NCBI GenBank assembly: GCA_021813585.1
Contig: JAKAJV010000071.1
Location: 1-55,121 of the forward strand
Source of the DNA: Bacteroidota bacterium
Lineage (GTDB): Bacteria > Bacteroidota > Ignavibacteria > Ignavibacteriales > Ignavibacteriaceae
Reading direction: 5' to 3'
Length of the DNA: 55,121 nt
Both the position numbers and the translations under genes were made by a program. Below are positions 1 to 55,121 of the stretch, in pieces. The first letter of the stretch is position 1; each line of letters begins with the position of its first letter. Below the pieces are notes generated by a model that did not search any database, had not been told where the DNA came from, and worked only from the letters and a program-made list of their open reading frames with translations.

Positions 1-300
1 GTCGACTGAGGGATTTGGAGATCCAAGTTTTAGTTCAAAATTAATTTTACCCGTCAAAATAAAAACTGAGCAAATGGGCTGTTCATAAAGGTTAATGTGG
101 ATATAAAAGTATATCAAGATTTCCTAATAGAAGATTTTTGCTAACAAATCCTCCGTCATTCGAATCCTCCGTCACCCGCCAGGCGGGTGCCACCTCCTTT
201 ACTAAAGGAGGACTTTAGGTAACTCCAATAAAAAATTCTCCCTTTAGTAAAGGGAGATGTCGACGTAGTCGACAGAGGGATTTGCATGGTTGAGCATAAA
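1..300. repeat. Dispersed palindromic intergenic repeats (window edge)
   Basis: This stretch has no gene and is built from short inverted repeats: CACCCGCC/GGCGGGTG at 173-189, CCTCCTTTA/TAAAGGAGG at 193-211, CTCCCTTTA/TAAAGGGAG at 238-256 and GTCGAC/GTCGAC at 259-273. The motif GTCGACNGAGGGATTTG occurs at 1 and again at 268, so the window opens inside one copy of a dispersed element and contains most of another. Repeats of this kind are familiar, from memory, in intergenic regions of Bacteroidota-related genomes. The function is unknown. The T-loop-like string around 160-168 is part of the repeat, not a tRNA. Confidence 0.6.
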
Positions 301-313
301 AAAACCCCAACAC

Positions 314-754
314 TTACTCTTCCTCTAGCTTAAACCTAACTCTTAAAACTCCATCCTCGTATCCGGTAGAAATTATTTTAAATTCCCCTATCTCCTTTGT
401 GGATTGCACATGCATACCGCTGCACGGGCAGGCATCGTAATCGCCTATTCTTATAATTCTGATTGTATCTCCGGCATCTTCCGGAAGGCGCTCAAGATTA
501 AAATTCCTTTGAGCCTCTTCCCTGGAAATGAATTCTTCAGTTACGGGCAGGCTTAGTCTTATTACATCGTTGACGCTTGTTTGTATCTTTTCTATTTCCG
601 CGGGAGTAAGGTTGCGGTCGAATCGGTAATCGCATTTGGATTTTTTCTTTTCAATATGCGCGCTGAATGAACGTCCTTTGTTAAACATCCTAACCATAGT
701 CTGGTTAAGTATATGTTCTGCCGAGTGCATCCTGGGATCATAAGATTTGCTCAT
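314..754 (-). CDS. AlaX-like aminoacyl-tRNA editing protein
   Basis: This 146-aa cytoplasmic protein matches the second additional domain of alanyl- and threonyl-tRNA synthetases, found as a free-standing AlaX-type protein. Such proteins hydrolyse mischarged tRNA, typically Ser-tRNA(Ala). The zinc-site motifs are visible: HSAEH at residues 10-14 (His10, His14) and CSGMH at 111-115 (Cys111, His115). The length fits the short AlaX class, which lacks the N-terminal OB-like domain. The ATG at 754 follows an AGAGAAG ribosome-binding site. The gene stands alone and diverges from the aldo/keto reductase. Family assignment is strong; substrate (Ser or Gly on tRNA-Ala, or a threonyl system) cannot be read from sequence. 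Confidence 0.85.
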   Translation of the reverse strand: MSKSYDPRMHSAEHILNQTMVRMFNKGRSFSAHIEKKKSKCDYRFDRNLTPAEIEKIQTSVNDVIRLSLPVTEEFISREEAQRNFNLERLPEDAGDTIRIIRIGDYDACPCSGMHVQSTKEIGEFKIISTGYEDGVLRVRFKLEEE

Positions 755-918
755 TACTTCTCTTTCGTTAAATCAAAAATTCAGCGGCGAATTTACTACT
801 TAGTTCATTAAATTTCTATACCTTGTGTCTTTGTGCCGCTGCCGGATAAAACAATTTGCCGCAAAGCCGCCGAGTAGCTAATTTTAAAAAGAATAATTTA
901 TCTTATATGGGAATTGAA

Positions 919-1878
919 ATGCAAAAGCAAAAATTATATAACACCGAAATAGAAGCTTCAAGAATAATATACGGCTGCATGAACCTGGGCAACAACCGCA
1001 ACCGTCCGGAACTTAACGACGAAGAGATGAGGCGGGAGGCGGTAAAATCCGTTAATGCCGCGCTTGAGCATGGAATAAACTTTTTCGATCATGCCGATAT
1101 ATACGGGCGGGGAAAGTCCGAAGAAATATTCTCGGATATCTGGAAAGCTCATCCGGGGCTGCGCGATAAAATAATCATGCAGTCAAAGTGCGGTATCCGC
1201 TTTGCAGGCGATCCTGCATCGGGCGCACCGCACCGGTTCGATTTTACGTATGAGCATATTACCAACTCTGCGGAAGGCAGCCTTAAGAGGTTGAAAACCG
1301 ATTATCTCGATGTGCTTCTTCTCCACAGGCCCGACCCGCTTGTAAGACCCGAAGAAGTTGCCAGGGCATTCGACGATCTGCATAAGGCGGGGAAGGTTAA
1401 GTATTTCGGCGTAAGCAACCATACGGCTTACCAGATCGATTTGCTAAAAAAATATGTTACCCAGCCCCTTGTTGTTAACCAGCTGGAACTGAATCTAATT
1501 CATTCCGATCTGATAAATGCGGGAATAATAACAAACCAGAGGAAGCCCGAAACTTTTATTAGAGGCGAGGGGACTCTTGAGTACTGCAGGCTTAACGACA
1601 TAACCGTGCAAGCTTGGTCCCCGCTTGCGCTTGGTGAATTTAATAAAGAGGGCAGTGATCTGTCAAATGTAATTTCGGAGATCGCCGGTCGAAGGAATGT
1701 ATCCTCCGAGGCAATCGTAACAGCATGGCTGCTAAAGCACCCGGCAAAAATTCAGCCGGTAATAGGGACAAGAAGGCCGGAACGTATTGCTGCTGTCTGC
1801 CAGGCGGATTCAATTGAGCTTACACGCGAAGAGTGGTATAAATTATTCATCGCCGGAAGAGGAGAAGATTTACCATGA
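919..1878 (+). CDS. Aldo/keto reductase
   Basis: NAD(P)H-dependent oxidoreductase of the aldo/keto reductase superfamily, a cytoplasmic TIM barrel of about 319 aa, resembling the YdhF-type branch. The catalytic tetrad is visible: Asp and Tyr in FFDHADIYGRG, Lys in IIMQSKCG and His in VLLLHRPD. The C-terminal nucleotide-binding region (AWSPLALGEF, then VIGTRRPERI) is also typical. The frame is open to a TTG at 856 and an ATG at 907, but the ATG at 919 is preceded by GGGA at good spacing and the protein then begins where the barrel begins, so 919 is preferred. The physiological substrate is unknown. AT-rich simple repeats follow the stop codon. Confidence 0.88.
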   Translation: MQKQKLYNTEIEASRIIYGCMNLGNNRNRPELNDEEMRREAVKSVNAALEHGINFFDHADIYGRGKSEEIFSDIWKAHPGLRDKIIMQSKCGIRFAGDPASGAPHRFDFTYEHITNSAEGSLKRLKTDYLDVLLLHRPDPLVRPEEVARAFDDLHKAGKVKYFGVSNHTAYQIDLLKKYVTQPLVVNQLELNLIHSDLINAGIITNQRKPETFIRGEGTLEYCRLNDITVQAWSPLALGEFNKEGSDLSNVISEIAGRRNVSSEAIVTAWLLKHPAKIQPVIGTRRPERIAAVCQADSIELTREEWYKLFIAGRGEDLP

Positions 1879-1879
1879 T

Positions 1880-1911
1880 CAATTAAAAATTCAAAATTCA
1901 AAATTAAAAAT
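1880..1911. repeat. AT-rich AATTCAAAATTAAAA simple repeat
   Basis: A run built from the units AAAATTCAAAATT and AATTAAAAATT lies between the convergent aldo/keto reductase and lipoprotein genes. The same motif recurs at 53511-53546 after surA. It looks like a dispersed low-complexity intergenic repeat placed at gene ends, with no visible coding role. Confidence 0.5.
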
Positions 1912-1973
1912 TGTAATTGTACCGGTTTACAATTTGTTATTAATCTAAATGTTTATATTTAACTGGCTTTATT

Positions 1974-2885
1974 TTACTGGTTCTTAATTAAAGAAATGCC
2001 GTCGAACATAACTCCCGTTGAAACAGTATCGAGCTTAGAAAAATTACCTGCTTTCAAAATAGGGCTAACCGACCGCAAGATTATTTTTAAAGTATCGGTT
2101 TGCAATAAACTAAGTTTTATGGACTTAGAAAATAAAGTCCAGAAGGATGCATTTGCCGATATATTAGTGCTGAAGATAATATCGTTTCCCCTGAACTGGC
2201 TTATCGTTAGAATGCCGGAAAACAGCGCCCCGAAGTTTCTCTCCCAAAAGGATAGTTGGTAAACAGAATTTCCGGACTCGCCGGTTACAATGGTTTCTGC
2301 TTCTCCGCCTGGCATAGGCCCAAATTCAGGCGCTAGCCATAACGACCAGCTTCCTTCTCCCGCAGGTGCACCGGGAACGGTCTTTGCCCAAATTGTATCG
2401 TTTATCGTCCATCCCGTCAGCGAAGGCTGTCCGTTGAATTCAAAGCTTGGATTTGAAATGAGATTTCTTTCTCCGTTTCCCCACGATACGCTAATTATTA
2501 TTGACCCGGTTGCGGGGTTAAGCGTTAAAGAAACCGGCGTCGTTTCGCCGGGAAAAACTTCTACGTCTGCTTCACCGGAATATTTTAAAGAGTTCGATGC
2601 ATCATAAGCATTTACTTTTAAGTGCCATAAACCGGAAGGAACGTTAATGAATGAACCTGCTGCTGTGCCGTTCGAAATTATAAAGTTTGTAAATAATGTA
2701 TCATAGCCTTGCCTGGTTAGAATGCCTTCAATTCTAGTTATAGTTGAATCGGTTGTTTTCATCGCGAGTTCAATGGATATATTTGCTGAGCTTTGTGCCG
2801 GTGAAACTCCTACCAAATTTTCTTTGTTGCACGATATAAGTGTAAATATTATGACGAGCGTAGCGGGAAGTAATATTATTTTCAT
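1974..2885 (-). CDS. Hypothetical lipoprotein with carbohydrate-binding-like C-terminal domain
   Basis: Predicted 303-aa lipoprotein. The start at 2885 is chosen because GGAGG sits five bases upstream and the protein then opens with a classic signal peptide ending in the lipobox LISC (Cys18); the upstream in-frame extension would put 11 residues before it. After a short linker comes a beta-rich segment (about 35-130) resembling immunoglobulin-like lipoprotein repeats. A second module (about 140-303) begins NLISNPSFE and continues with LTGWT, the opening of many CBM4/9-like or galactose-binding jelly-roll domains. A surface role binding glycans is possible but is only inference. It is convergent with the aldo/keto reductase gene and appears monocistronic. 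Confidence 0.75.
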   Translation of the reverse strand: MKIILLPATLVIIFTLISCNKENLVGVSPAQSSANISIELAMKTTDSTITRIEGILTRQGYDTLFTNFIISNGTAAGSFINVPSGLWHLKVNAYDASNSLKYSGEADVEVFPGETTPVSLTLNPATGSIIISVSWGNGERNLISNPSFEFNGQPSLTGWTINDTIWAKTVPGAPAGEGSWSLWLAPEFGPMPGGEAETIVTGESGNSVYQLSFWERNFGALFSGILTISQFRGNDIIFSTNISANASFWTLFSKSIKLSLLQTDTLKIILRSVSPILKAGNFSKLDTVSTGVMFDGISLIKNQ

Positions 2886-3058
2886 AAACGCCTCCAATGG
2901 GCAGTAATTCAATAGCACTTATTCATCGAATCTTTATGTAAGAATGTACGAACTAAAATTAAGAATTTCATGCAAAAAATATTTCTCTTTAGTTGAAAGC
3001 GAAATTAACAAGTATGCACATCAATAACACAAATCCACCGCTATTATCTAATCTTAAA

Positions 3059-3092
3059 CTTGCTCTTGAACTTGCTCTTGAACTTGAACTTG
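3059..3092. repeat. CTTGCTCTTGAA tandem repeat
   Basis: Two tandem copies of CTTGCTCTTGAA followed by degenerate CTTGAA/CTTGG units lie just upstream of the promoter of the oligoendopeptidase gene. A related run (CTTGAACTTGATCTTGAA) is found at 39618. The role is unknown; it may be slippage-prone DNA. Confidence 0.5.
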
Positions 3093-3108
3093 GTTATCTA
3101 TTCTCTTC

Positions 3109-3138
3109 TTGCGATCTATAAAATTATAATTAAATTTG
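3109..3138 (+). promoter_or_regulatory. Bacteroidota-type promoter of the oligoendopeptidase gene
   Basis: TTG at 3109-3111, a 19-base spacer, then TAAATTTG at 3131-3138 match the TTG/TAnnTTTG consensus used by the Bacteroidota primary sigma factor. The start codon lies 40 bases downstream, a sensible 5' leader length. Assigned by eye; no transcription data. Confidence 0.5.
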
Positions 3139-3177
3139 AGCATCAAAAAAAATTAAAATAATATAAGCGGGGTTTCT

Positions 3178-5064
3178 ATGTCTAAATTAAAATCGTACGT
3201 CTTAGTTCTTCTTGCGGTAATATTTTTCAGCTGTGTGCAGCCTGCTCAAAACCTGGAGCGCAAGGATGTTGCCGAAAAATATAAGTGGAATTTATCCGAT
3301 CTTTATCCGGACGAACCGGCCTGGCAGAAAGATAAGAGCGATATACTCCGGAAATTGGATGAAATGGTAAAGTACAAGGGCAGGCTTAACGAAAGCGCCC
3401 AAACTTTAGCCGCCGCCCTGGATGTGTACTTCGATATGATAAAGCAGTATTACCGTTATGCCGATTATGCCAGCAGGCTTAGCGATGAGGACTTGCGCAT
3501 CTCCCAAAACCAATCATTAACGCAGCAGGCTTCCCATGTAGGCACCGAGATATCCGAAAAGACCGCTTTCTTAAGCCCGGAAATTTTAAAGATCGATCCG
3601 GAGAAAATCAACTCGTTCTTTAAGGAAAATAAAAACCTTGAGCAGTACAGGATGTTCATCGAGGATATACAGCGGTTAAGAAAGCATACCCTGCTGGAAG
3701 CTGAGGAGAAGATACTGGCCAGCTTCGGCGGAGTTACCGAGACACCGGAAAACGTGTACAGCATATTCAGCAACGCGGAATTCCCGTTTGCTAAAGTAAA
3801 GCTTTCCGGCGGCGAAGAAGTTACACTTACTTCCTCGGCTTATACAAAATACCGTTCCGTTCCCGACCGTGTGGACAGGGAAAAAGTTTTTGAGGCATTC
3901 TTCGGCAAGTTCGGCGAGTTTCAAAATACTATAGGCGCTAACCTGGGTGGGAAAATTAAAGCCGACTGGACTTACGCCAAGGACAGAAACTACAATACTT
4001 CAATGGAGGCATCTCTAGATGCTAATAACATTCCGGCTTCGGTCTACGAGAATTTGATTGATCAGATACACAACAGCCTCCCCACTCTGCACAGGTTCTT
4101 AAAGCTGAAGAAGGAAATGCTAGGAGTAGATACGCTGCATTATTACGATCTTTATACTCCGATTGTAAAAAAGGTTGATATGAAGTTCGATCTACCGGAA
4201 GGGCAGAGGACAATCCTTACAGCTCTGCAGCCGCTGGGCGAGAGCTACATTGAGACGGTGCAGAAGGCTTTTAACGACAGATGGATTGATTACATGCCTA
4301 CTTCAGGCAAGAAGAGCGGTGCGTATTCATCGGGCGCAGCTTACGATGTGCATCCGTATATTCTTACCAACTGGAACGGCGATTATGAATCCGTCTCCAC
4401 TTTGGCTCATGAGCTCGGGCATTCTATGCACAGCTACCTCTCCAACAAAAACCAGACATTTGCAAATTCTCAGTATCCCATCTTCGTAGCGGAAATTGCA
4501 TCTACCCTGAATGAAAGTCTGCTTAACGATTTCATGGTTAAAAATGCAAAGAGCGATAAGGAGAAGCTGTACCTGTTAGGAAGCTACCTGGAGCTTCTTA
4601 GAACTACTGTTTTCCGCCAGACACAGTTTGCAGAGTTTGAGTGGGACATGCATAAAATGGCCGAGAGCGGTGAGCCGATAACCGGAGAGACTCTAAGTAA
4701 AATGTACTACAACATTGTTAAAAAATATTACGGCAACGATGAAGGATACTGCATAGTCGATCCGTACATAGCATATGAGTGGGAATTCATTCCTCACTTT
4801 ATGTACAACTATTATGTCTACCAGTATTCTACATCTTTAATTTATGCTACGGCATTCGCAGAAAAAATTCTTAAAGAAGGCAAGCCGGCGGTGGATAAGT
4901 ATTATAACATACTTAAAGGCGGCTGTTCGGATTACCCGATCGAGCTTATTAAGAAAGCAGGCATCGATCCGCTTAGTGCCGAGCCGTTTAAGCTTACTAT
5001 GGATAAAATGAACAGGGTAATGGACCAGATAGAGGAAATACTGGCGAAAGAGAAAAAAAGTTAA
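3178..5064 (+). CDS. pepF: Exported oligoendopeptidase F (M3 metallopeptidase)
   Basis: Zinc metallopeptidase of family M3B cleaving short peptides. The zinc site is visible as HELGH at residues 411-415, with the third ligand Glu439 in FVAEIASTLNE; the long helical N-terminal PepF domain precedes it. The 628-aa length agrees with oligoendopeptidase F (about 600 aa) plus a signal segment. Unlike the cytoplasmic enzymes of Firmicutes, it starts with a hydrophobic leader ending in FFSC (Cys19), so it is predicted to be a lipoprotein acting in the periplasm or on the cell surface. GGGG precedes the ATG and a Bacteroidota-type promoter lies 40 bases upstream. It is monocistronic. Confidence 0.92.
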   Translation: MSKLKSYVLVLLAVIFFSCVQPAQNLERKDVAEKYKWNLSDLYPDEPAWQKDKSDILRKLDEMVKYKGRLNESAQTLAAALDVYFDMIKQYYRYADYASRLSDEDLRISQNQSLTQQASHVGTEISEKTAFLSPEILKIDPEKINSFFKENKNLEQYRMFIEDIQRLRKHTLLEAEEKILASFGGVTETPENVYSIFSNAEFPFAKVKLSGGEEVTLTSSAYTKYRSVPDRVDREKVFEAFFGKFGEFQNTIGANLGGKIKADWTYAKDRNYNTSMEASLDANNIPASVYENLIDQIHNSLPTLHRFLKLKKEMLGVDTLHYYDLYTPIVKKVDMKFDLPEGQRTILTALQPLGESYIETVQKAFNDRWIDYMPTSGKKSGAYSSGAAYDVHPYILTNWNGDYESVSTLAHELGHSMHSYLSNKNQTFANSQYPIFVAEIASTLNESLLNDFMVKNAKSDKEKLYLLGSYLELLRTTVFRQTQFAEFEWDMHKMAESGEPITGETLSKMYYNIVKKYYGNDEGYCIVDPYIAYEWEFIPHFMYNYYVYQYSTSLIYATAFAEKILKEGKPAVDKYYNILKGGCSDYPIELIKKAGIDPLSAEPFKLTMDKMNRVMDQIEEILAKEKKS

Positions 5065-5108
5065 AGTATAATTTATTCTCTTTGCACATTTCCAAAGCAC
5101 TGGAGTAG

Positions 5109-5166
5109 TGGAGTTATGGAATAAAAATTAACCATGTATTTGTTCATACATTATTCCATCACTCCA
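5109..5166. repeat. Inverted repeat TGGAGTTATGGAATAA
   Basis: Left arm 5109-5124 and right arm 5151-5166 form a 16-bp stem with one mismatch and a 26-base loop, located 45 bases after the pepF stop. No T-run follows, so it is not a canonical terminator, though it may still end or protect the transcript. The extra GGAGTAGTGGAG and ATTATTCC flanks suggest a dispersed repeat built on TGGAGTGATGGA units. Confidence 0.5.
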
Positions 5167-5235
5167 TTATTCCGGCCCCTTCGTCAAGTAAGTTATTTAA
5201 ATAAATCTAACTCTCTAATTGTACAAATTAAATTA

Positions 5236-5266
5236 TTGTAATTAGAGTAATTCGTGTCTAAATTTG
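5236..5266 (+). promoter_or_regulatory. Bacteroidota-type promoter of the radical SAM gene
   Basis: TTG at 5236-5238, a 20-base spacer and TAAATTTG at 5259-5266 match the Bacteroidota promoter consensus. The ATG of the radical SAM gene is 25 bases after the -7 element. Found by eye. Confidence 0.5.
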
Positions 5267-5291
5267 CCCGCACTAAAAAATATTTTACAAT

Positions 5292-6278
5292 ATGAGTTTC
5301 GAGCCGTCATACTTAAAGCTTTACAGATCGGGAGAGCTGACAAAGCGCGTTGAGCGTGTAGATGAAATTTTAAGATCGTGTACAAGCTGCCCGCGCAACT
5401 GCGCCGTAGACCGCACTGCCGGCGAATTCGGCAAATGCATTGCAGGCTATTTACCCATTGTTTCTTCTTATACTCCACATTTCGGAGAGGAGCCGGTTTT
5501 AAGCGGCACAAGGGGCGCCGGGAATATCTTCTTCGGTAATTGCAACCTTAAATGTGTTTTCTGCCAGAACCATTCCATCAGTCAAAACTGGAAGACGGAA
5601 AAGCAGAATGAAGTCTCTTTTGAGCGCCTTGCAGATATAATGATTGAGCTGCAGGAAAAAAATTGTCATAACATAGGACTAGTCTCCCCAACTCATTTTT
5701 CTGCGCAGATTATTAAATCAATTTGGATTGCAATAGAAAAGGGACTGAGGCTGCCGATAATTTACAACACTAACGGCTACGATTCCGTGGATATGCTTAA
5801 AATGTACGACGGAGTTGCGGATATTTATCTGCCTGACTTTAAGTACGGCAACGACGAGTACGCGAAAAAATATTCCAAGGTTGACGATTATTTTGAAAAG
5901 ACCAGGGCGGCAATTAAGGAAATGTACATGCAGGTCGGCGACGAGCTTGTATATGACGGAGATGTTGTTGTTAAAGGGCTGATAATAAGGCACCTAGTAT
6001 TGCCGAACGACCTGGCGGAAACCGAGAATGTTTTTAAATTTATCGCCGAAGAGCTGAGTCCGAATATCCATATTTCCGTTATGTCTCAATACTACCCTAC
6101 CTTTATGGCAAAGCGGGACGTACTGATCGACAGGAAAATCCGGGAGTCGGAATACGATAGGGTACTGCGGCTGCTGGATAAATACGGCTTAAACAACGGG
6201 TGGACTCAGGAAATGGAAAGCTTTGAAACCTACCGGCCTGAATTTGAAAAAAGCAGGGTTACGCCTTTTTCTTTTTAA
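5292..6278 (+). CDS. PflX-like radical SAM protein
   Basis: A 328-aa radical SAM enzyme. The cluster motif CX3CX2C is at Cys84, Cys88 and Cys91 (NCNLKCVFCQNH) and binds the 4Fe-4S cluster that cleaves S-adenosylmethionine. A second N-terminal cysteine group, SCTSCPRNC with a further Cys near residue 51, is typical of the PflX/COG1313 group related to pyruvate formate-lyase activating enzymes. The substrate of this group is not established, and no glycyl-radical enzyme is encoded nearby, so an activase role is only a possibility. Expressed from its own promoter at 5236-5266; the ribosome-binding site is weak. Confidence 0.85.
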   Translation: MSFEPSYLKLYRSGELTKRVERVDEILRSCTSCPRNCAVDRTAGEFGKCIAGYLPIVSSYTPHFGEEPVLSGTRGAGNIFFGNCNLKCVFCQNHSISQNWKTEKQNEVSFERLADIMIELQEKNCHNIGLVSPTHFSAQIIKSIWIAIEKGLRLPIIYNTNGYDSVDMLKMYDGVADIYLPDFKYGNDEYAKKYSKVDDYFEKTRAAIKEMYMQVGDELVYDGDVVVKGLIIRHLVLPNDLAETENVFKFIAEELSPNIHISVMSQYYPTFMAKRDVLIDRKIRESEYDRVLRLLDKYGLNNGWTQEMESFETYRPEFEKSRVTPFSF

Positions 6279-6404
6279 CTAATTATTTTTTAGTGTTAAT
6301 GCCGTAAGCGGCAAATAAAAAATGACTATGGAGTCTCCGGCTTAATTGAATTGTCGACGGCATAGGCATTATGAAAAACAGTTTACCTGAAATCTGGAGA
6401 ATAA

Positions 6405-7787
6405 ATGATTTTAACTGAGAAGAAGGATCGGAATAAAATTTTAAAGGTATTGTTTATCGGCGTATTAATGGGCGCCCTCGATATTGCGATAGTTGGCCCG
6501 GCGCTGCCTGCAATCCAGAAGCAATTCGGAATTGATGAAAGATCGATTGCCTGGATTTTTGCAGTGTATGTTCTTTTCAACTTGATAGGCACGCCTTTAA
6601 TGGCAAAGCTTTCGGATATAATAAGCCGGCGCAGGATTTATATACTCGATGTTTTGTTATTTGCTGTGGGCTCTTTGGTAGTTGCCCTATCGCCTAATTT
6701 CACCTCGCTGCTTATAGGCCGTTCAATACAGGGCTTCGGCTCCGGTGGAATATTCCCGGTTGCCAGCGCCGTAATAGGCGATACTTTCCCTGAAGATAAA
6801 AGAGGCAGCGCGCTGGGACTAATCGGTGCTGTATTCGGCATTGCCTTTATAATAGGACCGGCAATTGCGGGTGTGCTGTTATTGCTTAGCTGGCACTGGC
6901 TGTTCATAGTAAATATACCGGTTGCCGTTGTAATTATTTTTCTCAGCTTAAAAAGCCTTCCCGAAAATATTCCTGCGCATAATAAGCCGTTTGATTGGAG
7001 CGGAATGATTTTATTAATCGTCGTCCTGGCGGCCTTGTCGTACGGCTTCAATCGAATCGATTCCGCGAATTTTATAAACAGCCTGCTGTCGTTAAACGTC
7101 TGGCCCTTTATTTTAATTCCGGTAATTCTTCTTCCGTTCTTCATCCGAAGAGAGAACAAAGCGAGCGATCCGGTAATACGGGTACAGCTTTTTACTTCGC
7201 GGCAGGTAATCTTGGTTATATTTATTGCTTTAGGTGCAGGCGTTAGTGAAGCGGCGGTTGTCTTTATTCCACCGATGCTGGTTTCAATCTTCGGAGTTAC
7301 AAGTTCGCAGGCAAGCTTTATGCTTTTACCGATTGTACTTGCTATGGCAATTGGCGCGCCTTTAGCAGGAAGGTTACTTGATAAGATAGGCTCTAAGGTT
7401 GTTTTAATTGCCGGCTCTGTTATACTTTCGCTCGGAATGTTCGGGCTTGCCTTCGAGTCGAATATTTTGTTGAGCTTTTATATTTCCGCTTCCTTGCTTG
7501 GAATAGGTATGGGCTTTCTTTTAGGTGCGCCGCTTAGGTACATTATGCTGAATGAATCCAAGCGGTCGGAAAGGGCAGCAGGCCAGGGCTCGGTTGCTTT
7601 GTTTACGGGTATCGGCCAGCTTTTCGGCGGAGCTCTTGTAGGCGCAATAGCTTCCTCCGAAGGCGGAGGCACTGCGGGCTTTCAGTATGCATACATGCTT
7701 GTCGGATTATTAATTGCTTCACTGGTAATTTTTTCTTTAGGATTAAAATCCAGGAAGGAAGAGCTTGTTACGCTAGCAGCCGAGTGA
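6405..7787 (+). CDS. MFS drug exporter, DHA2 (14-helix) family
   Basis: A 460-aa inner-membrane proton-coupled exporter. I count 14 hydrophobic segments, consistent with the DHA2/EmrB-QacA class. Motifs visible are the family signature near helix 1 (LDIAIVGPALPAI), motif A-like KLSDIISRRR between helices 2 and 3, and the antiporter motif C region in helix 5 (GIAFIIGPAIAG). GGAG precedes the ATG. No membrane-fusion partner or TetR/MarR regulator is adjacent, so it probably exports into the periplasm alone. The substrate is unknown. A short TGCCG-TAAG-CGGCA hairpin at 6300-6313 lies in the preceding gap. Confidence 0.88.
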   Translation: MILTEKKDRNKILKVLFIGVLMGALDIAIVGPALPAIQKQFGIDERSIAWIFAVYVLFNLIGTPLMAKLSDIISRRRIYILDVLLFAVGSLVVALSPNFTSLLIGRSIQGFGSGGIFPVASAVIGDTFPEDKRGSALGLIGAVFGIAFIIGPAIAGVLLLLSWHWLFIVNIPVAVVIIFLSLKSLPENIPAHNKPFDWSGMILLIVVLAALSYGFNRIDSANFINSLLSLNVWPFILIPVILLPFFIRRENKASDPVIRVQLFTSRQVILVIFIALGAGVSEAAVVFIPPMLVSIFGVTSSQASFMLLPIVLAMAIGAPLAGRLLDKIGSKVVLIAGSVILSLGMFGLAFESNILLSFYISASLLGIGMGFLLGAPLRYIMLNESKRSERAAGQGSVALFTGIGQLFGGALVGAIASSEGGGTAGFQYAYMLVGLLIASLVIFSLGLKSRKEELVTLAAE

Positions 7788-7879
7788 AATAAAAATTCCG
7801 ATTGACAATCTAACTTCAATTCTTTAGTTTAACTCCCGGATTTGGCAGGTAAGCAGATAAACAAAGAAGGAGTTATAAT

Positions 7880-8473
7880 ATGGACCTTGTTGAACGAGCA
7901 AAAAACATCATCACTACTCCGAAGACCGAATGGACAACGGTTGCAGCGGAGGAGCCGAATATACAGCAGATAATGATTGGGTATGTATTACCACTTGCAT
8001 TAATACCCACCATTGCAAGCATAATAGGATGGGGACTTCTGGGCCACGGATTAATCCGGTCTTATACCTGGGGAATTGCAATGGGCCTTGTGCAATTTGT
8101 TTCTGCTTTTTTTACAGTGTATCTGTCTGCCCTGGTAATTAACATGCTCGCAGAAAATTTCGGTTCCGAAAAAAATATGGGCAGGGCAATACAGCTTGTA
8201 GCTTATTCATATACTCCCGCGTGGGTGGGAGGTATTTTGAATATAATCCCATACCTTAGCTGGATTGGGTCGCTGTTCGGTTTATACGGGCTTTACCTAA
8301 TGTATATCGGACTTCCATTCACAATGAAGACTCCGCAGGATAAAACCGCTACTTACCTGGTTGTTTCAATTATTGTTTTAATTGTAGTGTATCTGGTAAT
8401 CGGCGCCATACTTTCGGCTATATTCATTTCACTATTCGGCCTAAGCATGTTAAGCATGGGCGCAATGGGATAA
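7880..8473 (+). CDS. Yip1-family integral membrane protein
   Basis: A 197-aa protein with a short cytoplasmic N-terminus (VERAKNIITTPKTEW, the usual opening of bacterial Yip1-domain proteins) followed by about five transmembrane segments from residue 30 to the C-terminus. Bacterial Yip1 proteins have no settled function. AAGGAG at 7867-7872 is an excellent ribosome-binding site. A perfect hairpin terminator follows 55 bases after the stop, so the gene is likely monocistronic. Confident as a membrane protein of this family, not as to role. Confidence 0.82.
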   Translation: MDLVERAKNIITTPKTEWTTVAAEEPNIQQIMIGYVLPLALIPTIASIIGWGLLGHGLIRSYTWGIAMGLVQFVSAFFTVYLSALVINMLAENFGSEKNMGRAIQLVAYSYTPAWVGGILNIIPYLSWIGSLFGLYGLYLMYIGLPFTMKTPQDKTATYLVVSIIVLIVVYLVIGAILSAIFISLFGLSMLSMGAMG

Positions 8474-8527
8474 TCCGGTTGATTTTTTTTGTGCCTCTTG
8501 TTTCTCAATGGTTTCAGGTTAATATCT

Positions 8528-8567
8528 GCGGGAATAATTCGGCAGCTTATTCCCGCTTTTAATTTTT
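8528..8567 (+). terminator. Rho-independent terminator after the Yip1 gene
   Basis: GCGGGAATAA (8528-8537) and TTATTCCCGC (8547-8556) form a perfect 10-bp stem with a 9-base loop, followed by TTTTAATTTTT. Confidence 0.85.
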
Positions 8568-8583
8568 AATAAGCGGGGCAGCT

Positions 8584-10059
8584 ATGAGTTTGTTTAATAT
8601 AACAGCGATGATTTTTTTAATTATGTCTTTTCCATTCTATGCTGGTACTCCGGTTAAGTTCGATGATTATTTCATCGATAAGACAATGCGGATAGATTAT
8701 TATCATACCGGCGATGCTGCTGGGGAGTTGATAGCATTGGACCAGATTTATCGTTACGGCATTTGGGCCGGCAGCAGGACAAATTTGATAGATAATTTTA
8801 ACAACGGAAGATATTACATAAAAATTTACGATGCCGCTTCAGGCAGTTTGATTTTCTCCAAGGGATTTGACAGCTACTTTGGGGAATACCAAACAAGCGC
8901 GAGCGCATTAAAGGGAATTAAAAAAACTTATTCCGAATCGGCACTTATACCTTACCCAAAGACGAAAATAAAATTTGTTTTGGAGAGACGTAACCGCGAA
9001 AATAAGATGGAAGAAAATTTTTCTTCGGTTATAGACCCGGATGATATCGGAATAATAAGCGAGAGTACAAATGACAAATCGGTAAAGACGGTAAAGAGCT
9101 ATATATCCGGCGATCCCCACACAAAGGTTGATATCGCTGTACTTGCCGAAGGATATACTTCCGTAGAAGAGAATAAATTTAAATCTGATTTAAAAAGATT
9201 TACAAATATCTTTCTTAGCCAGGAACCCTATAAATCATATAAAGACAGGTTTAATATTTACGGGGTATTCAAACCTTCTGCAGAGAGCGGAGTTGATATT
9301 CCCACACACGGGATTTACAAAAACACTGCGCTAAGCTGCACCTTCAATTCGCTCGGCTCCGAGCGCTATCTTTTAACGGAAGACAACAAGGCGATGCGCA
9401 GTATTGCCGCTAATGTTCCTTATGATGCAATTTATATAATGGTTAACCACAACCGTTACGGCGGCGGCGGAATTTATAATTTGTATTGTACCTTTACCGC
9501 CGATAACCAATGGCACGAGTATCTGTTCCTGCACGAGTTCGGGCACTCATTTGCCGGGCTTGCAGATGAATATTATACGTCGGATGTTGCTTACAACGAT
9601 TTTTATCCCAAAGGTATAGAGCCGGTTGAACCGAACATTACCGCACTGCTCGATAACAAAAATCTCAAGTGGAAAGATCTGCTTACACCGGGAATTGAAG
9701 TACCGACTCCCTGGGAAAAAGAAGATTATGACAGACAGGACTACGAATGGCAGAAATATAGGAGAGAGTTGAACAATAAAATAGCCGATGCAAAACGAGG
9801 CGGCGCTACGAAAGCTGTGGTAAAAAAACTTGAAGACGAGTACAATGCCCAGGATAGAGAACATTCGTTGGCAATGGATAAATATTTAACAAGCAGTAAA
9901 TTCTGGGGAAAGGTCGGCGCATACCAGGGCGCGGGATATTCTTCCAAGGGATTGTACAGGCCGATGATAGACTGCATCATGTTTTCGAAAGGCAAAAAGC
10001 CGTTCTGTAAAGTCTGCGAGGCTGCAATAATTAGAATGATTAATTTTTATTCCGAATAG
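8584..10059 (+). CDS. Secreted M64-family (IgA peptidase-like) metallopeptidase
   Basis: A 491-aa exported zinc peptidase. The zinc motif HEFGHSFAGLADE begins at His317 (His317, Glu318, His321, Asp328), matching the HEXXH...D signature of peptidase family M64. An N-terminal M64-type beta domain covers about 25-150, after a signal peptide (MSLFNITAMIFLIMSFPFYA). A highly charged helical segment (about 378-435) sits between the active site and the conserved C-terminal MIDCIMFS and FCKVC region, where the three cysteines probably stabilise the fold. The substrate is unknown; IgA cleavage is the name-giving activity of one relative and should not be assumed. The first MITE copy lies immediately downstream. 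Confidence 0.85.
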   Translation: MSLFNITAMIFLIMSFPFYAGTPVKFDDYFIDKTMRIDYYHTGDAAGELIALDQIYRYGIWAGSRTNLIDNFNNGRYYIKIYDAASGSLIFSKGFDSYFGEYQTSASALKGIKKTYSESALIPYPKTKIKFVLERRNRENKMEENFSSVIDPDDIGIISESTNDKSVKTVKSYISGDPHTKVDIAVLAEGYTSVEENKFKSDLKRFTNIFLSQEPYKSYKDRFNIYGVFKPSAESGVDIPTHGIYKNTALSCTFNSLGSERYLLTEDNKAMRSIAANVPYDAIYIMVNHNRYGGGGIYNLYCTFTADNQWHEYLFLHEFGHSFAGLADEYYTSDVAYNDFYPKGIEPVEPNITALLDNKNLKWKDLLTPGIEVPTPWEKEDYDRQDYEWQKYRRELNNKIADAKRGGATKAVVKKLEDEYNAQDREHSLAMDKYLTSSKFWGKVGAYQGAGYSSKGLYRPMIDCIMFSKGKKPFCKVCEAAIIRMINFYSE

Positions 10060-10068
10060 AAATTAATA

Positions 10069-10213
10069 ACTCATGTTACGCAGGAATACATTTTGATGTC
10101 CGCATTGTCATTCCCACGAAAGTGGGAATCCATTTTTTATCATATTTTCGCATCTTGGATACCCGCTTTCGCGGGTATGACACTCAAGCTTTATAATTTT
10201 GCGTAACATGAGT
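10069..10213. mobile_element. MITE-like element, copy 1 (145 bp)
   Basis: Terminal inverted repeats ACTCATGTTACGCA (10069-10082) and TGCGTAACATGAGT (10200-10213) bound a 145-bp non-coding element. The flanks carry a perfect 5-bp direct repeat TAATA (10064-10068 and 10214-10218), which reads as a target-site duplication. Inside are two 8-bp-stem hairpins, ATTCCCACGAAAGTGGGAAT (10111-10130) and ATACCCGCTTTCGCGGGTAT (10159-10178). A second copy at 25434-25578 differs at one base (A at 10187, T at 25552). No transposase is encoded, so it needs one in trans. The insertion-sequence family cannot be assigned from the 5-bp duplication alone. Confidence 0.88.
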
Positions 10214-10275
10214 TAATAAAAAATTTCAGTAGGATGTTAAGCCGAAGATATTTCTATCTGAGGATGAAATTTTTT

Positions 10276-12255
10276 TTACCATCCGTAGTTAACGTCAAAC
10301 TTTTCTTTTACAACCGGGTGATGGAGTTCTTTTAATTCCGATAGCTTTGCGGTATCCACCGGAAAAGTTTTTACATGAAGACATCTGTCGTTAACCGGCT
10401 CGCCTGTTTCTTCGCATAAGTCCACGTAGCTTATCGATTCGGGTTTCTTAAAATCGGAAGATGAGAATCCTCTAATATCCATGGAGATTTCTTGCATCAT
10501 TTTTCCCCAGATAGGCGCACAGGCTGTTCCTCCATACTGGTAGCCCCCGCTTAATTTATGCTTGGGATTATCAAACCCGATCCAGATAGCTGTTGAAAGC
10601 TCAGGGTTGTAACCGACGAACCAGGCGTCGGTATAGTCCTGTGTAGTTCCGGTTTTGCCTGCGGCTACCCCGTGGTAAAACCTCCGTACCGAACTTGCTG
10701 TTCCTCCGTTAACAACTTCTTTTAGTGCTGCGGTAGTTAAATACGCGGTTGCAGAGTCAAGTACTGTAGAATCTTGGACAGCTCTGCTGTATAGTATGTT
10801 GCCGTTTTTATCTTCTATTTTAGTTATGGCAAAAGGTTCGGCATATTTACCTTCATCTGCAAACACAGCGTACGAAGAGGCCATTTCAAGGGGCGTTACA
10901 TCGCTTGTACCAAGTGCAATTGAAGGATATGGGAGTAATTCTGATTTGATTCCTAATCTATGTGCAAAGTCTACAACCGAATCGGGAGTTGTTAGTCTAG
11001 TTATTGCATAAGCTGCCGACCTGTTAATTGAATGCTGAATTGCGGTTTCCATTGGTAACGGCGATGCCGTATAATCGTTGTCGTCGTTCTGCGGATTCCA
11101 TTGATAAGCTGTTCCTGAGTCAACAACGACCGGTACATTTAACAAAGGCTCTGCAAGAGTATACCCTTTCTCCAACAAGCTTCCGTACAGAAATGCCTTA
11201 AATGAAGAGCCCGGCTGCCTGCGGATTTGTACCGCTCTATTTAGTCCCAGCGGATTTGAATTAGGATTTCCGCCAATCATTACTCTAATCATTCCGGTTC
11301 CCGGCTCAACCGAGACCAAACCGATCTGCGCGTCTTTCATTGAGTTCGGGAACTGCTTCCATTGGGAATTAACCGCATCTTCGGCGGATTTCTCCATATC
11401 ATAGTTTAGGGTTGTTGTAATTTTTAATTCGTTCTTATCCAGGTAAATTCCTCTTTTATTCAGGATGTCTACGGCTTCTCGTCTAATATATTCCATGAAA
11501 TATTTTCCGACGCAGGCATTTAAATTCAATCCGAGGGGTGTGTTCTTAAGCCTGTTAAATTCAGCTTCGCTTATTTTGCCCACATCAACCAGGTTATGCA
11601 GAACTATGTTCCTTCTTGCGAGCATTTTACCGGGATGTTTTACCGGATCGTAACCGGTGGGCGATTGAACCAATCCGACCAGAGCAGCGCTTTCAGTGAT
11701 TGATAATTTATCCGGGGTCTTGTTAAAATATTCTTCCGACGCAGCCCAAATGCCGTAAGCTCCTCTTCCAAAGTAAACCGTATTAAGGTACATCAGTAAA
11801 ATTTCGTCTTTGGTAAATTTCTGTTCAAGTTTTCTGGCAAGTTCAATCTCTTTTATTTTTCTTGAGATAGTTCTTTCGTTAGTTAAAAATAAATTGCGAG
11901 CTAGCTGCATGGTTAGAGTACTTCCGCCTTCGATGCGACCGGTTAATGTTTTAAAAATTCCTCTGATAATTCCCTTTATCGAAACGCCGTCATGATTATA
12001 AAAATCTCTGTCCTCTGTAGCGATTAGGCTCCATAAAACGTATTTGGAAATATATCCGGTGCTTCTGGCATCCACTCTGTCTTTATCGCCAAAATATCCG
12101 ATTACATGTCCGTCGAAAGACACGGCATAAGAGGCAAAACGGATATTTATCGGCGGCAGGTCTTGCGGATAAGTAGATGAAGCGAAAAGCAGTAATAAGG
12201 TAATAATTAAAATTGATTTTAATTTTAAATCATTCGGTACAGCAGCAATCTTCAT
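10276..12255 (-). CDS. Class A penicillin-binding protein (PBP1-like)
   Basis: A bifunctional peptidoglycan synthase of about 659 aa anchored by one N-terminal membrane segment. The GT51 transglycosylase domain (about 65-240) shows ATEDRDFYNHDG with the catalytic Glu, GGSTLTMQLARN and the KIKEIELARKLE region. The transpeptidase domain shows the active serine in QPGSSFKAF (about residue 350), SINRS as the SXN motif and AAGKTGTT as the KTG box. It is shorter than E. coli PBP1a (850 aa) and has no OB-fold insert. The ATG at 12255 is preferred over the GTG at 12270, whose ribosome-binding site would touch it. MITE copy 1 lies about 60 bp beyond its 3' end. Confidence 0.93.
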   Translation of the reverse strand: MKIAAVPNDLKLKSILIITLLLLFASSTYPQDLPPINIRFASYAVSFDGHVIGYFGDKDRVDARSTGYISKYVLWSLIATEDRDFYNHDGVSIKGIIRGIFKTLTGRIEGGSTLTMQLARNLFLTNERTISRKIKEIELARKLEQKFTKDEILLMYLNTVYFGRGAYGIWAASEEYFNKTPDKLSITESAALVGLVQSPTGYDPVKHPGKMLARRNIVLHNLVDVGKISEAEFNRLKNTPLGLNLNACVGKYFMEYIRREAVDILNKRGIYLDKNELKITTTLNYDMEKSAEDAVNSQWKQFPNSMKDAQIGLVSVEPGTGMIRVMIGGNPNSNPLGLNRAVQIRRQPGSSFKAFLYGSLLEKGYTLAEPLLNVPVVVDSGTAYQWNPQNDDNDYTASPLPMETAIQHSINRSAAYAITRLTTPDSVVDFAHRLGIKSELLPYPSIALGTSDVTPLEMASSYAVFADEGKYAEPFAITKIEDKNGNILYSRAVQDSTVLDSATAYLTTAALKEVVNGGTASSVRRFYHGVAAGKTGTTQDYTDAWFVGYNPELSTAIWIGFDNPKHKLSGGYQYGGTACAPIWGKMMQEISMDIRGFSSSDFKKPESISYVDLCEETGEPVNDRCLHVKTFPVDTAKLSELKELHHPVVKEKFDVNYGW

Positions 12256-12449
12256 TAACGAAAAACTCACTCCAAAAATAATTATAAAAATAATTAATAA
12301 TCTTCAAAAAAGGAGTAAAAAAACTTTTCGGCAGAAAAAGAAAGAAATTTATTTCGCTTAATCTTAAAAAAAGTTATTTTATATAGTAAAATTGCGGGAA
12401 GTAGCTGATTAAATAATTAGTATTCTATGGCAAATAAAAGGTGACCCAA

Positions 12450-12659
12450 ATGAGAGAATTCTTTAGCGTACCGGAGGTTGCCAGGTTATTAAAAATTAGC
12501 CGATCGTCGGTTTTATACAACATTAAAGCGGGAAAGCTAAAAGCAGCACGCGTAGGAAAAATATATATAATCTCGAAGGAAGATTTCGGAGATTTTTTAA
12601 AAACCCACGGGAATAAGAAAAAAGCAGTTAAACAAAATCAAACTACTCTGGAGTTTTAA
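12450..12659 (+). CDS. Small excisionase-type helix-turn-helix protein
   Basis: A 69-aa protein with a winged-helix MerR-type DNA-binding domain of the HTH_17/excisionase family: FFSVPEVARLLKISRSSV, then the wing ARVGKIYIISKEDFGDFL, and a basic tail. ATG at 12450 is chosen because GGTGA lies five bases upstream; the in-frame GTG at 12441 is part of that ribosome-binding site. No integrase or phage gene is near, so it is more likely a small transcriptional regulator or remnant than a phage excisionase. Target unknown. Confidence 0.8.
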   Translation: MREFFSVPEVARLLKISRSSVLYNIKAGKLKAARVGKIYIISKEDFGDFLKTHGNKKKAVKQNQTTLEF

Positions 12660-12690
12660 TATCGTTCTATTAACCGAAATATTTTAATTA

Positions 12691-13092
12691 CTATTGCTGC
12701 CGCTTTATATATTCTTTCTCAACTTTGTCAATGAATATGCCGATAGTTATAATGTATTTTACCTTAATTTTTTCGAAAAGCTTGTCAGGAAATTTTCTAT
12801 CATTAACTTGTGAAATAATGTATCTATCATCCAACATCTCTATAAAAACATTTGCATTATTTATTAAACCGAATTTCTCGGCGGCATACAAACATTCTTT
12901 TGGATACCTGCATTCTAAATTATGCTTTTTAAGTAGGACCTTGGAGAGTTTGATGATATTATCGAGAATGTACGCAAACCTTGTTAAAATAATCTCTTTT
13001 TTCTGGTCGTTAATTGAAGTAGAGCAGATAAGCTTTAATCTGTTGTATGAATCAAGTATATCTTCAAAAACTTCTGAAACTTCTGTGTGCAT
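12691..13092 (-). CDS. Orphan HepT/HI0074-like protein
   Basis: An all-helical protein of 133 aa (138 if a TTG at 13107 is used). The C-terminal half, YPKECLYAAEKFGLI then FIEMLDDRYIISQ, resembles nucleotidyltransferase substrate-binding proteins of the HI0074/HepT family, the partners of minimal nucleotidyltransferases (MNT) in toxin-antitoxin systems. In that family the motif is Arg-X4-His; here the His position is Gln (DRYIISQ), so a HepT-type RNase activity would be lost. No MNT gene is adjacent. It is convergent with the small helix-turn-helix gene. The family call is by motif resemblance and moderately sure. Confidence 0.6.
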   Translation of the reverse strand: MHTEVSEVFEDILDSYNRLKLICSTSINDQKKEIILTRFAYILDNIIKLSKVLLKKHNLECRYPKECLYAAEKFGLINNANVFIEMLDDRYIISQVNDRKFPDKLFEKIKVKYIITIGIFIDKVEKEYIKRQQ

Positions 13093-13107
13093 TAAATCAA
13101 CAAACAA

Positions 13108-13535
13108 TATTATTTTCCAACTGTATTGAAACTTTTTGATATTTATTGCATATAATATAAAAAAAATGATCGTAAAATTTTGAACTTTTTAAGACTTGTA
13201 AATGTCTAATAATTTAGTACGAATGATAGTAATCACAATTGTAGACACAGGAAGTTAAGCCTTTGTAATATTTAATTATTGGCATATCAACTGCCGTAAA
13301 TTAAATAAAATAGAGTATTATTATTAATTTGGGCGCAACGGAAGATAATAAATACTATAATATTTAGTACTTATAGTAGATTTTCGATGATGATAAATAG
13401 TTAATTGTGATTTCTACTTTATTTTTGACTTATATTAATCTAAAAAAATTATTTATATTTGCCATTTGCAAAAATTTTGAATTTCCTGTTTGGAGATTCT
13501 AATTTATTAAATTCACATAAAGGAGTTAAGTAAAA
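13108..13535. other. AT-rich leader region of the primary sigma factor gene
   Basis: This 428-base gene-free stretch is very AT-rich. It holds a TATATTTG at 13454-13461 that fits the -7 element of Bacteroidota promoters, but no TTG lies at the expected 19-21 bases upstream (the nearest, 13425-13427, is 26 bases away). AGGAG at 13521-13525 is the ribosome-binding site of the sigma factor gene. I see nothing else in it. Confidence 0.4.
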
Positions 13536-14393
13536 TTGAAAATAACAAAGCAATTTACAAACCGCGAAAGTAAGTCCCTGGATCAATATTTATTAGAGAT
13601 CGGGAAAGTGGACTTAATAACTCCGGAACAAGAAATAGAATTAGCTAAACGCATAAAGAAAGGCGACAGGCTGGCTCTTGAATCGTTGACAAAAGCTAAT
13701 CTTCGCTTTGTTGTGAGCGTTGCAAAACAATTTCAAAACCAGGGACTTTCTCTGGGTGACCTTATTAATGAGGGTAATCTAGGCTTAATTAAAGCGGCGG
13801 AAAGATTTGACGAAACCAGAGGATTTAAATTTATCTCTTATGCAGTATGGTGGATTAGACAGTCAATTATGCAGGCAATCGCCGAGCAATCCAGAATGGT
13901 TAGATTACCTCTTAACCGTGTAGGAACATTAAATAAGCTGGGTAAGGCTTATTCTAAGCTGGAACAAGAATATGAACGTAAACCAAGTGCATCCGAGCTT
14001 GCCGAAGAACTGGATATGAAAGCGGAAGAGGTTAGCGACACGCTTCAATTATATGGCAGACACGTTTCAATGGATGCGCCTTTTTCGGGCGACGACGATA
14101 AAAACAGCTTAATTGATGTGCTGCCAAATGAGCAGCAGCCTTCTCCGGATGTTAAACTGATGCAGGAATCTTTAAAGGCTGAAGTGGAAAGTGTTTTATC
14201 AACTTTGAGCGAAAGAGAAGCTAGCGTACTAAGATTATACTTCGGCATCAACAGCGAGCATTCCGCTACTCTTGAAGAGATCGGCGAAAGATTCAACTTA
14301 ACAAGAGAAAGAGTAAGACAAATAAAAGAGAAAGCTCTTCGTTCGTTAAGACATCCATCCAGGAGCCAAAACCTGAAAGCATATTTGGGTTAG
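13536..14393 (+). CDS. rpoD: Primary RNA polymerase sigma factor (Bacteroidota-type, short)
   Basis: A 285-aa sigma-70 protein directing RNA polymerase to housekeeping promoters. Visible regions are 1.2 ([20 protein letters not shown]), 2 ([20 protein letters not shown], then [16 protein letters not shown]), 3 (about 130-190) and 4 ([20 protein letters not shown]). It lacks region 1.1 and the long non-conserved insert of proteobacterial RpoD, as do Bacteroidota primary sigma factors of about 287 aa. The start is TTG with AGGAG ten bases upstream; starting here gives the typical [15 protein letters not shown] opening. It ends in a rho-independent terminator. The promoters seen in this window match its expected specificity. 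Confidence 0.93.
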
Positions 14394-14400
14394 CCATTAA

Positions 14401-14436
14401 AAAATTCCATCCCGATTAAATCGGGGTGGAATTTTC
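14401..14436 (+). terminator. Terminator of the sigma factor gene
   Basis: A stem of ATTCCATCCCGA against TCGGGGTGGAAT (one T-G pair) with loop TTAAA, flanked by AAAA and TTTT, starts eight bases after the stop codon. Because the A/T flanks are symmetrical it may serve the opposing gene at 14474 as well. Confidence 0.85.
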
Positions 14437-14473
14437 AATTTATAAATCTTACCAATTTGTTTTAGCAGCACTA

Positions 14474-15190
14474 CTATAATTTCTTTAACCAGTCCTCATC
14501 TAAGCCGGATTTTTTAAATAGCTCATAATATTTCCTGGCTACTTCGTTCCTGGTTTCTTCAAGCTCGTCAATAAATTCCTTTAATGCTATATCACCTCCG
14601 AAAGTAAAATAATATTCGATTAATTTTTGCATATATTTTTTAGTCAGATCCGAAATAACGTTGAAGGCCTGAGAAGTAGTATTATCGAGCGCGCTTAAAT
14701 TTTTCTCTTCTTCCGGCCGGATAACTTCTTCTTCATCTAAGATAGAATAATCGTCAACCTTGTCTTCAAGTTCTTTAAGTACTGCCCAATTTGTTGCAAG
14801 TTGAAATAGCAGCTCCAGTATTTCGCCCAATCTCTTTTCGCGTTCGGTAATAAAATTTACGCGGGCTTCGTCTTTTATTACTTCATCCTTAGCTTCTATT
14901 TCAAGTTTGTTTAATAAGCTTATTAGACTGATATTTTCTTTAGTCTTTTCCGCAATAGCCCGGAACTTGAAAATAATTCTTTCATCAAATGCTATTTCTA
15001 CGTCGCTGTAAATTCCGTTGTCTTCAAGAAGAGAAATAATTTCAGACTTCTTGCCCGGCAGCCGGCGGTCCAAATATTCATTTGTAAGATTAAAATTATT
15101 ATATATGTCCGATCGCTCGTCAATCATGCTGGCTAGGTACGACTTTAACTTAAGCAGCGTTAAGAATAAATTGTTTTTATCATTGCTCAT
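14474..15190 (-). CDS. Hypothetical helical cytoplasmic protein
   Basis: A 238-aa acidic, lysine/glutamate-rich protein, not recognised. It has no signal peptide or membrane segment and is predicted nearly all helical, with coiled-coil-like stretches about 85-140 and 195-225. Features include LDRRLPGKKSEI near 48 and an acidic patch DEEEVIRPEEE around 153. GGGG precedes the ATG at proper spacing and codon use resembles its neighbours, so it is a real gene. It is convergent with the primary sigma factor gene and diverges from the lytic transglycosylase. No function can be offered. Confidence 0.75.
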   Translation of the reverse strand: MSNDKNNLFLTLLKLKSYLASMIDERSDIYNNFNLTNEYLDRRLPGKKSEIISLLEDNGIYSDVEIAFDERIIFKFRAIAEKTKENISLISLLNKLEIEAKDEVIKDEARVNFITEREKRLGEILELLFQLATNWAVLKELEDKVDDYSILDEEEVIRPEEEKNLSALDNTTSQAFNVISDLTKKYMQKLIEYYFTFGGDIALKEFIDELEETRNEVARKYYELFKKSGLDEDWLKKL

Positions 15191-15367
15191 AATTACCCCG
15201 ATTTAATAATGAAACAAATTTGCCTTTTTTAAATTATGAAAAATCGCAAATAAAGATAATATCAACAATAAAAAAAATTACTGAATTTTTAGGTACAGTT
15301 AAACATATGGTTTAATATTTGATTAAAATAATTATATTTCTAAAAGATTTTAAATGGAAGTTTTAAT

Positions 15368-16351
15368 ATGGAACAAGATGCCGCAAAGAAGAAATTTATC
15401 GGTTCGAACTATTTTTATTTTTTAATCGGTTTCGCGTTTGGTATGGTTATTCTTACCGTGTACGGAATATATTCAAGCAAAAAAAATGTTCCGCCTGGTA
15501 AAGATTCGGTTTTATATAACAGCGGACAAATCCCAAACAGAATCGAATTGCCGCCTATACCGGACAGACTTAATTTTGCCGGAGAAAGAGTTCCTATGGA
15601 AAATTTTGAAGTGAAGGAGAGAATTGAAAGAGAGTTCCTGGTTAATGCATACTGGTACTCCGCTACTATCCTTGGCCTGCAGAGAGCCAACAGATGGTTC
15701 CCGGTTATTGAGCCAATTCTAAAGAAGTATAAGATACCTGACGATTTTAAATTCATTCCTTTAATTGAAAGCAACCTTACAAACGCTGTTTCACCCGCAG
15801 GCGCGGTAGGCTACTGGCAGATAACAGAAGATATAGCTAAGAAATACGGATTGGAAGTTAATGACGAGGTAGATGAAAGATATAATGTCGAAAAATCTAC
15901 CGAGGCCGCGTGCAAATATATCCTAGACGCTTATAGCAAATTTAAAAGCTGGACCTTGGCCGCGGCTTCATTTAATATGGGTATTAACGGCACAGTAAAT
16001 CAACTGGAAAGACAAAAGGCAAAAGATTATTACAACCTTGTATTAAGCGATGAGACTTCCAGATATGTACCCAGACTGGTTGCGGTAAAAGAAATATCTT
16101 TACATCCGGAAAAATACGGCTATTATTTGAAACCTTCGGAATTATACCAGCCTTTAAAAGTACATTTTATTATGATAGATTCACCGGTTGAAAACTGGGC
16201 CGACTTTGCCGCAGAACGCGGAATTAACTACAAGATATTGAAATATTTTAATCCCTGGCTGAGAGATATTTCCCTGACAAATAAAAAAAAGAAAATTTAT
16301 GAAATTAAAATGCCGGATAAAGGAACCATAGAAATGATAAAAGATGAATAA
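15368..16351 (+). CDS. Membrane-anchored lytic transglycosylase (GH23, MltD-like)
   Basis: A 327-aa peptidoglycan-cleaving enzyme. One N-terminal transmembrane segment (residues 14-36, YFYFLIGFAFGMVILTVYGI) anchors it to the inner membrane with the body in the periplasm. The SLT domain (about 105-245) shows the catalytic Glu134 in PLIESNLTNAVSPAGAVG, followed by YWQIT and AAASFNMG, as in the MltD branch. The C-terminal region (from about 262) has a degenerate LysM-like fold (VENWADFAAERGINYKILKYFNPWL) that may hold glycan strands. GGAAG lies eight bases before the ATG. With the nearby PBP it fits cell-wall remodelling. Confidence 0.88.
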   Translation: MEQDAAKKKFIGSNYFYFLIGFAFGMVILTVYGIYSSKKNVPPGKDSVLYNSGQIPNRIELPPIPDRLNFAGERVPMENFEVKERIEREFLVNAYWYSATILGLQRANRWFPVIEPILKKYKIPDDFKFIPLIESNLTNAVSPAGAVGYWQITEDIAKKYGLEVNDEVDERYNVEKSTEAACKYILDAYSKFKSWTLAAASFNMGINGTVNQLERQKAKDYYNLVLSDETSRYVPRLVAVKEISLHPEKYGYYLKPSELYQPLKVHFIMIDSPVENWADFAAERGINYKILKYFNPWLRDISLTNKKKKIYEIKMPDKGTIEMIKDE

Positions 16352-16640
16352 GTTATATTCCCGGTATTATCTCATCACTTCTGCAATTAAACTGATTCCG
16401 GGCGTGCGGTGTGAAAATCATAAAAGAAGATTGAAATTTCTCATCTCCATTTTTTAATTCAGCTTAAAAAATTTCTTCCAATTATCTGATATGCATTCAA
16501 AAATTTTATAAGAGGGAAAATTTTTCGGGGTAAAATAAAACTGCAAGCATACCCTACACGGCTAAAAATGAGTTATTATCTATTCGTGCCGGATAGTTTA
16601 TTGAGGCATAAAAGTTGCGCTGCATCTTGGTAACTGCTTT

Positions 16641-16794
16641 TTGCCGGTTGATAAGCCGGGCAAATTTAATATGATTAAGCGGGGAAGCTAATCCTGGATG
16701 AGCATGTTAGCGCAATTGGTCCGGAGACGGTACTGCTAAACGATAACTTAAATATCTCCCTATTTAATATTTTGTTAGCAGTACTCCCCAGACC
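16641..16794 (+). ncRNA. Structured leader or small RNA upstream of the serpin gene
   Basis: Three consecutive hairpins lie on the serpin strand: TTGCCGGTT/AGCCGGGCAA with loop GATA (16641-16663); GCTAA/TTAGC (16687-16711); and a long arm GGTC-c-GGAG-acgg-TACTGCTAA (16718-16739) against TTAGCAGTA-CTCC-cca-GACC (16775-16794). The last ends 47 bases before the serpin start codon and has no T-run, so it is not a terminator. It sits in a 490-base gap with no open reading frame of note. I could not match it to TPP, cobalamin, SAM, c-di-GMP, fluoride or SRP RNA consensus. Cis-acting leader or independent RNA are both possible. Confidence 0.45.
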
Positions 16795-16841
16795 GGCAGA
16801 AGGCGGCTTTAATTTTTATTAAATAATTATTCGAGGGGTTT

Positions 16842-18077
16842 ATGAAAAAATTATTTCCTTTTACAGTAATTGCTGTGGTTATAGCGTTAATCTGGGGGTG
16901 CCGCAACCCGCTTACTTCTCCCGTTCAAATTAATAAAGATTTACCTTCTGCAGATAAAAGTCTGGTTAGTTCCGCTAAGCTTTTCGGACTATCGCTTTTT
17001 AAAAAAGTGAATGAAACGGCCGAAGACACAAATGTCTTTATTTCGCCTATAAGCGTTTCGACTGCGCTTGGAATGGTACTTAACGGAGCCAACGGAAAAA
17101 CTTATGATGAGATTAAATCTACTCTTGAGCTCTTCGGCACCGGCCAGGACGAAATAAACAAAGCCTATCAAGACTTGAATACTTTGCTAGGCCAAATTGA
17201 TCCGGCTGTAATTTATGAATCCGCAAACTCAATCTGGTATAAGAATGGAATTACATTTGAGCAGAGTTTCCTTGATGTGAATAAAAATTTTTTTAATGCT
17301 TCGGTACAGGGACTTGATTTTACAAGCCCCGCCTCGGTAGATGTTATTAACAATTGGGTGAAGGAAAAGACCAAAGATAAAATTACCAGTATAATCGATA
17401 GGATACCGGCCGATGCGGTAATGTATCTTATAAATGCAATCTACTTTAAAGGAACCTGGAAATATAAATTCGACACCGGTGCTACAAAGCAGGATAATTT
17501 TTATACTGCTGCGGGCAACCCGGTTAATTGCATGATGATGAATCAAAAGAACAAATTGAATTATTACCAAACAGATAACTATCAAGCGGTGGAGCTGCCA
17601 TACGGCAGCGGCGATTTCAGCATGCTTGTAATTCTGCCTTCCATCGGCGCAAACATAAATTCTTTTATAAGTCAGATGAACGACGGCTTCTGGGACAACC
17701 TGCTTAACAGCCTAGATTCAACAGAGGTAAACTTGTGGCTGCCTAAGTTTAAGATTGAATATTATATAAACCTAAATGATGTTCTTAAATCTTTGGGAAT
17801 GGTATCTGCATTTAATCCTATAAGTGCCGACTTCTCAAAAATCCGTGCTCAAAAGGATTTGTTTATTTCAAGAGTTCTCCATAAAACTTATGTTAACGTG
17901 GATGAAGAAGGTACAGAAGCTGCTGCGGTTACTGCGGTCGAGATTAGCATTAGTGCTGTTGAGGGACCTAGTAATGAAGTATATATGAGAGTTAACCATC
18001 CGTTTATTTTTGCGATCCGGGAAAAAACATCGGGCGCTATTTTGTTTATCGGCAAGGTTGTATATCCAAAGTATTAG
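16842..18077 (+). CDS. Lipoprotein serpin (serine protease inhibitor)
   Basis: A 411-aa serpin, which traps serine or cysteine proteases by loop insertion. A lipobox at IWGC (Cys20) predicts anchoring to the outer membrane. Serpin signatures include NVFISPISVSTALGMVLNGA, NAIYFKGTWKYKF, NHPFIFAIRE and the terminal LFIGKVVYP. The reactive-centre hinge EEGTEAAAVTAVE (355-367) has small residues at P12-P9, as inhibitory serpins do. Counting from the P15 glycine (Gly357) places the scissile bond near Ser371-Ala372, which suggests an elastase- or cathepsin-like target, though register is uncertain. GAGGGG precedes the ATG. The cell also exports several proteases from this window. Confidence 0.93.
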   Translation: MKKLFPFTVIAVVIALIWGCRNPLTSPVQINKDLPSADKSLVSSAKLFGLSLFKKVNETAEDTNVFISPISVSTALGMVLNGANGKTYDEIKSTLELFGTGQDEINKAYQDLNTLLGQIDPAVIYESANSIWYKNGITFEQSFLDVNKNFFNASVQGLDFTSPASVDVINNWVKEKTKDKITSIIDRIPADAVMYLINAIYFKGTWKYKFDTGATKQDNFYTAAGNPVNCMMMNQKNKLNYYQTDNYQAVELPYGSGDFSMLVILPSIGANINSFISQMNDGFWDNLLNSLDSTEVNLWLPKFKIEYYINLNDVLKSLGMVSAFNPISADFSKIRAQKDLFISRVLHKTYVNVDEEGTEAAAVTAVEISISAVEGPSNEVYMRVNHPFIFAIREKTSGAILFIGKVVYPKY

Positions 18078-18221
18078 CTCAACATATTAAATGGCAGCAA
18101 TCTGGTTAAATAGCCTGGAGTAACGAAGTATTTGAAATAATTCTTCTTCGTTCGGGTGATCATATATTTTGTTCTCTTATCGAATATGAATTGAAATTTT
18201 TGCTAAAAGGAGATAAAAAAC

Positions 18222-18827
18222 ATGAAAAAAATTTTAGCCTTTATCTTAATGATTTCAGCATCCGGTTTTTCGCAAAGCAGGTTTGCAATTGAAGCTGACG
18301 GCGGAATTGATCTAGTATCGAAAACGGATTTTGACGCAAGAAATCTTGAGAACGGATATTCGTTTGCAGTTTCGCCGGTTTACCATGTTAATGAAACCAT
18401 ATCCGTCCTTGGTGTATTTGCATTTCACCGGGCCGAAGGCGGTATATCCGGCAGCGGAATTATGCCGGCAGTAGATGGGTACAGCATTGATAATCCCGAT
18501 AAGCCCAACATTTACGCTTACGAGGTTGCTTTCGGATTGAGAGCAAATTTTTCCGATAAAATTGTCAAGCCGTATTTTTCATTAAGGACAGGCTTCTTGT
18601 TTACAAACGTCTCTCATTTTTCCGCTCCTGTTTATTTCAGCAATTCTTGGTACAGCCAGGGATGGGATGCCCAGCATAGGATAGCTTTATTTATTTCACC
18701 GGGTTTAGGTGTGAACTTCAGCCTTCTTAAAAATTTAAATTTTTTAATTGAAGCGAGATTTAATATTACCACCGGAACCGACTATTCGTTCTTCCCGATT
18801 GTTTCCGGCTTCCAGGTGGGATTATAA
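18222..18827 (+). CDS. Small outer-membrane beta-barrel protein
   Basis: A 201-aa exported protein: signal peptide MKKILAFILMISASGFSQ, then alternating hydrophobic/polar strands with aromatic girdle residues (YSFAVSPVYHV, ISVLGVFAFHR, YEVAFGLRANF, PYFSLRTGFLF, ALFISPGLGVNFSL, NFLIEARFNI), ending FQVGL. This is the pattern of an 8-strand OMP_b-brl barrel (OmpW/OmpX-like size). AAGGAG precedes the ATG. It is followed 22 bases later by a lipoprotein gene, so 18222-20477 may be one operon of envelope proteins. Function unknown. Confidence 0.75.
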   Translation: MKKILAFILMISASGFSQSRFAIEADGGIDLVSKTDFDARNLENGYSFAVSPVYHVNETISVLGVFAFHRAEGGISGSGIMPAVDGYSIDNPDKPNIYAYEVAFGLRANFSDKIVKPYFSLRTGFLFTNVSHFSAPVYFSNSWYSQGWDAQHRIALFISPGLGVNFSLLKNLNFLIEARFNITTGTDYSFFPIVSGFQVGL

Positions 18828-18849
18828 AAATTTTTAAAATAAAATTTGT

Positions 18850-19395
18850 ATGAAATTCCTTTACCCGCTTTTGATAATTATTGTTTTCACTTCATATAAT
18901 TGTGAAGAAAGCAATCCTATTGCCTCAACTGAGTCGTTAAACAGCGACTTCAGTATCAGGTACGGTGAATCGGTATACATTCCGGGAGAGAACCTTCTGA
19001 TAAATTTTAGTAAGATTGTTGAAGACTCGCGCTGCCCCATTGGCATTAGATGCTTCCGGCAGGGGACTGCAAAAATAGAACTGGTAATAAGACACGGAAA
19101 TGAAAAACGCATTGATACTGTGCAGACTTACCTGCCGCAGAGTATAATTCCGATCGGTGGTATTAATAGCTCGTATCTTTTTTGGGTAAAGAACGTACAG
19201 CCGTACCCAATATGGAAGCAAACAATAAAAAAAGAAGATTACATTCTAACTTTAAATGTTTCTCATTTTACCTTTGGCTTCCGCAATTCCGAAATTACAA
19301 ACAGGACAGGGCTGTTCGGCCAGGTATTTCTTACAGATGAACCTGATTTGCGAATCGGATATATAAATATTTACTACGATAGCATGATGCGATGA
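18850..19395 (+). CDS. Hypothetical lipoprotein with EDSRCP...C motif
   Basis: A 181-aa predicted lipoprotein with signal peptide and lipobox YNC (Cys19). The core contains VEDSRCPIGIRCFRQGTAKI, a pattern (EDSRCP, a second Cys 5-6 residues on, then a beta strand) shared by many uncharacterised small Bacteroidota lipoproteins; the two cysteines probably form a disulfide. The rest is beta-rich. Its stop overlaps the next start by four bases (ATGA), so the two are translationally coupled. Function unknown. Confidence 0.7.
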   Translation: MKFLYPLLIIIVFTSYNCEESNPIASTESLNSDFSIRYGESVYIPGENLLINFSKIVEDSRCPIGIRCFRQGTAKIELVIRHGNEKRIDTVQTYLPQSIIPIGGINSSYLFWVKNVQPYPIWKQTIKKEDYILTLNVSHFTFGFRNSEITNRTGLFGQVFLTDEPDLRIGYINIYYDSMMR

Positions 19396-19904
19396 AAATT
19401 AAAATTATTCTGCCGGTTCTAATCCTTCTTGCTTCAGGCTGTGCCGATAATACTGTCGGTCCGGAAGAATATGGAGAGGGAGACGATTATGCGATCTATA
19501 AGATAGTTATTAATTCCGTAATTCCGGAAAATAATTTATTGATAGTTCTGAATGACTCAACCGGATGTCAAAGATACGATAGCAGTTATGTTCAATATTT
19601 CCTAAAGCAAATTCCTGAGATGAATGCCGAAACAATTAATAATTTAGTTGCTGTTAACATTCAAAAGGTAAAGCTAAAAAAAATACCGGGAATAAATTCA
19701 ATATTCGGCAGCGAGTTTGATGTTAGGCGGAATAAAGTTTTTGTTACCTTATCGAGGGTCGGCTATAACAATAATGTGACGCAGGCTGTTATTACAATTG
19801 CGGCTGTATATGGCCCCTTAGCCGGAACGGGAACTTTAGTGTATCTTGAAAGAATAGGAAATGAATGGATAATAAAAAGAAAAATTTTGGTTTGGATTTC
19901 TTAA
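19392..19904 (+). CDS. Hypothetical lipoprotein
   Basis: A 170-aa predicted lipoprotein: MKIKIILPVLILLASGC gives a clear lipobox (Cys17), followed by an acidic linker (EEYGEGDD). The mature part alternates strands and helices (KIVINSVIPENNLLIVLND, VFVTLSRVGYNNNVTQAVI, LVYLERIGNEWIIKRKI), the last resembling the end strand of NTF2-like or similar alpha/beta folds. It starts inside the preceding gene's stop (ATGA overlap). Not recognised as any named family. Confidence 0.7.
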   Translation: MKIKIILPVLILLASGCADNTVGPEEYGEGDDYAIYKIVINSVIPENNLLIVLNDSTGCQRYDSSYVQYFLKQIPEMNAETINNLVAVNIQKVKLKKIPGINSIFGSEFDVRRNKVFVTLSRVGYNNNVTQAVITIAAVYGPLAGTGTLVYLERIGNEWIIKRKILVWIS

Positions 19905-19925
19905 AAACTTTTTTGCGGTGAATAT

Positions 19926-20477
19926 ATGAGGCGTGCCTGTAGAATAATGTTCCCGCTGCTTTGTATTTTCTTCTTTTCTTCCTGTTTAAAAAGCAGCGAT
20001 GTTAAGCATGTAAAGTTTGTAATGATAGATTACCTCTACGGCCGGGGCGATGAGCTGAATACTTTTAACGACACTTTTATAAAGCGTTTCGACGGCAATG
20101 TTAAAATTAAAATAAAGCTGCGCCTGTTTGAAACCGACCAGGATGAGATAATTCACAAGGCTATCGCAATAAATTATTTCCAGATGCCCGATACACTCTC
20201 TTTCTCAAATGAAAACCTCGGCGAGTTGAATTTGCAGGGTAAAAGCAGAACGGATTTACATTTTCTCAGGATCAAATATAAAAACCTGGATAAGAAGATT
20301 GTCTGGCTCGGTACTCTGCCTTATAACAACTCTACATATAAAGGTTTGTATGAACTGACGGCTTTGATACGAGATGCAGTAGAATCTAAGCCGGAATACA
20401 AGGCTCTTCCGGGTGTTAACAGCGGTCTAGTTCAATATTATTTCGGAATTGTAAAACTGTTGCTTAGCGATAAGTAG
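19926..20477 (+). CDS. Hypothetical lipoprotein
   Basis: A 183-aa predicted lipoprotein with lipobox FSSC (Cys20) after a hydrophobic leader. The mature protein is mixed alpha/beta with no motif I recognise; FDGNVKIKIKLRLFE and FLRIKYKNLDKKIVWLGTL look like beta hairpins. GGTGA precedes the ATG, 21 bases after the previous gene, making it the last member of the 18222-20477 group. Role unknown. Confidence 0.68.
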   Translation: MRRACRIMFPLLCIFFFSSCLKSSDVKHVKFVMIDYLYGRGDELNTFNDTFIKRFDGNVKIKIKLRLFETDQDEIIHKAIAINYFQMPDTLSFSNENLGELNLQGKSRTDLHFLRIKYKNLDKKIVWLGTLPYNNSTYKGLYELTALIRDAVESKPEYKALPGVNSGLVQYYFGIVKLLLSDK

Positions 20478-20564
20478 GCGCGGCATAAAAAATCCGTACC
20501 CGATGCAAAAGAATTTGTTTATAAGTAATTTTAAAGCGGATAAATTCAATTACTCCAAAACTAA

Positions 20565-21986
20565 ATGAGCTTGAAGCCGAACATATTCAAAAAATCATAC
20601 TACAAGATTAAAATCGTATTTACCTTCAGCGTAGTAATGATAATAATTGTTGTAATCATGTCTCTTGTAAGCTATAATTACACAAGGGCGCTCTATCTGA
20701 ACCAGCTTGGCGAGCAGGTGAACATAGTATCCAAGATGCTGTCGGAACAAATCAATAAAAAGTATCTTGATCTACTCTCGCTCGGTACACCTACTAAATT
20801 AACGGAGAATTATTTCAGGGAGATTTTCAGCCGCAGCAAAAACGGCAGGCTTCATCCGGAAATATTTATCTTCGACAGGAACTTTAATATCGTCGTACAT
20901 TCCGATTCCGGTATTGCGCCGGGAACATTTGAGCCGCGGCTATTAATAAACAAAAAGGATATTTATGAACTATCGCCAGGTGAAGGCAGCGTGTCTATCC
21001 CGTTCAAAGGCAACGACGGCAAATGGTACATGTGGGGATTCTTTAGGCTACGGCCCGACTACTGGCTTGCAGTTAGAGAGAGCGCTTCGCGGCTGGAAAA
21101 GGTGCAGGAACTTTCTACTATTTTCCTGTCATTCGGCCTGGGGGGAACTGTTCTTACCATTATCCTTGCCCTGCTGGTTGCCGGGTCTATTACAAAACCG
21201 GTAAACAAGCTGGTGGATTTTAGCTCGGAGATAGGGAAGGGAAATTTTAACGCCGATGTTACGGGCAGGATGTACGGTGAGATTGGTGCTCTTGCTTCGG
21301 CCATGAAAAACATGAAGACCGGCCTGGCAAAAAATCAAAAAGAAAAAGAAGACCTGCTCGCCCAGATTGCACACGAGATACGCAATCCCCTGGGCGGCAT
21401 CGAGCTTCTTGCAAATTTAACTAAGGAAGATCTGCAAAAGGAAAATAAGGATACCGGCTACATAGATAAAATTTTAAAGGAAGTTAATCATCTTAAACTT
21501 TTGATTACAGCCTATCTTAACTACAGCCGGCCGGTTAACGCAAATCCGGTTCAGGTAGACCTGCTTAAATTCTCAAAAGAGCTGGAAAATATTTTCGGCA
21601 AGCAGTTAAAGAAAAAAGATACTGAACTGGTCTTTAGCTGCACGGCGAATAATATATTGTTCGATGAAGACCACATGCGGCAGGTTTTAATCAACCTTGT
21701 TTCCAACAGCCTGGAATCGATACGGGAAAAAGGAAAGATCGAGATTTCCGCGCACTCAACCAACCATAGCTGGGCCGTGGATATAAAAGACAACGGCAGC
21801 GGCATACCGGATGAGAACCTGAAATTAATTTTCAATCCCTTCTTCACTACCAAGAAAGAAGGCACCGGCCTGGGCCTGGCTATATGCAAAAAGCTGTGCG
21901 CCGAAAATAATGCCGAGCTTGTTGTGAAAAAAAATTCAGATAAAGGAGTAACATTCAGCATAATCAAAGAGATTAAAGATGCATAA
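20565..21986 (+). CDS. Membrane sensor histidine kinase (NtrB-like)
   Basis: A 473-aa sensor kinase. Order: transmembrane helix 1 (about 18-40), a periplasmic single-Cache/PAS-like sensor of about 145 residues, transmembrane helix 2 (about 186-208), HAMP, HisKA with phospho-acceptor His270 (IAHEIRNPLGG), and a HATPase domain with N box (LINLVSNSLESI), G1 (DNGSGIPDENL) and G2 (GTGLGLAICKK). It probably phosphorylates the sigma-54 activator encoded next, whose start overlaps its last eight bases. The ligand is unknown. It heads a four-gene translationally coupled operon with two exported proteins, suggesting that it senses the envelope. Confidence 0.92.
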   Translation: MSLKPNIFKKSYYKIKIVFTFSVVMIIIVVIMSLVSYNYTRALYLNQLGEQVNIVSKMLSEQINKKYLDLLSLGTPTKLTENYFREIFSRSKNGRLHPEIFIFDRNFNIVVHSDSGIAPGTFEPRLLINKKDIYELSPGEGSVSIPFKGNDGKWYMWGFFRLRPDYWLAVRESASRLEKVQELSTIFLSFGLGGTVLTIILALLVAGSITKPVNKLVDFSSEIGKGNFNADVTGRMYGEIGALASAMKNMKTGLAKNQKEKEDLLAQIAHEIRNPLGGIELLANLTKEDLQKENKDTGYIDKILKEVNHLKLLITAYLNYSRPVNANPVQVDLLKFSKELENIFGKQLKKKDTELVFSCTANNILFDEDHMRQVLINLVSNSLESIREKGKIEISAHSTNHSWAVDIKDNGSGIPDENLKLIFNPFFTTKKEGTGLGLAICKKLCAENNAELVVKKNSDKGVTFSIIKEIKDA

Positions 21987-23352
21987 CAGCGAACAAATTA
22001 TAATTGTTGAAGACAACGACACAATGCGGCTCGGTATTGCAGAGAGCCTGCGCCGGGACGGATACAAAGTAGCAGCCTTTGAAAACGGACCCGACGCTCT
22101 GAAGGATTTTCTGTTTAAGCCGTTCAGTCTTGCAATACTCGATTTGAAAATGGAACCGCTGAGCGGAATAGAGGTTCTTCAAAAAATGAAGGAGATAAAT
22201 CCATCCACCGAAGTATTGATGATATCTGCTTACGGCACAGTAGAGGATGCGGTTAAGGCAATGCAGATTGGCGCGGCGGATTTTCTTACTAAGCCGTTCT
22301 CGCCGGATGAGCTGAGGATAAGAGTGAAAAATATTTTGAAGAAAATTCAAAACGAAAAGAAGATTGAGGAGCTGATTGAGCAGAACAAACTTTTGAATGA
22401 AGAGCTTTATACCGGTTACGAAGAGATTGTAGGAAACTCCGCTGCAATAAAGGAAGTCTTTTCTTTAATCGAACAGGTTGCCCAGAAGGACAGCACAATT
22501 CTAATAGAAGGTGAAAGCGGCACGGGCAAGGAATTAATTGCGCGGGCAATTCACCGGAAGAGCATGCGCGCGGCTAAGCCGTTTATAAAAATTAACTGCG
22601 GCGCACTTAACGACAACCTGCTTGAGAGCGAGTTGTTCGGACACGAGAGAGGCGCTTTTACAGGCGCGGTAAAACAGAAGAAGGGTAGGTTCGAGCTTGC
22701 TGATAAAGGCACTCTCTTCCTTGATGAGATCGGCGATGTATCGCCCGCGATGCAGGTTAAGCTGCTGCGCGTAATACAGGAAAACGAGTTCGAAAGGGTT
22801 GGCGGCGAAGTAACATTAAAAGCCGATGTAAGAATTATTGCCGCAACCAACCGGGACCTGAGGAAGCTTATAATGGAAGAAAAGTTCAGGGAGGACCTGT
22901 TCTACAGGCTTAGCGTAATCCCCATCAGCCTGCCTTCGCTGCGCTCAAGGAAGGATGATATTCCGATGCTTGTCAATTATTTCCTGAATAAGAATTCGCT
23001 TAAGATGCATCAGCCGGTTAAGAAAATAGATAAGGAAGGGATGAGATTCCTTATTGAGTACCACTGGCCGGGCAATATAAGGGAACTGGAGAATTTGATA
23101 GAAAGGATAGTTGTTATTTCGAACGACGAGCTGATCGATTCATCTTTGATTGCCAGGCACTTGAACAGCGGTATCGCTTTTACAGGCATGCACGACAATC
23201 TTCCGCTTGAGGAGTCGGTTTTTGCCTTCGAAAAAAATATGATAATACAGGCCATGAAAAAAGCCGACGGCGTAAAGAACAGGGCCGCAAAGCTGCTGGG
23301 TATTAGCACCAGCGTGCTTTATTATAAACTTGAAAAATTCGGTTTGATGTAA
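21979..23352 (+). CDS. Sigma-54-dependent response regulator (NtrC family)
   Basis: A 457-aa transcription activator. The receiver domain (1-120) has the phospho-acceptor Asp55 in LAILDLKM; the AAA+ domain shows Walker A GESGTGKE (about 178), the sigma-54 contact loop GAFTGA (225-230), Walker B TLFLDEIGDV and the arginine-finger region; the C-terminal Fis-type helix-turn-helix is NRAAKLLGISTSVLYYKL. It acts on RpoN promoters, probably those of envelope genes, though no -24/-12 site is recognisable in this window. It overlaps the kinase gene by 8 bases and the next gene by one, so cognate pairing is near certain. Confidence 0.94.
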   Translation: MHNSEQIIIVEDNDTMRLGIAESLRRDGYKVAAFENGPDALKDFLFKPFSLAILDLKMEPLSGIEVLQKMKEINPSTEVLMISAYGTVEDAVKAMQIGAADFLTKPFSPDELRIRVKNILKKIQNEKKIEELIEQNKLLNEELYTGYEEIVGNSAAIKEVFSLIEQVAQKDSTILIEGESGTGKELIARAIHRKSMRAAKPFIKINCGALNDNLLESELFGHERGAFTGAVKQKKGRFELADKGTLFLDEIGDVSPAMQVKLLRVIQENEFERVGGEVTLKADVRIIAATNRDLRKLIMEEKFREDLFYRLSVIPISLPSLRSRKDDIPMLVNYFLNKNSLKMHQPVKKIDKEGMRFLIEYHWPGNIRELENLIERIVVISNDELIDSSLIARHLNSGIAFTGMHDNLPLEESVFAFEKNMIIQAMKKADGVKNRAAKLLGISTSVLYYKLEKFGLM

Positions 23353-24341
23353 TGATTAAATACAAAAAATTAATTTGTATTTCGTTTTTTATTTTATGCT
23401 TTTCTATTTTCGTAAAAGCGCAGAACATTGCCGGAGTTGAAGCGAATTTAAGCTCGCTAAAAAATAATCTTATGCGTAACTCCGCCAGGCTGGATTCCCT
23501 AAAGGCGGTTCTGGATATAAGGGCAAAGAGAATAAACGACGAGAAGAAGAAACCCGATCCGGATAAGAGTCTTATCGTCAGCCTTATGTCCGGCTCGGCT
23601 AACCTTGCCAACGAAATAGAAAGTACGCAGAACACCATAGCTTTGCTTGAGAAGAATATTGAGTATGCAAAGGAAGAACTGAATAAAATATATTCCTCAA
23701 AGATCGACTCTTTATCGGCGCTCGAAAAATCCGGCGCATACAAAGGCAATAAAGAGGAGCTTAAATCCTTAATTCTGTTTTACACCGAGAAGAAGCTGCT
23801 GGTAACACCGAAAATAGCTCTCCTCTCGTTTCATCCGGATAAAATTCTGGGAATCGATTTGAAGAAAGCGTCGAGCCCGGAAGAAAGAAAGTTATACGAG
23901 GAATATATAAAAAGCGCACTTTCGGAAGTAAACGACAGGCTGAATAACCTTAGCGAATCACTCGACGAGACCGCCAGAATTATTTCCCTGGAAAAAAAGA
24001 CAAACAAATTCCTGGAAGAGACGGAGTTTGATTACGACATAACTCCGCGCAGCACAAGCCAGCAGTTGCAGCCTGCGAATGCAAATCAATACGGCAGCGT
24101 TATAACCGAGGATGCTTCTAAAGTAAGAGCTTCTTACGAACAAAACGCATCGGAGTACGGCATGCTGCTAAGCCAGTTAAATTTTAAGCCGGTCGATCCT
24201 AAGATAAAATGGATCGATCCGGGGAAAGGTAAAAATTCAATAGGAAATTTATCCGAGTATAACGAGTTGCTGAAGGAAGTGAAGAAGAGGCTCCTGGAAT
24301 ACAAGTTGATTCTTACTCATAAACTTAATTCGGTTAAATGA
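23352..24341 (+). CDS. Exported coiled-coil protein of unknown function
   Basis: A 329-aa protein with a signal peptide (ICISFFILCFSIFVKAQ, cleavage after about residue 24) and long charged heptad-like helices (about 28-115 and 185-230), then a less ordered Gln/Asn-rich linker and a final helix (NEYNELLKEVKKRLLEYK). No family recognised. It starts at TAATG, overlapping the regulator's stop by one base, and its own stop overlaps the next start (ATGA). Such tight coupling implies that kinase, regulator, this periplasmic protein and the barrel work as one unit. It could be a periplasmic adaptor or ligand-relay protein, which is inference. Confidence 0.78.
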   Translation: MIKYKKLICISFFILCFSIFVKAQNIAGVEANLSSLKNNLMRNSARLDSLKAVLDIRAKRINDEKKKPDPDKSLIVSLMSGSANLANEIESTQNTIALLEKNIEYAKEELNKIYSSKIDSLSALEKSGAYKGNKEELKSLILFYTEKKLLVTPKIALLSFHPDKILGIDLKKASSPEERKLYEEYIKSALSEVNDRLNNLSESLDETARIISLEKKTNKFLEETEFDYDITPRSTSQQLQPANANQYGSVITEDASKVRASYEQNASEYGMLLSQLNFKPVDPKIKWIDPGKGKNSIGNLSEYNELLKEVKKRLLEYKLILTHKLNSVK

Positions 24342-25369
24342 AGTCCCCCCGGTGTATTTTAATATCGGGTATTATTATTTTTCTTGCGCTGGCCGATGGC
24401 TATGCCCAAATAAAATTCGACGGCGGGCTGGAATCCGGTTATTATAAATCCGTCGGACCTGGTGTTGTTCTGCAAAACGGATTTTTTACCGGCCTGGACG
24501 GGATGGCCGGATACGATTATAAAGGCGAGAATAGAAGCGCATCTGCAAGGCTGAGGGCACGGCCTGAGCTTTACGGGTTTAACAACCGGTTAACAACTTT
24601 GAAATTGAGGGGAGATGTTTACTACCGCCAAAACACAAATACGGTTGACTGGGGAGTAGGTTTAACAGGGCAGAAGTATAACTTCAACAGTTCCGGCCTT
24701 TACCTTACTTACAAAATGTTCTCTTTATCGGGCAGTATGGATTTTTATTTTATAAAATACATGCCCGCAGAAATTAATTTCGGGTATGCCGGTCAGTTTA
24801 TAAGAACGCCTGCCGGGCAGAGCCTTAGATTATATTATGCCGAAGGCAAGCTGTATAAATCGTTAAGTAATAATTCAAGGCTCGGCTTTGGATTATACGC
24901 CGAGAGGTTTAATGTTAAAGGCAGTCCTCCCGGTTATAATTTATATGCAGGAAAAGAAAACAACGGCTGGCGCAGCGGACCGGAAATCGGCTTTAATTAT
25001 CTGGGAGAGAGTGTGTTGAATTTGGATTACCGTTTTCTAATTCATAGCTCGGCTCTTACAAACTATCCGTCCATTGAGCATTGGATAAGACTTGTTGCCG
25101 GGAAGCTGCTTACTTCACGTCTCTCCGTATTTTTGCTGGCGGATTTTTACATAAGGAATTTCAAATACAATGCCGACGCCGACAAGTTTTCATACCTCCT
25201 TTATACTGCCATGAATTTTGATAACCGCATTTATGCCAAACTCGGTTATGAATTAAGCGGTAGGGTTGAAGTGTATTTAAGGTCGGGATATTTTAATGAA
25301 AATCTTCTCGGCAGCAAATTCAATTTTGAAGGATGGAATGCGCTGATAGGTATTGATGTAAGTAATTAA
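24338..25369 (+). CDS. Outer-membrane beta-barrel protein of unknown function
   Basis: A 343-aa protein with a signal peptide (cleavage near DGYAQ) and a beta-barrel pattern throughout: GGLESGYYKSV, RSASARLRARPELYGF, VDWGVGLTGQKY, AEINFGYAGQF, LRLYYAEGKLYKSL, RLGFGLYAERFNV and YAKLGYELSGRVEVYLRSGY, closing with NALIGIDVSN. Roughly 14-16 strands are plausible. It is the last gene of the operon starting at 20565, coupled by an ATGA overlap. A 47-bp hairpin repeat follows 15 bases after the stop and may end the transcript. No named family recognised. Confidence 0.78.
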   Translation: MKSPRCILISGIIIFLALADGYAQIKFDGGLESGYYKSVGPGVVLQNGFFTGLDGMAGYDYKGENRSASARLRARPELYGFNNRLTTLKLRGDVYYRQNTNTVDWGVGLTGQKYNFNSSGLYLTYKMFSLSGSMDFYFIKYMPAEINFGYAGQFIRTPAGQSLRLYYAEGKLYKSLSNNSRLGFGLYAERFNVKGSPPGYNLYAGKENNGWRSGPEIGFNYLGESVLNLDYRFLIHSSALTNYPSIEHWIRLVAGKLLTSRLSVFLLADFYIRNFKYNADADKFSYLLYTAMNFDNRIYAKLGYELSGRVEVYLRSGYFNENLLGSKFNFEGWNALIGIDVSN

Positions 25370-25384
25370 CTGAAGGTATACATC

Positions 25385-25431
25385 AAACCTTCAACGTCGC
25401 TGCCTTAGACGTTGAAGGTTGCATAATTAAG
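25385..25431 (+). repeat. 47-bp hairpin repeat, copy 1
   Basis: AACCTTCAACGTC and GACGTTGAAGGTT form a 13-bp stem around a 9-base loop (GCTGCCTTA), followed by GCATAATTAAG. An identical 47-bp copy lies on the opposite strand at 36047-36093. Both sit just after the 3' end of a gene and in the same orientation relative to it, as expected of a terminator-like or REP-like element. The MITE at 25434 begins three bases further on. Confidence 0.75.
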
Positions 25432-25433
25432 TA

Positions 25434-25578
25434 ACTCATGTTACGCAGGAATACATTTTGATGTCCGCATTGTCATTCCCACGAAAGTGGGAATCCATTT
25501 TTTATCATATTTTCGCATCTTGGATACCCGCTTTCGCGGGTATGACACTCATGCTTTATAATTTTGCGTAACATGAGT
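25434..25578. mobile_element. MITE-like element, copy 2 (145 bp)
   Basis: Same orientation as copy 1 and 144/145 identical. Terminal inverted repeats ACTCATGTTACGCA and TGCGTAACATGAGT lie at 25434-25447 and 25565-25578, flanked by a perfect 5-bp duplication AAGTA (25429-25433 and 25579-25583). The left duplication lies partly in the end of the 47-bp hairpin repeat, so the MITE inserted at the edge of that repeat. The near-identity of the two copies suggests recent movement or gene conversion. Confidence 0.9.
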
Positions 25579-25591
25579 AAGTAATAAAAAA

Positions 25592-27856
25592 TTATTGATT
25601 GATGCTTGTCTGGCGGCAGTCGCCTTTCAAATAACGGTTCAAATAATGATCGTAAATCTTCAGCATTAAAAGATAACTTGTAAAGTTGTAGGCAGCGCCG
25701 TGGGCTCCCGGTGGAAAAATGCGGAGATCAACATTCTTACCGGCGTTTGTAAGCGCAGTTAAAAGCTGCATCGTATTTATTACATGTACGTTATCATCCA
25801 TCGTTGAGTGTACCAGGAGTAGTCTTCCTTTCAAACTATCTGCATACGTCATTACCGCACTTTTTATGTATCCTTCTTTGTTATCGTTCAGCAAGCCCAT
25901 ATATCTCTCGGTGTAGATATCATCGTACAAGCGCCAATCTGTTACGGGGGAATTTGCAATTCCTATTTTAAATACTCCCGGGTGAGTTACCATTGTGTAA
26001 GTAGTACTGTAGCCGCCGTAGCTTGTACCCATAATTGCCATTCTGCCTGCATCAACGTATGGAAGAGTTGCAAGGTAGTGGGCCGTCTCTACAAAGTCGT
26101 TGCTCTCCCATTTGCCCAGCTGCCGGTAAACAATCTTTTCGAACTTGCTTCCGTAGTTAGCATTGCCTCTGTTGTTTACGTCTACGATAATATAACCCTG
26201 CTGTGCAAGGTATTGGTCCCACCCGGAAGAGTTAAATGAATTATAAACTGAATGAGACTCAGGCCCGCCGTATATTGCCAGGATTACCGGGTATTTTTTT
26301 GTAGAGTCAAAATTAAAGGGCTTAATCATCGAGCAGTCCAGCTTAACTCCGTCGCTGGTCTTAAAGCTGAAAAGCGTGGTAGGCGAATATTCGTGAGTGT
26401 TGAGAAATTCTGTTACCGAATGATTGTCCTCCAGTTTTTTTATCATCTTACCTTCTGTATTCCAAAGCTCAACCTGCCGCGGCTGGTTAGTGCTTGAGTA
26501 TGAATCGATATAATATTTTGTATTAGGCGACATGTTAAACTGGTGGAAGCCGGGGGCTTTGGAAACGCGCTCTTCATGCGAGCCGTCGAAACGGATTGAA
26601 TAAAGCTGCTCTTCTAGTGGAGAAGCTTCCGCAGATGTATAATAAACGGTTTTATTATTTGGATTGATGCCGAGGATTTTAATAACATCCCAGTTTCCGT
26701 CGGTTACCCTGTTTATTAACTTGCCGTCGTAGCCGAAGCGGTATATTTGGTAATACCCGCTTCTGTCGGATATCCAGAAGAACTCGTGAACTTTTTCCGG
26801 GAAGAACATCATGTCGTCAACAGCGGTATAGAAATTAAATATTGCCACCCAGGTATCGTTCTTTTCTTCCATAACAAGCCGGCGCTCACCGCTTTGTACA
26901 TTAAAGAAAAAAAGCTTCAGGTCGTTCTGAGCCCGGTTCAGCACCATCATTGCGAGTGTATTGGGTTCGCTCGTCCAGTATAGTCTGGGTATGTAATAGT
27001 CACCGTCTTCGCCAGTATTCAGCCAAATGTTCTTATGTGTCTTTACATCAATCACTCCCACTCTTACCTTCGGATTCGGGTCGCCGGGCTGGGGAATCGG
27101 GATTTTTTCGTATTTATTATGGGTGCCTTCATAATTGGTAAGCTGAATAACCGGCACTCCGGTTTCATCAAACTGCCAGTAGGCTATATACCTGCTGTCG
27201 GGCGACCAGTTCCATGCCTGTGCCTGACCGAATTCTTCTTCGTATACCCAGTCGTAATGGCCGTTAAAAACATTTCCTGCTGCATCGTTGGTAAGCTGCG
27301 ATTCGCTTTTCGAAGCGAAATCGTAAACGAACATATTACCTTCTCTTTCGTAGCCTACCATAGAGCCGTCCGGGGAAAGCTCGGCAGTGCGCGCATTCTT
27401 TGCGGCAATTTTTAAATTTTTATCTTCAAGAGAATAGACGTAGTAATCCGATATTCCTGAGCGCCTGTAAATTTTTCTAAAGTTCGTTTCAAATAGCAGG
27501 TGCTTTGAATCGTGCGCCCACTTGAAAGAGCTGTACTCGAACGGCTTGTTTGTGTCCGGGAAAGTAAGCTGGCCGGCATCAAAAATTAATTCGTCCTTTC
27601 CGGTTTCCGGATCGAACGAGCGGATCTCTTCGCGTTTTGTGGAATCGTTATGCGTTGTGTAGGAGTATTTATTCCCCCCATCAATCCAGTTAAGGCTTCT
27701 TGGCCCAAAGCTGCCGGCTAATTTCCTTGAAGACCTTATTGCATCCTGAAGGTCTTTGTATTCTGCTTTGCCCTGTGCGTATAAATAGAGAGGAACCGCA
27801 GATGCAAATAAAAGAATAAAGAAAGTGCTTTTTATTCTGCTGTATTTTTTCATCAT
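25592..27856 (-). CDS. Secreted prolyl oligopeptidase, DPP-IV type (S9B)
   Basis: A 754-aa exported serine peptidase. After a signal peptide (cleavage near YAQ) comes an eight-bladed DPP-IV-type propeller (about 60-490), then an alpha/beta-hydrolase domain with nucleophile Ser612 (GTSYGGY), Asp in STMDDNVH and His in PPGAHGAAY. The propeller holds the double-Glu motif YEEEFGQ, which binds the free N-terminus of substrate peptides, so it should release X-Pro (or X-Ala) dipeptides in the periplasm. Length matches bacterial DPP-IV (about 720-750 aa). An AGG lies before the ATG. It is monocistronic; MITE copy 2 lies 14 bp beyond its stop. Confidence 0.93.
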   Translation of the reverse strand: MMKKYSRIKSTFFILLFASAVPLYLYAQGKAEYKDLQDAIRSSRKLAGSFGPRSLNWIDGGNKYSYTTHNDSTKREEIRSFDPETGKDELIFDAGQLTFPDTNKPFEYSSFKWAHDSKHLLFETNFRKIYRRSGISDYYVYSLEDKNLKIAAKNARTAELSPDGSMVGYEREGNMFVYDFASKSESQLTNDAAGNVFNGHYDWVYEEEFGQAQAWNWSPDSRYIAYWQFDETGVPVIQLTNYEGTHNKYEKIPIPQPGDPNPKVRVGVIDVKTHKNIWLNTGEDGDYYIPRLYWTSEPNTLAMMVLNRAQNDLKLFFFNVQSGERRLVMEEKNDTWVAIFNFYTAVDDMMFFPEKVHEFFWISDRSGYYQIYRFGYDGKLINRVTDGNWDVIKILGINPNNKTVYYTSAEASPLEEQLYSIRFDGSHEERVSKAPGFHQFNMSPNTKYYIDSYSSTNQPRQVELWNTEGKMIKKLEDNHSVTEFLNTHEYSPTTLFSFKTSDGVKLDCSMIKPFNFDSTKKYPVILAIYGGPESHSVYNSFNSSGWDQYLAQQGYIIVDVNNRGNANYGSKFEKIVYRQLGKWESNDFVETAHYLATLPYVDAGRMAIMGTSYGGYSTTYTMVTHPGVFKIGIANSPVTDWRLYDDIYTERYMGLLNDNKEGYIKSAVMTYADSLKGRLLLVHSTMDDNVHVINTMQLLTALTNAGKNVDLRIFPPGAHGAAYNFTSYLLMLKIYDHYLNRYLKGDCRQTSINQ

Positions 27857-28160
27857 AAGTTACCTGGAGATAGTTTTAAAATGATTTATTTTTACGATAA
27901 TGAAAGATTCAATTTAATTTGTTATGGAATTTTAAGATGTGCATCAGTTAACAGAGTATGGAATAATTTTAAAAAATAACCGTAGTTAAAATTTGAACAA
28001 AAGCAGATAATTATTTCTTTTGAACCGGGGCTCAACATAAAGAATATTAAAGGCAGAAGCAATAAAAAATATTTATCTCTAAAATTATCTAAAGAGCGAA
28101 AAACCGTATTGTAACTTTTGCCGCACATAGTCGTCAACGTATATGTAAGAAAAAAATTAT
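27857..28160. other. Divergent intergenic region, no clear element
   Basis: A 304-base AT-rich gap separates the S9 peptidase from the ECF sigma operon, so it should hold two divergent promoters. I see no convincing TTG/TAnnTTTG site or palindrome. An open frame on the minus strand here overlaps the sigma gene and looks non-coding. Confidence 0.35.
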
Positions 28161-28640
28161 TTGAAAAATCAACAACACATATTACTGAAGGAGCTTTATG
28201 AAGAGTTTTCCGGCGACATATACCGATACGCATTCAGCCTGCTTAGAGATGAAGAAGAAGCAAAAGACTCTGTGCATGAAGTGTTCTTAAGATATTTTAA
28301 GAATATGGATTCCTTTAGAGGTGATTGCAGCAATAAGACTTGGCTGTTTACAATTACCAGGAATTATTGTTTTGACAGGTTAAAAAATAAAAATTTCAAT
28401 CATCATAAAATTGATGACCCGGATATAAACGATACTTATCAGCCGGATTTCGAAATGAAGATTTCTCTTAACGACGCATGTAAAAAATTAAATGAAGAAG
28501 AAAACGAATTAATCTTTCTTCGGGATTATGCAGGCTATTCTTATAAGGAAATCGCAGAACTAACCGGCTACTCCAGGGATAATATTAAAATAAAGCTTTT
28601 CAGAGCTAAACAAAAATTGTTAAAATTTTTAAGTGAATGA
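28161..28640 (+). CDS. ECF sigma factor
   Basis: A 159-aa alternative sigma factor of the extracytoplasmic-function group. Region 2 (IYRYAFSLLRDEEEAKDSVH, TWLFTITRNYCFDRLKNK) and region 4 (ENELIFLRDYAGYSYKEIAE, YSRDNIKIKLFRAKQKLLK) are clear. The only in-frame start covering region 2 is a TTG at 28161 with a weak ribosome-binding site; the ATG at 28198 is out of frame. The next gene, 12 bases on, encodes an anti-sigma factor with a zinc motif and one membrane span, so activity is probably released by an envelope signal. The regulon is unknown. Confidence 0.9.
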   Translation: MKNQQHILLKELYEEFSGDIYRYAFSLLRDEEEAKDSVHEVFLRYFKNMDSFRGDCSNKTWLFTITRNYCFDRLKNKNFNHHKIDDPDINDTYQPDFEMKISLNDACKKLNEEENELIFLRDYAGYSYKEIAELTGYSRDNIKIKLFRAKQKLLKFLSE

Positions 28641-28652
28641 TGAGAGAGAAAT

Positions 28653-29123
28653 ATGCACGACAATGAATATTCGATTTTTAAGCTTGTTGAAGGAGATCTG
28701 GATTCAAAAGAAAAGTTGGAACTGCTAAATCATATTGATAATTGCCCTGAGTGCCGGGAAATTTTATCGCGGTATAATTCAATTAAAGGAACAGATAAGA
28801 CGTATTACGGCTCGCTAATATTACCGGAGGATGCTCAAAATGATTTAACTCGGCTTAATACTGAATTGAAAAAGAGGAAAAATATTTCTTTAGCTTACTT
28901 CTCTGCGGCAGCGGCAGTAATAATAGGATTTATTTTGGTTTTATCTTTGTCGCTAAACAAAGTTAAGCAGTACAATCAAAACGTTGAAGTTAAAAATGTT
29001 CTTGTACAAAATACAACAAATAATACCTTATCGCCTGAACCAGATAAGTGGGATATGTCGGTCTATTCACTTAACAGACAGATAAATATAATTATGGATA
29101 ATATTGCAGAAAATCCTCTGTGA
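28653..29123 (+). CDS. Zinc-finger anti-sigma factor
   Basis: A 156-aa single-span membrane protein. The N-terminal cytoplasmic domain carries the ZAS motif HX3CX2C (His27, Cys31, Cys34 in NHIDNCPECREIL), which binds the cognate ECF sigma. A transmembrane helix spans about residues 90-110 (AAAAVIIGFILVLSLSL), leaving about 45 residues in the periplasm. Position, spacing and domain order all point to control of the sigma factor just upstream. The short periplasmic tail (NVEVKNVLVQNTTNN) may be the site of regulated proteolysis, which is inference. Confidence 0.87.
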   Translation: MHDNEYSIFKLVEGDLDSKEKLELLNHIDNCPECREILSRYNSIKGTDKTYYGSLILPEDAQNDLTRLNTELKKRKNISLAYFSAAAAVIIGFILVLSLSLNKVKQYNQNVEVKNVLVQNTTNNTLSPEPDKWDMSVYSLNRQINIIMDNIAENPL

Positions 29124-29152
29124 AGATAAAATAAAAGGAAAGGGAATTAAAA

Positions 29153-29926
29153 ATGTTTACTAAGAAGAAAATTTTGATTACCGTATTTGTAATTTGTGCT
29201 TCAGTTATTTCTTTTGCCCAAACCGGTAAGCTAGCCGGACAATTAACCGATGCAACTACAGGCAAGCCGTTAGTAGGGGCAAATCTTAGTTTAACGGGGA
29301 CAAATATTGGCTGCGCAACAGATCAGGAAGGTAAATATGTTATGTTAAAAATTCCTTCCGGCACTTACAGCTTAAATGCAAATTACGCGGGATATAAATC
29401 CGTTTTGGTTCAGGATATAAAAATAAAAAGCGGACTGGTAACTGAATTAAACCTTGCTTTGCGCCCATCCGGTGAATTTGAGCCGGATTCAAAAACGGAA
29501 GCATTGTACCGTAAAAACTTGCCAAAAAAAATAATCGAACAGCTAGATAAAATTAGAGAAAATGATAAAGAAAAATATAGGAAGCTTCTTCAGGAGTATT
29601 ATTACAATATCCTTCTGAAAATAGATGAAAAAAGCGCAGAAAGCAGGCAAAGAGAAACTAAAATTCTTGAGCTGAATATAAAAGCGGAAATACTTGCAAA
29701 TATTTATAAATCGTCAAAGTCTGCTGAAAAAGAAAAGATAAAGACTGAATTAAGGAATACGTTAGTTGAATTATTTAACGAGATGAAAAATCAGCGAGTT
29801 GATGATGTAAAATATTTAAAGAACAAACTGGAGCTTCTTGAGAGGTCGTTGAGAACATATGAAGGAGATATGAATAAACTGGTAGAGAAAAAATTGGAAG
29901 AGATGCTTAATGAGAATAATAAGTAA
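29153..29926 (+). CDS. Exported carboxypeptidase-regulatory-like domain protein with coiled coil
   Basis: A 257-aa protein with signal peptide (cleavage after ISFAQ), a carboxypeptidase-regulatory-like beta domain at about 25-100 (GKLAGQLTDATTGKPLVGAN, then YSLNANYAGYKSV), as found at the N-terminus of TonB-dependent receptors, and then about 140 residues of lysine/glutamate-rich helix predicted to be coiled coil. No receptor barrel or plug follows, so it is not a TonB receptor. It is third in the sigma/anti-sigma operon and may be a target or sensor of that system. The combination of domains is unusual. Confidence 0.78.
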   Translation: MFTKKKILITVFVICASVISFAQTGKLAGQLTDATTGKPLVGANLSLTGTNIGCATDQEGKYVMLKIPSGTYSLNANYAGYKSVLVQDIKIKSGLVTELNLALRPSGEFEPDSKTEALYRKNLPKKIIEQLDKIRENDKEKYRKLLQEYYYNILLKIDEKSAESRQRETKILELNIKAEILANIYKSSKSAEKEKIKTELRNTLVELFNEMKNQRVDDVKYLKNKLELLERSLRTYEGDMNKLVEKKLEEMLNENNK

Positions 29927-29968
29927 TATAGGTTTTCATTAATAATTTCATCTCTTTTTTTATTACTA

Positions 29969-30012
29969 GGTCACCTTATGCAGGATTTATCTGATTTTTT
30001 GCGTAAGGTGAC
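29969..30012. repeat. 44-bp inverted repeat flanked by TTACTA
   Basis: GTCACCTTATGCA (29970-29982) and TGCGTAAGGTGAC (30000-30012) pair with one T-G position. The unit is flanked by the direct repeat TTACTA (29963-29968 and 30013-30018), as a target duplication would be. The inner end TGCGTAA is shared with the terminal repeat of the 145-bp MITE. It may be a miniature or decayed transposable element; a transcription terminator is less likely because no T-run follows. The remainder of the 372-base gap to the Skp gene shows nothing else. Confidence 0.5.
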
Positions 30013-30298
30013 TTACTATAATTGAAATGATTTGTCCAATCTATAAACTTTAAATGCAGTTTATCAATTAAACAATGGAAACTAAGCCCGCCGTAGAAAC
30101 AATAATATTGCTTAAACCCAAAATTGATTAAACATGTCTTAGCATCGTCAATTTTTATATTTGGAAACAGTCCCTGCAGATATTATTTTGGCAGGGTTGA
30201 TTAGGAATAATTCTGCATTCTTCGGGTTCCGGCTGTTAAAATTCATAATTAGGTTTAAGTAAATAAAAACAAAAATTCAAATTATAGAGGTAAGAAAA

Positions 30299-30826
30299 GT
30301 GAAAAAAGTAATTTTAGCTGTCTTTGTTTTGGCTGTAATGGGGTTTAATTCCGCGTTTGCACAGAAAGCAACCAGGTTAGGTTATATAGATTCTCAAACA
30401 ATTTTAGCCCAGCTGCCGGAAGCAATAAAGGCGCAGGGCGAGGTTCAGGCGGCAATAGATAAAATAAAAGCTCAAATAGACAGCTTGGGACAGGAATACC
30501 AGCAGGCATTGGCAAATTATCAGAAGCAAGCAAATATGATGACGGATGCAAAGAAGCGTGAAGCCCAGCAAAAGATAATGAATATGGAAAAAGACTATAA
30601 TGACCTGCAGGGCAAGCTGAATGCCAACGGCGATGTAGCACAGCTTAACCGTAAGCTGATGACGCCGATTATCGACAAGATTAAAAAAACAGTGGAAGAA
30701 ATTGCTAAGAAGGAAAACATTGATATTGTGCTTGAAAAGAACGAGCAGCTGCAAACAATTTGGTATGCCGAGCCTTCAATGGATTTAACATACAAAGTTC
30801 TGGATAAACTGAAGACCAGCAACTAA
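30299..30826 (+). CDS. skp: OmpH/Skp family periplasmic chaperone
   Basis: A 175-aa protein with signal peptide (cleavage after NSAFAQ) followed by a basic beta strand (RLGYIDSQTILAQLPEA), two long helical arms (about 45-125) and a C-terminal strand/helix (IDIVLEKNEQLQTIWY). This is the Skp layout: a trimeric holdase that delivers unfolded outer-membrane proteins to the BAM complex. The start is GTG with GAGG upstream. It is not next to bamA here; it forms its own unit ended by a strong terminator. The many barrel proteins in this window are possible clients. Confidence 0.88.
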   Translation: MKKVILAVFVLAVMGFNSAFAQKATRLGYIDSQTILAQLPEAIKAQGEVQAAIDKIKAQIDSLGQEYQQALANYQKQANMMTDAKKREAQQKIMNMEKDYNDLQGKLNANGDVAQLNRKLMTPIIDKIKKTVEEIAKKENIDIVLEKNEQLQTIWYAEPSMDLTYKVLDKLKTSN

Positions 30827-30844
30827 TAATAAATTTCATTAATT

Positions 30845-30885
30845 AAAAATCCGGTCTATCTATATAAGACCGGATTTTTATTTTT
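30845..30885 (+). terminator. Terminator of the Skp gene
   Basis: AAAAATCCGGTCT (30845-30857) and AGACCGGATTTTT (30867-30879) form a perfect 13-bp stem with a 9-base loop and a following T-run. Confidence 0.92.
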
Positions 30886-31210
30886 AAATATCGAACCTCA
30901 TTATTTCATAAAAGATGGTAAGGCGGAGAAAGGAAATGTACGTTTAAAGCAAGATACCTACTCTCTGTTAAAGAAGAATAAAGTACCGCCACCGGCTTAC
31001 TAAAACGTGTCTTATCCTTTTTATTTTCTCCGCCCGCCCAGAGCGCAAGCAAATTTTGCTTTGCCTGCATAAAAATACCCCCTCTTAACTACCCATGTCC
31101 TTATCCTCCCAATTCCGATGGTAAAATAAAACTTAATACTTATATCCCGTTTCTTTGCGCCTCCTAAGAACCGGGATGTGCAATACGGTTAAAAAAAACC
31201 GGGGCAGCTC
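30886..31210. other. Gene-free region between Skp terminator and lipoprotein
   Basis: A 325-base gap between two convergent genes. It holds an imperfect CCCGTTTCTTT/AAGAACCGGG inverted repeat at about 31147-31177 that could end transcription of the lipoprotein gene, but no T-run accompanies it. I see no open reading frame or other signal. Confidence 0.35.
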
Positions 31211-31642
31211 TTATAGTTTACCAGTTACGCTAATTGTTTTAACAACAACAAAGCTGGCTTTAGAGCCCATCGCCTTGTTGCCGTAAAATGTTAAGCTCCA
31301 TGTACCAAGATATTTAAAATATCCGGTGCCGGCAGGCTCGCATTCAAATTCCTGGTTCTGCAATACCGTTATACTGCCTGCATTGTAAGTAACGGATTCG
31401 CCTCTCGGATTCTTAACAACAACTTTAACAAGCAGTATGTCGTCTGTTATGCAGAATGCGAAGAAGCATAAGCCCGCATCTCCGGTTGCCAATGTTACCG
31501 GCTGGGCGGAAACGTTAAAACTAGGTGGTTGTTCTTCCGGGGTAGGTGTTGGTGTAACAGGATTACTTTCTTCTTTCTTAGTACACCCGGATAAAGCCAG
31601 AAAAACTAACATGGATATAATTGGTATAAATAATTTCTTCAT
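31211..31642 (-). CDS. Hypothetical lipoprotein
   Basis: A 143-aa lipoprotein: lipobox LSGC (Cys20) followed by a Pro/Thr linker (NPVTPTPTPEEQPP) that would hold the domain away from the membrane, then a compact beta-sandwich-like domain (about 42-143) with three cysteines. GGAG lies six bases before the ATG. The fold (ITDDILLVKVVVKNPRGESV, GTWSLTFYGNKAMGS) suggests an Ig-like module. It is monocistronic and unrecognised. Confidence 0.72.
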   Translation of the reverse strand: MKKLFIPIISMLVFLALSGCTKKEESNPVTPTPTPEEQPPSFNVSAQPVTLATGDAGLCFFAFCITDDILLVKVVVKNPRGESVTYNAGSITVLQNQEFECEPAGTGYFKYLGTWSLTFYGNKAMGSKASFVVVKTISVTGKL

Positions 31643-31808
31643 ATTAGTCTCCTTGATATTTTTTACAGTAGGTAAATCAATTAATGATGATAATTAATTT
31701 TCTCTTTGTAAAATGGATTGTTGATTGAATAATCTCAATAACGCAATTTGATCATTTTATAAAGGAAAGAATTCCGGTCTTTAGCAGTTAAGCGGTAACC
31801 GGACCATT

Positions 31809-32453
31809 CTAAATTATTCCCTCTTTTAATGCTTTAACTACAGCCTGCGATTTTGAATGCACATGAAGCTTTTCGTAAATATGCCGGATGTGGTTCCGTA
31901 CGGTTTGAAGACTAATGAAAAGCTTCGCGGAAATTTCGTTATTATCCAGCCCGTTTACTATTAAAGAAAGTATTTCGTGCTCTCTTTCCGTAAGCGGATC
32001 TTCTTCGCTCTTTAGCGATACATGCTCTTTAAATAATTCCAGTGCCTGCTTTGCTATGCTCGGCGTCATCGGGGAACCCCCGGCAGCGGCATCTTCTACC
32101 GCCTGTATTAAGCGTATAGGTTGTGTTTTCTTTAATATATAGCCGTCTGCACCGGATAAAATAGCATGAAAAATATTTTTATTGTCATCAAAGACGGTAA
32201 GCATAACTATTTTTGTTTCAGGATATTGTGCCTTTATTTTACCGATGCCTTCAATGCCCGACATGCCCGGCAGGTTAATATCCAAAAGAACGACATCGGA
32301 TTTAGGCATAGTTTCTAGCGCTTCTTCTACCGAAATATATTTGCCCACACACTGAAATCCCTCTGTGGATTGCAGGATATAATAAATGCTTTCGCGGAAT
32401 TCCTTGTGATCTTCTATTATTGATACTTTAATGCTCATATTCAATAGGTTCAT
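31809..32453 (-). CDS. NarL/FixJ-type response regulator
   Basis: A 214-aa two-component regulator. The receiver domain (about 8-125) has phospho-acceptor Asp58 (VVLLDINLPGMSG) and the conserved Lys in YILKKTQP; the LuxR-type helix-turn-helix (about 148-212) reads LTEREHEILSLIVNGLDNNE and TVRNHIRHIYEKLHVHSK. The ATG at 32453 is used here; an internal ATG at 32438 (MSIKV) is possible. It lies 49 bases downstream of the FG-GAP/ASPIC histidine kinase gene, whose HisKA_3-type transmitter is the class that pairs with NarL regulators. The target genes are not evident; the porin gene upstream on the same strand is a candidate. Confidence 0.92.
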   Translation of the reverse strand: MNLLNMSIKVSIIEDHKEFRESIYYILQSTEGFQCVGKYISVEEALETMPKSDVVLLDINLPGMSGIEGIGKIKAQYPETKIVMLTVFDDNKNIFHAILSGADGYILKKTQPIRLIQAVEDAAAGGSPMTPSIAKQALELFKEHVSLKSEEDPLTEREHEILSLIVNGLDNNEISAKLFISLQTVRNHIRHIYEKLHVHSKSQAVVKALKEGII

Positions 32454-32502
32454 TATTCGATAATAAAGATTTCCAATAAATGAATTTGTTTCAATAGCTC
32501 AT

Positions 32503-35500
32503 TTACGTCATTTTGCACGATAAGCTTATTCTTGTTCCCCTGCCGGGGGAGGATTCTATCCTTAACTGCCCATTAATTTCCTTTGCTCTGTGTGCCATGT
32601 TTATTAAGCCGTGGCCGTGCAGAGAGCTTAATTGCACTTTTGAAATAAGCCGGCCCTGCCCGTCGTCAAATAAATATTCGTCTACAGGAAATCCGACACC
32701 ATCATCCTCAAGAATCAGATCCAGGTGTTTATGATTAAGCCTGGCTGTAAATTTTACCTTAGAGGGACGCGCATATTTTGAAATGTTGTTTATCGCTTCC
32801 TTAAAAATCAAATATACATTCCTTCGTACATCTTCCGGAAGCGAAATATCTGGCTCGTCAACCTCATTTATAATTTCGTGTGCTATCTGGTTAGTTTTAC
32901 AGCAGTCGCTTATAAATCTTCTAATGCGAAGCACCAGGTCGTCCATTTTATCGTGGGTAGGAGAAACCGCCCAGACAATATCCGTAATCGCCTCCGAGGC
33001 TTCCGAAAGCAGGCCGCCTATCTTTTGAATCAGGTCGGATTCTTCCTCGGAAGGATTTTTAATTAATCTTCTCAGTGCCTCATTATATATTACGCTGCTG
33101 CTCAGTGTGGATGCTAGGTCGTCGTGCAGATCGCGTGCAATTCTATCCCTGGTAGCCTGTTTCTCCAGCTTATTTATTTTTGCAAGTATTACTCTTTCGT
33201 ATATAAGATGGATAATTGCAAGCATAACAAAGACGCTTATAATCGGAAGCAGGTCGGCCAGTATAAAATTCTGCCGGTCTATAAGTAAAATTTGAATCCA
33301 ATAAATAAGGAGCGCAGCCGAGTGAAAAATAAATTGCTTTGTAATCCGCCAATTGTATTTTTTCTTTCCGCGGTATGCAGAAAATGAGATTAGTAATAGC
33401 ACTAGAATAAACTTCAGCGTTTCCCTGTGCACATCCGGATCGGATATTATTCTGCTCAGCGCTTTGGAGAATAGAGTGATTCTTGCACCGGCGTTTTCTT
33501 CTTCGCTTACAGTTAATGTAGTTCCGGCGGAAATATTCGACAGAGTTCTTTTTATTCCGCTGGCGGGAAAGTATATAACCGCATCAAGTTTATTTGTGCT
33601 GCCGGTGCCGAAATGTACCTCCCTTGCGCTGTATGAGCCGTACCCCGATCCGCCGCTTATTTCGCGGTAGCCTAGAAGATAATTTTTATCTCCGGCATGC
33701 CCTGCTTTATAAATTTTAATTTGTGTACCCACCGCATCGCGGTTGCTTATAGTGCCCTTAACATTAAGCTTTAAGAAATTTCTGTTGTTGCAGTTATTCA
33801 AAAATAAAATGCTGTTGCCTCCCAGATAGTTAGCTACGTAAAGGTCAACGTCGCCGTCGTTGTCTATATCGCCCGTTGCACAGCCTGTGCTGTAGCCGCC
33901 CATCTGTGCGCCGTATTCTGCAGTCATCGGGACTAATTTTTTACCGCCGATATTCTTATAGAAAACATTATCTCCCACATTCGCAACATACAGGTCCTGG
34001 TAGCCGTCCTGGTCAAAGTCTGCTGCTGCAGCGCCGTAGCTCAGCATAGAATCTATTCCGATAACCTGCTCGGTAACATCTTCGAACCTGCAATTGCCCA
34101 AATTGTGGTAAAGCCTGTTCGATCTTTTCCGGCTTGTAACAAATAAGTCGGGCAGCCCGTCATTGTCGTAATCAAAGAAGACTACGGCATTGCTTTTTGA
34201 AAAGCCTTCACCTCCAACTCCGGCCGAATCGGTAATATCTTCAAAAAGGACTTTGCCTTTTGCAGAAACATTATGATAAAGCAAATTGTGTTTAGCCCAG
34301 TTGCATACAAAGAGGTCAAGCTTGCCGTCGCCGTCGATATCGCAGAATTCGGCTCCCATTCCGCCGCCTTTGGAAATAAGTCCGGCGCTGCCGGTAACTT
34401 CTGTAAAATATCCGCTCCCGTTATTTAAGTACAGCCTGTTGGTAGAATTCTCATTTGTAATGAACAAGTCCAAATCGCCGTCATTATCCACGTCTCCGAA
34501 TACCGCCGCATTGGTCCTTTCATTTTCTCCAATACCTCTGTTTGCCTCATTGGAAACATTCCTGAAGTAACCGTTGCCGTTATTAAGCAGCAGTTTGTTC
34601 TTGCCTAGCAGGTTGCATAGATAAATATCCAGGTCGCCGTCGTTATCAACATCTGCAAGGCCCACTCCCAGGTCCAGTTCTCTAAAATTCACGCTGCTTG
34701 TATCATTAGATACCCCGGTAACGCCGCGGGCGGAGGCTTCTTCGTTAAATAACGGTGATTGAATTCTGCCGGTCGTATCGAATTTGGAAATATTTATATA
34801 AAGCTTGTTGGGATCGAAAATGCAAACAGCGTATACATCTTTTAGACCGTCGTTATTTATATCGTCTATTGCAACTCCATACTCATCAACTATATCCTTG
34901 CTTGCCGAGCTTATCTTAACCGGGTTGAAACCCATCTCCCTGTTTTGCGATTTGTTTTCATGGGCGGCGGCGTAATGCAGAATCATTCCGTCATTTCCAA
35001 CTATCCAGCCTTCTGAAGGCGAGACCATCGCTAGGTCTGCATACTCGTTCATTTCCGGTGAGTTCACCTTCTCCCATTTTTTCAAATTCCAGTGGACAAC
35101 CAATCCCTTCGAGCCGATTCCCCAAATCTCACCATCCGGCAGAAAGGAAAGTTTAAAAACATCTTTTAAATATTCGTTTTCAGAGTGTGTAGAAAAATTC
35201 AGTCTATCGTACTTTATTAATTTACCGGAAGTTAAAAAGTAAGCTACAGATGGGCTTTCAAAATAGGCTTGAATGATTTTTTCATCTTTCAAGTAGCGGG
35301 TCCAGGTCGTTCCGTTAAAATAGAATAATTTTAAATCGTTGGTAGTAACCCATGCCTTACCTCCGGCAAGTGGATAAATGAAGTTAATAGCGGCGTAGCT
35401 GTCGGGGAAAGGTACAAGCTTCCAGGAGCTGCCTTCTCGCCTTGCAATTTCCCTGTCGCCGCCTATCCACTCAATTCTATTCTGCGAGAATGCGATGTAG

Positions 35501-35907
35501 GTAACTGCGTTGGCAAACGGCATGTCTACTTCTTCCCACTGCCTGCCGTTAAAATGAAATACTTCCGATTCATTATAATTCGTAAAGTAAGTTATCCAGA
35601 GACTGCCCTCTTTATTTACAAACATATCTGTAATTCCCGGTATATCCGGCTGCAGCTCCAGCTTCTTCCACTCTCTACCGTCATAGGAAGAAATAGACCT
35701 GCCTAAAATATATCCGGCTCTAGGCGATATCATTATTATCTTGTGGAGATTGTTAATAGAAGGCGACTGGAACAGCTCCCAGGTGGCTTTCAATCCGGAA
35801 TTATTCCCGGCAGATTCATTCGGAAACGAGCGGTCAATGGTCTCAAGATCGTTAGCCGGAAATATTGATAATGTTAATAAGAATAGTCCCCGAAATAATA
35901 ATTTCAT
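32503..35907 (-). CDS. Histidine kinase with propeller, FG-GAP and ASPIC/UnbV ectodomain
   Basis: A 1134-aa fusion. After a signal peptide, residues 40-330 are propeller-like repeats (GSLWITYFT, GKAWVTTNDLK, EGWIVGNDG). Residues about 335-725 carry seven calcium-loop FG-GAP/VCBS repeats (DINNDGLKD, DVDNDGDLD twice, DIDGDGKLD, DYDNDGLPD, DFDQDGYQD, DIDNDGDVD). An ASPIC/UnbV domain follows (about 735-815: FLKLNVKG, SGYGSYSAREVHFG, as in CRTAC1 proteins). Three transmembrane helices (about 840-905) lead to a HisKA_3 transmitter with His928 (RDLHDDLAST) and a HATPase domain ending GHGLINMAHRA. With the signal peptide cleaved, three spans put the ectodomain outside and the kinase inside. It sits next to a NarL regulator. 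The ligand is unknown. Confidence 0.92.
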   Translation of the reverse strand: MKLLFRGLFLLTLSIFPANDLETIDRSFPNESAGNNSGLKATWELFQSPSINNLHKIIMISPRAGYILGRSISSYDGREWKKLELQPDIPGITDMFVNKEGSLWITYFTNYNESEVFHFNGRQWEEVDMPFANAVTYIAFSQNRIEWIGGDREIARREGSSWKLVPFPDSYAAINFIYPLAGGKAWVTTNDLKLFYFNGTTWTRYLKDEKIIQAYFESPSVAYFLTSGKLIKYDRLNFSTHSENEYLKDVFKLSFLPDGEIWGIGSKGLVVHWNLKKWEKVNSPEMNEYADLAMVSPSEGWIVGNDGMILHYAAAHENKSQNREMGFNPVKISSASKDIVDEYGVAIDDINNDGLKDVYAVCIFDPNKLYINISKFDTTGRIQSPLFNEEASARGVTGVSNDTSSVNFRELDLGVGLADVDNDGDLDIYLCNLLGKNKLLLNNGNGYFRNVSNEANRGIGENERTNAAVFGDVDNDGDLDLFITNENSTNRLYLNNGSGYFTEVTGSAGLISKGGGMGAEFCDIDGDGKLDLFVCNWAKHNLLYHNVSAKGKVLFEDITDSAGVGGEGFSKSNAVVFFDYDNDGLPDLFVTSRKRSNRLYHNLGNCRFEDVTEQVIGIDSMLSYGAAAADFDQDGYQDLYVANVGDNVFYKNIGGKKLVPMTAEYGAQMGGYSTGCATGDIDNDGDVDLYVANYLGGNSILFLNNCNNRNFLKLNVKGTISNRDAVGTQIKIYKAGHAGDKNYLLGYREISGGSGYGSYSAREVHFGTGSTNKLDAVIYFPASGIKRTLSNISAGTTLTVSEEENAGARITLFSKALSRIISDPDVHRETLKFILVLLLISFSAYRGKKKYNWRITKQFIFHSAALLIYWIQILLIDRQNFILADLLPIISVFVMLAIIHLIYERVILAKINKLEKQATRDRIARDLHDDLASTLSSSVIYNEALRRLIKNPSEEESDLIQKIGGLLSEASEAITDIVWAVSPTHDKMDDLVLRIRRFISDCCKTNQIAHEIINEVDEPDISLPEDVRRNVYLIFKEAINNISKYARPSKVKFTARLNHKHLDLILEDDGVGFPVDEYLFDDGQGRLISKVQLSSLHGHGLINMAHRAKEINGQLRIESSPGRGTRISLSCKMT

Positions 35908-36046
35908 AAAACCGAAATGATTTTTTCGATTGCAATATAATAAATTTGTTTCAAGTTATTAACAATTATTCGAATATTTCTGAAGATTTTTAAAGTGGAT
36001 TAAAGCGATATGTTATAGCGGCAGAAGCAGTCTAACTTCAAGGTAT

Positions 36047-36093
36047 CTTAATTATGCAACCTTCAACGTCTAAGGCAGCGACGTTGAAGGTTT
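36047..36093 (-). repeat. 47-bp hairpin repeat, copy 2
   Basis: Reverse complement of the element at 25385-25431, identical over all 47 bases. It lies 30 bases beyond the stop codon of the porin gene, again at a gene's 3' end and in the same orientation relative to that gene. Confidence 0.75.
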
Positions 36094-36122
36094 AATAGGT
36101 AAGAAGTTATTAATTAAGCGTT

Positions 36123-37346
36123 TTAGAAAGCGACTGAAAACTGCGTGATAAATCCGTGAAACCTTGCATTGTTCCCGAACTTCGATTTAACCGGGAAATT
36201 TTTGTACTGCTGGTTTACATACTCAAGCTTAAGCAGCATTGCTTTTGTTACCCAAACGCCGGCGCCTAATTGAACCCGGCTTGCGCTTACCGGGTTTGCG
36301 CTTACATCAATACCCTGGTACATGCTCGAGGAAGCTGCGCTGTATCTTGCAGCCATGTACAAAGCGGGGAATATGTAATAGGTAATGTCGCCGCCGTAGT
36401 ACGACCAGCTTTCCTGCGGGGTGCCGGGTGCGCTGCCGTTTATATCGGCGTCTTTCGTATAGCCGTACATGCCGAATATTTTTACCGGCTTTAAATTATA
36501 GAATCCGTCGAACTGGTATGCAGTTACGTTCTGGCCTTTTTGAGGTGCAATGTCTCCGGCTTCGGGATCGTCGCCGAAAATTCCCGAGTATTGGCTTCCG
36601 CTCCTGTTGCCTGCATACAGGTCTGTTGTAGAGCCGCCTGCAGGGTAACCGGTACCGTTGTTTGCCTGGTTGGATCTGTAAACAGACGCAGCTATATTAA
36701 GCTGGTTATGCAAATCCAGCCATACTTTAGCATTTACTTCGTTTCCTCTTCCGGGCGTAAAGTCGCCGGTGGTTGTACCGTCGCCGAAAGCCACCAATGC
36801 ATTGAACAAGGCTGGCTTGGTTTTAATTTCAAGTGAAGGCTCAACGTCGTTTGCATCTACAATGTAGTTGCCAATAAGAGGATTCCTCTGAACGTCTGCA
36901 TTGTCTGATCTTATTTCCCACCATAAGCCGTAGTCAACCGGGATAAAGCCTGCCTTCAAAGTAAAGTACTTGAATAAAGAATTGTTTAATCCAAGTATAT
37001 CCGAGGATTCCGGCAGCTTGGATATTGTTATATAGCCTTCATCATCGTACCATTGGCCTACATGGTGGTTGCTGCTTAGGAATGCATTAAAGAAAACATC
37101 TATGCCGTCTGCAATGTGGGCTGAAAAATTCAAGTTGCCTCTGGCGCTTTGAAAGCCCCAGGGTATTTTGGGCATATTGTGCAGGTCGTTATCCTGCTGC
37201 AGGTATTGTATTGCACCGGATGTCACTCCCGTGATCTTTAATATTTGTTTTGTGCTTGATGTGTCGTTATTTTCCTGTGCTTTTATATTAGCGGAAAACA
37301 TAAGCAATGCTATTATCGATATGAATAAAACACTAAGTCGTTTCAT
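36123..37346 (-). CDS. Porin-like outer-membrane protein
   Basis: A 407-aa protein with signal peptide (cleavage after NIKAQ) and a 16-strand-like porin pattern ending in phenylalanine (FITQFSVAF), the signal for BAM recognition. Segments such as KYFTLKAGFIPVDYGLWW, NEVNAKVWLDLHNQLNIAAS and YYIFPALYMAARYSAAS alternate in barrel fashion; glycine- and asparagine-rich stretches are probable loops. It resembles phosphate-selective or general porins of the PorO/P kind, but specificity cannot be inferred. AGGAG precedes the ATG. It diverges from the YceI genes across a 374-base region with a paired operator-like palindrome, and is followed by hairpin repeat copy 2. Confidence 0.78.
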   Translation of the reverse strand: MKRLSVLFISIIALLMFSANIKAQENNDTSSTKQILKITGVTSGAIQYLQQDNDLHNMPKIPWGFQSARGNLNFSAHIADGIDVFFNAFLSSNHHVGQWYDDEGYITISKLPESSDILGLNNSLFKYFTLKAGFIPVDYGLWWEIRSDNADVQRNPLIGNYIVDANDVEPSLEIKTKPALFNALVAFGDGTTTGDFTPGRGNEVNAKVWLDLHNQLNIAASVYRSNQANNGTGYPAGGSTTDLYAGNRSGSQYSGIFGDDPEAGDIAPQKGQNVTAYQFDGFYNLKPVKIFGMYGYTKDADINGSAPGTPQESWSYYGGDITYYIFPALYMAARYSAASSSMYQGIDVSANPVSASRVQLGAGVWVTKAMLLKLEYVNQQYKNFPVKSKFGNNARFHGFITQFSVAF

Positions 37347-37554
37347 AATTTCTTCTCCTTTACCGGAAATAGTTGTAAATATTTTTTTTGTTACTTCTGC
37401 ATTTGAGTATTTGGTAACATTTGCTTCGGTAATTCCAATTAGAATGCCAGTAGGCTTTACATGCTTTTCAATTTCTTATTTGATTGATAAACACAGTTTA
37501 ATCGACTCAAATCGAATTAAGGCGGATAAGCTGTTAGCTGGGTTAGAAATTAAC

Positions 37555-37602
37555 CGTGCAGTTCTGCAAGGATGGTGGATTACAAATCGTGCAGCACTGC
37601 AA
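37555..37602. promoter_or_regulatory. Paired palindromic operator-like sites CGTGCAG-NN-CTGCAA
   Basis: Two copies of CGTGCAGNNCTGCAA are centred 33 bases apart (palindromic cores 37557-37568 and 37590-37601, TGCAG-NN-CTGCA). Spacing close to three helical turns puts both on one face of the DNA, as for cooperative binding of a dimeric regulator. They lie 120-165 bases upstream of the first YceI gene and about 210-255 bases upstream of the divergent porin gene. Confidence 0.45.
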
Positions 37603-37720
37603 CGGCGGGTAATATTTTATGTTATAAAAATTAAAATCACGGCCGTCTCCGCACGGCATGTTAATTGAGACTTTAGAAGCAGACAATAATTCTTATTATA
37701 AAATTGAAAGGTGAGCTGAA

Positions 37721-38335
37721 ATGAAAATGATGAAAAATATCTTGATGATTTTATTTTTTTCTGCCGGACTCTATACAAGCGCAAATGCGCAGGCTTCCGG
37801 CGAAGTTAAATATTCTATAGCGCCGCAAAGCAAGCTTTATTTAAACGGTACCTCAACACTTCACAACTTTACTATTAATGCCAAAGAAGTAAACGGATAT
37901 CTAATTATAGAAAAGGAAGGCACGGCAAATAAAGAGGATGTTAAAATATCTGGTTTGAAGGTGGTTATACCGGTAAAAAAACTGGATACCGACAAAAGCT
38001 CTATGAACGACAATATGGATGAAGCTCTTAAGGCAGATAAGGCTCCAGATATAACATACGAGCTAAAGTCTGTAGACAGCGGCGCATTAAATGAAACTGC
38101 CGGCGATTCTTCAAAACTGGAGACGACCGGTGTTTTAACAATTGCCGGCGTTAGCAGGCAAATTAAAATGACGGTTAACGGTTTCAAATCGAAAGACGGC
38201 AATCTCCATTTTACAGGCTCCAAGGTTGTAAAGATGACGGACTACGGAGTAAAGCCGCCTACAATGTTCTTCGGCGCAATAAGAACAGGCGATGATATTA
38301 CGGTTAATTTTAATATAGTGCTCTCTGCAAAGTAG
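37721..38335 (+). CDS. YceI-family periplasmic protein (first of a tandem pair)
   Basis: A 204-aa exported protein: signal peptide (cleavage after SANAQ), then a single lipocalin-like YceI barrel (about 27-204). Family landmarks are STLHNFTINAKEVNG, the MNDNMDEALKADKAPDITYEL block, GVLTIAGVSRQIKMTV and the terminal GDDITVNFNIVLSAK. YceI proteins bind isoprenoid lipids such as polyprenyl chains; the ligand here is not known. GGTGAG precedes the ATG. A paralogue follows after about 140 bases, and two palindromic sites lie upstream. Confidence 0.9.
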   Translation: MKMMKNILMILFFSAGLYTSANAQASGEVKYSIAPQSKLYLNGTSTLHNFTINAKEVNGYLIIEKEGTANKEDVKISGLKVVIPVKKLDTDKSSMNDNMDEALKADKAPDITYELKSVDSGALNETAGDSSKLETTGVLTIAGVSRQIKMTVNGFKSKDGNLHFTGSKVVKMTDYGVKPPTMFFGAIRTGDDITVNFNIVLSAK

Positions 38336-38475
38336 AAGCAAATGTTAAAGTGAGATAAAACATAATGTATATTCTAAATCAAATATTGTTTAAGAAAAAT
38401 TTTGTAAGATTAACCAACAAGTATTCTAACTCCGGTTTTGCAGACGTTCGCGGTTACGGATATTCCGGGAAAAAG

Positions 38476-39147
38476 ATGAGGCTTAACTCTAAGTTCATAT
38501 TGTTTATTATATCTCTGGCTTTCTTTTCTTCCTTCGGCGGATATGTAAATGCGCAGGCAAGCAGCGATGTTTATTATGTTGCATCGCCGTCCAGCAGGCT
38601 GTGGATTGACGGGACTTCAAACGTGGACAGCTTTACCTGCAGGACGCAGACGGTTAACGGTTATGCCGATATTGATGATGTTCCGGCTGCCGGGCAAGCT
38701 TCGGGTGATAATGATAAGGTTGCCGTATCGGTTTCGGTACTAAGCCTGGATTGCGGAAACGGCTTGATGAACAATGATATGTATGATGCGATGAAAGCGG
38801 ATAAGTTTCCGTTCATTAAATATGAATTGATGAGCGCCCATCTTTCTTCCCGGCCTGATTCCGCCGGCGGCTGGTTTACTCTTGATACTAAAGGCAGCTT
38901 GTATATTGCCGGGGTGAAGAATACTGTGGGTATAAAGATGAAGGTAAAGCGGCTTGCGGATTCCAGCTATAGGCTTGTTGGAAGCAAGCAGCTTTCAATG
39001 CACGATTTCGGAATTATTCCCCCGTCCCATTTTTTCGGCTTGATAAGAGCCAATGATAAGCTTGTCGTTCATTTCGATTTGATCGCCGAGCAGGTCGGCA
39101 GTCTGCAAAATGCAATGCAAAATATTCAACCTCTCCTTGCTAAATAG
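38476..39147 (+). CDS. YceI-family periplasmic protein (second of a tandem pair)
   Basis: Second YceI paralogue, 223 aa from the preferred ATG at 38476. The frame is open to an ATG at 38365, but GGGA lies five bases before 38476 and the protein then opens with a proper signal peptide (FILFIISLAFFSSFGGYVNAQ). Landmarks parallel those of the first copy: GTSNVDSFTCRTQTVNGY, MNNDMYDAMKADKFPFIKYE, GSLYIAGVKNTVGIKMKV and MHDFGIIPPSHFFGLIRAND. The C-terminal tail (GSLQNAMQNIQPLLAK) is extra. The pair is clearly a duplication that has diverged. A strong terminator follows about 95 bases after the stop. Confidence 0.88.
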   Translation: MRLNSKFILFIISLAFFSSFGGYVNAQASSDVYYVASPSSRLWIDGTSNVDSFTCRTQTVNGYADIDDVPAAGQASGDNDKVAVSVSVLSLDCGNGLMNNDMYDAMKADKFPFIKYELMSAHLSSRPDSAGGWFTLDTKGSLYIAGVKNTVGIKMKVKRLADSSYRLVGSKQLSMHDFGIIPPSHFFGLIRANDKLVVHFDLIAEQVGSLQNAMQNIQPLLAK

Positions 39148-39241
39148 TTTTTTGCAGATTCCGGTTTAGGAAATAAACGACGGTTAAAAACAGAGACAGC
39201 ATATTAATGATGTAAACCGGAGATGCTGTGTTGGTACAAAT

Positions 39242-39271
39242 CCCCGCCTGAAAGGGCGGGGCAATTTTTTA
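39242..39271 (+). terminator. Terminator of the YceI operon
   Basis: CCCCGCC and GGCGGGG pair around the loop TGAAAG, followed by CAATTTTTTAA. Confidence 0.85.
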
Positions 39272-39406
39272 AGTTCAAATACCTACAGCCAAATTGACAT
39301 TGACAAATGTAATGACTATTATTTAACAGTTAGTTTGTCCGCATTACCGTAATCTTCTCTTTCCTTTTTACATTATATAGTTTAAGAATATGTCCGGGGA
39401 GTTTTT

Positions 39407-39493
39407 ATGAAATGGGCATTTGTATTTTTAGTTATTTCCTTTTTCTTTATAAAAGCAGAAGTTGTTTCCCCTCAAATGAGCATAAATAACTAA
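39407..39493 (+). CDS. 28-aa secreted-type small open reading frame
   Basis: ATG at 39407 follows GGGGAG by six bases, as good a ribosome-binding site as any in the window. It opens a 28-codon frame whose product is almost entirely a signal peptide: MKWAFVFLVISFFFIKAE, then VVSPQMSINN. It may be the 5' remnant of a lost exported gene or a genuine small membrane peptide. It lies in a 1.1-kb region otherwise filled with repeats. Confidence 0.35.
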   Translation: MKWAFVFLVISFFFIKAEVVSPQMSINN

Positions 39494-39617
39494 ACATTCA
39501 CTAAATAAAAGGGTACGATAATGACAGCCCACTCCGCAAATACCACTGCCCGAATGTAATTATAGTATTGCCGCTTAGATTTTTGTTTTTTGTGTCAAGA
39601 TATTTCATTTGTTTTTT

Positions 39618-39701
39618 CTTGAACTTGATCTTGAACCTGCTTGCAGCACCTGTCTACCGATAGGCAGAGGCAAGCTTAAACTTGCGCCTGCCTGCCGGTA
39701 G
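39618..39701. repeat. CTTGAA run and CTACCG...CGGTAG long inverted repeat
   Basis: The first part (39618-39640) is a CTTGAACTTGATCTTGAA run like that at 3059. The second is an inverted repeat with arms 39654-39674 and 39681-39701, matching at 17 of 21 positions, built on CTACCGNNAGGCAG. The smaller hairpin TACCTGTC/GACAGGTA at 53555-53574 uses related sequence, so this is a dispersed family. The function is unknown. Confidence 0.5.
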
Positions 39702-39895
39702 AGTTTAAGGTTCAATTCGATGTTGACTTTGACAGTGAGCTTAACAAGAGTGAAATCTTTAAAAATATCATATCTGTCCAAAATAAATTAAAAGCAAAAT
39801 TAGCAATAAGGTTTATAGTTATTTTGATGATGGATTTTACTAAGTACTCTTGTTCATAAATACAGTGACGTATAAAATAATTATTAAACCTCAAT

Positions 39896-40085
39896 TGTCC
39901 CGTAGAGACAAAATATTTATAGGATACAATAATCCAGGACATCTTAGAGTCCCGTAGTGACGAAATAGATGATGCTGGCTAATACATTTATATAAATTTA
40001 AATTTATCTCTAATATATCGTCCCTATGGGACTTTGATTTATGTTATTACATTTTTGCCTATAAGTATGTCGTCCCTACTGGACT
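39896..40085. repeat. Cluster of four GTCCCGTAGNGACGAAAT repeats
   Basis: Two direct copies (GTCCCGTAGAGACAAAATAT at 39897; AGTCCCGTAGTGACGAAATA at 39948) and two inverted copies (ATCGTCCCTATGGGACT at about 40017-40033; TGTCGTCCCTACTGGACT at about 40068-40085) lie within 190 bases. Each is itself imperfectly palindromic. The direct/inverted arrangement could fold into one large structure. The motif resembles dispersed GTCCCGTAGGGACG repeats known, from memory, in several phyla. No credible gene lies here. Confidence 0.6.
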
Positions 40086-40269
40086 AATCACTTCTTATTA
40101 CCCCAAAATCAAAAGGAAATCAAATTCTTGAAACGTAAGGATTGAATTCTAATATTAATAAAATTTTTGCAAGCAGATAAATAATGAAATGTTTTTGGGG
40201 AAATCCATATTGTTTTGGACAGCAAAGAAATCTCAGTAAAAAATATAATTGAGTATAATATTTATCTAG

Positions 40270-41637
40270 TCATTCTTTTTCACTTATTGCAAGCTTAACC
40301 ATTTTCCTGTAAAGAGTAGATGCGTCTATTCCAAGTCGCTTAGCTGTCTCGGTGCGGTTCCAATCAGTTTCCTTTAATATACCCAGTATATGCTCACGTT
40401 CAAAAGATTCTAAAGCTTCATTTAATTTTACCGGTAAATTTTTAATCTTATTATCGGTGCCGGTAATTACTTGAAAATTATGCGGTAGGGTTTTCATTCC
40501 AATTAAATCGGAGTCGCAAAGCAGAACAGCCCGCTCGATAATATTTTCCAGCTCGCGCAGGTTGCCTTTCCATTCGTTGTTCATCAGTGCCCGCATTACG
40601 TCGTTATCCACGGCTTTAATATGCCTGTTCAGTTCCTTGTTGTAGCGGTCTATAAAATAATTTACGAGCAGGGGAATATCTTCTTTACGCTCGACAAGAG
40701 CCGGCAGCTTAATCTCTACAACGTTCAGCCGGTAATAAAGGTCTTCTCTAAACCTGCCTTCGTGCACTTCTTTGTAAAGGTCTTTGTTGGTGGCGGAAAG
40801 AATCCTTACATCAACTTTGAATGAGTTGTTCGCGCCTACGGGTCTTACTTCCTTTTCCTGGATAACGCGCAGCAGCTTAACCTGTACATGCTCGGGTACG
40901 TCAGCAACTTCGTCTAGAAATAATGTACCGCCGTTAGCCGCTTTGAAGAGTCCGTCGTGGTCTGCCGCAGCTCCGGTAAAGGTTCCTTTCTTATAACCGA
41001 AGAATTCCGATTCGTATAAATTCTCCGGAATAGCTCCGCAGTTAACCGGTATGAACGGCTTATCTGCCCGGTTGCTGCTGTTGTGAATTGCCCGTGCAAC
41101 AAGCTCTTTACCGGTACCGGAGGGGCCGGTTATAAGCACGTTTGTAGGCGCCGGACTTATCTGCTTTATCAAAGAATAAATTTCCTGCATCGACTTGCTG
41201 CGGCCGATCATGTTTTCAAAGTTGTAGCGGCTGTCTAGCTGCTTCTTTAAAAACTTATTCTCTAGAATTAATTGCCGCTGATTAAGAAGCTGCTTTACGC
41301 GCACAATTACTTCATCAAATTCAATGGGCTTTAAAAAATAATCTGCGGCACCTTTACGTAAAGAATTTATTGCCGATTCGATTGATGCGTAAGCCGTCAT
41401 AAGGATGACTAAAGTTTGAGGAGAGAACAGAAGAGTCTGTTCCATCAGCTTCATGCCGTCCATTTTGGGCATAACAATATCGGTAATAAGTATGTCGTAG
41501 TTGTAGGCTTTAATTTTTTCCAGCGCTTCTAGGCCGTTTGCCGCAACAGTGCATAAGTATCCTTCGCCTTCGAGAATTATAGAAAGAGATTCGCGTATAT
41601 CGCGCTCGTCATCCGCAATAAGAATGTTTTCATTCAT
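40270..41637 (-). CDS. Sigma-54-dependent response regulator, no adjacent kinase
   Basis: A 455-aa NtrC-family activator. Receiver domain with phospho-acceptor Asp53 (ILITDIVMPKMDG) and Lys in YFLKPIEFDE; AAA+ domain with Walker A GPSGTGKE, Walker B TLFLDEVADV and the sigma-54 contact loop written GTFTGA rather than GAFTGA; C-terminal Fis-type helix-turn-helix (WNRTETAKRLGIDASTLYRK). The Ala-to-Thr change in the loop occurs in some functional relatives, so activity is still likely. It begins 34 bases after the aldehyde dehydrogenase gene on the same strand, so the two are probably co-transcribed. No histidine kinase is adjacent. Confidence 0.92.
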   Translation of the reverse strand: MNENILIADDERDIRESLSIILEGEGYLCTVAANGLEALEKIKAYNYDILITDIVMPKMDGMKLMEQTLLFSPQTLVILMTAYASIESAINSLRKGAADYFLKPIEFDEVIVRVKQLLNQRQLILENKFLKKQLDSRYNFENMIGRSKSMQEIYSLIKQISPAPTNVLITGPSGTGKELVARAIHNSSNRADKPFIPVNCGAIPENLYESEFFGYKKGTFTGAAADHDGLFKAANGGTLFLDEVADVPEHVQVKLLRVIQEKEVRPVGANNSFKVDVRILSATNKDLYKEVHEGRFREDLYYRLNVVEIKLPALVERKEDIPLLVNYFIDRYNKELNRHIKAVDNDVMRALMNNEWKGNLRELENIIERAVLLCDSDLIGMKTLPHNFQVITGTDNKIKNLPVKLNEALESFEREHILGILKETDWNRTETAKRLGIDASTLYRKMVKLAISEKE

Positions 41638-41671
41638 CTTTCAACCGGGCTTCAAAGAAAGAATATGCCGA

Positions 41672-43279
41672 CTACCCCTTTTTAAACTCACTAATTACTT
41701 TTTTTATTTCTTCCTCCGAAATACCGCTTCCGTATTTTTTTGATTTATTAACAATAGACGTTTCACCCGCAGAAACGTTTGGCTTGTGTGATTTGTAAGA
41801 ATCCTTTATAGGCATATTGCCAGCCCTGGCTTTTAAGCGTTCTTCTATCTCGTGCATAAAATTCCCTTCGGCAAGGTGAGTCTCGGCAGGCAGCGCATGC
41901 TTAAAAGACGAAAGCGCCTGGCCATTATTTACCGGGCTGGTCTCGAATGCCAGGCTTTTAATATTCATTAAATGCTTCGCGGTAACATTCTCGGATATTA
42001 TTGATCCGCCCATTGTACCGGGGCCTAGAGTCATGGATGGCGCAAGCGCAGTAGTATACCCGACGGCGCCTACGGATGCGACCGTGTTTACTAAAATTCT
42101 GAATGCAGGCTTTTCAATTGCAAATTTCATTATAACATCCTGGTCGTTGGAATGTATTACCATCGTGTGTCCTATTCCGCCGAAGCTTAAAAGATCGATG
42201 CATTTATGGCAGCCGTCCAGCCAGCCGTCAACGGTATAAAACGCAAGCACGGGCGAGAGCTTCTCCATAGATAGAGGCTCGCTCTTGCCGACTTCCCTGC
42301 ATTCCGCAACAAGCACCTGAGTATTATCCGGTACGGTAAAGCCCGCATACTCGGCAATAAACTTTGCCGACTGACCGACGATCTCCGGGTTTATCCTAAA
42401 ATCTTTTTGAATTGTCCGGGCAAGCTTTCTCTTTTCATCTTCGTTAACAAAATAGCAGCCGCGGTACTTAGCTTCTTCAATTACTTTTTCTCTCAGAGGT
42501 CTGTCAACAACCATCGCCTGTTCGGAAGAGCATAGAGTTCCGTTATCGAAAGTGGTCCCGTAAATAATATCTGCAACTGCTTTTTTGTAGTCTGCGGTCT
42601 TTTCAATAAATGCAGGCACATTGCCTGGGCCTACGCCGTAAGCAGGCTTGCCCGAGCTGTATGCAGCCTTAACCATCGGGGTGCTGCCGGTGGCTAAGAT
42701 TACCGCAACGTTTTTATCGTGCATCAATGCTTCGGTTCCTTCAATAGTTGAAGAGCTCATGCATTGAATTAATCCTTTGGGTGCGCCGGCTCTTACGGCG
42801 GCATCGGATAAAATTTTTAATGCTTCCATCGTGCATTTTATCGTCTTAGGATGCGGGCTTGCAACAATTCCGTTCCTGCACTTCAAAGAAATTATTGCTT
42901 TGAACATTGCAGTTGAAGTGGGATTTGTTGAAGGTATTAATGCGCCGACAACCCCCATGGGAACCGCTATCTTTAAAAGCTTACCGTTGGCTCCGGTTGC
43001 AATTACTCCAACGGTTTTAAGATCTTTTATCGATTCATAAACATTCTTTGTTGCGAACCGGTTTTTGATTACTTTGTCCTGCCATTTTCCAAAGCCGCTT
43101 TCTTCGCTGGCCATTTTTGCCAGCCGTTCGGATTCCGCAAACCCCGCTTCGGCCATTGCCTTTATAACTTTGTCAACCTGTTCCTGGTTAAAATGCTGGA
43201 ACTCGAGCTGCGCTTCCTTTGCTGCACGCGCCAAATCCCTGGCTTCCTGAATCGACTGAAGATCGTTGTCTAAGTTCAT
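41672..43279 (-). CDS. CoA-acylating aldehyde dehydrogenase with C-terminal extension
   Basis: A 535-aa enzyme converting an aldehyde, CoA and NAD+ to acyl-CoA, of the EutE/PduP/AdhE N-terminal class. It shows VPMGVVGALIPSTNP, the cofactor region VILATGSTPMVKAAYSSGKP, GVGPGNVPAFIE and the catalytic Cys250 (NGTLCSSEQ). At 535 aa it exceeds the usual 460-490 aa. The excess is a tail with a flexible linker (NVSAGETSIVNKSKKYGSG) and a short amphipathic helix (ISEEEIKKVISEFKKG) resembling microcompartment encapsulation peptides; no shell gene is in the window. A Bacteroidota-type promoter lies at 43308-43338. Followed by a sigma-54 regulator. The natural aldehyde is unknown. Confidence 0.88.
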   Translation of the reverse strand: MNLDNDLQSIQEARDLARAAKEAQLEFQHFNQEQVDKVIKAMAEAGFAESERLAKMASEESGFGKWQDKVIKNRFATKNVYESIKDLKTVGVIATGANGKLLKIAVPMGVVGALIPSTNPTSTAMFKAIISLKCRNGIVASPHPKTIKCTMEALKILSDAAVRAGAPKGLIQCMSSSTIEGTEALMHDKNVAVILATGSTPMVKAAYSSGKPAYGVGPGNVPAFIEKTADYKKAVADIIYGTTFDNGTLCSSEQAMVVDRPLREKVIEEAKYRGCYFVNEDEKRKLARTIQKDFRINPEIVGQSAKFIAEYAGFTVPDNTQVLVAECREVGKSEPLSMEKLSPVLAFYTVDGWLDGCHKCIDLLSFGGIGHTMVIHSNDQDVIMKFAIEKPAFRILVNTVASVGAVGYTTALAPSMTLGPGTMGGSIISENVTAKHLMNIKSLAFETSPVNNGQALSSFKHALPAETHLAEGNFMHEIEERLKARAGNMPIKDSYKSHKPNVSAGETSIVNKSKKYGSGISEEEIKKVISEFKKG

Positions 43280-43307
43280 ACCATTGCCTTTGTACAGAAT
43301 TATTGGA

Positions 43308-43338
43308 CAAATATATCCTAAGATGCGTTAAGTTTCAA
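43308..43338 (-). promoter_or_regulatory. Bacteroidota-type promoter of the aldehyde dehydrogenase operon
   Basis: Read on the minus strand: TTG (43338-43336), a 20-base spacer, TATATTTG (43315-43308). The start codon is 29 bases beyond the -7 element. Third clear example of this consensus in the window. Confidence 0.55.
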
Positions 43339-43466
43339 TTAAAAGATTCTAATAATCTTTAATTGTTTTGAATAGAATTTTAATTTTGATCGCGATAAAG
43401 TTTTCTATATACAGTGTGCATTAAGAATAATATTTATAGGTAGATATTACAAACTGAGAAGGGCAA

Positions 43467-43661
43467 TTATTTGGCATTATCCCATTCTTCTTTTGTAATC
43501 TCCGCTTGCCTTAAAATTTCTTTTGATTTATGCGGATTCGGAATTCGAATTTTAAGTTCACCTTTTTTCATAAAGCGGTGGCTGCCTCCTGAGAATGGTC
43601 CTTCGAAACCAATAGCGCGGAATTTTTGAATAAGCTTTTTCCGTGAAATAGTATTTTCCAA
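43467..43661 (-). CDS. hicA: HicA-like toxin (mRNA interferase)
   Basis: A 64-aa protein of the HicA double-stranded-RNA-binding-like fold. The catalytic His28 lies in GGSHRFM, the usual G-S-H context, preceded by KKLIQKFRAIGFE and followed by LKIRIPNPHKSKEI. HicA proteins cleave mRNA when not held by HicB. The gene starts five bases after the hicB stop, so here the antitoxin is encoded first, the reverse of the classical E. coli order. Length and motifs look intact. Confidence 0.85.
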   Translation of the reverse strand: MENTISRKKLIQKFRAIGFEGPFSGGSHRFMKKGELKIRIPNPHKSKEILRQAEITKEEWDNAK

Positions 43662-43666
43662 TTTTT

Positions 43667-43912
43667 TCAGCCGGCTAATTTTCGAAACGAGATGTTCACT
43701 CCGGCAATACGTGGGATTGGATCATTATCTTTAATTTTAAGCAGAAGCCACTCTTCCAAAACATCAAGAAGCTCACTCCGGCATTCTTCCACAGAATCAC
43801 CATTTGCCCAAACTCCTTTTAGCAAGGGAATTTCTCCGAACCAAGTACCGTCTTCCAATTTTTTGTATTCGGCCTTTTTAATTGCGGTATCTATATAACT
43901 TTTGATAATCAT
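43667..43912 (-). CDS. hicB: HicB-like antitoxin (short form)
   Basis: An 81-aa protein with the partial RNase H fold of HicB: YKKLEDGTWFGEIPLLKGVW, then DSVEECRSELLDVLEEWLLL. It stops after this domain, with no C-terminal helix-turn-helix or ribbon-helix-helix, so it probably neutralises HicA but may not repress its own promoter directly. It is upstream of hicA on the minus strand. The ribosome-binding site is weak. No promoter was identified in the preceding 90 bases. Confidence 0.82.
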   Translation of the reverse strand: MIIKSYIDTAIKKAEYKKLEDGTWFGEIPLLKGVWANGDSVEECRSELLDVLEEWLLLKIKDNDPIPRIAGVNISFRKLAG

Positions 43913-44001
43913 AATTTTGTTAAATCGAAATTATTTCAACTAAAGATAATGATTACTTTTAAGATGTTCAATTCATAACATCTACTAAGTATCCAATAAT
44001 A

Positions 44002-44751
44002 CTACTTCAACATTTCCTTCAGCTTATCATACCCGCTTTTGCTTACAGGCAGTGCAGTCTTGTCTTCCAGCAAAACCCTGTAGGATTCCTTTTCAAGCAG
44101 TTCGATTTTTTTAATTCTGTTTACGGCAGCAATGTAAGAGCGGTGTATCCGGACGAAATCTTTTGGATTAAGGTGCAGCTCAAAATACTTCATTGTTTTT
44201 TGCTTTAAGAACTTCCCTTCGTCGGAATAAATCATCACATAGTCGTCCTGTGCCTCAAAGTATTTTATATTTTCCGCCGGTACTATCGATATTTTTGTCC
44301 CGTCCTTAATTATCACTCTTTCGATGAATTCGGTCTTTTCTTCATTCTGCTTAATTAAGTTTTTGATAACCGTCCTTTGATGCGACTTATCGCGCAGATA
44401 CGCAAATGCTTTTTCCAGCGCCTCGTCAAATCTATCTTTGGAGTAAGGCTTAAGCAGGTAGTCTGCCGCATTAACCTCGAATGCCTTGAGCGCGTACTGA
44501 TCGAATGCGGTAGTAAAAATAATAACCGGCGGCTCATCAATTAATTCAAGCATCTCAAAGCCGTTAATCCTCGGCATTTGAATGTCTAGGAAAATCAAAT
44601 CCGGTTTTTCTTCATTTATTTTCTTTATTCCTTCAAAGCCGTTCGAGCATTCGGCGGCAATAATTATTTCCTCCCGGTCGGCAAGGTACCTTTTAATAAT
44701 TTCCCGCGCCAGGCTTTCGTCGTCTATTATTATGGTTTTAATTGGTTCCAT
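44002..44751 (-). CDS. LytTR-family response regulator
   Basis: A 249-aa regulator. The receiver domain has phospho-acceptor Asp56 (LIFLDIQMPRING) and Lys in YLLKPYSKD; the LytTR DNA-binding domain (about 145-249) reads IKYFEAQDDYVMIYSDEGKF and FVRIHRSYIAAVNRI. The internal ATG at 44751 is chosen because the receiver starts there (MEPIKTIIIDD); the extension to 44799 adds 16 unlikely residues. It is last in an operon with a LytS-type kinase (82-base gap) and a LiaF-like protein, and by analogy responds to cell-envelope stress. Confidence 0.92.
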   Translation of the reverse strand: MEPIKTIIIDDESLAREIIKRYLADREEIIIAAECSNGFEGIKKINEEKPDLIFLDIQMPRINGFEMLELIDEPPVIIFTTAFDQYALKAFEVNAADYLLKPYSKDRFDEALEKAFAYLRDKSHQRTVIKNLIKQNEEKTEFIERVIIKDGTKISIVPAENIKYFEAQDDYVMIYSDEGKFLKQKTMKYFELHLNPKDFVRIHRSYIAAVNRIKKIELLEKESYRVLLEDKTALPVSKSGYDKLKEMLK

Positions 44752-44833
44752 TTTATTTTGTCTGCTAAAAGAAAAAGATTGCTTGAGAATTAGCGGCAAA
44801 GAAAGAATTCTGTACTGCTAATATAAAAATTAT

Positions 44834-45883
44834 TTATACGGGGATATACAGCAGAACCGTAAAAAGATTTTTTTCTTTCTTAATTTGTAAGAGGTCCGGC
44901 TGATTGTAAATAAGCTCTAACCGGTTTTTAATATTCCGGATTCCGATTCCTGCCCCTTTTTTAGCAAAGGTAATTTCATCATCATAATTATTCTGAAGCA
45001 TAATCTTAAAGTAATTTTCTTCTTTATTGCACGTCAGCTTCAAAGTTACTTTTTCCAGCGCTTCATACACGGCATGCTTAATCGCATTTTCGAACAGCGG
45101 CTGTAAAATCATATTCGGAATAAGAACACTAAGGCAGCAGTCTTCTACTTCCTCAACATAATCAAACTTATCTTCGAACCTGATTTTTTCTATATCTAAA
45201 TACAGCTTTATATTCTTTAGCTCTTCACCCAGGGAATTTTTCTGTATATCGTTGTTCGCAAGAGTAAAGCGCAGAAAGTCTGCCAGCTTTAGAATCATCT
45301 CTCTAGCCTTTGAGGGATTTATGGAAGTAAGAGCGCTCATGGAATTTAAACTGTTGAAAATAAAATGAGGATTTATCTGGAATTTTAGAGTCTTTAGCTC
45401 GGCTTCCGTTATCAGGTTCTTTAACTCGGACTCCTGGATTATTTTCTGCTGGAAATTTGTGTAATAAATAAATAAATAATAGAACGCCGTTATTGAATAG
45501 TAGAAGAGCGCTCCTATTGCAAACCGCCAGATAATTGTAGCCTCAAAATATTCTTTAAACCCGGCAGCAAAATTCATCAGTCCGGTAATTATTAAATACC
45601 CCAGCGCCAGCCAGAGTACGGAAGAAATAATGCCGCCCAAAATATGGCTGATGATGAAAGTTGTTTTATTGTTTTCAAGGGAAATAAACCTTGCCGGGAA
45701 CCAGTAGCTAATTCCGAACCCGGCAAGTATTAAATCGAAAACCAGGCTGTCTGCCAGCGCAGTCTCGGTTATCAGACCGGCTCCAAAGTGGAGAAGACAA
45801 AAGTCAACTGCCGCAAGAACGAGCCAGCCTGTCAAATAAAAAATTAGGTTTCTTGTTTTTTCGAGTATCGGGTTGCTAAACAT
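44834..45883 (-). CDS. LytS-type sensor histidine kinase
   Basis: A 349-aa membrane kinase with four predicted N-terminal transmembrane helices (about 12-150), a short coiled coil, then the His_kinase domain with phospho-acceptor His173 in FQINPHFIFNSLNS and a HATPase domain (ILQPLFENAIKHAV; GAGIGIRNIKNRLE). It lacks a large periplasmic sensor, so the signal is probably within the membrane or passed on by the LiaF-like protein encoded 12 bases upstream. It should phosphorylate the LytTR regulator downstream. Confidence 0.92.
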   Translation of the reverse strand: MFSNPILEKTRNLIFYLTGWLVLAAVDFCLLHFGAGLITETALADSLVFDLILAGFGISYWFPARFISLENNKTTFIISHILGGIISSVLWLALGYLIITGLMNFAAGFKEYFEATIIWRFAIGALFYYSITAFYYLFIYYTNFQQKIIQESELKNLITEAELKTLKFQINPHFIFNSLNSMSALTSINPSKAREMILKLADFLRFTLANNDIQKNSLGEELKNIKLYLDIEKIRFEDKFDYVEEVEDCCLSVLIPNMILQPLFENAIKHAVYEALEKVTLKLTCNKEENYFKIMLQNNYDDEITFAKKGAGIGIRNIKNRLELIYNQPDLLQIKKEKNLFTVLLYIPV

Positions 45884-45895
45884 TTTATTTTTCTG

Positions 45896-46615
45896 TTATA
45901 CGTAAACAGGTTTAATCTCGCCGCCGCCGAATATCGTTACTCCTTTTATAATTAATGTCCGGGAAGTATCGACAGCAGTGCCGGGCTCCCGCCTAACCTT
46001 ATTTGAAAATCCTCCGAATATCGGCGCAACGCTTACACGTATGTCCCAGTCCCTTGGTACTAGAAACGTAACGCCGCCGAATAAGAAGAAGACATCGATA
46101 ATATTATCTCCGGGCGCAAGCCTGCTGTGGGACAGGTCTATTTCGAAGCCGCCGAAAATTGCAGTTAGGTTTCCGCCTTTAAAGTTTTCAGATACAATTG
46201 CTTTATGGCCGCCGCCAAAGATTGTTATTTCGTCAAGAGTATCGCGTGTGGCATTCCGTTTAAGCTTATCCTTATAAAATGCCCAGTTCAAAGGGCGCTT
46301 AAGCAGGATGTATACGCCGAAGGTAATGATTAAAACCGGGAACAAAATATCGCTGCTGTAGTGAACTGCCGGAAAAATCCTGGGCACAAGAAACAATCCT
46401 CCAAGGAATACCAGCAGAAGACCGAGTGTTTTGTTGGTTGAATGCATCAGAACTATTAAACCCACAATAAAAACAAAAAAGGGGAGTGAGAAAATAATGT
46501 CTGATATGTCAACGTTTATAATTGTTAACGTATTTAATAAATAAAGGCCGCCCACAAGAATTAAAAGCAGTCCTATAAATATTCTCGAGTTAAATTTATT
46601 TCTTTCGCTTTCCAT
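45896..46615 (-). CDS. LiaF-like membrane protein
   Basis: A 239-aa protein: an N-terminal membrane part of four helices in pairs (IFIGLLLILVGGLYLLNTL, LPFFVFIVGLIVLM, TLGLLLVFLGGLFLV, ILFPVLIITFGVYILL) and a C-terminal beta-helix-like domain (about 130-239) with repeating IFGG motifs (TIFGGGHKAI, AIFGGFEIDLS, FLFGGVTFLV, PIFGGFSNKV, TIFGGGEIKPV). In Bacillus LiaF inhibits the LiaRS system. Here it is the first gene of a LytS/LytTR operon, which suggests a similar restraining role on a different class of kinase. AGG precedes the ATG. Confidence 0.87.
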   Translation of the reverse strand: MESERNKFNSRIFIGLLLILVGGLYLLNTLTIINVDISDIIFSLPFFVFIVGLIVLMHSTNKTLGLLLVFLGGLFLVPRIFPAVHYSSDILFPVLIITFGVYILLKRPLNWAFYKDKLKRNATRDTLDEITIFGGGHKAIVSENFKGGNLTAIFGGFEIDLSHSRLAPGDNIIDVFFLFGGVTFLVPRDWDIRVSVAPIFGGFSNKVRREPGTAVDTSRTLIIKGVTIFGGGEIKPVYV

Positions 46616-46871
46616 ATTATACCTACAATAATAGTATTACTGGGGCAAACATAAATAATTAATTATATCTGCGGGAACGGATAATCGGCGAAATCAGGAT
46701 AATTACCGGTAAAGAAATGAAAGGATTGTGTACCGCGATGAAACTAAGAACTAAACTTTTACTAAAATGATACGATAATGAATTGTGCAGATTATTATTC
46801 TTTGTATAAAGAATTAAATCCCTCAAAAAAATAATTCGGCACTTTATTTGACATAGATATATTTAAGCTTA

Positions 46872-46962
46872 GGGCTGTTGTTTGATTGTTTACCTGCAGC
46901 CTCTTTAATGAGGAAGAAATTTTTGAATTTCCGGTAAAGAAACTGAATGCAAACAACAGCCC
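46872..46962. other. 91-base nested inverted repeat between divergent genes
   Basis: GGGCTGTTGTTTG (46872-46884) pairs perfectly with CAAACAACAGCCC (46950-46962). Nested inside are TTTACC/GGTAAA and CCTC/GAGG. GATTTTTTAAAG follows on the plus strand. The element lies in a 566-base gap between the divergent LiaF-like and metG genes, so it does not end either transcript. A small RNA with its own terminator or a transposon remnant are possible; no flanking duplication is visible. Confidence 0.45.
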
Positions 46963-47181
46963 ATCGATTTTTTAAAGCCCCCCACAGTCAGAAATTCCAT
47001 ATATTTCCTTAAGCGCTTGCTCAACCAGACTGTAGAGCCGCTGTTTTAAATGAGTTGATTTTAACGCCGTACCGTGTTGTTAAAGATCGCCTGCCGGCAC
47101 TTCGGATAAAATATAATTTTTAATTCCTTGCTAAAAAATCCTTATATTTAAACTCATTTTTCATAAAAGTTCGGGTTTACT

Positions 47182-49221
47182 TTGTCGGAAGAAAAAATAT
47201 TAGTTACTGCTGCGCTTCCCTATGCCAACGGCCCAATACATCTAGGCCATTTAAGCGGTGCCTATCTGCCCGCCGATATTTATGTCCGGTACAAAAGACT
47301 AAAGGGAAGCGATATTGTTTTTATATGCGGCTCTGATGAACACGGTGTACCGATAACTATTAGTGCGGATAAAGAAGGAATAAAGCCTAAGCAGATTATA
47401 GACAGGTTCCACAAAATAAATAAGGAAGCGTTCGAAAAATTCGGAATGAGCTTCGATAATTATTCCCGGACAAGTCTTCCGATACACCACGATACCGGTA
47501 AGGAATTCTTTCTGGAATTTTACAACCGGGGAATACTTAAAGAAAAAAAGTCGCTCCAGTTCTACGATGAAAAAGCGAAGATGTTTCTGCCGGACAGGTA
47601 TGTGGAAGGCACCTGCCCCAACTGCGGGTTTGAAGAGGCGCGCAGCGACGAATGCGAAAACTGCGGCGCGCTTTACCAGCCTACTGAGCTAAAAAATCCT
47701 AAAAGCAAAATTACCGGCCAAGCTCCAGTACTAAAAGAGACCTCGCACTGGTATTTCCCGCTCGGCAGTTACCAACGCCGACTGGAAAAATATATCATCG
47801 ATATGGATGAAAAATACGGCTGGAAGGAAAACGTTCTTCAATACTGCCGCGGCTGGTTTAGAGACGGCCTGGAAGACAGGGCAGTTACAAGAGACCTCGA
47901 TTGGGGAATAAAGGTTCCTATTGATTCTGCAGAAGGCAAAGTGCTTTACGTCTGGTTCGAAGCGGTACTCGGTTATATATCTTCAACTAAGGAATGGGCC
48001 AAAGATAAAGGCGATGAGAATTTGTGGAAAAAATACTGGCAGGACGTGGAAACAAAATACGTAGCCTTTATAGGCAAGGACAATGTGGTTTTCCACTGCA
48101 TTGTTTTTCCTGCAATGCTTATGGCCTGGAACGACGGCGATAAAGACAAATACGTACTTCCGCAGAATGTTCCGGCGAATGAGTTCCTCAATTTTGAAGG
48201 GAAGAAGTTCTCTAAAAGCAGGAACTGGGGAATTGATGTGATAGATTTTTTAAAACTATTTCCCGCCGATCCTCTGAGGTACACTCTTGCCGCCAACCTG
48301 CCCGAATCCAGGGATACCGACTTTTACTGGAAGGAATTCCAATTAAGAAACAACAGCGAGCTTGCCGATATACTCGGTAACTTTATTAACCGGACATTAA
48401 CTTTCGTCCAGAAGCATTTTGACGGGAAGGTGCCCGAGAGAAAGAAGATAGAAACCATCGATAAGGAAATGCTAGATCTTATTTCAATCTATCCGGAAAA
48501 AGTTTCTAAGCTGTTTGAATCATACAAAATTAAAGACGGCGTTCTGGAAGCGATGAATCTTGCCAGGGCAGGCAATAAGTATTTTAACGATTCCGAGCCG
48601 TGGAAGACAATAAAGACCGACAAGGAAAAATGCGGCACTACGTTAGGCATATGTCTGCAGGCAATTTATACGCTTGCCGGATTGATGATGCCGGTAATTC
48701 CTTTTTCTGCGGAAAAAATATTTGCAATGCTGAATTCGGAAAAGACATCTTGGGATGAATTAGGCGGCGAAAACCTTAAGCCCGGCCATCAATTGAATAC
48801 ACCCGAAATAATCTTTCCGAAGATCGAAGATGAAATAATAGAGAAACAAATGGAAAAACTTGTGAGAAGCGACGATCTGAAAAAAGAAGAACCTGAATTA
48901 ATTTCTATTAACGATTTTTCAAGGGTGCAGCTTAGGGTAGCTGAAATAATATCTGCCGAAAGATTGGAAAAAAGCCAGAAGCTGTTAAAGCTTAAAGTTA
49001 AGCTAGAAGATGAGGAAAGGCAGGTTATAGCCGGCATTGCAAAGAGCTATAACCCGGAGAATCTTGTGAACAAGAAAGTTGTTATGGTTGCAAACCTTAA
49101 GCCTGCCAAACTGATGGGTCTGGAATCCCAGGGAATGATACTTGCTGTTGAGAATGAAAAGGGAGAACTGAACGTACTATCGGTTGACAGCTCGGTGAAA
49201 AACGGCACAAGGGTTAAATAG
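47182..49221 (+). CDS. metG: Methionyl-tRNA synthetase
   Basis: A 679-aa class I synthetase that charges tRNA-Met, cytoplasmic and essential. It shows the HIGH-type motif PIHLGH (residues 19-24), a zinc knuckle with two CXXC pairs (CPNCGFEEARSDECENCG), the KMSKS loop written KFSKS (342-346), and a C-terminal EMAP-II/Trbp111-like tRNA-binding domain (about 575-679) that dimerises the enzyme. Length and layout match the E. coli enzyme (677 aa). The start is TTG, supported by conservation of MSEEKILVTAALPYANG; the ribosome-binding site is weak. Confidence 0.96.
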   Translation: MSEEKILVTAALPYANGPIHLGHLSGAYLPADIYVRYKRLKGSDIVFICGSDEHGVPITISADKEGIKPKQIIDRFHKINKEAFEKFGMSFDNYSRTSLPIHHDTGKEFFLEFYNRGILKEKKSLQFYDEKAKMFLPDRYVEGTCPNCGFEEARSDECENCGALYQPTELKNPKSKITGQAPVLKETSHWYFPLGSYQRRLEKYIIDMDEKYGWKENVLQYCRGWFRDGLEDRAVTRDLDWGIKVPIDSAEGKVLYVWFEAVLGYISSTKEWAKDKGDENLWKKYWQDVETKYVAFIGKDNVVFHCIVFPAMLMAWNDGDKDKYVLPQNVPANEFLNFEGKKFSKSRNWGIDVIDFLKLFPADPLRYTLAANLPESRDTDFYWKEFQLRNNSELADILGNFINRTLTFVQKHFDGKVPERKKIETIDKEMLDLISIYPEKVSKLFESYKIKDGVLEAMNLARAGNKYFNDSEPWKTIKTDKEKCGTTLGICLQAIYTLAGLMMPVIPFSAEKIFAMLNSEKTSWDELGGENLKPGHQLNTPEIIFPKIEDEIIEKQMEKLVRSDDLKKEEPELISINDFSRVQLRVAEIISAERLEKSQKLLKLKVKLEDEERQVIAGIAKSYNPENLVNKKVVMVANLKPAKLMGLESQGMILAVENEKGELNVLSVDSSVKNGTRVK

Positions 49222-49455
49222 AAAGCAGGTTTTTTTGTTCGGACAATTGCTATCAATTTGGTTTGTACAGGCAAATTACACGTGTATTAAAATGAATGAA
49301 ATTTTCTTAAAGGCACTAACGCCGGCTGGTCTTAAATAGTATATACGGAATTAACATGATCGAAAATCGGCTTTCATTTACCTTGATTTTCAGAGGCTCA
49401 ATAACTAAAATAACCGGCTAAATTTATCTTAATTTATTTATAGGAGATATTCTAA

Positions 49456-51435
49456 ATGCTATTTCGGGTCATTACTCTTTTTACCTTTGCTTTAGCATTA
49501 ATTTTCAGTTCATGCGCACCGGAACATTCTCAAATTGTTCTGGCCGAATTCGGCAACCAGAAAATTAAAATGGGCGAGTTTGAAAAGGCATATGCTAATA
49601 ACGCCGGAGGCTACGAGCAGGCTGCTAAGGACAGCTTATCCAAATTAAAAAATTTCTTAAACCTGTATGTTGACTTCCGGATGAAGCTGAGGGATGCCTT
49701 TGTAAGAGGATTCGATCAGGATTCCGCACTTCAGCACGAACTGAACAATTACAAGGAGAAAGTAGGCGAAACCTACTACATTGAAAATAAACTTGTCGAT
49801 CCGGCTATTCACAGACTTTACGAGAGAAAGAAATGGGAGCTAAGAGTAAGCCACATTATGTTTAGGCCCGACAGCAGCGGTGATGCGCACGCAAAGAAAA
49901 TGGCGGAAGAAATACTGGACAGCTTAAAGAACGGTGCAAACTTTGCCGATATGGCAAAGAAATATTCTGAAGATAAATTCTCAGCCCCAGACGGAGGGGA
50001 TATATTTTACATTACCGCCGGCGAGCTGCCTGCATCTTTTGAAGATGCCTGCTATGCAACCGAGCCCGGCCACTTTTATCCCCATGTTGTTAAGACAAGA
50101 TACGGCTATCACCTGATTGAAGTTACCGATAAGAGGCCGAGAGTTCCCGAAATAAGAGCCAGCCATATTCTTGTCAGCTATTACAATAAGCAGGGAAAAA
50201 TAGATTCGGCTGCGGCAAAGGCGACTATTGATACCGTTTTGGAAAAGCTGAAAGCCGGCGATGACTTTGCCAAGCTTGCTAAAGAATATTCCGACGACCC
50301 CGGCTCTAAAGACCGCGGAGGCGACCTGGGATTTTTCCAGATTAGACAAATGGTTAAGCCTTTTGCCGAGGCTGCTTTCGACTTAAAAAATATTGGCGAT
50401 GTCTCCGGCATAGTTCAAACAAGGTTCGGCTACCATATTATTAAGCTTACAGGCAGAAAGCCTTATCCGTCTTTTGAGGATAGCAAGGAAGAGCTTAAAA
50501 AAATCTATAAGCAGCAGCGGTACCAGGAAGATTATGATTCCCTAGTTGCCGGACTTAAAACAAAGTACAACTTGAAGACCGATCCGGAAGCTATAAACGA
50601 AGTAATAAAGGACTGCGATACACTAAAGGTCGGGCAGCAAAATCCGGAATTGGAATCCATCTCGAATAAAACTTTAATTACCTATAACGGCGGCTCGATG
50701 ACCGTTGGCGAGTTTATAAAGAAATTCTATTCCTATCTTGATTATGCGGAAAGAAAAATTAATCCGGCTCTGATTAATGATGCCGTAAACAGGGTCTCCG
50801 GTGATCTGCTTGTAAACATGGAAGCACTTAATTTGGATAAAACAGACCCTGAATTTGCCGACTTGATGGAGAATTATAAGGACGGAATTTATATCTTTAA
50901 ACTGCAGGAGGATGAAGTTTGGAATAAAGTCAAGATCGATTCCACCAAGCTTTACGATTATTATCTGAAGAACAAGAAAAATTACGTCTGGCCGGACAGG
51001 GTCGAGTTCTCCGAAATTTATGCTAAGACGGATTCGGCAATAAAAAGCTATTATAACATGCTTAAGGACGGGCAGAATTTTGAGATGGTTGCGGCCAAAT
51101 ATACAGAGAGACCCGGCTATAAGGAAAAAGGCGGCAATTACGGGCTGCAGGATGTAAGCTCATCGCTGCTGGCTTCTAGTGCATTTAAGCTGGATAAGTC
51201 CGGCGACTATTCCGAGCCCTTTACGTATGAAGGCGGCTACTCTATTGTTAAGCTGATTAAGAAAGATCCTTCGCACGAAAAGACTTTTGAGGAAGCCAAG
51301 GCCGAAGTTTCCGGTGCTTACCAGGAAATTGAAAGCAAGCAGCTTGAAAGCGATTATATAAACAGGCTGAAAGAATTATATCATCCACAAATATTTTATA
51401 ATAAACTTGAAGAAGCCTTTAAGACAGGTAAATAG
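49456..51435 (+). CDS. Parvulin-type peptidyl-prolyl isomerase lipoprotein
   Basis: A 659-aa lipoprotein (lipobox FSSC, Cys20). Two complete rotamase (PpiC) domains are at about 130-228 (VSHIMFRP, GDIFYITAGEL, YGYHLIEV) and 232-335 (ASHILVSY, GGDLGFFQ, FGYHIIKL). A third, weaker one is at about 510-610 (FSEIYAKTD, GGNYGLQDVSS). It is a periplasmic or outer-membrane foldase for exported proteins, comparable to PrsA/SurA. AGGAG precedes the ATG. First gene of a three-gene foldase operon; its last 29 bases overlap the next gene. Confidence 0.9.
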   Translation: MLFRVITLFTFALALIFSSCAPEHSQIVLAEFGNQKIKMGEFEKAYANNAGGYEQAAKDSLSKLKNFLNLYVDFRMKLRDAFVRGFDQDSALQHELNNYKEKVGETYYIENKLVDPAIHRLYERKKWELRVSHIMFRPDSSGDAHAKKMAEEILDSLKNGANFADMAKKYSEDKFSAPDGGDIFYITAGELPASFEDACYATEPGHFYPHVVKTRYGYHLIEVTDKRPRVPEIRASHILVSYYNKQGKIDSAAAKATIDTVLEKLKAGDDFAKLAKEYSDDPGSKDRGGDLGFFQIRQMVKPFAEAAFDLKNIGDVSGIVQTRFGYHIIKLTGRKPYPSFEDSKEELKKIYKQQRYQEDYDSLVAGLKTKYNLKTDPEAINEVIKDCDTLKVGQQNPELESISNKTLITYNGGSMTVGEFIKKFYSYLDYAERKINPALINDAVNRVSGDLLVNMEALNLDKTDPEFADLMENYKDGIYIFKLQEDEVWNKVKIDSTKLYDYYLKNKKNYVWPDRVEFSEIYAKTDSAIKSYYNMLKDGQNFEMVAAKYTERPGYKEKGGNYGLQDVSSSLLASSAFKLDKSGDYSEPFTYEGGYSIVKLIKKDPSHEKTFEEAKAEVSGAYQEIESKQLESDYINRLKELYHPQIFYNKLEEAFKTGK

Positions 51436-52231
51436 AGCTTTTGTATTCGTCTTTGCCGCGGCAATGCTTTACGGCTGCGGCAAGGAATCGCCCCGCAAGA
51501 ATTTTGTGGCTAGAGTGAACGATACTTATTTGACTAGAGAGCAGCTTGCAGAAATGATCGACACAAATTCCGCAGGCAATTTTTACAGAAGCGAAGTGAT
51601 TAGGAACTGGATAAACAAAGAATTGCTCTACCAGGCGGCTCTTAAAGAAGGCATATTAAAAGAAGACAAGTTCCAGAAGCTACTGGAAGATTCCAAGAAA
51701 GAACTGGCAGCCTCGATGCTTCTTCAAAAATATTATGAGGACGAAAAGCTTAACTACGAGCCTGGCGACGTAGAGAATTTCTATAACAGACATAAAAGCG
51801 ATTTCCTCAGGTTCTACGATTCCTATTACTTAAACGAAATTGTGTTCAGCGACGAAGATAAGGCGATCCAGTTCAGGTCTACATTGATGGAAAGCGATTG
51901 GGACAAAGCACTGAATATTTTTAAGAACGACTCGTCCATTGTAAAAATACGGACGCGCGGAATTTACTATAATTATGAAATTCACCCGGTTACTATTTTT
52001 AGAATTGTTTCCGGTCTTTACCCTGGCGAAATTAGCACGGTAATTAATGACGAACCGGGAATGTTCACGGTAGTTCAGGAAATTGATAAGTATGAAAAAG
52101 GAGCTATTCCTCCTTTTGATGTAATTAAGGACCAGGTAAAAGATAGGTTTATCGCAAAGAAAAAAGAAGACCTTATTGCTAATTATATTAAGGATCTTTA
52201 TTCCAATAACGATATTGAAGTTAGGAACTAG
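51407..52231 (+). CDS. SurA-like chaperone lipoprotein with degenerate parvulin domain
   Basis: A 274-aa protein starting at a TTG inside the preceding gene (29-base overlap), giving a basic N-terminus, hydrophobic stretch and lipobox (LYGC, Cys24). Residues 35-115 resemble the SurA N-terminal chaperone domain (VARVNDTYLTREQLAEMI, VIRNWINKELLYQAALKEG). The following region has the length and order of a PpiC domain (YLNEIVFSDED, then SGLYPGEISTVI and FTVVQEIDKYEK) but lacks the usual GGDLG and YHII motifs, so catalysis is doubtful. It probably acts as a chaperone partner for its neighbours. Confidence 0.78.
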   Translation: MKKPLRQVNRAFVFVFAAAMLYGCGKESPRKNFVARVNDTYLTREQLAEMIDTNSAGNFYRSEVIRNWINKELLYQAALKEGILKEDKFQKLLEDSKKELAASMLLQKYYEDEKLNYEPGDVENFYNRHKSDFLRFYDSYYLNEIVFSDEDKAIQFRSTLMESDWDKALNIFKNDSSIVKIRTRGIYYNYEIHPVTIFRIVSGLYPGEISTVINDEPGMFTVVQEIDKYEKGAIPPFDVIKDQVKDRFIAKKKEDLIANYIKDLYSNNDIEVRN

Positions 52232-52238
52232 GTACACC

Positions 52239-53510
52239 ATGAAGCTAAAATTAATTTTGCTATTTATTATAATCGGCTTGAATGTTTACGCCCAGAATGT
52301 AGTAGACCAGATTGCTGCGGTTGTAGATAATGAGATCATCTTAAAAAGCGAGCTGGATTACCAGGTAAGGATGGAAGCCGCTCAAAAGAAAGAAGACCCC
52401 AACACGCCGGGACTTGAAAGGCAAATCCTTAACCAGATGATTGAGGAGAAGCTTGCTTACGCTCAGGCACTGCTAGACTCTATAACCGTTACCGATGATG
52501 AAGTTAAAAGCCGGATCGATTACCAGATCCAGTATTTCGAGCAGCAATACGGCTCAAAGGAAAAGGTGGAACAGATTTACGGAATGAGCATAGAGAAAAT
52601 AAGGAGGACACTTGAAGGACCGGTGCGCAAGCAGATTATGGTGCAAAAGCTTGAAGAAAAAAAATTCGGCGATGTTTCAGCTTCAAGGCTTGAGGTTGAG
52701 CAGTTCTTCAAAAAGTTTAAGGACAGTATCGGCGTAATACCGGAAAAAGTTCAGATCGCGCATATTTTTATTATACCCAAAGTAACTGAGAAGGCAAAGG
52801 AAAAATATAAAGCAAAAGCCGAGGCAATACTGGATTCGTTAAGACACGGTGCGGACTTTGCCGAGATGGCCAAGAAATATTCAGAAGACCCGGGCAGCGC
52901 GGCCGAAGGCGGCGATCTTGGCTGGGTTGGCAAAGGCGTATTCTACCCTGAGTTTGAAGCCGCTGCCTTTGCATTGAAACCGGGGCAGATTTCGGACGTT
53001 ATCGAATCGCCCGTCGGCTTCCACATCATACAGATGATTGAAAGAAGAGGCGACAAGATTCACGTGAGGCATATTCTTATTAAAATAAAAAAGGGCGACC
53101 AGGCCGACCTTAGTGCTATTGAAGAGCTGAGCTCTATTAGAGACAGCATAGTTAAAGGATACAATACATTCGCTTACTATGCAAAAAAGTACAGCGAAGA
53201 TAAAAACTCGAGTATCTTTGGCGGCGACCTGGGTACTTTTTATCTTAACCAGCTAGATCAGTCAATACTCGATATTGTTTCAAATCTTAAAGTGGGTGAA
53301 ATAAGCTACCCTAAAAGATATGACTTCGGAAAAGACAGCTACGGTTATCATATAGTTTTGCTCGAAAAGAGAATACCGCAGCACCAGGCAAGCCTGGAAA
53401 CCGACTATCCGGAACTGCAAAAGCTGGCAGACCAGTACAAGAAACAGAAAGAATATGAAGCCTGGATAAACGAGCTGAAGAAGAAAATTTATTGGAAGAT
53501 TATGCTATAA
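52239..53510 (+). CDS. surA: Periplasmic chaperone/isomerase SurA
   Basis: A 423-aa SurA: signal peptide (LLFIIIGLNVYAQ), N-terminal chaperone domain (VVDQIAAVVDNEIILKSELD, ERQILNQMIEEKLAYAQAL), then two parvulin domains at about 172-272 (IAHIFIIP, GGDLGWVGKG, VGFHIIQM) and 278-385 (VRHILIKI, GGDLGTFY, YGYHIVLL), and a short C-terminal helix. It escorts outer-membrane proteins to the BAM complex. The ATG at 52239 is preferred: AGG lies seven bases upstream and the signal peptide follows at once, while the longer frame to 52176 overlaps the previous gene. The order and length match E. coli SurA (428 aa). Confidence 0.93.
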   Translation: MKLKLILLFIIIGLNVYAQNVVDQIAAVVDNEIILKSELDYQVRMEAAQKKEDPNTPGLERQILNQMIEEKLAYAQALLDSITVTDDEVKSRIDYQIQYFEQQYGSKEKVEQIYGMSIEKIRRTLEGPVRKQIMVQKLEEKKFGDVSASRLEVEQFFKKFKDSIGVIPEKVQIAHIFIIPKVTEKAKEKYKAKAEAILDSLRHGADFAEMAKKYSEDPGSAAEGGDLGWVGKGVFYPEFEAAAFALKPGQISDVIESPVGFHIIQMIERRGDKIHVRHILIKIKKGDQADLSAIEELSSIRDSIVKGYNTFAYYAKKYSEDKNSSIFGGDLGTFYLNQLDQSILDIVSNLKVGEISYPKRYDFGKDSYGYHIVLLEKRIPQHQASLETDYPELQKLADQYKKQKEYEAWINELKKKIYWKIML

Positions 53511-53590
53511 AATTCAAAATTAAAAATTCAAAATTAAAAATTAAAAACCTGTCCTACCTGTCGGTAGACAGGTACCGTCAGGTAGATTAA
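53511..53590. repeat. AT-rich repeat and TACCTGTC/GACAGGTA hairpin
   Basis: An AAAATTCAAAATTAAAAATT run (53511-53546) is followed by a perfect 8-bp hairpin TACCTGTC-GGTA-GACAGGTA (53555-53574) and the related CCGTCAGGTAG. These are members of two dispersed repeat families also seen near 1880 and 39654. They lie between surA and the MoxR gene. Confidence 0.55.
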
Positions 53591-53629
53591 AAATAAACAA
53601 GTGGTTTTTAGAAATAAAAGGAAGAAATA

Positions 53630-54628
53630 TTGAAAAGCGGCGAAGTTATTGCAGACGATGTTAAACATGTTGATAAGCTTAACGATACTGTAAAGAAGAT
53701 TAAAGAGGAGATAGGCAAGGTTATCATCGGGCAGGATGAGATTATCGACCAGCTATTAATTTCGCTGCTGTCTAGAGGCCACTGCCTGCTTGTAGGCGTG
53801 CCGGGGCTTGCAAAAACACTGCTTATTAAAACCCTGGCCGAAGTAATGGACTTGAAGTTCAGCCGCATCCAGTTTACTCCCGATCTTATGCCCAGCGATA
53901 TTACCGGCACCGAGCTGATTGAAGAGGACCCACTTTCCAAGAAAAGAAATTTCAGGTTCATACCGGGGCCTATCTTTGCAAATGTAATTCTTGCAGATGA
54001 AATAAACAGGACGCCGCCTAAAACACAGTCCGCCCTGCTGGAAGCAATGCAGGAACACAAAGTTACTACCGCTGGAGTAACTTATACTTTAACCGAGCCG
54101 TTCTTTGTTCTTGCAACCCAAAACCCGATTGAGCAGGAGGGTACTTATCCTTTACCCGAGGCGCAGTTGGACAGGTTCATGTTCAATCTATGGCTGGATT
54201 ATCCTTCATTCAGCGAGGAAGTAAAAATTGTTCAATCAACTACTAGCGAATACTCACCCAAATTATCGAAGATTATTAACGCAGAAGAGATCATCGGCTT
54301 TCAGGACCTGGTAAGGAAAGTTCCGGTAGCCGGTAACGTAATTGAATACGCTGTAAAGGCGGTTAACCGGACTAGGCCAGTCGACAGTACTTCGCCTCAA
54401 TTTGTAAAGCAATGGATTAGCTGGGGCGCCGGCCCGAGAGCATCTCAGTATTTAATCCTTGCGGCAAAGACCAGGGCGGTTACCCAGGGAAGGTTCTCAC
54501 CAAATATAGACGATGTTAAAGCTGCCATGATTCCGGTTCTCCGCCATAGGATTATTACCAACTTTAGCGCTGAAGCTGACGGTGTAAACTCCGTTGAAGT
54601 GATAAAAAAGCTATTGCAGGAATTATAA
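53630..54628 (+). CDS. MoxR-family AAA+ ATPase
   Basis: A 332-aa cytoplasmic ATPase. Walker A in the MoxR form is GVPGLAKT (residues 56-63), Walker B is LADEINRTPP, followed by sensor 1 (ATQNPIEQEGTYPLPEAQLDR, a MoxR hallmark) and sensor 2 near GAGPRASQ. MoxR ATPases act as chaperones in metal insertion or complex assembly, usually beside a DUF58 and von Willebrand-factor A protein; neither is adjacent here, since the next gene, 300 bases on, encodes a lipoprotein. The start is TTG with AAGGA upstream. Confidence 0.93.
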   Translation: MKSGEVIADDVKHVDKLNDTVKKIKEEIGKVIIGQDEIIDQLLISLLSRGHCLLVGVPGLAKTLLIKTLAEVMDLKFSRIQFTPDLMPSDITGTELIEEDPLSKKRNFRFIPGPIFANVILADEINRTPPKTQSALLEAMQEHKVTTAGVTYTLTEPFFVLATQNPIEQEGTYPLPEAQLDRFMFNLWLDYPSFSEEVKIVQSTTSEYSPKLSKIINAEEIIGFQDLVRKVPVAGNVIEYAVKAVNRTRPVDSTSPQFVKQWISWGAGPRASQYLILAAKTRAVTQGRFSPNIDDVKAAMIPVLRHRIITNFSAEADGVNSVEVIKKLLQEL

Positions 54629-54931
54629 CCACTTAACTGAACCCACCTTGTTAATACCAGGAATAAGTTGTAAACTATTAAAAGGTAAGGCTCATTTACT
54701 TTTTAATTAGTTATGATGAAAGGAAATTTTACCTAACCTGAAATTCTTACTGGTAATTTTACCCGCCGGTTATTATTAACTCTTCTAAATTTTATTTTAT
54801 ACGGCTTTTTATCTTGGGCAAAATAATTGTTACTTTTTTAATAGGGCATATATTATCTTGCAAACCTATAATTATTCCCCGGAATAATTTCCCTGCCCTG
54901 GGGGTTTGTCGGATATTTATTGAAAGGAAAC
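54629..54931. other. Gene-free region after MoxR gene
   Basis: A 303-base AT-rich stretch with no open reading frame of note, no convincing hairpin terminator and no TTG/TAnnTTTG promoter. AAAGGAAA just before 54932 is the ribosome-binding site of the next gene. Confidence 0.35.
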
Positions 54932-54934
54932 ATG

Positions 54935-55121
54935 ATGAAGGCTGTAGTACTTGTGTGCTCTATTATTGTTTTAATTCTCACCTCATTTAACTGTAAAAGC
55001 CCCACCGCACCAAGCGGCAGCGGGATAAGCATATCTGTTGCAGATGTTAGCTGTACAGAGGTGTGGCTAAACCTTAGTGCAAATAACGTAACTCTGCCCG
55101 CAAATATTATAATAAAGAAAA
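54935..55121 (+). CDS. Lipoprotein, N-terminal part only (runs off the window)
   Basis: The first 62 codons of a lipoprotein: MKAVVLVCSIIVLILTSFNC is a signal peptide with lipobox cysteine at residue 20, followed by a Pro/Ser linker (KSPTAPSGSG) and the start of a beta-strand domain (ISISVADVSCTEVWLNLSAN) resembling fibronectin type III or Ig-like modules. ATG at 54935 is preferred over 54932 because AAAGGA then lies at normal spacing. The frame is open to the window end. Confidence 0.7.
   Translation, partial: MKAVVLVCSIIVLILTSFNCKSPTAPSGSGISISVADVSCTEVWLNLSANNVTLPANIIIKK

Follow-up and report, generated by a model that had tools for sequence, protein, structure and literature searches.

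A family of receptor histidine kinases whose CRTAC1-type double-propeller ectodomain looks like a plug-in sensor module with relatives on other kinases

CRTAC1-like/ASPIC domains have a broad distribution that reaches from bacteria to animals; we know of no settled molecular function for them. Ycf48, a soluble propeller protein, is an assembly factor of photosystem II. HTCS sensors have one membrane helix, against three in the protein described here. Propeller-bearing Ser/Thr kinases of bacteria include those of the PknD type; to our knowledge, no version of a propeller common to a Ser/Thr kinase and a histidine kinase is known. PMC3243724 describes HTCS with a fused receiver and AraC domain, and PMC1262709 describes bacterial Ser/Thr kinases with PQQ and WD repeats; the terms FG-GAP, VCBS and UnbV are absent from the main text of the latter.

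The window, by which we mean the whole 55,121-nucleotide stretch analysed, carries on its minus strand a frame at 32503-35907 that begins with ATG, contains no internal stop and encodes 1134 residues. A Ycf48-like propeller is followed by an FG-GAP propeller, an ASPIC/UnbV domain, three transmembrane helices, HisKA_3 and HATPase_c. A preliminary description had read these parts in one uninterrupted frame; the frame, Pfam and a structure model bear this out and confirm a receptor-kinase architecture at this position. The features are as follows.

32503-35907, minus strand: receptor histidine kinase gene, 1134 aa (single open frame, Pfam, 20 same-architecture homologues)
35848-35907, minus strand: probable signal peptide, aa 1-20 (model helix 2-14, at low confidence there)
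34969-35784, minus strand: Ycf48-like seven-bladed propeller, aa 42-313 (28 strands in the model, phmmer, Foldseek; Pfam YCF48 sub-threshold)
33796-34929, minus strand: FG-GAP seven-bladed propeller, aa 327-704 (PF13517 1.2e-45, 28 strands in the model, CRTAC1 9etn)
34837-34863, minus strand: calcium-type loop 1, aa 349-357, DxNxDGxxD
34627-34653, minus strand: calcium-type loop 2, aa 419-427
34468-34494, minus strand: calcium-type loop 3, aa 472-480
34315-34341, minus strand: calcium-type loop 4, aa 523-531
34147-34173, minus strand: calcium-type loop 5, aa 579-587
33994-34020, minus strand: calcium-type loop 6, aa 630-638
33844-33870, minus strand: calcium-type loop 7, aa 680-688
33511-33735, minus strand: ASPIC/UnbV domain, aa 725-799 (PF07593 1.5e-9; placed identically by genome search)
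33193-33438, minus strand: three-helix membrane bundle, TM1 824-851, TM2 855-875, TM3 from 881 (model helices, homologue hydropathy, related bundle in types IIb and III)
32956-33150, minus strand: HisKA_3 dimerisation/phosphoacceptor domain, aa 920-984, with His928 at 33124-33126 (PF07730 1.6e-8)
32512-32823, minus strand: HATPase_c, aa 1029-1132, including the residues of the N, G1 and G2 boxes (PF02518 2.5e-11)
31809-32453, minus strand: partner NarL-type response regulator, likely acceptor Asp58 at 32280-32282 (Response_reg 2.7e-23, GerE 1.7e-20)

The FG-GAP, UnbV_ASPIC and HisKA_3 profiles, which the preliminary description had proposed as a check, all scored above their Pfam cut-offs: 154 bits against 26.9 for FG-GAP_3 (with FG-GAP itself at 4.1e-14), 38.1 against 23.4 for UnbV_ASPIC and 35.4 against 24 for HisKA_3, with HATPase_c at 44.4 against 26.4. 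Pfam YCF48 (PF14870) reached 21.9 bits, below its cut-off of 27. Residues 69-310 of the front propeller matched the Ycf48-like 5ojp by phmmer against the PDB (1.4e-7) and Foldseek matched this propeller to 5ojp_B (2.9e-11, TMt 0.68), while the model places 28 strands (7 × 4) across 42-313. As had been asked of a predicted structure, the modelled ectodomain contains two seven-bladed propellers, and residues 323-808 superpose on murine CRTAC1 (9etn_A) with Z 41.2 and rmsd 2.6 over 448 residues, the next rows standing at 27-28; phmmer against the PDB gave CRTAC1 at 5.4e-19. The second-best Foldseek hit was the ectodomain of the heparin-sensing HTCS BT4663 (4A2M, 1.6e-18), with YCF48 lower in the list. 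The pLDDT is mostly 80-95 in the ectodomain and 83.2 overall; the relative placement of the domains is unsure because the pTM is 0.56 and the whole-chain superposition of BT4663 is poor (rmsd 21.7, TMq 0.25).

Seven loops of the form DxDxDGxxD had been claimed, and seven are there, six of them fitting strictly and loop 1 departing at its third position. All 147 copies (seven loops in 21 proteins) retain the first and last aspartate, and the loop residues stay invariant when 14 secreted, kinase-less CRTAC1-like proteins are aligned as well. The calcium dependence that the preliminary description ascribed to the propeller is a prediction from these conserved loops. PMC3123361 counts stabilisation among the usual functions of calcium sites like these, and a structural role for the loops is more likely than a signalling one. 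We do not equate the best-conserved part with the ligand site, because the calcium loops by themselves keep the propellers conserved. Three transmembrane helices, as previously proposed, are present in the model; a hydropathy scan at 1.6 recovers three in most homologues, not all, and in the window protein only the last two. TM3 belongs to a continuous model helix (881-948) that extends into the kinase.

The kinase half is of the HisKA_3 (NarX/DesK) type by its profile, its histidine, its N, G1 and G2 boxes and its NarL/LuxR-type partner, its activity being predicted from sequence. His928 had been named correctly as the phosphoacceptor and is invariant in all 21 aligned proteins, as are N1041, D1068, G1070, G1072, G1098 and G1100 of HATPase_c and, in the regulator, Asp58. 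The regulator lies 49 bases downstream, exactly as reported, and Pfam identifies its Response_reg and GerE domains. No receiver or AraC domain was matched in the kinase chain by Pfam, and no PADLOC model matched the kinase at E 0.001. A defence role was also considered and set aside: PADLOC matches of the regulator and of a related Ser/Thr kinase (type III, below) were confined to helix-turn-helix, receiver or Ser/Thr kinase parts and were read as generic.

The architecture recurs in other genomes. Twenty homologues share it at 34-56% identity, 19 of them full-length, and the histidine kinase with a propeller, FG-GAP and ASPIC ectodomain is a family and not a one-off. We refer to these HisKA_3 receptor kinases as type I, to related receptors with an F-x-H-G output as types II and IIb, and to those with a Ser/Thr kinase as type III. 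A NarL gene adjoins the kinase in all 21 assessable type I loci (the window included; one kinase, L039, has lost its 5′ end at a contig edge), across gaps of 8-238 bases (median 60). Receptor-kinase and regulator distances correlate for each segment of the receptor kinase (r 0.80-0.83), and none of 2000 permutations was as high. Median pairwise identity within type I is 0.50 for FG-GAP plus ASPIC, 0.38 for the kinase, 0.27 for the transmembrane part and 0.26 for the front propeller. By genome search, all 12 type I genes had ASPIC above its cut-off; in the protein scan it fell below threshold in three distant members (L059, L060 and L063). Profiles and recurrence thus support the earlier proposal of a HisKA_3 kinase that takes its input through this ectodomain and has a NarL regulator as its partner. 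The claim of an undescribed sensory architecture holds insofar as, among the matches listed, we found no description in open papers of a HisKA_3 kinase under a propeller, FG-GAP and ASPIC ectodomain; what changes is that the protein belongs to a family and, more important, that two further kinase types carry relatives of its ectodomain (below).

The preliminary description had further proposed that an adhesion propeller of secreted proteins was converted into a sensor, which our results do not favour. In 11 type I genomes, 18 of 19 ASPIC matches lie within receptor kinases. The window's own genome has ASPIC, at E 0.001, in two receptor kinases only, on which ground we rejected recent recruitment from a secreted paralogue of the same genome; secreted ASPIC proteins do occur in other genomes of the order. 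In a 52-row tree, a supported branch (99/94) parts receptor ectodomains from secreted CRTAC1-like proteins, although this tree is unrooted and the order of the two states cannot be read from it. Because ASPIC sits nearly always on receptor kinases and this branch separates the groups, no recent conversion from secreted protein to receptor is visible. An 82-row quick tree likewise placed the secreted rows on one side (SH-aLRT 91), but put type III beside them (94) and grouped IIb_G045 with type II (98). In the 52-row tree type III joins IIb (95/88), so that the position of type III differs between the two trees. The 52-row tree omits 30 of the 82 rows: seven type I, five type II, six secreted and 12 that were long or odd (IIb_G045, IIb_G094, IIb_G014b, S_L076, S_L094, S_L095, S_L106, S_L111, S_L134, SI_L033, SI_L035 and SI_L037).

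Related ectodomains and membrane helices are found on two more outputs: an unusual F-x-H-G/HATPase histidine kinase, mostly alongside an NtrC-type regulator, and a Ser/Thr kinase (type III), mostly alongside a receiver-less GAF-sigma54 activator. By sequence, then, relatives of the ectodomain are common to two other kinase types. In profile comparison any two propellers tend to match. Front-propeller profiles gave 99.5% for I-III, 25.7% for II-III, a poor match, and 3.3% for II-IIb, no match at all; the IIb and III segments were placed by their offset from an incomplete FG-GAP hit, which leaves their borders rough. Membrane-bundle profiles gave 95.4% for I-III, 97.8% for I-IIb and 72% for I-II, and 1.5%, i.e. 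no match, for IIb-III; column-shuffled controls, 10 each for I-II, I-III and II-III only, gave at most 1.5%. The bundles exceeded all 75 unrelated three-helix controls in 8/8 type III, 7/8 type IIb and 3/11 type II proteins, which suggests a weak relation of the type I bundle to that of type II. Among the eight type III proteins scanned, PF14870 was above cut-off in all and ASPIC in one; genome search found ASPIC above cut-off in three of the four type III genomes it covered. Type III candidates came from 25 genomes: 21 gave matches of almost full length, that of G154 containing an in-frame TGA, three gave fragments (G152, G155 and G146), and the last was G118 (L190), which carries a Reg_prop/Y_Y_Y sensor instead.

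The type I kinase class occurs under Reg_prop/Y_Y_Y sensors in L057, L031 and L032, the gene next to the L057 kinase being a NarL regulator 62% identical to that of the window, and the Ser/Thr kinase of L190 is 47% identical to the type III kinase. Because both kinase classes also sit under Reg_prop/Y_Y_Y, the ectodomain reads as an alternative, swappable double-propeller receptor module. We think it likely that the Ycf48-like and CRTAC1-type propellers, with or without ASPIC, and the three-helix bundle form a transferable bacterial module for at least three outputs, that its Reg_prop/Y_Y_Y counterpart is interchangeable with it on the same kinases, and that CRTAC1-type domains act mainly in signalling in the genomes that carry it. 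The ectodomain appears to be a plug-in sensor module not described before.

Taking the observed architecture, conservation, gene pairing and sharing across kinases together with the predicted fold, we infer the topology, phosphotransfer, ligand class, role of calcium and regulator targets as follows. With high probability, the protein is an inner-membrane receptor histidine kinase with double propeller plus ASPIC as its input, a relay from His928 to Asp58, and a sensor that serves as a swappable alternative to Reg_prop/Y_Y_Y. Its periplasmic part would be a double seven-bladed propeller followed by the beta-rich ASPIC domain, the fast-evolving Ycf48-like propeller standing in front of the strongly conserved CRTAC1-type FG-GAP propeller. 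A ligand, perhaps an oligosaccharide or other polymer or a surface protein, would make contact mainly at the variable front propeller or in the cleft between the propellers, and binding would shift the stack. The ASPIC end may relay this movement to the three-helix bundle, whose third helix, with no recognised HAMP domain, would run into the HisKA_3 helix bearing His928. Trans-autophosphorylation of His928 would precede transfer to Asp58 of the adjacent regulator, whose GerE domain would then bind DNA. The propeller would most probably be stabilised by the calcium-type loops.

Other readings were weighed against this receptor mechanism. The receptor might monitor envelope secretion, sensing type IX-secreted surface proteins or their assembly while the regulator controls them. 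Genes with a type IX tail lie next to the pair (within 1.5 kb) in six of 15 type I loci with flanks, and Pfam itself detects the tail in those six (6/9 neighbours scanned). Tails were more frequent among immediate neighbours than among genes further off, both for type I (6/27 against 4/133; Fisher p 0.0018) and for all four types together (16/71 against 19/246; p 0.001). However, the test was set up post hoc, after the neighbours had been seen, with a tail profile partly trained on them; taken singly, types II, IIb and III gave p 0.14, 0.43 and 0.58, with 0/15 immediate neighbours for type III; genomes are rich in type IX cargo, each with 47 to at least 145 matches; and none of the window's 40 genes of at least 150 aa has such a tail. 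We regard this reading as doubtful and the type IX neighbours as a lead only to the target. In the syntenic loci of the same genus, L038 and L040, the pair adjoins OmpH-like and DPP IV genes, in L040 also a YceI gene, and neither locus offers a clear conserved neighbour that names a target; L040 lacks a counterpart of the window's gene at 36123, and the L038 locus comes without its upstream flank.

An integrin-like adhesion receptor, for which contact with another cell or surface is the signal, would suit the FG-GAP propeller, and the fold search lists integrin alpha-V headpieces among its next hits, at Z about 27. Yet spliceosomal and COPI propellers, which are unrelated, score just as high in that search, so these matches show a common fold only, and an inner-membrane protein of a Gram-negative cell would presumably face the periplasm and not a partner cell; we find this reading quite improbable. 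Less probable still is a calcium sensor signalling through loop occupancy: the constancy of the loop aspartates in all copies would agree with it, but the loop residues are equally invariant once the secreted, kinase-less proteins are aligned, and stabilisation is a common role of such sites. As for a frameshift or assembly error joining two genes, nothing was found in its favour and the 20 homologues from other genomes carry the same architecture, which excludes a frameshift or chance fusion for practical purposes.

The receptor mechanism would give the CRTAC1-type domains a measurable output. No other part of the receptor is as conserved as these domains, and the kinase readout could therefore lead to their ligand. 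One receptor common to histidine and Ser/Thr kinases, each with its matching kind of regulator, and the same kinases also under Reg_prop/Y_Y_Y, would make a natural set for studying double-propeller transmembrane signalling. Automatic naming can also be corrected, as ASPIC in such genomes often indicates signalling.

The window protein can be set beside its closest known counterparts. Reg_prop/Y_Y_Y sensors and HTCS (BT4663) likewise have two seven-bladed propellers and then a beta-rich domain ahead of the membrane, and the former share its HisKA_3 kinase class in L031, L032 and L057; both Reg_prop and Y_Y_Y were matched in these three and in L190, and neither was matched by Pfam in the window protein at E 0.1. 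HTCS fuse a receiver and AraC domain to the kinase, whereas the window kinase has a separate NarL regulator. Kinases of the DesK/NarX type with NarL regulators have the same kinase half (DesK 3gig, 2.8e-6) under a wholly different sensor part. Ycf48 (5OJP, 2XBG) has the fold of the front propeller and no kinase, and the propeller-bearing bacterial Ser/Thr kinases join a beta-propeller to a Ser/Thr kinase, as type III does. Murine CRTAC1 (crystal structure 9ETN) and its secreted bacterial relatives combine an FG-GAP propeller with ASPIC, one fold over 323-808, but lack such a front propeller, a membrane bundle and a kinase. Because three membrane helices and a kinase come after it, the window protein shares the CRTAC1 domain but is not a CRTAC1 protein.

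The receptor histidine kinase gene of the window occupies a single open frame, as the preliminary description had held, and the NarL-type regulator gene, recognized by Pfam, follows at the spacing given there:

32503-35907, minus strand: receptor histidine kinase gene, 1134 residues, uninterrupted frame
31809-32453: NarL-type regulator gene, 49 bases beyond the kinase gene

The FG-GAP, UnbV_ASPIC and HisKA_3 profiles proposed for the kinase all matched above their cut-offs, as did FG-GAP_3 and HATPase_c; the YCF48 model stayed under its own. A sequence search against solved structures returned animal cartilage acidic protein 1 (CRTAC1, 9etn; 5.4e-19), the Ycf48-like 5ojp over residues 69-310 (1.4e-7) and DesK 3gig (2.8e-6). 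An AlphaFold2 model (mean pLDDT 83.2, pTM 0.56, 22 rows) places 28 strands in residues 42-313 and another 28 in 327-704, which we read as two predicted seven-bladed propellers, a Ycf48-like front propeller and an FG-GAP propeller. Seven further strands span 711 to 801, followed by a helix (805-822). Residues 824-851 and 855-875 are modelled as two membrane helices; the third (881-948) leads out of the membrane and enters the HisKA_3 domain. The ASPIC domain of CRTAC1 has a transthyretin-like fold. Foldseek ranked CRTAC1 first (4.4e-23) and the heparin-sensing ectodomain of BT4663 second (1.6e-18; rmsd 21.7 over the chain), with a YCF48 match at 2.9e-11. When Foldseek's own list was examined a second time, murine CRTAC1 superposed on model residues 323-808 with Z 41.2 (rmsd 2.6, 448 residues), and the rows after it reached only 27-28. 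The ectodomain originally proposed agrees with the model. Of its seven DxDxDGxxD loops, all are present, but only six keep the strict pattern. The window protein is genuine and well formed, and it belongs to a receptor family.

We termed this architecture type I and searched for it in the window's order in two surveys, one of 97 and another of 164 genomes. In the latter, 22 genomes matched at 1e-60: 16 contain type I genes (17 in total), five contain only the type II form described below, and one (G070) retains only the kinase end, cut by the contig. Type I also occurs in another family of the class (G551) and, among the best 80 matches, on contigs titled Ignavibacteriales, Bacteroidales, Chlorobiaceae, Bacteroidota or Bacteroidetes (L058-L064, of which L058, L062 and L064 were judged the same contigs as G039, G021 and G032). 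At the same threshold, 18 genomes matched in a class sample of 294, and five, all from the window's order, in an even phylum sample of 395. The homologues are 34-56% identical to the window protein. The linkage to a NarL regulator, suggested as a check in other genomes, was found throughout: a NarL-type regulator is the next gene on the same strand in 21/21 distinct type I loci, counted as those with a kinase body and a readable 3′ flank, the window included (the kinase of L039 is cut 5′ by its contig). Outside this set are G156, whose kinase runs off its locus (L140), and G070, which also has a NarL-type regulator. Across the 21 loci, the intergenic gap is 8-238 bases (median 60); His928, the proposed HisKA_3 phosphoacceptor, is invariant, as are the tested N, G1 and G2 box residues and Asp15, Asp58 and Lys108 of the regulator. 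Distances between kinase segments correlate with those between regulators (r 0.80-0.83; 0/2000 permutations as high), the pattern that joint inheritance of the pair would produce. In a quick 82-row tree, shorter branches separate the type I genes of L039 (G012:C269) and L138 (G130), and likewise those of L013 (G001) and L014 (G091), which come from different families of the order, than separate either from the genes of its genus mates; this possibly reflects gene transfer between lineages, or contamination in the case of the 4-kb G012 contig.

Within the 21 type I proteins, the FG-GAP and ASPIC part has a median pairwise identity of 0.50, against 0.38 in the kinase, 0.27 in the membrane part and 0.26 in the front propeller; the regulator reaches 0.58. 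A sensor better conserved than its own kinase is unusual. Each of the seven loops retains its opening and closing Asp in every protein (147/147 copies); the strict pattern is kept in two to six loops of each of the other type I proteins. Metal loops may account for part of this conservation; they are likewise invariant in the secreted proteins that were aligned. A PF07593 search of 14 genomes (E 0.001) gave 25 matches, 19 of them in the 11 type I genomes. Receptor kinases account for 18 of these 19, including both in the window's genome, and a 485-aa frame in G084 for the other. The three genomes chosen for types III and IIb (G065, G077 and G078) contribute six, of which four fall in frames as long as secreted proteins (594-784 aa). 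Together with the 97-genome search, these frames establish that secreted ASPIC forms occur within the window's order.

The second ASPIC protein of the window's genome (L002, contig C85; 505-4377, minus strand; 1290 aa) has FG-GAP, ASPIC and HATPase_c domains and no HisKA match in Pfam, and its gene adjoins an NtrC-type regulator with a receiver. The 164-genome survey contains 11 genes of this architecture, type II, in 10 genomes. An NtrC-like gene is adjacent in nine, downstream in eight and upstream in G122, a call that rests on a short C-terminal match; it lies 5 kb off in G014, and none was seen in the short flank of G156. A shorter form, IIb, represented by eight genes picked from the 97-genome search rather than surveyed, has an adjacent NtrC-like regulator in 8/8. 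These calls were made by BLAST, with the receiver checked by Pfam in L050 and L151. Types II and IIb have homologous kinase parts (282 columns, 5.6e-44), and an F-x-H-G motif is invariant right after the last membrane helix in 11/11 and 8/8 (e.g., L002, L151 and L150). It is probably the phosphoacceptor; Pfam HisKA models miss this region, which is possibly an uncatalogued phosphoacceptor domain. A Deltaproteobacteria contig (L065) encodes FG-GAP, ASPIC and HATPase_c, with GAF and HisKA slightly under cut-off.

In type III, the output is a Ser/Thr kinase (Pkinase 1e-57 or better, with HRD, DFG and APE motifs, in 8/8 scanned). FG-GAP_3 and YCF48 exceeded their cut-offs in all eight, ASPIC in just one when the proteins themselves were scanned. 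Type III occurs in 24/164 genomes of the order, three of them with fragments; a twenty-fifth listed genome was excluded as having another sensor. Of the 22 cases that could be assessed, 17 have a GAF-sigma54 activator without a receiver next after the kinase gene, at most ~730 bases on, and two more have it 2.6 and 4.4 kb off; none was seen within the flanks at hand in the remaining three. The activator was checked by Pfam in three loci, with no receiver or FHA match, and identified by BLAST elsewhere:

L149:9094-10827 (also in L154 and L155): GAF-sigma54 activator, 577 aa, near or beside the Ser/Thr receptor kinase

Profile comparison of the front propeller gave 99.5% for I-III, 98.2% for IIb-III, 97.4% for I-IIb and 95.2% for I-II, with low values for II-III (25.7%) and II-IIb (3.3%). 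For the membrane part, the values were 97.8% (I-IIb), 95.4% (I-III), 72.0% (I-II), 49.6% (II-III), 24.7% (II-IIb) and 1.5% (IIb-III). With columns shuffled, the controls for I-II, I-III and II-III (10 per pair) were all at or below 1.5%. Because shuffling destroys hydrophobic runs, single sequences were also scored against the type I membrane profile: 8/8 type III, 7/8 IIb and 3/11 type II scored above all 75 unrelated three-helix segments, which reached 5.9 bits at most. By both measures, the case for a related membrane bundle is convincing for I with IIb and for I with III, and no more than suggestive for type II. An unrooted tree completed for the FG-GAP/ASPIC region with 52 of the 82 rows splits into three groups: 18 secreted proteins on one side of a branch (99/94), types I and II with L065 (99/99), and types III and IIb (95/88). 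All 34 receptor rows are thereby separate from the secreted ones; the quick 82-row tree placed type III differently. As II and IIb share a kinase and their ectodomains fall in different groups, the sequences suggest that outputs have been exchanged between ectodomains.

Type IX tail genes are over-represented beside type I pairs (6/27 immediate neighbours vs 4/133, p 0.0018) and across all types (16/71 vs 19/246, p 0.001) in a test made after the fact; the enrichment is not significant for II (p 0.14), IIb (p 0.43) or III (p 0.58) singly, the window's pair has no such neighbour, and type IX cargo is frequent in the genomes checked. We regard it as a lead to function. Type IX-secreted proteins adjoin the kinase-regulator pair in L042, L043, L044, L045, L046 and L047, three with DUF7619 and the others with LamG, subtilase or Kelch domains. 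Upstream of the window kinase gene, on the same strand, 36123-37346 encodes a 407-aa product that we read as outer-membrane-barrel-like; nothing in Pfam matches it, its one NCBIfam match, to a barrel model, is sub-threshold, and locus L040 of the same genus lacks a counterpart of the gene. Two further gene rows stand elsewhere in the window. The row at 44002-46615, perhaps a LiaF-type envelope-stress system, encodes a LytTR regulator, a kinase of the His_kinase family and a membrane protein resembling LiaF; the row at 28161-29926 encodes an ECF sigma factor, a zf-HC2 anti-sigma-like protein and a CarboxypepD_reg-like protein.

The Reg_prop/Y_Y_Y ectodomains of HTCS recognise oligosaccharides, according to PMC3243724, and by analogy we take the window protein to be a ligand-gated receptor, in which the variable front propeller would provide specificity and the conserved CRTAC1 part would pass the signal on. 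The best-matching scanned kinases with another ectodomain (L057 and L032, 42%; L031, 40% over the kinase) carry Reg_prop and Y_Y_Y sensors, and the NarL regulator of L057 is 62% identical to that of the window. In L190 (G118), Reg_prop and Y_Y_Y form an HTCS-type sensor joined to a non-histidine kinase, a Ser/Thr kinase that shares 47% identity with that of type III. The HisKA_3 and Ser/Thr kinase classes are therefore each found under both double-propeller sensors. The architecture had been put forward as a candidate for an undescribed one, and no description of an FG-GAP/ASPIC histidine or Ser/Thr kinase appeared in the titles and abstract openings of the open papers listed; such proteins may well have been annotated automatically. 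PMC3123361 concerns calcium blades, and the word kinase is absent from the portion consulted; part of PMC1262709 served for comparison with the type III kinases. The kinase and regulator of the window pair are ordinary; the novelty seems to lie in the receptor module and in its use by several outputs.
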